A stretch of 10,233 bases of DNA from a bacterium (GTDB lineage: Bacteria > Planctomycetota > J058 > JAJDCP01): assembly GCA_030428695.1 (NCBI GenBank), contig JAUIEM010000367.1, positions 1 to 10,233 of the forward strand. The letters run 5' to 3'. Numbering within the stretch: the stretch's first letter is position 1; every line of letters begins with the position of its first letter. The notes below the pieces were generated by a model. It saw nothing but the letters and a program-made list of their open reading frames with translations, was not told where the DNA came from and ran no database searches. Shown here in pieces: positions 1-10,233 of this stretch. Both the position numbers and the translations under genes were made by a program.

Positions 1-2
1 GC

Positions 3-1289
3 GAGGGCTGCGGCGCCGACGTCTACTCGGCGGGCGAGCTCGAGATCGCCCTGCGGGCCGGGGTCGAGCCCCGCTGCATCTCGGTCAACGGGGTTCCGAA
101 GGAGGAGGCGCACATCGCTCGCACCCTCGAGGTCGGCGCCCGCCTGACCGTCGACAGCCTGCGCGACGTCGACATCCTCGAGCGCCTCGCGCCGCAGCTG
201 CAGCGGGAGGCGCGGGTCGCGATCCGCCTGCGGCCCAACCTCGCCCGCTTCCACCGGCGCAGCGACTTCGCGCCCCAGGGGCCGATCCCGACCGACCTCG
301 TCGCGATCGTGTACAAGGGCGGCCTGTCCCGGGACGAGGCGATCGAGGCCGCCCGCCGCGTCCACGCCCTGCCGGGGGCGCGGCTGGTCGGCTTCCACCA
401 GCATCACGGCCGGCACCGGCCGGAGACGGCCTACTGGAAGGCGCAGATGCAGGCCTACGCCGAGGAGGTCGCGGCGGTCGCCGGGGCCCTCGAGGGCTTC
501 TCCATCGAAGAGCTCGACATCGGCGGCGGCTTCGCGATCCCCCGCGATCCGCACAACGCCGCCACCGACTACACCGCTCCGTACCAGTCGGCGCTGCTGT
601 ACGGGCTCTCCTGGATGTTGAAGACCTTCGCCCCGCGGCTGCGCTACCGGGCCCTGCGCCCGCTGCTCGGGCTGGCGAGCGACCACCCGAACACCCGCGT
701 GGCGCCGACCATCGAGGACTACGCCCGGGTCTGCACCGGGACGCTGCAGCGCGCCCTGCGCCGCTCCGGCATCGATCCTTCGGGTATCACCCTGCAGGCC
801 GAGCCCGGGCGCTCGCTGCACGGCAACGCCGGCGTGCACCTCGCGACGGTGTGCGCGACCAAGGAGATGGCCGGGCCGCTGGCCTGGAACCACGTCACGC
901 TGGACACGACCGAGTTCTGGCTGACCGGCGGGCGCTACGAGCACCACCTGCACGACTTCCGGGTCGCCTCGCAGATGGACGCGCCGCCGGTCACCCGCGC
1001 GGACGTGTGCGGGCGCAGCTGCTACGGCGACCGCCTGATCGGCGGCGTCGACCTGCCCCGGCTGACGGTCGGGGACGCGATCGCCTTCCTCGACACCGGC
1101 GCCTATCAAGAGGTCAGCGGCTCGAACTTCAACGCGATGCCGCGGCCGGCCGCCGTGCTGGTGCGCGGAGCCGAGGCCTGGGTGATCCGCCGCGCCGAGA
1201 CCCTCGATGACGTGTTCCGCCGCGACGTCCTGCCCGGGCACCTCGCCCCGGCACCCAAGGAGCGCCCGGTACCGGTCGGCGCGAGCTAG
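3..1289 (+). CDS. PLP-dependent decarboxylase, DAP/ornithine/arginine decarboxylase family 2 (fold type III), 5' partial
   Basis: The gene is open from the left edge to TAG at 1287-1289, giving 428 visible residues. The N-terminal part with the PLP-binding lysine lies outside the window. Family landmarks appear in order: GCGADVYSAGELEIALRAG (like the GADVVSGGEL segment of LysA), VAIRLRPNL, GFHQHHGRH (replacing the usual HxHxGS), ELDIGGGF (phosphate-binding glycines), LQAEPGRSL (EPGR motif), DVCGRSCYGDRL (active-site Cys/Asp region) and LDTGAYQ near the C-terminus. The family decarboxylates basic amino acids or diaminopimelate using PLP, usually as a dimer. The substrate here is unclear, because the histidine motif is altered, the usual CE(S/T)xD active-site segment reads CGRSCYGD, and a Leu/Arg-rich stretch (encoded near 590-700) follows the GGGF motif. 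The SDS-like gene follows 52 nt downstream on the same strand, so the two may be co-transcribed. The family call is firm; lysA or speC-type function is not established. Confidence 0.88.
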   Translation, partial: EGCGADVYSAGELEIALRAGVEPRCISVNGVPKEEAHIARTLEVGARLTVDSLRDVDILERLAPQLQREARVAIRLRPNLARFHRRSDFAPQGPIPTDLVAIVYKGGLSRDEAIEAARRVHALPGARLVGFHQHHGRHRPETAYWKAQMQAYAEEVAAVAGALEGFSIEELDIGGGFAIPRDPHNAATDYTAPYQSALLYGLSWMLKTFAPRLRYRALRPLLGLASDHPNTRVAPTIEDYARVCTGTLQRALRRSGIDPSGITLQAEPGRSLHGNAGVHLATVCATKEMAGPLAWNHVTLDTTEFWLTGGRYEHHLHDFRVASQMDAPPVTRADVCGRSCYGDRLIGGVDLPRLTVGDAIAFLDTGAYQEVSGSNFNAMPRPAAVLVRGAEAWVIRRAETLDDVFRRDVLPGHLAPAPKERPVPVGAS

Positions 1290-1341
1290 CTCGCGGGAGT
1301 GCGCGGCGGTAGACTGGCGGTCCCGCTCCGGAGGTTCCGCC

Positions 1342-2265
1342 ATGACTCCTCTGCACGTCGTCACGCCCCTGTGGGAGGATCACCACGCTGCCCTCGACGC
1401 GCCCGTCTGGCTGAAGATGGACGCCCTGCAGCCGGTCGGCTCCTTCAAGCTCCGCGGCCTCGGCGCCCTGTGCCAGCAGCGGGCGGCCGAGGGGGCGCGG
1501 GCGCTGGTCTGCTCGTCCGGGGGCAACGCCGGCTACGCGGTCGCCTACGCCGGCCGCGCCCTCGGCCTGCCGGTCCGCATCGTCGTGCCGCGCGCGACCT
1601 CCGAGCACGCCCGCGAGGTGATCCGCCGGGTCGGGGCGACGGTGCTCGAGCACGGGGCGGTCTGGGACGACGCCCACGCCCACGCCCTGACGCTGGTCGC
1701 CGCGGATCCGGGTATGACCTACGTGCACCCCTTCGACGCGCCGGAGATCTGGGCCGGCCACGCGAGCCTGATCGAGGAGTGCGCCCGCCAGCGGGGCAAG
1801 CCCGGCGCGGTCGTGGTCTCCGTCGGCGGCGGCGGGCTCTTGTGCGGCGTCATCGAGGGCATGCAGCGGGTCGGCTGGGGGGACGTGCCGGTGCTGGCGG
1901 TCGAGACCGAGGGGGCGGCCTCCTACGCAGCCGCGCTCGAGGCCGGCGCGCTGGTCGAGCTGACGGAGATCACCAGCCTCGCGACCACCCTTGGCGCGCG
2001 TAAGGTCTGCCAGCGGGCCCTCGACCTGGCCGGCGTGCAGCCGGTGACCCCGTGGCAGGTCAGCGACCGGGCCGCGGTCGCCGCCTGCCTGCGCTTCGCC
2101 GACCGCCACCGGGTGCTGGTCGAGCCTTCCTGTGGGGCGGCGCTGGCGGCGCTGGAGGAAGCTCCGCTGCTGCGCGGCCGCGGGCCGGTGCTGGTCGTGG
2201 TGTGCGGCGGCGCGGGGGTCACCCTCGGCGCGCTGCAGGCCTGGAAGGAGCGGGTGGGGCTGTAG
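1342..2265 (+). CDS. PLP-dependent L-serine/L-threonine dehydratase, animal SDS-like (fold type II)
   Basis: A 307-residue protein predicted to deaminate L-serine to pyruvate, and possibly L-threonine to 2-oxobutyrate, in the cytoplasm. The ATG at 1342 is preceded by GGAGG (1330-1334) with a 7-nt spacer. The frame is open further upstream, but that part does not resemble the family. The PLP lysine is Lys36 in GSFKLRG. The SSGGNAG substrate/cofactor loop is at 58-64, the PLP-phosphate glycine loop VGGGGL at 161-166, EPSCGAA at 261-267 and VVVCGG near 285-290. The order and wording (PVGSFKLRG, VCSSGGNAG, FDAPEIWAGHASL, VEPSCGAALAA) closely parallel mammalian serine dehydratase as I remember it. 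There is no C-terminal ACT regulatory domain, so it is unlike biosynthetic IlvA, and it is not the Fe-S SdaA type. It lies behind the decarboxylase and ends 15 nt before the structured element. Serine versus threonine preference cannot be read from the sequence. Confidence 0.9.
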   Translation: MTPLHVVTPLWEDHHAALDAPVWLKMDALQPVGSFKLRGLGALCQQRAAEGARALVCSSGGNAGYAVAYAGRALGLPVRIVVPRATSEHAREVIRRVGATVLEHGAVWDDAHAHALTLVAADPGMTYVHPFDAPEIWAGHASLIEECARQRGKPGAVVVSVGGGGLLCGVIEGMQRVGWGDVPVLAVETEGAASYAAALEAGALVELTEITSLATTLGARKVCQRALDLAGVQPVTPWQVSDRAAVAACLRFADRHRVLVEPSCGAALAALEEAPLLRGRGPVLVVVCGGAGVTLGALQAWKERVGL

Positions 2266-2280
2266 GGCGCTGTCAGGGAA

Positions 2281-2301
2281 TTCGGATTGTCGCCAGGCCC
2301 G
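2281..2301 (+). repeat. Left arm of 21-bp perfect inverted repeat bounding the element
   Basis: Begins TTCGGATTGTCGCC and ends GGCCCG. It is an exact reverse complement of 3044-3064 and starts 16 nt after the dehydratase stop codon. It could be the closing stem of an RNA or a terminal inverted repeat. The flanks (GGGAA before it, CCAAT after the partner) give no target-site duplication. Confidence 0.85.
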
Positions 2302-2317
2302 GGCACGCGTTCCCGCC

Positions 2318-2350
2318 GACCCACGCTCCGAGGAACGAGGAGCGGGGGTC
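2318..2350 (+). repeat. Loop-motif hairpin 1 (loop GAGGAACGA)
   Basis: GACCCACGCTCC (2318-2329) pairs with GGAGCGGGGGTC (2339-2350), giving 11 Watson-Crick pairs and one A/G mismatch, around the loop GAGGAACGA at 2330-2338. It is the first of four hairpins sharing this loop. Confidence 0.75.
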
Positions 2351-2351
2351 A

Positions 2352-2391
2352 AGGGCTGCAGGCTACACAAGAGGAGTTGGGCGGCAGCCCT
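2352..2391 (+). repeat. Stem AGGGCTGC/GCAGCCCT
   Basis: Eight perfect pairs (2352-2359 with 2384-2391) around a 24-nt loop, lying between loop-motif hairpins 1 and 2. It is less striking than its neighbours but fits a continuous chain of stems. Confidence 0.45.
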
Positions 2392-2401
2392 GTTTGCGAC
2401 A

Positions 2402-2452
2402 CCACCGCAGATCTCTTCTCCGAGGTACGAGGAGAGGAGATCGAGGAGGTGG
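2402..2452 (+). repeat. Loop-motif hairpin 2 (loop GAGGTACGA) with outer CCACC/GGTGG stem
   Basis: GATCTCTTCTCC (2410-2421) pairs with GGAGAGGAGATC (2431-2442), with one G.U pair (T2416/G2436), around the loop GAGGTACGA at 2422-2430. An outer stem CCACC (2402-2406) with GGTGG (2448-2452) encloses it across an internal loop. Confidence 0.75.
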
Positions 2453-2616
2453 CGCAATCAGGGCGATGGTCGCCCAACCTCCGACAGAGTTGTGTTCTAC
2501 ACGGTGGTCCCCCACCGGGGGACTCACAGGGGGGCATCAACAAGCCAACAAGCACCTCGTTCCCCGGGGACCGATGTGCGTTACGGCGCGAACGCGAGAA
2601 TCCGAAACGGATCTTC
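2447..2616 (+). repeat. Core repeat, copy 1 (inverted copy at 10056-10233)
   Basis: Aligned by hand with the reverse complement of the right window edge. Positions 2447-2573 match 10107-10233 at 119 of 127 positions without gaps. Six of the eight differences fall in one block (2493-2500). Similarity then weakens, with a small insertion in copy 2, up to about 2616. The core contains hairpin GGGCGA-TGG-TCGCCC (2461-2475), hairpin GTCCCCC-ACC-GGGGGAC (2507-2523), the palindrome CCCCGGGG (2562-2569) and, in the diverged part, the imperfect stem GCGAGAATCCG/CGGATCTTCGC (2594-2618). Confidence 0.9.
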
Positions 2617-2685
2617 GCTTCCGCAAGCCCGTTGGCGGCCACGATTGCCCGTTGGGGGGATGGCGTGCATGCTATTCCCCCCCTG

Positions 2686-2700
2686 CCCCCCGGTGGGGGG
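2686..2700 (+). repeat. C6-GGT-G6 hairpin
   Basis: CCCCCC, loop GGT, GGGGGG. Its sequence is nearly the reverse complement of the C5-ACC-G5 hairpin at 2509-2521, so the two can either fold locally or pair with each other. Confidence 0.6.
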
Positions 2701-2736
2701 TTCCACTTCATCAACTTGCCGGACACAACAAAGCGT

Positions 2737-2769
2737 CGGTTCCGCCCCGAGGTACGAGGGGAGGGACCG
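2737..2769 (+). repeat. Loop-motif hairpin 3 (loop GAGGTACGA)
   Basis: CGGTTCCGCCCC (2737-2748) pairs with GGGGAGGGACCG (2758-2769), with ten Watson-Crick pairs, one G.U (T2741/G2765) and one G/A mismatch. The loop is GAGGTACGA at 2749-2757, identical to that of hairpin 2. Confidence 0.75.
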
Positions 2770-2782
2770 GGAAGCGTCCGAG

Positions 2783-2811
2783 CCGGTCACCCGAGGAACG
2801 AGGGTGGCCGG
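2783..2811 (+). repeat. Loop-motif hairpin 4 (loop GAGGAACGA)
   Basis: CCGGTCACCC (2783-2792) pairs with GGGTGGCCGG (2802-2811) with one G.U (T2787/G2807). The loop is GAGGAACGA at 2793-2801, identical to hairpin 1. The stem sequences of the four hairpins are unrelated; only the loop is conserved. Confidence 0.75.
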
Positions 2812-2817
2812 AGAGGT

Positions 2818-2940
2818 GGACGCAGGTTGCCCGAAGAAAAGACCGTCCAAAGCTGGAGCCAGCTCCGGGAGGGAGCGCCAACAGGCGAGAGGTCGTCGTT
2901 GGCCCGGAGCTGTCTCCAGCTTTGGAGGGCAACCTGGTCC
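2818..2940 (+). repeat. Long composite hairpin (4 + 10 + 23 + 6 bp)
   Basis: Nested stems: GGAC/GTCC (2818-2821 with 2937-2940), CAGGTTGCCC/GGGCAACCTG (2823-2832 with 2927-2936), a 23-nt arm (2847-2869) pairing with 2903-2925 with a single mismatch, and an apical GCCAAC/GTTGGC. An A-rich 14-nt strand (2833-2846) bulges out opposite a single A. This is the most stable-looking structure in the window. Confidence 0.75.
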
Positions 2941-2965
2941 TCTGGAGCGGTTCTGTGTTGGTGTT

Positions 2966-2981
2966 GCGCCCTGCCGGGCGC
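2966..2981 (+). repeat. GCGCCC-TGCC-GGGCGC hairpin
   Basis: A perfect 6-bp stem with a tetraloop in the 3' quarter of the element, followed by the 10-bp palindrome GTGCGCGCAC (3025-3034) before the right closing arm. Confidence 0.5.
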
Positions 2982-3043
2982 CCGGACCTCCGCGTCCCGG
3001 TCGACGCCAGAAGTCTCGATCGCCGTGCGCGCACATACGCCGA

Positions 3044-3064
3044 CGGGCCTGGCGACAATCCGAA
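3044..3064 (+). repeat. Right arm of 21-bp perfect inverted repeat
   Basis: Begins CGGGCC and ends GGCGACAATCCGAA. It is an exact reverse complement of 2281-2301 and lies 73 nt from the stop of the convergent beta-helix gene. Nothing notable was seen in 3065-3137. Confidence 0.85.
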
Positions 3065-3137
3065 CCAATCTTCGTTCGATGGCCCTCGTCGCCGCTCGCT
3101 CGTCGCCCGAACACGGCCCGTACGGAGCCTCTAGGCC

Positions 3138-4538
3138 TCAGGCCACGCGACGCCGGCGCATCCACAGCAGGCCGAGCAGCAGCAACGGCGCGCTCCAGGC
3201 TCCGGCGGGGGTGCCGACGGCGCAGCTTCCGCCGCTGCCTCCGCTCGAGGCGGTCATCGGCGCGCTGTTGACCGGGGTCCCGCCCCCCGAGGGCGGGGTC
3301 GGGGGCGGGGTCGGGGTCGGAGTCGGCGTTGGCGTCGGCGTCGGGGTCGGAGTCGCCCCGTACTCGTACGCCCCCGCGTCCTCCGCGCCGGCAGGGCGGG
3401 CCGCGCCGTGGTAGTCGTCGCTGGCGGCGGTGCTGCCCATCGCGTCGACGGCCGGCGCGTTGGCGACCAGGGCGAGGTCGCCGGCGGTCGCGTTGACGAA
3501 CCACGAGGCCTGGGCGTTGGTGTGGTTGTCGCTCAGGCTCGCGGTCGCCCCGTTGCGGGCGATGATCGCGCGGTTGGTGACGTTGCCGCGGATGTCGGTG
3601 CCGGTCGTCGCGGGGAAGCGGTACTCGATCGCGTTCGGGTAGCTGTTCTCGAAGTAGATCGTGTTGTTGTAGCAGGCGGTGTTCGGCGAGTCGAAGATGC
3701 CGATCGCGACGTCGCCGGTGCTGATCGCGGACGTCCGGTGGAAGACGTTGTTGCGGATCACCCCGCCGCTGTGATCGTTGCCGGCGCTCGCGTTCACCAG
3801 GCCGAAGGCGATGCCGCGCTCACACTCCTCGAAGCGGTTGCCCTCGCAGGTCGTGTTCCCGCTGCCGCCCCACATCAGCACGGCGGGCCCGGCGAGCCCG
3901 GAGCCGGGCGCGGCGAGGATGCGGCGGAACAGGTTGTGGCGGATGATCCAGTTCTGCCCGCCGATGATGTCGATCCCGTTCGTGTAGTCGTCGCGGCAGG
4001 TGGTCGTGTACTCCATCAGCGTGTACTCGCAGATGCCGTCGTCCGTCCCGACGCCGAACTGGCCGGAGGACCCCTTGATGAACTGCTCCCCCGCGTCGAT
4101 CAGCCGGCAGTTGTAGATGTGCGGCGCGTGGCAGCCCTGCTCTCCGGCGAGCTGGATCGGATGGTAGTAGACCTCGCGGATGGTCAGGTCGGCGATCAGG
4201 ATGCCGTCGACGTCCCCGACGTGGATCCCGTGATGGATCGCGGGGTTGTTCATGCCGGCGCCGATCAGCACCACGTCGGCCGGATCGCCCGTCGCGCCGC
4301 GGATGCCGACGTTGCTCAGCCCCCCATTGATCCACAGGGTGCCGGTCAGCGAGTAGGTGCCGGACGCGATGACGATCACCTGGTTCGACTGCAGGTTCGA
4401 GACCGCGTTCTGCAGCGCCGGCTCGGTCGCGACGTGCACCTCCGTGGTGCCGGTCGGGTTCGGCAGGATGGGCGCGGCATCCCAGTCACGGGCGACGACG
4501 GCGGGTAGCAGCAACAGGAACAGCAGGCAGTGCTTCAC
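3138..4538 (-). CDS. Exported right-handed parallel beta-helix protein with Thr-Pro linker and Cys/Arg C-terminal sorting-like tail
   Basis: A 466-residue protein starting at GTG (4536-4538), with GGGAGG five nt upstream. A signal peptide is evident (MKHCLLFLLLLPAVVA, cleavage near 16). Residues 30-395 carry repeating short strands with Asn-rich turns (GIHVGDVDGILIADLTI, NWIIRHNLFRRI, GVIRNNVFHRT, ACYNNTIYFEN), typical of pectate-lyase-like or right-handed beta-helix folds, and end in DAGAYEYG, common at the end of such domains. A Thr-Pro linker follows (396-414), then a Gly/Ser stretch, Cys439, a hydrophobic segment (about 447-460) and RRRRVA. That tail resembles Cys-containing CTERM sorting signals such as MYXO-CTERM, implying surface anchoring after processing. 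No catalytic residues could be assigned, so a polysaccharide lyase, an adhesin or a structural role all remain possible. It lies 96 nt downstream of the carbonic anhydrase on the same strand and is convergent with the dehydratase. Confidence 0.85.
   Translation of the reverse strand: MKHCLLFLLLLPAVVARDWDAAPILPNPTGTTEVHVATEPALQNAVSNLQSNQVIVIASGTYSLTGTLWINGGLSNVGIRGATGDPADVVLIGAGMNNPAIHHGIHVGDVDGILIADLTIREVYYHPIQLAGEQGCHAPHIYNCRLIDAGEQFIKGSSGQFGVGTDDGICEYTLMEYTTTCRDDYTNGIDIIGGQNWIIRHNLFRRILAAPGSGLAGPAVLMWGGSGNTTCEGNRFEECERGIAFGLVNASAGNDHSGGVIRNNVFHRTSAISTGDVAIGIFDSPNTACYNNTIYFENSYPNAIEYRFPATTGTDIRGNVTNRAIIARNGATASLSDNHTNAQASWFVNATAGDLALVANAPAVDAMGSTAASDDYHGAARPAGAEDAGAYEYGATPTPTPTPTPTPTPTPPPTPPSGGGTPVNSAPMTASSGGSGGSCAVGTPAGAWSAPLLLLGLLWMRRRRVA
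3311..3352 (-). repeat. Hexanucleotide tandem repeat coding for the Thr-Pro linker
   Basis: Seven 6-nt units of the form TCGGNG on the plus strand (one unit is TTGGCG), read on the minus strand as alternating Thr and Pro codons. Third-position changes among units keep Thr-Pro unchanged, which fits protein-level selection. The number of units is likely to vary between strains. Confidence 0.8.
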
Positions 4539-4634
4539 GTGGACCTCCCGGGGGCGATTCCCTCTCCTCCGCAGGCGATGAACGCAGCGGCTGCAAAAAG
4601 GTCAGCGCAGTCGGGAAGTTTTTTGGGCGGTCCG

Positions 4635-5390
4635 TCAGAAGTTCCGCCGCACGGTCCGCCCGGCGAGGGGCTGCACGGGCCGGAAGTTGTTGCCGAGGAC
4701 GGTGCGGAACGCGGCGAGCTGCGCGTCGGACAGGGAGGCGTGCCGGTCGAGCACCACCCAGGTCACGATGCCCGAGGCCGGCGGCGTGGTCAGGGAGCCC
4801 GGGTAGGTGTAGTAGTGAGCCCCGAGGCCTTCGAGGAAGGCGCCGAGGTCGAGGAGCTCTTCGCTCTCCAGGCGGGGATCGCTCGACTTCGCCGGCGGGG
4901 CGCTGGTCAGCGGGGCGAGGAAGGGGTTCTCCGCGGCCCCCGCGTCGAACATCACCGAGACGACGAGGAGCTCCTCGGCGGAGCGGCAGACGACGTGCAT
5001 CTCGAGGTCGGCGTGCGCGCCGGCGAACTGGTGCTCACTGTACGTATGGAAGTGGAACTGCAGCACCTCCCACTCCCGGCCGTCGTAGCCGACCGTGCGA
5101 TGCTCCGGCCACTCCTGCTCGAGGGTGTGCCCGGTGTTGCACAGCGCGACCGGCGCCGCGCCGACGGCAGAGACGTCGAGGGCGGGGAGCTTCGGGTCGG
5201 AGACGAAGGAGGCGATGTCGATCGGCGAGTGGCGCTGATGGTCGCCTTCCCAGCCGGGCAGCTCGTGCCAGTGGGCGGGACCTTCGTCGCCGGAATAGCT
5301 GAACGCCCCGTTGGCTGCGTGGGCGACGCGATCGTCGCAGCCGACGAGGACAGCGCAGCCGAGGACGAGGGACAGGACGGCGGATCTCAT
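4635..5390 (-). CDS. Alpha-class carbonic anhydrase, lipoprotein
   Basis: A 251-residue zinc enzyme predicted to interconvert CO2 and bicarbonate in the cell envelope. The ATG at 5388-5390 has GGAGG six nt upstream. The frame extends 18 codons further, but that extension would push the signal peptide inward. The signal ends in LVGC with Cys18 as the lipidation site, followed by Asp19-Asp20. Alpha-class signatures are complete: SPIDI, TGHTL, QFHFHTYSEH with zinc ligands His113 and His115, the third ligand His132 in EMHVV, Glu119, YYTYPGSLTTPP with Thr201/Thr202, and NFRPVQPLAGR. The cysteine usual after LTTPP is replaced by Ala, so the canonical disulphide is absent; Cys84 and Cys135 are the only other cysteines in the mature part. 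Divergent from the kinase gene and upstream of the beta-helix gene, from which 96 nt separate it without a clear terminator. Confidence 0.95.
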   Translation of the reverse strand: MRSAVLSLVLGCAVLVGCDDRVAHAANGAFSYSGDEGPAHWHELPGWEGDHQRHSPIDIASFVSDPKLPALDVSAVGAAPVALCNTGHTLEQEWPEHRTVGYDGREWEVLQFHFHTYSEHQFAGAHADLEMHVVCRSAEELLVVSVMFDAGAAENPFLAPLTSAPPAKSSDPRLESEELLDLGAFLEGLGAHYYTYPGSLTTPPASGIVTWVVLDRHASLSDAQLAAFRTVLGNNFRPVQPLAGRTVRRNF

Positions 5391-5516
5391 GGCGTTCCTC
5401 CACGGATGGTGGAAGAAGGGTAGCGGAAGCCTGTCCGGGCGCAAGCCCTACCCCGTGTCCGATCCGGGCACGGCGGCGGAGCTTCCCGTACACTTCCCCA
5501 GAAGGAGTGCGTCCCG
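5391..5516. promoter_or_regulatory. Divergent intergenic region between carbonic anhydrase and kinase genes
   Basis: This 126-nt gap must hold both start regions. It contains the kinase ribosome binding site AAGGAG (5502-5507) and an inverted repeat GGGTAG (5418-5423) / CTACCC (5448-5453) with a 24-nt spacer. The repeat could be an operator or chance. No convincing -35/-10 pair was recognised for either direction. Confidence 0.35.
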
Positions 5517-7316
5517 ATGAGCGAAGACGAGGTGCCGACAGAGCTGAGCTTCCGCGGCGTGCTCCCTCGGGCCTCCGCGTTGCAGAGCGGCCTGTCGACG
5601 ATCCGCCCGCAGCGGGGAGACGACCGCAGCCTCGACAGCCTGCCGACCCTGACCCTGCGCAACGAGGGGGCTCCGAAACCCTACCTCGAGCTGCTCGGGG
5701 AGCTCGGGGAAGGGGGCACCGCGGTCGTCCACCTCGCCGAGCAGATCCCCCTCGGCCGCCGGGTCGCCGTCAAGAGCCTGAAGACGGACGGACAGAGCGT
5801 CGCGCTCCTGCACGAGGCGCGCATCACGGGCCGGCTCGAGCACCCCAACGTCGTCCCGGTGTACACCCTCGGCCAGAACGCCGACGGCGTCCCGATGCTG
5901 GTGATGAAGCGGGTGGAAGGCCGCTCCTGGCGGGCGCAGCTGGTCGCCGACTGGCGCGAGGGCGGGCTGCCGGTGCCCGCGCTGCGGCGCCACGTCGAGA
6001 TCCTGATGCAGGTGTGCAACGCGGTCTCCTTCGCGCACAGCAAGGGCGTCGTCCACCGGGACCTCAAGCCCGAGAACGTGATGCTCGGCGCCTTCGGCGA
6101 GGTCTACGTCCTCGACTGGGGCATCGCCGTCGCGACCGAGGACGGACCCCGCGTGTTGCACGCCGACGAGCTGGCCGGCACGCCTGCCTACATGGCGCCG
6201 GAGATGGCGTCCGGTGAGCTGGCGGCGATCGGTCCGCACACCGACGTCTACCTGCTCGGCGCGATCCTCCACGAGCTGCTTGTCGGCGCGCCGCGGCACA
6301 CCGGCCGCGGCCTGGGTGAGATCATCGCGAGCGTGCTCTCCTCGCGTGTCTTCTCCTACCCGGCCACCGTCCCCGCCGAGCTGGTCGCGGTCTGCCTGCG
6401 GGCGACGGCCTTCCGTCCCGCGCAGCGCTTCCCGAGCGTCGAGGCCCTGCGCGAAGCGCTCGGCGCCTACCTCTCCCACGCCTCCTCCCGGGCCCTCGCC
6501 CACGAGGCCGAGCAGCGCATCGCCGCGGTCGAGGCAGGGGAAGCGGACCGCGAGCGCATCGCCGAGTGCCGCTTCGCCGTGCGCCTCGCCCTGCAGGAGT
6601 GGCCGGAGAACCCGGAGGCTCTCGCCTGCGCGCAGCGCCTGCAGCTCGCCCTCGCCCGGCGGGAGATCGCGCGGGGCGAGCTCGCGGCCGCCGAGGAGCT
6701 GCTCGCCGATGTCGACGCGCCGGAGGACCTGCTCGCGGCGCTCGAGGAGCTGCGGGCGCGGCGGGTCGCGGAGCGCCGCGAGCTCGCGCGGTTGCAGCGC
6801 CTCGAGTTCGACAGCGACCTCGACGTCGGCAGCCGCTGGCGGGCGACGGTCGTGCTGGTGCTCGCGTGCGGCTTCGCGCTGATCCCGATCGTCGCCTGGT
6901 GGGGGATGAACGAAGGCTGGTACCCGCCGCCGGAGGGGGAGATCGTGATCCTGCCGGTGTTCGCGGCCCTGTTCTTCGCGGCCGCGGCCTGGTGGAAGCG
7001 CGCGATCTTCCTGCGCAACGCGGCGAACCGCCGGCTGGTCGCCTGCCTGATCGCGACCTTCGCCTGCCTGCTCCTGCACCGCCTGATCGCCCTGCGCCAC
7101 GGCGTGCCGGTGCGCGAGATCTTCGGCCAGGAGGTCTCGGTGCTGTTCGCGATCGCGACGACGATGACGATCTGCCTCGACCGCCGGCTGGTGTGGTCGG
7201 CGCTGTGCTTCTTCGTCAGCGGCGTGGTGATCGCCCTCTGGCCCGCCGCCTCGATGCCCGCTCTCGGCCTGGGGGTCGGGGCGGCGCTGTTCTCGATGTG
7301 GAAGGTCTGGCGGTAG
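5517..7316 (+). CDS. Hanks-type Ser/Thr protein kinase with DWG motif, helical middle and six-helix membrane tail
   Basis: A 599-residue membrane kinase. The ATG at 5517 has AAGGAG nine nt upstream. After a 55-residue polar leader, the kinase domain runs about 56-320: Gly loop GELGEGGTAV (61-70), VAVK with Lys86, a candidate alpha-C glutamate Glu100, catalytic loop HRDLKPEN (180-187) with Asp182, Asp200 in DWG (in place of DFG), and GTPAYMAPE (221-229). All residues needed for catalysis are present, so it is probably active. Residues 325-435 are Glu/Arg/Leu-rich helices, possibly coiled-coil or TPR-like. Six hydrophobic segments follow near 441-463, 475-493, 506-526, 538-554, 559-575 and 580-597. 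There is no PASTA or other extracellular sensor domain; the membrane bundle itself may sense or anchor. It is divergent from the carbonic anhydrase and convergent with the lipoprotein gene. Targets are unknown. Confidence 0.92.
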   Translation: MSEDEVPTELSFRGVLPRASALQSGLSTIRPQRGDDRSLDSLPTLTLRNEGAPKPYLELLGELGEGGTAVVHLAEQIPLGRRVAVKSLKTDGQSVALLHEARITGRLEHPNVVPVYTLGQNADGVPMLVMKRVEGRSWRAQLVADWREGGLPVPALRRHVEILMQVCNAVSFAHSKGVVHRDLKPENVMLGAFGEVYVLDWGIAVATEDGPRVLHADELAGTPAYMAPEMASGELAAIGPHTDVYLLGAILHELLVGAPRHTGRGLGEIIASVLSSRVFSYPATVPAELVAVCLRATAFRPAQRFPSVEALREALGAYLSHASSRALAHEAEQRIAAVEAGEADRERIAECRFAVRLALQEWPENPEALACAQRLQLALARREIARGELAAAEELLADVDAPEDLLAALEELRARRVAERRELARLQRLEFDSDLDVGSRWRATVVLVLACGFALIPIVAWWGMNEGWYPPPEGEIVILPVFAALFFAAAAWWKRAIFLRNAANRRLVACLIATFACLLLHRLIALRHGVPVREIFGQEVSVLFAIATTMTICLDRRLVWSALCFFVSGVVIALWPAASMPALGLGVGAALFSMWKVWR

Positions 7317-7318
7317 GG

Positions 7319-7363
7319 GGTGGCCACCGCTCCGCTGGTCGCGGGCACGGGTGGGATGCCCGC
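7319..7363. terminator. Possible bidirectional terminator between convergent genes
   Basis: The 52-nt gap between the kinase stop and the lipoprotein stop contains the palindrome GGTGGCCACC (7319-7328) and the hairpin GCGGGCA (7341-7347) / TGCCCGC (7357-7363) with a 9-nt loop. Placement fits a shared terminator, but no T-tract follows on either strand, so classical intrinsic termination is doubtful. Confidence 0.4.
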
Positions 7364-7368
7364 AGAGC

Positions 7369-9357
7369 TCAGAACATCCCGTGCGCCCGCCCGAACCAGT
7401 ACGGCAGCAGCAGGTCCAGCCCCGGCGCCTGGAAGGTGTCCGGCCAGGTGCCGTCGAGGTCGAAGGGCGAGCGCTGCCACAGGTAGTCCGCGTAGCGCCG
7501 CCGCTCGACGGGCAGGGGCACGGCCGCGATGATCTCCGGCGGCTTGCTCGGGTCGAGGAAGTGGAACAGCGTCTGGGGAATCTGCGGATCGAGACTGTTG
7601 GCGACCGCGTAGCCCCTCCGCGGGCGCGCGGCCCAGCGCTGCAGGCCGGTCTCGACCTCCGGGCCGAGCGCGGTCGCCGCGGGCGGGACCGCCATCGCGT
7701 AGACCGCGTCGAACCAGGCGTTCTGGTGGTGGGCGAGGGCGGCGCGCTCGAGGCGCAGGATCTTCAGGTACTCGCGGTAGCGGTCCGGGTCGGTCTCGAC
7801 CTCGCACAGGTTGACGAGGTTGTCGTGCAGGAGGTTGAACTTGTAGTACTCCTCGTGCGTGTTCAGGGTCCCGAACCAGGCGGGGAACCAGGCGACCGCG
7901 AGCAGCGGCGCCCAGGCGTCGAATTCCCCGCCCCAGCGCGTTGGCAGGGCGCGCTTGCCGTTCTGCAACAGGGCGAGCATCGCGAGGGGGTTCTGGGCGA
8001 AGCTCGCGGACAGCGTGATGCCGTCGTTCTCGAAGGCGCTCCAGCCGGAGACATGCAGGTACGTGAGCAGGCGGTCGATCAGGCCGGCGGCGCGGCCCTC
8101 GAGGGCGGGGAAGGCCTCGAGCACCCGGCCGAGGCCGAGCACCACGCCGATGTACTGGTCGCGCGAGACGTCGTCGAGGCCGATGTAGCTGCCGCCGGGC
8201 AGGGTCGCGACGAACATCCGCGGGTCGTTGTAGAGCGGCGCCGCGTAGGGCGAGGCGAGGGGAAAGGCGACGCGCGAGAGCTGGCCCTGGGGCGAGACGT
8301 CCAGGCAGCGGGTCAGCGCCGTCAGGATCTCGTCCGCCCGCGCCTCGAGGGCCGGGTCGGGGGCGACCTTGGCGCGGTAGGCGAGGGCGGCGAGGAAGTG
8401 GCCGGTCCAGAAGGCCGAGTCCCCCTGGCCCCAGTAGGCCTGCACGTTGCCGCTGCCGTAGGCGGGGTCGTCGAGGTTCGCCTCGAAGACCATGCCGGCG
8501 AAGAAGTTGTCGCGCAGCAGCGCGGTCTCGACCGCGACGGCCAGGGACTCGAGGTCGACCCGCGGGCCGGTGAAGGGCGTCGGGTTTCCGCCGAGGCCCA
8601 GGGCCGGTCCGGGGGAAGCGGAGAGCGCGCCGAGCTGCGCGGTCAGGTCGACGACCAGCGCGTCGAGCTCGTCGCGGACGAAGGCGTCGAGCAGCGGGCG
8701 CACGGTGCTGAGCAGGGGCCCGGCGAGGAAGTGGCTCGAGCTGACGTCGAGCTGGAGGGCGATCTGCGGCGCGCCGAAGTGCAGGATGGCGGGGCGCAAC
8801 GGGTCGCTGGTGTCGACCTCGACGCTCTGCTCGACGCGCAGGCCGCGGATCGCGACCGCCACGTCGATGGTCTGGGTGATCGTCGCCGAGCCGCCGAACA
8901 GCGAGGCGTCCAGGCCGACCTCCAGGTCGAGCTCCCAGCCCGTGGGAGCGGCGGGCAGGGCGAGGCTGAGCCGCTCGCTGGCGCCGCTGGAGGCCGAGAA
9001 GGCGGGCGGGTCGGCGAGGGTGTGTCCGGTGAGGGTGACGCTGCCGACCGCGAAGCCCGAGCCCCCCTTGCCGACCATGCCCTGCAGCTTCTCGTCGAGC
9101 AGGCCGCCGAGGTAGTCGCTCAGGCGCGGCCAGGAGCGCACGATCGAGGCGTTCCACAGGGCGACCGCCGCGCTGTCGGCGCGCAGGGCCTCGGGCTGCG
9201 GGGCGGCGGCCAGGGCCGCGAGCGCCGCCTGCCAGTGGGCGGGCTGGGCGGGAGCGCTCGACGCGGGCGTGGCGGAGCTTCCGCCGGAGCTTCCGCCGGA
9301 GTCCTGGCAGCCGAGGCAGAGCAGCAGGCACAGGGGAAGGGCGAGGGCGCGGTTCAT
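7369..9357 (-). CDS. Large lipoprotein: possible lipid-binding (TULIP-like) N-terminal half plus alpha/alpha-toroid-like C-terminal half
   Basis: A 662-residue protein of no recognised named family. The ATG at 9355-9357 overlaps the repressor stop as ATGA, with GGAGGA upstream. The signal MNRALALPLCLLLCLG ends at lipobox Cys17, followed by a low-complexity Gly/Ser/Ala/Pro linker. Residues about 75-245 alternate amphipathic strands (FAVGSVTLTGHTL, LSLALPA, WELDLEVGLDASLFGG, IDVAVAIRGLRV, IALQLDVSSSHF) with a terminal amphipathic helix (LLSTVRPLLDAFVRDELDALV), which resembles BPI/TULIP-type lipid-binding folds; this is a fold guess, not a family match. Residues about 265-660 are helical with aromatic- and Asp-rich turns (VQAYWGQGDSAFWTGHFLAAL, GSYIGLDDVSRDQYIGVVLGL, HEEYYKFNLLHDNLVNL), as in alpha/alpha toroids of glycosidases or terpenoid cyclases. 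Coupling to a PsrA-like repressor favours a lipid- or envelope-related role. Confidence 0.8.
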   Translation of the reverse strand: MNRALALPLCLLLCLGCQDSGGSSGGSSATPASSAPAQPAHWQAALAALAAAPQPEALRADSAAVALWNASIVRSWPRLSDYLGGLLDEKLQGMVGKGGSGFAVGSVTLTGHTLADPPAFSASSGASERLSLALPAAPTGWELDLEVGLDASLFGGSATITQTIDVAVAIRGLRVEQSVEVDTSDPLRPAILHFGAPQIALQLDVSSSHFLAGPLLSTVRPLLDAFVRDELDALVVDLTAQLGALSASPGPALGLGGNPTPFTGPRVDLESLAVAVETALLRDNFFAGMVFEANLDDPAYGSGNVQAYWGQGDSAFWTGHFLAALAYRAKVAPDPALEARADEILTALTRCLDVSPQGQLSRVAFPLASPYAAPLYNDPRMFVATLPGGSYIGLDDVSRDQYIGVVLGLGRVLEAFPALEGRAAGLIDRLLTYLHVSGWSAFENDGITLSASFAQNPLAMLALLQNGKRALPTRWGGEFDAWAPLLAVAWFPAWFGTLNTHEEYYKFNLLHDNLVNLCEVETDPDRYREYLKILRLERAALAHHQNAWFDAVYAMAVPPAATALGPEVETGLQRWAARPRRGYAVANSLDPQIPQTLFHFLDPSKPPEIIAAVPLPVERRRYADYLWQRSPFDLDGTWPDTFQAPGLDLLLPYWFGRAHGMF
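9274..9297 (-). repeat. Two tandem 12-bp units coding for Gly-Gly-Ser-Ser linker
   Basis: GGAGCTTCCGCC occurs twice in a row on the plus strand. On the minus strand it encodes the Gly/Ser linker just after the lipidated cysteine of the large lipoprotein. It is a simple linker duplication. Confidence 0.7.
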
Positions 9358-9983
9358 GTCGGTTCCTCCGGAAATCTCTCGCCGGCGCGCAGCCCCGCGG
9401 CGCCGAAGTCGACCAGGCGGGCGAGCATGGTCTCGTCGTCGTCGCGGTCGACGCGGCCGCCGGACAGGAGCGGGACCTCCTGCCAGCTGGTCCAGCTGAA
9501 GTGCAGGGCGCCGACGATGAAGTGCACCCGCCAGTAGAGCTCCCGGGTGGAGGCCTGGGGAAGGGCGCGCGGCAAGGTCTGGCGCAGGGTGGTGATCAGG
9601 GTCTCGAAGGCGGTGTCGCGGTAGATCAGCGCGCGGGTCTCGTCGGACTCGACCTGCATGCGGCCGAGCAGGCGCATGAAGTCGGGATGCTCGCGGAACA
9701 TCCCGAAGGCCGGCCGCAGGAAGGCGCGCAGGATCTCCTCGAGACTCGGTGTCTCGGCCCGCTCGGCGAGCGCGCGCAGGCCCTCGATGCGGGCGGCGTT
9801 GAGCGGGCGCATGCGGCGGGCGCACACGGCCTGCAGGAGCGCGTGCTTGTTCCCGAAGTGGTAGTGGATCGCGGCGGTGTTCGCGCCGGCCGCGCCGGTG
9901 ATCTCGCGCACGGTGCTCGCGAGGCCGCGCTCGGCGAAGAGGCGCTCGGCGGCGTCCATCAGGGCGGTGCGGGTGTCGGACAT
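9354..9983 (-). CDS. TetR/AcrR-family transcriptional repressor, PsrA-like
   Basis: A 209-residue DNA-binding regulator. ATG at 9981-9983 (MSDTRTALMDAAERLF) was chosen over the upstream in-frame ATG at 10028: GGAG precedes it, its N-terminus matches the family, and the upstream start would lie within the operator region. The N-terminal TetR domain (about 4-50) contains the helix-turn-helix TVREITGAAGANTAAIHYHFGNK. The ligand domain has PDFMRLLGRM and ELYWRVHFIVGALHFS, which resembles the C-terminal domain of Pseudomonas PsrA, a fatty-acid-responsive regulator. A CAAAC-N4-GTTTC site, matching the published PsrA-type consensus as I remember it, lies in its own promoter region. It overlaps the lipoprotein start by 4 nt (ATGA), so that gene is the likely co-regulated target along with the repressor itself. 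The natural ligand is probably a lipid or acyl-CoA, by inference only. Confidence 0.92.
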   Translation of the reverse strand: MSDTRTALMDAAERLFAERGLASTVREITGAAGANTAAIHYHFGNKHALLQAVCARRMRPLNAARIEGLRALAERAETPSLEEILRAFLRPAFGMFREHPDFMRLLGRMQVESDETRALIYRDTAFETLITTLRQTLPRALPQASTRELYWRVHFIVGALHFSWTSWQEVPLLSGGRVDRDDDETMLARLVDFGAAGLRAGERFPEEPT

Positions 9984-10014
9984 CGGGCGCTCCGGGGGTA
10001 TCGCTCTGCCGTGC

Positions 10015-10055
10015 AGTGTATCAAACAAACGCTTGTTTCAAACGTTTGTTTTGAT
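10015..10055 (-). promoter_or_regulatory. tetR promoter with overlapping PsrA-type operators
   Basis: Read on the minus strand there is TTGAAA (10036-10041) and TACACT (10015-10020) with a 15-nt spacer, a plausible but short-spaced sigma70-type promoter about 30 nt upstream of the repressor ATG. Overlapping it are CAAAC-N4-GTTTC (10026-10039), the perfect palindrome CAAACGTTTG (10039-10048) and a larger inverted repeat ATCAAACAAACG (10020-10031) with CGTTTGTTTTGAT (10043-10055, one extra T). Position and symmetry imply autorepression by the TetR protein. Confidence 0.7.
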
Positions 10056-10233
10056 CGAAGATGTCGATGGGATTCTTGCGTTCGGGGCAAGTACCGCGAC
10101 GCATACCGGTCCCCGGGGAACGAGGTGTTTGTTGGCTTGTTGATGCCCCCCTGTGAGTCCCCCGGTGGGGGACCACCGTTTCGCGTGCAACACTGTCGGA
10201 GGTTGGGCGACCATCGCCCTGATTGCGCCACCT
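10056..10233 (-). repeat. Core repeat, copy 2 (inverted relative to 2447-2616, runs off the right edge)
   Basis: The reverse complement matches 2447-2573 at 119 of 127 positions (10107-10233). It then matches loosely, with a short insertion, to about 10056, directly against the operator of the repressor gene. The GGGCGA-TGG-TCGCCC and GTCCCCC-ACC-GGGGGAC hairpins and the CCTCGTTCCCCGGGG segment are all preserved. Everything corresponding to 2617-3064 of copy 1 is missing, so this copy is truncated or the module is shorter here. Its 5' part lies beyond the window. Confidence 0.9.

Follow-up and report, generated by a model that had tools for sequence, protein, structure and literature searches.

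Bacterial MITEs, among them Correia/NEMIS, RUP, the enterobacterial RU and the Rickettsia palindromic elements, are presented in the parts of two accounts used here (PMC2229807, PMC2759123) as repeats with inverted ends and no gene of their own, dispersed through intergenic DNA and giving folded transcripts. The same parts describe them as shorter than 200 bp, in most cases rich in A+T, and as having 5'-TA ends and target-site duplications; several contain open frames capable of fusing with genes, and their RNA structures act on neighboring transcripts (PMC2229807, PMC2759123). The element that we describe here, found in a 10,233-nt stretch of DNA that was analyzed as a whole and that we call the window, resembles these MITEs in its inverted ends, its intergenic and dispersed placement, its lack of a gene of its own and its predicted folded transcript. 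It differs from them, as portrayed in those parts, in its length of 784 nt, a GC content of 66%, a TTCGG start, the absence of a duplication and three open frames on the + strand.

A second point of comparison is provided by the large, ornate bacterial RNAs GOLLD, ROOL and OLE. In the portion of PMC12286853 drawn on here, GOLLD members are often longer than 800 nt, and kissing loops join chains in all three families. Measured against that portion, our element falls in the same size class and has many arms and conserved hairpin loops that would be suited to kissing. It differs in having no Rfam match at gathering score, in lying in a window without a tRNA and in the absence of any annotated phage family among the window proteins scanned. 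REP/BIME palindromic repeats, a third group, are short hairpins in the intergenic DNA of one genome. The element likewise contains short hairpins and is intergenic, but its outer inverted repeats are long and its interior is complex, and the window contains no stand-alone unit.

Ends, setting and fold of the element

The element occupies positions 2281-3064 of the + strand, as delimited by its bounding inverted repeats. The left terminal inverted repeat (2281-2301, +), which may also be the 5' side of a closing stem, is complementary at 21/21 positions to the right one (3044-3064, -), the possible 3' side, and 742 nt separate the two arms. These ends are of the TTCGGATTGTCGCC type. When the 21-bp arm was searched for with up to three mismatches, two places were found in the window, both of them element ends, against a mean of 0.01 matches in 200 shuffles. 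An initial annotation had described perfect 21-bp inverted repeats around a stretch between convergent genes, with neither a target-site duplication nor a transposase, and all of this is borne out: the repeats are exact, the upstream PALP-fold enzyme gene (+) has its 3' end at 2265, the downstream ORF on the - strand, which has a sub-cut-off beta-helix match, ends at 3138, no direct repeat adjoins the ends at 2281 and 3064, and no transposase is present among the protein families matched in the window. Some transposase families leave no target-site duplication. The GC content of the window is 72%, against the 66% of the element.

The whole + strand of the element folds at -452.9 kcal/mol, compared with -358.7 +/- 8.6 for 20 shuffles (z -10.9), and the - strand at -433.6 compared with -347.2 +/- 9.8 (20 shuffles), so the initial claim of folding beyond what GC-rich DNA would lead one to expect holds for both strands. 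The preference between the strands does not exceed what composition gives, with 17 G-T pairs on each strand and DNA energies of -236.5 and -233.5. The strongest local structures lie at 2373-2486 (z -9.6) and 2823-2938 (z -8.0; 200 shuffles each), whereas 2481-2588 alone is ordinary (z -1.55), with 18/200 shuffles folding equally well. The "continuous series of stems" that had been proposed is therefore slightly overstated.

Shared hairpin loops and missing stop trinucleotides

Four hairpins of the + strand have CCGAGGWACGAGG in common, at 2328, 2420, 2747 and 2791. Hairpin A (2318-2350) presents the loop GAGGAACGA at 2330-2338 and hairpin D (2737-2769) the loop GAGGTACGA at 2749-2757, each with 11/12 arm positions paired; hairpin E (2783-2811), with GAGGAACGA at 2793-2801, pairs at 10 arm positions; and the long arm B (2373-2482) carries a hairpin loop GAGGTACGA at 2422-2430, where 12/12 loop-adjoining arm positions pair. 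A further long hairpin, F (2823-2938, +), has arms at 2843-2869 and 2903-2929 that are 93% complementary. At arm positions 3-9 of the four loop hairpins, 26/28 positions pair within their own arms versus 47/84 when the arms are swapped. Because the stems differ yet still pair, it is the hairpin that appears to be kept, not merely the word. Units A and B are alike beyond the loop as well (31/42 positions). Two sheared G-A pairs flanking GGWAC, as in kink-loops, would be one possible reading of the loop. All 4 matches to GAGGWACGA in the window fall within the element, and no stand-alone hairpin unit occurs elsewhere in this window; the loop word is otherwise present only as two GGGGAACGA variants, one in the core that the element shares with a second copy (see below) and one in that copy.

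The segment at 2555-2567 (+) matches the complement of the hairpin motif at 12/13 positions, as good a match being reached in 1/1500 shuffles, and is unchanged in copy 2. Since it is both nearly complementary to the motif and identical in the two copies, the loops of A and E could dock there; this possible receptor, proposed from sequence, was noticed after the fact.

A second property of the + strand is that it is free of stop trinucleotides in all three frames from 2266 to 3131, with flanking stops at 2263 and 3132. Within the element, TAA, TAG and TGA occur 0 times where 12.7 are expected; 0/10,000 dinucleotide shuffles reach zero, the minimum being 2. When the predicted pairs, the ends and the loop motifs are preserved in the shuffling, 17.3 stops are expected, and none of 20,000 shuffles has fewer than 4. 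The - strand is ordinary, with 11 stop trinucleotides versus 12.2 expected. Among the 64 trinucleotides, TGA ranks 1st in under-representation, TAG 4th and TAA 8th, and the most stop-depleted of 386 sliding windows over both strands of the contig is the + strand window inside and just after the element. The p-values are optimistic, because the stop test was chosen after the translation had been seen. Copy 2 likewise has 0 stop trinucleotides, though against an expectation of just 2, and 7% of its shuffles are equally stop-free.

These open frames do not look like genes. GC3 is 0.64-0.70 in the element frames versus 0.96 in four neighboring genes; with no frame at host-like GC3, the element is not an ordinary gene. 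No Pfam family was found in the three + and three - frames of the element or in pieces of them, and the + frame-1 translation has no protein match at E <= 0.001 among 3835 candidates. We reject a protein-coding reading on the missing Pfam families together with the missing GC3 signal.

A partial second copy and searches for relatives

Comparison of the element with its own window uncovered a second copy at 10056-10233 (-), which is partial and runs off the contig end; the window is the entire contig, since the protein database lists 10233 as the longest contig of a protein of the window. It matches element positions 167-337 with 152/178 positions identical and 7 gap positions, and the core common to both copies (2447-2617, +; 85% identity over 178 aligned positions) differs between them in clusters: 14 differences in 142 columns, a clustering with p ~0.0003 when judged by the two longest runs without a difference and 0.001 when judged by the 13 nt richest in differences. 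Copy 2 lies upstream of a tetR gene, in surroundings unrelated to those of copy 1. Its similarity ends one-sidedly near element position 337, fading ~30 nt before the tetR ORF, and its left end is beyond the end of the contig. The right half and right end of the element are missing from it, and copy 2 is thus without a closing stem. Taken alone, the core folds at chance level (z -1.55 in copy 1, -0.51 in copy 2) and into structures that differ, and a fold common to the two copies, computed from two sequences only, has 52 pairs, of which 1 is changed on both sides. The initial annotation had taken an absence of further copies and of covarying pairs, or a match to a known Rfam family, as grounds for rejection; one partial copy is present in the window itself, no Rfam family matches at gathering score, and on covariation the two sequences give the one doubly changed pair in 52. 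Two copies within a 10.2-kb contig suggest a high genomic copy number.

None of the Rfam families attains its gathering score anywhere in the window, which agrees with the earlier statement that no known RNA family was recognizable; the highest-ranking match below threshold has E 0.11 and 23.9 bits, compared with a gathering score of 100. As further candidates, attC sites, CsrA-binding RNAs and group II introns were considered and set aside, with no Rfam match. Between 2200 and 3200, no sigma-70-like promoter was found, and there are two weak terminator-like sites versus 0.6 expected.

Searches of plasmids and phages gave no relatives of the element at E <= 0.01. A 17-mer of the core occurs in 19 viral stretches, none of which resembles the element further (best E 0.17 over L001-L062), and a 17-mer of the terminal inverted repeat in 1 viral stretch, also without further similarity. 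In genomes, whole-element searches gave matches in 0/6, 6/377, 3/140, 0/144 and 3/146 genomes, the 3/140 being the same three places as among the 6/377; the fetched places, when realigned to the element, show short, scattered matches only. The core was found in 0/192 genomes and a 32-position core pattern in 0 stretches of genome contigs, while a two-hairpin pattern matched in 1/377 genomes, where the DNA did not align to the element. The genome samples overlap and were taken through six loci, and 2-4 candidate places were scored per genome among those listed (up to 38 in the 6-genome search). With so few places scored per genome and an uncertain host group, the absence of relatives is weak evidence. 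The exact 13-mer CGAGGAACGAG occurs in 8 papers, none of them on such an element, judged by titles and abstracts. As far as these searches of Rfam, plasmids, phages, sampled genomes and one sequence word in the literature go, the repeat is undescribed.

The loop itself is found more widely. Viral contigs commonly contain CGAGGWACGAG (twice in each of 43 stretches), often as other repeats, and such sites are only partly hairpin-forming (2.37/5 arm positions pair versus 1.83 with shuffled arms, 59 distinct sites). The hairpin GTCC-GAGGWACGA-GGAC occurs in 40 viral stretches, versus 2 with the loop scrambled and 0 with the stem broken; many of the 40 belong to near-identical families. These matches hint at a recurrent hairpin loop and not at homology. 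We note that this hairpin appears in several unrelated-looking viral contexts (L085, L099, L105, L110 and others).

A proposed mobile repeat weighed against its alternatives

The initial annotation had left three options side by side, an RNA gene, a BIME-like repeat and a mobile element, and had overlooked the partial copy, the recurring hairpin loop and the absence of stops from the + strand. The dispersed second copy moves weight away from a single RNA gene toward a repeat or a mobile element; two copies in 10 kb, one of them one-sided, favor mobility, and the strand-specific avoidance of stops together with fixed loops on varied stems favors a role for the RNA. Our best explanation, in which we place about as much belief as doubt, is a dispersed, MITE-like, non-autonomous mobile repeat that is bounded by terminal inverted repeats and whose + strand forms a structured, stop-free RNA. 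The 21-bp repeats would be the ends recognized in trans by the product of a transposase gene located elsewhere, with copies settling in intergenic DNA, as the two observed locations, between convergent genes and upstream of tetR, show. Transcribed from neighboring genes, the + strand is predicted to fold into a multi-arm RNA closed by its paired ends and studded with the four hairpins of one conserved loop. The stop-free + frames may let ribosomes run through this RNA, which may in turn act in cis on the processing or stability of neighboring transcripts, by analogy with what is reported for Correia/NEMIS. Mobility, transposase, transcription and effect on neighbors are all things that we infer. 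In favor of the mobile repeat are the exact ends, the partial copy elsewhere, the one-sided end of similarity in copy 2, the lack of a gene-like frame, the GC content below that of the window and the precedent of published bacterial MITEs with inverted ends, folded transcripts and open frames. Against it, there is no target-site duplication, no transposase among the protein families of the window and no second pair of ends, the length of 784 nt far exceeds the 200 bp limit of published repeats of this kind, the 17-mer of the terminal inverted repeat led to one viral stretch without further similarity, no mobile relative appeared in the plasmids and phages searched, and the differences between the copies are clustered, unlike neutral decay. 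Should the element prove mobile, it would represent a MITE-like family of unusual length and high GC content that does not duplicate its target and has one strand cleared of stops in every frame, and the adaptation of bacterial repeats to transcription and translation would become directly testable.

Somewhat unlikely, though the strongest competitor, is a multicopy family of genes encoding a large structured RNA, modeled on GOLLD, ROOL and OLE, in which the 21-bp repeats would form the closing stem, the arms would carry a conserved loop and loops A and E would dock at 2555-2567 within or between molecules. The fold of the whole element (z -10.9), the one loop on four differing stems, the receptor-like segment kept in both copies, the loss of stops from one strand only and the clustering of inter-copy differences are all consistent with such a gene. 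However, copy 2 lacks the right half and with it the closing stem, the core alone folds at chance level and differently in the two copies, 1/52 pairs changes on both sides, and fold energy shows no strand preference; nor does this gene have a promoter of the sigma-70-like kind searched for or an Rfam match. If correct, it would add a large RNA with many arms that Rfam does not cover, and with it a ready hypothesis of how loop and receptor interact. We are more doubtful still of a broader proposal, a new class of structured RNA elements, both large and mobile, in which transposon ends would double as closing stem, conserved GAGGWACGA loops, possibly tandem G-A and kink-loop-like, would dock with an internal receptor within or between molecules, and stops would have been purged in three frames for ribosome passage.

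Improbable in our judgment is a mosaic in which smaller REP/BIME-like palindromic units, each spreading separately, came together between convergent genes. Four copies of one hairpin unit in the element, the likeness of A and B beyond the loop and the partial content of copy 2 would fit such a mosaic, but every GAGGWACGA match of the window lies in the element, no unit stands alone, and the exact outer ends go unexplained. Accidental symmetry in GC-rich intergenic DNA, where stems form easily and features are noticed after the fact, is scarcely credible, because inverted repeat, fold, loop motif, stop depletion and copy 2 each exceed shuffles or cannot be accidental, and the second copy refutes it.

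The remaining genes of the window are varied. The regulator next to copy 2 (9354-10060, -) belongs to the TetR family, with its best score, 105.7 bits, for PsrA, below the cut-off of 300, and a palindrome-like AAACAAACG...CGTTTGTTT stretch lies between its gene and copy 2. The gene at 7372-9357 (-) encodes a predicted 662-aa protein with no Pfam or NCBIfam match; apart from the protein itself, the 7996 candidates scored include one relative (38%) at E <= 1e-5. A protein kinase (5517-7313, +; PF00069, 114.8 bits) has a hydrophobic C-terminal part, which looks membrane-bound, and 4638-5399 (-) encodes a eukaryotic-type (alpha) carbonic anhydrase (Pfam PF00194, 119 bits). The product of 3141-4538 (-) looks secreted; it contains a Thr-Pro repeat, and its tail matches MYXO-CTERM close to the cut-off (15.4 bits, cut-off 20). 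This tail, like the decarboxylase match given next, hints at Myxococcota as the host phylum, but the 662-aa protein offers just its one other relative at 38%. The best database match of the decarboxylase of the window, at 72%, is in a MAG named Haliangiales bacterium.
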